Assembly (NCBI GenBank): GCA_021794335.1
Contig: JAJYQZ010000045.1
Coordinates: 1 to 5,058, forward strand
DNA length: 5,058 bases
Source: a bacterium
Lineage (GTDB): Bacteria; SZUA-79; Acidulodesulfobacterales; Acidulodesulfobacteraceae
Direction: 5' to 3'
Of this stretch, positions 1-5,058 are shown piece after piece. The position numbers were made by a program, and so were the translations under genes. Each line of letters opens with the position of its first letter. Positions within the stretch are counted from its first letter, which is position 1. The notes under the pieces are model-generated. The model ran no database searches. It worked only from the letters and a program-made list of their open reading frames with translations, and was not told the DNA's origin.

Positions 1-912
1 GCTATGGTAAAATCCTTCATAAATTTCCCTTGCTTCTTCGGATAACTTGATTTCGCCTTTGATGTTAGACATATTTTTTAATTCGTTGAATAGATTCTCC
101 GGCGGGGCAGGGTTAATAGGCAGGGCTATTTCCGTTTTATCCTGCTGTGCGTAGAATATGGTAAACCTCTGCATAAACCCGCTCTGGCGGTCGGTCTCTT
201 TTATGTTCTCGGAAATCCAGGCGATAGTTGAAGCGGTTAATATGTTTATGGCTGGTTCATCTATCCTGAAAAGCTGTCCGGTTCCGTTGGGTCCCTTGAT
301 TAGTTTCTTTTGTGAAAATCCGTCGTAAACGTCCGTCAGAAATTCTTTAAAACCTTTGTTATAGCTTCTGTCTAATCCTTTAAGCCACCCGCCGAACTCG
401 CCGTGGAAAAAAGTTCCGTAAGGCCTGCTTTGAGCAATCATGTAAAATGCCTCAGGGGTTATATCGTTCGGAAAAATGAGGGAGCCGCCTTCGGTGTCGA
501 ACTTTTCGAGTATCTGCTTTACTACCCTTAAAACGGTGCTTTTTCTTCCGCCGGATTTCATAATTAATAAAATATATGTATTGGGATACAATTTCCCCCC
601 AGTCCATTTAATAAAAACGTTCTTTTCTAAAACTGTCGCAAGCGTTGTTAAACCTGCGCCGAACGCGAAAAAGTCCGGTGCGTCCGTTATTCCGTTGCAG
701 TATCCCACGAAATTGTATAAAAATGAATTATGCGGGATTAGATTATAAATACTCGGAGTATCGAGAACCTTTGCGCATTCTATCTTTTCTGAAAGGTTTT
801 TATCGCAAAAAATTCCGGATGTTAGTTCGCATTCAGATTCTTTCATAAGAACGGGACAGAATACCTTTTGCCTTTCGGCAGGTTTAATGGTTATGGGGGC
901 TATTATCGGCAT
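1..912 (-). CDS. DUF3987-type P-loop ATPase (probable mobile-element helicase), C-terminus beyond window
   Basis: The first 304 residues are present and the frame stays open to the left edge, so the C-terminus is missing. ATG at 912-910 follows AGGAG (920-924) with a 7-nt spacer, which decides the start. A Walker-A-like loop, MKSGGRKSTVL (residues 118-128, K124 S125), has the degenerate S-G-x-R-K-S form typical of DUF3987 rather than GxxxxGK[ST]. A Walker-B-like stretch FFHGEFGGWL ends a strand at E172. LTDVYDGFS (192-200), a sensor-1-like strand INILTAS (222-228) and GFMQRF (245-250, possible arginine finger R249) follow in family order. Members are RecA/AAA-like proteins often encoded with, or fused to, primase domains in phages, satellites and plasmids. 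A role as replicative helicase is inferred from this family and from the Toprim gene directly upstream, which it overlaps by 10 bases. The N-terminal 50 residues carry four spaced cysteines (19, 28, 36, 46) of unknown meaning. Confidence 0.82.
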   Translation of the reverse strand, partial: MPIIAPITIKPAERQKVFCPVLMKESECELTSGIFCDKNLSEKIECAKVLDTPSIYNLIPHNSFLYNFVGYCNGITDAPDFFAFGAGLTTLATVLEKNVFIKWTGGKLYPNTYILLIMKSGGRKSTVLRVVKQILEKFDTEGGSLIFPNDITPEAFYMIAQSRPYGTFFHGEFGGWLKGLDRSYNKGFKEFLTDVYDGFSQKKLIKGPNGTGQLFRIDEPAINILTASTIAWISENIKETDRQSGFMQRFTIFYAQQDKTEIALPINPAPPENLFNELKNMSNIKGEIKLSEEAREIYEGFYHS

Positions 913-1802
913 ACGGCGACTCCTATTTTTTCTTTTAAGATAAAGGCTTCGTTTAAGTCTTTAGCCTTAAAGGTTAATTTATGTATTTTGCTATTTTTTA
1001 CCTGTTGGACGATTTTATCTTCGGCTTCCGTGCCGGCGGCATCGTTGTCTAAAGCAATTATTATATTTTCATAGCCCGATAAAATTTTTATAACTTCGGA
1101 ATTAAGATTATTTGTTGAGTTTAGAATTATCAAGTCGTATAATCTATTATTTTTCATTTTTTCGGCAATCGATAATCCGTCAAACATTCCTTCGGCTACG
1201 AAAACAAGCTCCTTTTTGCTATCCTTAGCAAATAACGAATAAGCGCTTTTCCCGATATTCATTTTTATTTTTGGGTTCCTAATAGCATATCCGTCTAAAA
1301 TATTTTTGATGCCTACGGCAGAATTTAGATAAGTCTTATTATCTTTAACAACCGAATAATTTATCTGTCTAAGCCAGTCCGGCATGAATGTAATTGCCCT
1401 TGAGCGCAAATAATTAATTAATTCAACGTCGATTATTTTGGCGATAGCGGTTATTTCAATACGGTTAGGCTTATCTTCACGGCGGTCGAAAGAAAAAGGT
1501 CTTTTTTCTTGGCCGCCGTTATTTATTTCAGCGTTTTCAATATCATTTAAAAACTTTATAGCGTCTAAAAAATCTAAATTCTTAACCGTCATTACAAGGT
1601 CAATCCAACTGCCGCCGCAACCGCTGCCGAAGTCTTTCCAAAGCCATTTCCCGTATCTTTCTTGAATCGAGATACTCGCTGTATTCTCGTCCCGATATGC
1701 TGCTGTTGCCATAATCCTATCCCCGGTTATTCTATATGGAAGACCGAGGAAATTCAGGATTATTTCGGCGTCAATAGTTTTTAATTTTTCCGTATCAATC
1801 AT
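903..1802 (-). CDS. Toprim-domain primase-like protein with degenerate zinc-finger region
   Basis: Numbered from the ATG at 1802, the product has 299 residues. Residues 29-75 align by eye with the DnaG/CHC2 zinc-binding region: ATAAYRDENTASISI matches the CPFHxExTPSFxV block and FGSGCGGSWIDLVM matches the FGCGxGGDxIDFVM block. Of the metal ligands only C62 remains, so zinc binding is probably lost. The catalytic Toprim domain looks intact: FVAEGMFDGLSIAE (E204, G205, D208), IIIALDNDAAG (D252, D254) and the late KDLNEAF (281-287). Proteins of this type make RNA primers or process DNA ends using Toprim-bound Mg2+. Primer synthesis for element replication is inferred from the DUF3987 gene that overlaps its 3' end. 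An in-frame TTG at 1829 would add nine residues but lies inside a hairpin (1813-1832). The ATG is preferred because MIDTEKLK is a natural N-terminus, although its ribosome site is weak. Confidence 0.8.
   Translation of the reverse strand: MIDTEKLKTIDAEIILNFLGLPYRITGDRIMATAAYRDENTASISIQERYGKWLWKDFGSGCGGSWIDLVMTVKNLDFLDAIKFLNDIENAEINNGGQEKRPFSFDRREDKPNRIEITAIAKIIDVELINYLRSRAITFMPDWLRQINYSVVKDNKTYLNSAVGIKNILDGYAIRNPKIKMNIGKSAYSLFAKDSKKELVFVAEGMFDGLSIAEKMKNNRLYDLIILNSTNNLNSEVIKILSGYENIIIALDNDAAGTEAEDKIVQQVKNSKIHKLTFKAKDLNEAFILKEKIGVAVCR
920..924 (-). promoter_or_regulatory. Ribosome binding site AGGAG for the DUF3987 gene
   Basis: AGGAG lies 7 nt before the ATG at 912-910 and inside the last codons of the upstream primase-like gene. 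The two genes overlap by 10 bases, so this site indicates independent or coupled initiation rather than a fusion. Confidence 0.75.
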
Positions 1803-1812
1803 AAACTTTAAT

Positions 1813-1832
1813 CGCTTGCCAACGAGCAAGCG
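1813..1832. repeat. Perfect 7-bp inverted repeat between two operon genes
   Basis: CGCTTGC (1813-1819) and GCAAGCG (1826-1832) are exact reverse complements around a 6-nt loop. The structure lies in the short gap between the basic-protein gene and the primase-like ATG, ending 11 nt before that ATG. No T-run follows on either strand, so it is not a simple terminator. In mRNA it could affect initiation of the primase-like gene or stabilise a processed end; this is inference. Confidence 0.6.
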
Positions 1833-1846
1833 CCTAAATCAGTTAT

Positions 1847-2251
1847 TTATTTTGCTTTTATATACCCAACCGGTTTCGCTTCCTTTGACGTCAAAGGAAG
1901 TGGGGTCGGGGCAAAGCCCCGATATACTGCTTTTAGAATCTTTTTCCTTTTCCTCTTTGCCTTTCTATTGAGCCTTTTTTGTTCTTTTATTATTTTCTTT
2001 TCTATAGACTTAGTGAACTTATCGAATGATGCTTTGATTTTATCTTTCTCTTTAAAGATTATTTTTTCGCCGCAATACTTGGATACCGTTTTTGCTAATT
2101 CGGACGGCGGCATAAAATCAACTTCGCAAAGGGTTACATGTCCAGCGTTGCGCTTCACAACAACCGGGTTAAGATATACCACGTTCACAAGCATTGATTG
2201 CATAACTTCTTTGATTTCTTTTTCTACGAATTTTTTTGATGTTTCTTTCAT
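1847..2251 (-). CDS. Small basic hypothetical protein with a palindrome-encoded C-terminus
   Basis: The 134-residue product is not recognised. Residues 1-60 look globular, with a hydrophobic strand MLVNVVYLNPVVV (20-32). Residues 63-108 are extremely lysine/arginine-rich and probably helical (ending RKAKRKRKK), which suggests nucleic-acid binding. The last part, from R111 through the GFAPTPLPLTSKEAKPVG segment to about 129, is encoded by a palindromic mini-element (1866-1921). Removing the element plus one flanking hexamer gives a frame ending KAVYKSKINN at a TGA (1839-1841), that is 116 residues. This shorter product is probably the ancestral form. ATG at 2251 comes 2 bases after the integrase stop, and GGGG in the integrase's last codons may act as ribosome site, so translation is likely coupled. 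Its position between integrase and primase suggests an accessory DNA-binding role (excisionase or replication accessory), but no family match supports that. Confidence 0.65.
   Translation of the reverse strand: MKETSKKFVEKEIKEVMQSMLVNVVYLNPVVVKRNAGHVTLCEVDFMPPSELAKTVSKYCGEKIIFKEKDKIKASFDKFTKSIEKKIIKEQKRLNRKAKRKRKKILKAVYRGFAPTPLPLTSKEAKPVGYIKAK
1860..1927. repeat. Palindromic mini-element inside a gene, flanked by ATATAC direct repeats
   Basis: Two palindromes sit side by side. The first, 1879-1900, is a perfect 22-bp palindrome centred on GACGTC. The second has a 7-bp stem TCGGGGC/GCCCCGA around AAA (1906-1922). The block is bounded by identical hexamers ATATAC at 1860-1865 and 1922-1927, as expected of a 6-bp target duplication around a 56-bp insert (1866-1921). 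It is GC-richer than the surrounding sequence. It is translated in frame as part of the basic protein, in the manner of Rickettsia palindromic elements and other coding mini-elements. Insertion and duplication are inferred; the palindromes and hexamers are directly visible. Confidence 0.65.
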
Positions 2252-2253
2252 AA

Positions 2254-3255
2254 TTACCCCAAATATCGATTAGTGATTTCGATGCGTTCGTGCCCGAGAT
2301 CCCGACTTATTTCTTGCCGAATCTCTTTATCATATGCTTTAAATTCTGATTTGCTTAAGCCCGTTTCTGTCATAATTCTATTTTGCCAATCTTGTTTAGT
2401 CTCCCCGGTCCGCGCCCTACACTCAATACCGCCGTATCCCTTCGCTTCCCAAGAGTCCTTATATGTCTGATGAGCTGTCCAGTGGCGCTCGCCGTGGTAA
2501 TGAAAACTCGCCCCCGTCTCTTTCCTGAATGCCTCTAAAGCGTGATTTGCAAAGCTTTTCCCTTCCTTTAATGTCCCAAGATTTAAATTTTTAAGTCCAT
2601 TATCCTTTAGAAAATCCCTTACCTCTATTAACGTTTGCTTCTGTTTCGGCGTTAATTTTATTTCCCGCGCCCTTGAATTTTTAGCCCCGTCCCCTTTCGC
2701 GTTTATTTTTAAAATGTCTTTTGACAAATCTTTTGATGTTAATTTAACAAGCTGGCTTTCCCGCAACCTTAAATTTACGCTCTGGACGTCCGCCGCATTT
2801 TTCACAATAGAGTATCTCAAGTCGCCCGTTTGCTGATATTTTTCAGAAATCCACGTTTTAAATGCGCCCGCGGCTTCCCTCGTGTTTTCTTTGTTTATGC
2901 CGTCCTTTTCTGAAATATTTCTTGACAAGCCAAAATCGCCCGCTTTTATTGTATGTAAATCTTTGTTCCCTGAATATTTAACGATGTTGTTTAACGATGA
3001 AATATACGAGTTTGCGGTCGATAGCGATATTTTGCCGGACTCGGCTTTTTCCCTTAATCCGTTTGCAACTTTTATAATATGCGATTGTTCTAAATGCTTA
3101 AGGCTCTTTATTTCTGCCGTACTTTTAATTTCTTTTAATGTAGCCGCGATTTTATCCGTCGTGGCCGAACCTCGACCGATGAAAGCGGTTATCGTTTTTG
3201 ATAAAATCCCGACTGCGGCATTATTTCTAAATGTCAATATTTTCCCATCGCTCAT
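2254..3255 (-). CDS. Tyrosine recombinase (site-specific integrase, Integrase_1-like)
   Basis: This complete 333-residue recombinase cuts and rejoins DNA through a 3'-phosphotyrosine and probably integrates and excises the element. Residues about 30-110 form an all-helical core-binding domain (Phage_int_SAM_2-like). The catalytic domain contains every expected residue: first Arg in NLRLRES (R163), beta-hairpin Lys near KGDGAK (about K187), H254-x-x-R257 in FHYHGERH, H322 in SRDLGHERI, and nucleophile Y331 in NRYLG, three residues from the end. The LGHxRxxxTxxYLG ending is characteristic of the Integrase_1 family. ATG at 3255 overlaps the upstream TGA as ATGA and follows AGGAA (3261-3265) with a 5-nt spacer, so the start is secure. 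Placement second in a replication operon, rather than alone beside an attachment site, means recombinase and replication proteins would be expressed together. No attachment core is identified here. Confidence 0.92.
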   Translation of the reverse strand: MSDGKILTFRNNAAVGILSKTITAFIGRGSATTDKIAATLKEIKSTAEIKSLKHLEQSHIIKVANGLREKAESGKISLSTANSYISSLNNIVKYSGNKDLHTIKAGDFGLSRNISEKDGINKENTREAAGAFKTWISEKYQQTGDLRYSIVKNAADVQSVNLRLRESQLVKLTSKDLSKDILKINAKGDGAKNSRAREIKLTPKQKQTLIEVRDFLKDNGLKNLNLGTLKEGKSFANHALEAFRKETGASFHYHGERHWTAHQTYKDSWEAKGYGGIECRARTGETKQDWQNRIMTETGLSKSEFKAYDKEIRQEISRDLGHERIEITNRYLG

Positions 3256-3551
3256 AAGATTTCCTTTTTTAATAAAGTCGTTTTAAAAAACCTTTTGTAA
3301 AATTCGCGGATTGCAAGAAAGTATTTTCTGCGGCTTTCGTGAGATAATGCAAGCATTTCCGGAGTGTTAAAAAATTGCACTGCGGTTTGATTTTTAATGC
3401 CTTTCGTGTGGTAAATCGATTTACTTTCGCAAAAGGTTAAAAATTTAAAAATGACAAGGTTTTTAAACTTTTCTGTTTGCTGTAAATTTTGGTGTTTCTG
3501 CGCGATAAAAAGCCGTCTATGTTGTGCGTAAAAATCTACTAAATTTCCCAT
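3252..3551 (-). CDS. Small stand-alone core-binding (SAM-like) domain protein preceding the integrase
   Basis: The 99-residue protein resembles only the N-terminal core-binding domain of tyrosine recombinases. Residues about 30-92 include FKFLTFCESK and ALSHESRRKYFLAIREFYKRFF, which matches the LSxxSxxRxLSAlRxFYxF pattern at the end of such domains. It has no catalytic domain: no HxxR, no LGH and no terminal Tyr box. It shares an ATGA overlap with the integrase, which already has its own core-binding domain, so this is not a split half. ATG at 3551 is the first start after an in-frame TAG (3555-3557); the ribosome site is weak. It could assist recombination directionality or arm-site binding, or it could be the relic of a second recombinase. 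Both ideas are inference; the domain resemblance is by eye. Confidence 0.7.
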   Translation of the reverse strand: MGNLVDFYAQHRRLFIAQKHQNLQQTEKFKNLVIFKFLTFCESKSIYHTKGIKNQTAVQFFNTPEMLALSHESRRKYFLAIREFYKRFFKTTLLKKEIL

Positions 3552-3595
3552 TTTCTACATTCGCCCCGATACAGTTTTAAATATCAAACCTTTTT

Positions 3596-3780
3596 ACGCT
3601 TTCGCGACGGTAGGTGAAACCAAGACATCCGGGAACCTATATAATATTCGTATCCGTTAATACCGCCGTAAGAGGCGCAATCAACAAGATATACGATTTT
3701 GCGACTTTTTCTATCCCAACGGGATAGAGAAAGGCGCTGGCAAGCACTATCAAAACCAGTAACACCAAGCTGGACTGCCG
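3596..3780 (+). ncRNA. Candidate structured RNA or structured DNA element upstream of the integrase operon
   Basis: This stretch is visibly GC-richer than the AT-rich sequence on its right and is rich in self-complementarity. It contains CGGTA (3608-3612) facing TACCG (3661-3665), TAGGT facing ACCTA near 3611-3640, CGCC-GTAAGA-GGCG (3664-3677), the long hairpin at 3701-3737, and CTGG/CCAG pairs at 3737-3775. The main hairpin pairs better in the rightward transcript, where one U-G pair would be an A-C mismatch on the other strand. No known RNA family is recognised. It might instead be the operon leader, an origin or a recombination site. The boundaries are guesses from composition. Confidence 0.3.
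3701..3737 (+). repeat. Long hairpin: 16 pairs, one mismatch, AAC loop
   Basis: CTTTTTCTATCCC (3705-3717) pairs with GGGATAGAGAAAG (3721-3733) around AAC, with a single T-G wobble (3709/3729). After one A/G mismatch (3704/3734) the stem continues with GCG (3701-3703) against CGC (3735-3737). No T-run follows, so it is not a typical terminator. It is by far the strongest secondary structure seen outside the genes. Confidence 0.8.
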
Positions 3781-3813
3781 ATTTTAACTTTTAGACTTGC
3801 CAATAACTTTTTT

Positions 3814-3835
3814 AAAAAATCGGACTTATCCGACT
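3814..3835 (-). terminator. Rho-independent terminator-like hairpin, leftward
   Basis: Read leftward, AGTCGGA (3835-3829) pairs with TCCGATT (3824-3818), including one G-T wobble, around TAAG. The final Ts of the stem run on to give TTTTTT over 3819-3814. It sits upstream of the integrase operon and downstream of a leftward TATAAT (3873-3868). It could end a short leftward transcript, attenuate the operon, or insulate it from readthrough. The stem is AT-rich and modest. Confidence 0.5.
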
Positions 3836-3848
3836 CAATTTCCTATTC

Positions 3849-3875
3849 GGTATAATTCAAAATTGTAATTATACC
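3849..3875. promoter_or_regulatory. GGTATAATT inverted repeat carrying a consensus -10 on each strand
   Basis: GGTATAATT (3849-3857) and AATTATACC (3867-3875) are exact reverse complements, 9 nt apart. Each arm contains a perfect TATAAT: 3851-3856 rightward and 3873-3868 leftward. No good -35 box is seen at the usual distance on either strand, so activator dependence or a purely operator function are both possible. The dyad fits a dimeric repressor site for the divergent control region. Confidence 0.45.
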
Positions 3876-3891
3876 TACCATCACTAATTTT

Positions 3892-3908
3892 TCTAAAACT
3901 GCTTTAGA
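3892..3908. repeat. Short inverted repeat TCTAAA-N5-TTTAGA
   Basis: Perfect 6-bp arms (3892-3897 and 3903-3908) surround ACTGC, 16 bp right of the GGTATAATT dyad. It could be an operator half-site pair for the control region. Arms this short can arise by chance in AT-rich DNA. Confidence 0.3.
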
Positions 3909-4214
3909 CCCGTTCCTGCAAGCATTTTTGTTCATAAATTTAGCTTGAGCTTGCGGTTTACTCAGTAAGTGGCCTGTTTTAGCAAAATTAATGGGCTTCT
4001 GGATAGCTTTTTTTATACATGCACAATATATAAAACTATCATTTTTAAGAAGCTTAAAAATATTTCGCTTGCCGAGCGAAATCAGTTTGAATGTGCATTA
4101 ATATTATTATTTTACAAGCTTATTTTTCTAATGTCATATGGCAAAAATGCATATGTATTTATTTTTACAAAATGCTTTATTTACGAGACTTTATGACGAT
4201 AATTTAAAGATTAT
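3909..4214. other. AT-rich stretch without a supported gene
   Basis: Apart from the hairpin at 4056-4082 and two copies of the self-complementary CATATG (4135-4140, 4150-4155), no gene, RNA family or iteron set is seen. A 75-codon GTG-started frame at 3969-4196 has no ribosome site and reads as low-complexity Phe/Ile/Lys/Leu. The high AT content could suit an origin or regulatory region, but no DnaA-box cluster supports an origin. Confidence 0.5.
4056..4082 (-). terminator. Terminator-like hairpin, leftward
   Basis: ATTTCGCT (4062-4069) and AGCGAAAT (4075-4082) form a perfect 8-bp stem around a 5-nt loop. Read leftward, the stem is followed by A then TTTTT (4060-4056). No leftward gene lies upstream within the control region, so it would terminate an unannotated short transcript or readthrough. 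On the rightward strand there is no T-run. Confidence 0.4.
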
Positions 4215-4242
4215 TTGCGCTTTTTTTTTAAACCTGTATAAT
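4215..4242 (+). promoter_or_regulatory. Promoter for the rightward gene
   Basis: A consensus -10 TATAAT (4237-4242) lies 16 nt after TTGCGC (4215-4220), a weak -35 match. A 9-T tract fills most of the spacer. The expected start of transcription near 4249 would leave a leader of only about 15 nt before the ATG at 4264. The segment TATAATTAGAATAG partly resembles the arm of the dyad at 3849-3875. Confidence 0.5.
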
Positions 4243-4248
4243 TAGAAT

Positions 4249-4254
4249 AGAAGG
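4249..4254 (+). promoter_or_regulatory. Ribosome binding site AGAAGG for the rightward gene
   Basis: AGAAGG ends 9 nt before the ATG at 4264 and supports that start. It falls almost at the predicted 5' end of the transcript. Confidence 0.55.
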
Positions 4255-4263
4255 TAATCTATA

Positions 4264-5058
4264 ATGCTTGTAAAGTCCGAAATAGTAAAGGAATTAAAGA
4301 AAACAGGTTTACGTTGGACTTTTATCGCCAATTATTTGCAAATTGACCCCCGACGGAAAATGTTCTATGAACCCAGTAAAAAAGTAAGATTGGACTATAT
4401 TTGGCGAAATCTATCAAAAAAAATTGAAAGCATCATTGAAAAAAGAATTGCAAAATTTATAATGGACACAGAAAAATATTTAAAAGACGATACTATCGAT
4501 AATTATCTTAAAGCCCTTAAACCCGAAGATATTATTAGTCTTTCAAGCCGTCTTACCGGCGAAGACATAAAACGCAGATTAAATTTCTTAACTCAATCTG
4601 CCAGAGGAGCAACATTCGATAAAATTTGGGAGATCGAAAAAGAGGAAAATGAAGAAAGCGATTTAAAATTGACCGCCGATGAGATATATTGGCTTATTAA
4701 AAATTATAAAAGCGGTATTTCTGAAAAGCCGGAGCCGGAGTTTGTTCCGGAAATCATCGATTGTCGCAAAGAAACCTCCTTTGCTCCTGAAACAATTGAT
4801 TATAAAGACGAGATTAAATATCTATTTAAAAACGGCGTTAAAAAATATACGATTGGTCGTTTAAATCAACTACATGAATACGGCGCAATTCAATCAAACT
4901 CAGGAACCCTTTTTCACTTTGAGAAATATTTTAAAAAACCGCTTAAGGTAAACAAAAACAGAAATTATATATTCGACGATAACATTAAAAAAGACATTGC
5001 GGAATTTATAACGATAAACAAAATACCTGCTACATTTGAAAATGCAAGCAAGATGATT
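4264..5058 (+). CDS. Unrecognised protein with HTH-like segments, C-terminus beyond window
   Basis: An ATG-started frame stays open for 265 codons to the right edge, with a ribosome site (4249-4254) and promoter just upstream. The family is not recognised. Residues 1-50 (KSEIVKELKKTGLRWTFIANYLQI, followed by a basic patch) look like a helical DNA-binding N-terminus in which FIANYLQI resembles an HTH positioning helix. Residues about 51-125 are helical and charged. A Pro/Glu linker (KPEPEFVPE, 155-163) leads to a second domain, where KKYTIGRLNQLHEYGAI (193-209) resembles a MerR- or AlpA-like HTH. YIFDDNIKKDIAEFI (235-249) follows. No catalytic motif, signal peptide or membrane segment is seen. 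Transcribed away from the integrase operon, it could be a regulator, replication initiator or small-terminase-like DNA binder. None of these is demonstrated, and the HTH readings are tentative. Confidence 0.7.
   Translation, partial: MLVKSEIVKELKKTGLRWTFIANYLQIDPRRKMFYEPSKKVRLDYIWRNLSKKIESIIEKRIAKFIMDTEKYLKDDTIDNYLKALKPEDIISLSSRLTGEDIKRRLNFLTQSARGATFDKIWEIEKEENEESDLKLTADEIYWLIKNYKSGISEKPEPEFVPEIIDCRKETSFAPETIDYKDEIKYLFKNGVKKYTIGRLNQLHEYGAIQSNSGTLFHFEKYFKKPLKVNKNRNYIFDDNIKKDIAEFITINKIPATFENASKMI

Follow-up and report, generated by a model that had tools for sequence, protein, structure and literature searches.

When a reading frame runs into a palindromic repeat and ends there, the repeat may be a coding insertion that has lengthened the protein, or a structure with a history of its own into which the frame happens to run. 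This question is raised by a stretch of 5,058 nt from an Acidulodesulfobacteraceae bacterium (contig JAJYQZ010000045.1, assembly GCA_021794335.1), which was analysed as a whole and is here called the window. On its minus strand follow a small protein, an integrase, a basic protein, a hairpin block, a Toprim primase and a DUF3987 protein, and this gene order suggests that the window is part of a mobile element. Its genes are the following.

3252..3551, minus: small protein of 99 aa, preceding the integrase
2254..3255, minus: tyrosine recombinase-like integrase (weak Pfam match, E 0.017; phrog_216, 1.6e-4), upstream of the basic gene
1847..2251, minus: basic protein of 134 aa (ORF list and predicted fold), the block encoding its 3' end; residues ~1-70 are predicted to be KH-like, a long basic helix comes next, and the tail, residues 118-134, is block-encoded and modelled with low confidence
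903..1829, minus: Toprim primase-like protein (profile matches), downstream of the block
1..912, minus: DUF3987 helicase/primase-like protein (profile matches), truncated by the window end

The 99-aa protein is present in 10 of 13 loci, and the remaining three loci start within the integrase gene. Searches of phage records and of plasmid records returned no matches, and viral contigs searched with the primase, the basic-protein profile and a 22-mer gave none by any of these queries. Upstream of the small-protein and integrase genes, a non-coding region is conserved (window 3556-3870, minus), with a counterpart at the same place in L001, L003, L005, L006, L008, L010, L012 and L013. This region is a candidate large structured RNA according to RNAalifold, which predicts 45 pairs, 11 of them showing two-sided changes in one or more of nine sequences, compared with 9 of 44 pairs on the opposite strand; it has no Rfam match in the window.

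The block and the end of the reading frame

An earlier note on this DNA had described a palindromic block between two copies of ATATAC, and this architecture is indeed present: the hexamers at 1860-1865 and 1922-1927 enclose a 56-bp block (1866-1921), which holds a 22-bp palindrome with perfect 11-nt arms (1879-1889/1890-1900) and a second hairpin with 7-nt arms (1906-1912/1916-1922). Read on the minus strand, the block consists of H1 (TCGGGGC-TTT-GCCCCGA), CCCCA, H2 (CTTCCTTTG-ACGT-CAAAGGAAG) and then CGAAACCGGTTGGGTA. Its features, and those beside it, are given below.

1859..1928, minus: structured hairpin block, a full match to covariance model R1 (92.9 bits), the window being one of the six R1 training rows
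1906..1922, minus: hairpin H1, TCGGGGC-TTT-GCCCCGA, in which two-sided changes preserve pairing in other copies, for example L080 and L085
1879..1900, minus: hairpin H2, formed by the 22-bp palindrome; its stem is of type 1, and at least three stem sequences occur at that place
1864..1867, minus: GGGT, 3' arm of a possible outer pairing P2, with the partner ACCC at 1903-1906 (position 1906 also belongs to H1)
1813..1832, minus: downstream hairpin with a constant loop, CTCGTTGG, and a variable stem, just before the primase ATG at 1800-1802

The loop motif of the downstream hairpin recurs in 9 of 13 copies, the window counted. Compared with dinucleotide shuffles, the block folds as RNA with a z of -3.4, and the block together with the next hairpin folds as DNA with a z of -5.3. 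Rfam 15 gave no covariance-model match at E<=1 in the window, and eight matches at E<=5 over nine loci, none of them on the element core.

The block is also translated, as had been noted, being the 3' terminus of the minus-strand ORF of 134 aa, and removing it with one hexamer does yield, read by eye, a frame ending KAVYKSKINN at TGA 1839-1841. From the hexamer pair and this neat frame, it had been proposed that a coding palindromic element of 56 bp was recently inserted in frame, with duplication of an ATATAC target, and that a 116-residue protein thereby became one of 134 residues. The relatives argue against it. A search for homologues of the basic protein found 29, which are 46-88% identical, and 25 of them have a block-encoded tail; the other four (P0023, P0024, P0026 and P0027) end before the block and were left out of H2 typing. 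The note itself had named a tail conserved in distant homologues as evidence to the contrary, and relatives down to 46% identity have one. When related assemblies were checked for the block, it was found in 12 of 13 related loci from the genome scan as well as in dispersed copies in other genomes of the phylum. The exception, L013, lacks the block, but its basic gene is truncated, and a block-free yet otherwise similar gene copy was not seen among the 13 loci and 29 homologues. The hexamer stands on both sides in one of 16 copies, namely the window alone, and as none of the 15 others compared has it, the ATATAC pair itself is probably due to chance. Nor does the KSKINN ending, taken in the note as that of a block-free protein, require a block-free ancestor, since P0002, P0005, P0006 and L001 have the block and yet end KSKINN. 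A recent insertion with target duplication is rejected on the conserved tails, the block-bearing loci and the single hexamer pair, and we regard it as exceedingly improbable. What stands is a palindromic repeat that lies in a gene of a mobile element, has relatives at other places in related genomes and has a history partly separate from that of the gene; its recent arrival does not.

The encoded tails differ among the homologues and are read in several frames: they are GFAPNPTSFDVKGSETGW-like, PLPLTSKEAKPVGY-like (another frame), TSVRTLEPGW (a different stem) or cut off at TSF. Of the 12 block-bearing loci, six have their stop codon within H2, and the ORF of L010 ends just ahead of the block; what is conserved is therefore not the peptide, and translation of the block looks incidental. 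The window has GACCCC where most relatives have GAACCCC, and because of this one missing A its frame is shifted relative to theirs; L006 deviates at the same site (GACCCCC). The translated tail of the window is a by-product: the ORF reads through into the block, in a frame changed by one base.

Conservation of the shape and exchange of the H2 stem

That the block is maintained for its shape and not for its translation is indicated by comparison with the coding DNA beside it. Over nine same-type pairs, which were chosen by us, the block is 89-100% identical, compared with 48-63% for the 290 bp of preceding coding DNA. Three same-type pairs omitted from this set give coding and block identities of 96% and 95% (window-L001), 54% and 94% (window-L005) and 50% and 89% (window-L008). 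In comparisons between different types, the block of the window is 59-72% identical and the coding DNA 51-61%. Type-2 blocks are identical among L002, L003 and L009, although their genes are only 58-62% alike.

Pairing is retained in 134 of 137 cells of H1 (21 distinct full-length elements) and in all 149 cells of H2 with letters on both sides (21 distinct elements), figures which favour the model because the alignment was fitted to it. For this count 24 of 29 rows were used and five antisense part-matches omitted; L085 gives no H2 cell, L096 gives one, and some dispersed copies have only a partial H2. When whole 3' arms of H2 were shuffled, the mean was 0.61 and the maximum 0.86, and none of 1000 shuffles reached the observed value. 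The outer pairing P2 is weak: it is kept in 80 of 84 cells, and 35 of 1000 arm shuffles did equally well. The alternative H2 stems CTTCCTTTG, CTTCTTTTTG and CAAGCGT, with their partners, are evident in the raw sequences; the first two resemble each other and CAAGCGT differs. Among the listed H2 arms there are no G-U pairs, and for this reason DNA-level copying or recent exchange fits at least as well as selection on an RNA.

To follow the H2 types, a gene tree was built from 43 gene cores with the tail excluded, proteins without DNA being typed from their tails. The fewest type changes on this 43-row tree are nine; shuffled labels need 14.6 on average, and as few as nine were reached in 0 of 200 shuffles. 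As the types are thus clustered on the tree, they are also inherited between swaps. The well-supported inner branches (14 of 40) by themselves require four changes for type 1 and as many for type 3. H2 has evidently been replaced whole several times, which is why near-identical genes can differ in type, as do the window (type 1) and P0001 (type 3), 98% identical over 109 core columns. Compared with L001, the window is 63% identical in the integrase gene, 95% in the basic core, 96% in the block, 87% in the primase gene and 79% in the DUF3987 gene; the sharpest break in identity falls at the start of the basic gene and not at the block.

Dispersed copies and their KH-like neighbours

The distribution of the element was examined in 30 genomes of the phylum, which are MAGs and probably incomplete, the order and phylum searches having given the same 30. 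Model R1 was built from six copies, mostly blocks of A1-type genes (those matching the basic-protein profile), and a second model from seven dispersed copies. Matches at E<=0.01 to the first model were found in at least 13 of the 30 genomes and such matches to the second in at least 18; both combined give copies in at least 20. These genome counts are lower bounds, with 141-150 first-look candidates scored in most genomes, and they include G023 on weak matches only (best E 7.9e-4). Six weak R1 matches (L087, L088, L093, L094, L095 and L098) were dropped, the architecture being absent by eye. On these sequence comparisons, the block belongs to a dispersed hairpin-repeat family of one bacterial phylum.

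The dispersed copies inspected are often longer, with additional hairpins upstream, and one (L021/L073) sits between two convergent ordinary genes, named by eye. In L112/L115 and L104 (G001:C104, G006:C73) a further palindrome is nested in the H1 loop. A separate repeat, TGCTCCCG(T/C)TGGTCGCATATT, lies beside other palindromes in the same genomes (L105, L106, L116 and L118). L046 has a basic gene with an internal deletion and retains H2; in L059 the integrase gene directly precedes the primase gene, the basic gene and the block both being absent between them; and L065 and L069 have distant KH-like genes beside other integrases, with no element at the gene ends. Because of the last three loci, neither gene nor block is universal. 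The H1 motif is not confined to the lineage either, since a 23-mer of H1 and GAACCCCAC has one match among viral contigs, an exact copy near 2799-2821 of L191, which is G+C-rich and has no match to the window proteins searched.

Within the family of integrative elements to which the window belongs, the block occupies the 3' end of the KH-like gene. The model of the basic protein has a KH-like fold and a long helix; its Foldseek matches are weak (best E 0.04), and its VIA Z of 7.5 lies in the range that the tool calls ambiguous. A profile search of the loci uncovered a second family of about 130-160 aa near some dispersed copies (L024, L086, L104, L119-L125 and L171-L176). One predicted model of this S1-KH-like family matches the NusA S1-KH region (E 1.7e-6 to 3.1e-5), and its 12 best matches are titled NusA or NusA-holding transcription complexes, the chain identity being partly inferred. 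Three S1-KH-like proteins tested have no relevant Pfam match, and PDB sequence searches found no relatives for the alignment of either family. The two families were aligned over 43 columns with modest confidence. By eye, several S1-KH-like genes adjoin excisionase-like HTH genes.

In the 30 genomes, 15 of 18 A1-type gene matches have the block at their 3' end. Among 29 other element loci, eight have an S1-KH-like gene within 200 bp, always on the opposite strand and on the 3' side of the element (a ninth lies at 1.3 kb), and ten have a second integrase 725-878 bp away on the other side, with 72-100% identity to the query, itself from one of these ten loci (one more is 28% identical); 16 have neither neighbour within about 1.5 kb. 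The stretch between element and second integrase is near-constant in length and has many conserved blocks (L141, L142, L148, L149, L152, L159, L161, L162, L167 and L103), and no large ORF was found in it in L120, L123 and L125. Of the 20 element genomes, 17 have KH-type genes, and none of the 10 others does (Fisher p 1e-5). This association is partly circular, since blocks of A1-type genes made up most of the first model; KH-type genes and blocks also ride on the same mobile elements. The block has the same orientation as the KH gene in window-type elements and the opposite one in S1-KH elements, which weakens same-transcript autoregulation as a general rule.

Competing explanations, known parallels and meaning

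In our view the block is a dispersed repeat with a structure of its own, linked in an unusual way to KH-like genes that integrative elements carry. The reading that we favour, and hold to be somewhat probable, is that it is a member of a dispersed hairpin-repeat family, kept as a shape and exchanged at H2, which stands at the 3' end of a KH-like gene and acts as an RNA 3'-end structure, perhaps bound by the KH protein. It would thus form the structured end that separates the integrase and KH genes from the replication or cargo genes further downstream, and its RNA may stabilise or partition the element transcript; that the KH protein, distantly akin to the NusA S1-KH region by prediction, binds the block is the weaker part of the proposal. 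A wider version, in which the integrative elements of this phylum carry their own control module, a KH protein derived from NusA S1-KH with a cognate, cassette-swapped hairpin RNA that tunes cargo transcription, perhaps together with the non-coding region before the integrase, seems to us rather unlikely.

Nearly as much is accounted for by a selfish repeat, REP-like or RPE-like and non-autonomous, which would spread from genome to genome and between mobile elements, be tolerated where genes end and be linked to KH genes by hitchhiking, an explanation which we take seriously without calling it probable. It is favoured by the spread over at least 20 of 30 genomes, the 16 of 29 loci with neither neighbour, the copy between convergent genes, the identical type-2 blocks in diverged genes, the nested palindromes of some copies and the absence of G-U pairs from H2. 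Mildly against it, no target duplication or empty site was seen, and one fixed site is held in 15 of 18 A1-type gene matches. Y1 transposases, the known movers of REPs, show no association with the element in our counts, which speaks mildly in the same direction: 11 of the 20 element genomes have them, as do 8 of the 10 others, counted in probably incomplete MAGs with a Pfam model that does not single out RAYTs. A plain intrinsic terminator of the integrase-KH transcript would suit a G+C-rich hairpin at a gene 3' end, but a terminator scan of window 1500-2400 found no site where 1.0 was expected, and a T run is absent after both H1 and H2; on these two grounds we give it very little credence.

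The genes that follow the block differ: some loci have primase/DUF3987 genes there, and L004, L005, L008 and L009 have defence-type genes (OLD/GajA-like ATPase-TOPRIM proteins, type II/III methyltransferases and HerA-like helicases); by eye, the ORFs of L011 are near-identical to those of L009. Because the cargo varies in this way and the block contains GTTGGGT, which fits the integron core motif GTTRRRY, an attachment or integron-like site was considered. The element of L008, the one examined, has a complete tRNA-Arg gene at one side and, ~15.9 kb away, a 50-bp stretch that repeats the 3' end of this gene with 86% identity (the two 3'-end repeats are at 24186-24235 and about 40016-40065 of the contig), and both integrase and block (35656-35724) lie between these repeats. 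As the block is well inside the element, it is not the attachment site of L008, and such a site is rejected for this element. The block might still be a recombination joint, at which homologous or site-specific exchange replaces the modules that follow a constant integrase-KH module. The differing cargo, the near-identical genes with different hairpin types and the mosaic of window and L001 would agree with this; the L008 flanks (in that one element), the position of the sharpest break against L001 at the start of the basic gene, and the many copies outside such modules speak against it, and we find it distinctly unlikely.

Among named systems, the palindromic elements of Rickettsia, to which the earlier note had likened the block, are the nearest parallel. 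In passages of two published accounts, these RPEs of Rickettsia and Wolbachia are palindromic repeats of 100-150 nt inserted in ORFs without breaking the frame (PMC4316617, PMC3767692). As far as these passages go, both are dispersed palindromic DNA able to lie in reading frames, and orthologues can hold the repeat at the same site (PMC4316617, PMC3767692). The likeness does not extend to size, host or frame preservation: the block measures 56-65 bp, occurs in other bacteria, namely in MAGs entitled Deltaproteobacteria or simply bacterium, is often at the 3' ends of mobile-element genes, and is entered in several frames that can stop inside it or, as in L010, before it. REPINs, in excerpts of their description, are hairpin repeats too, mostly extragenic and predicted to fold in ssDNA or mRNA (PMC3116915). 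The block differs in showing no association with Y1-family transposases in the counts over the 30 genomes, in being read through by translation and in its link to KH-like genes. Like integron attC sites, it is a folded palindrome at a gene 3' end near a tyrosine recombinase; unlike them, it lies off the exchange point in L008, the one element examined, and its orientation to the gene is variable. Processive antitermination (put RNA, LoaP, lambda N-NusA), as outlined in part of its literature, likewise involves structured nascent RNA or NusA-type partners in phages and mobile elements; a corresponding role of the block would be an analogy, and the block has no Rfam match at the cut-offs applied. 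A literature search, mainly of titles and abstracts, turned up no account in which KH/NusA-like proteins are paired with repeats of this kind.

The locus is a clear case of a reading frame that enters a structured repeat conserved as a shape and not as protein, and similar tails can therefore mislead both annotation and calls of insertion. The replacement of whole stems among near-identical genes provides a natural series for comparing selfish with functional hairpins. If the link to KH proteins is true, these mobile elements would carry a NusA-like control system.
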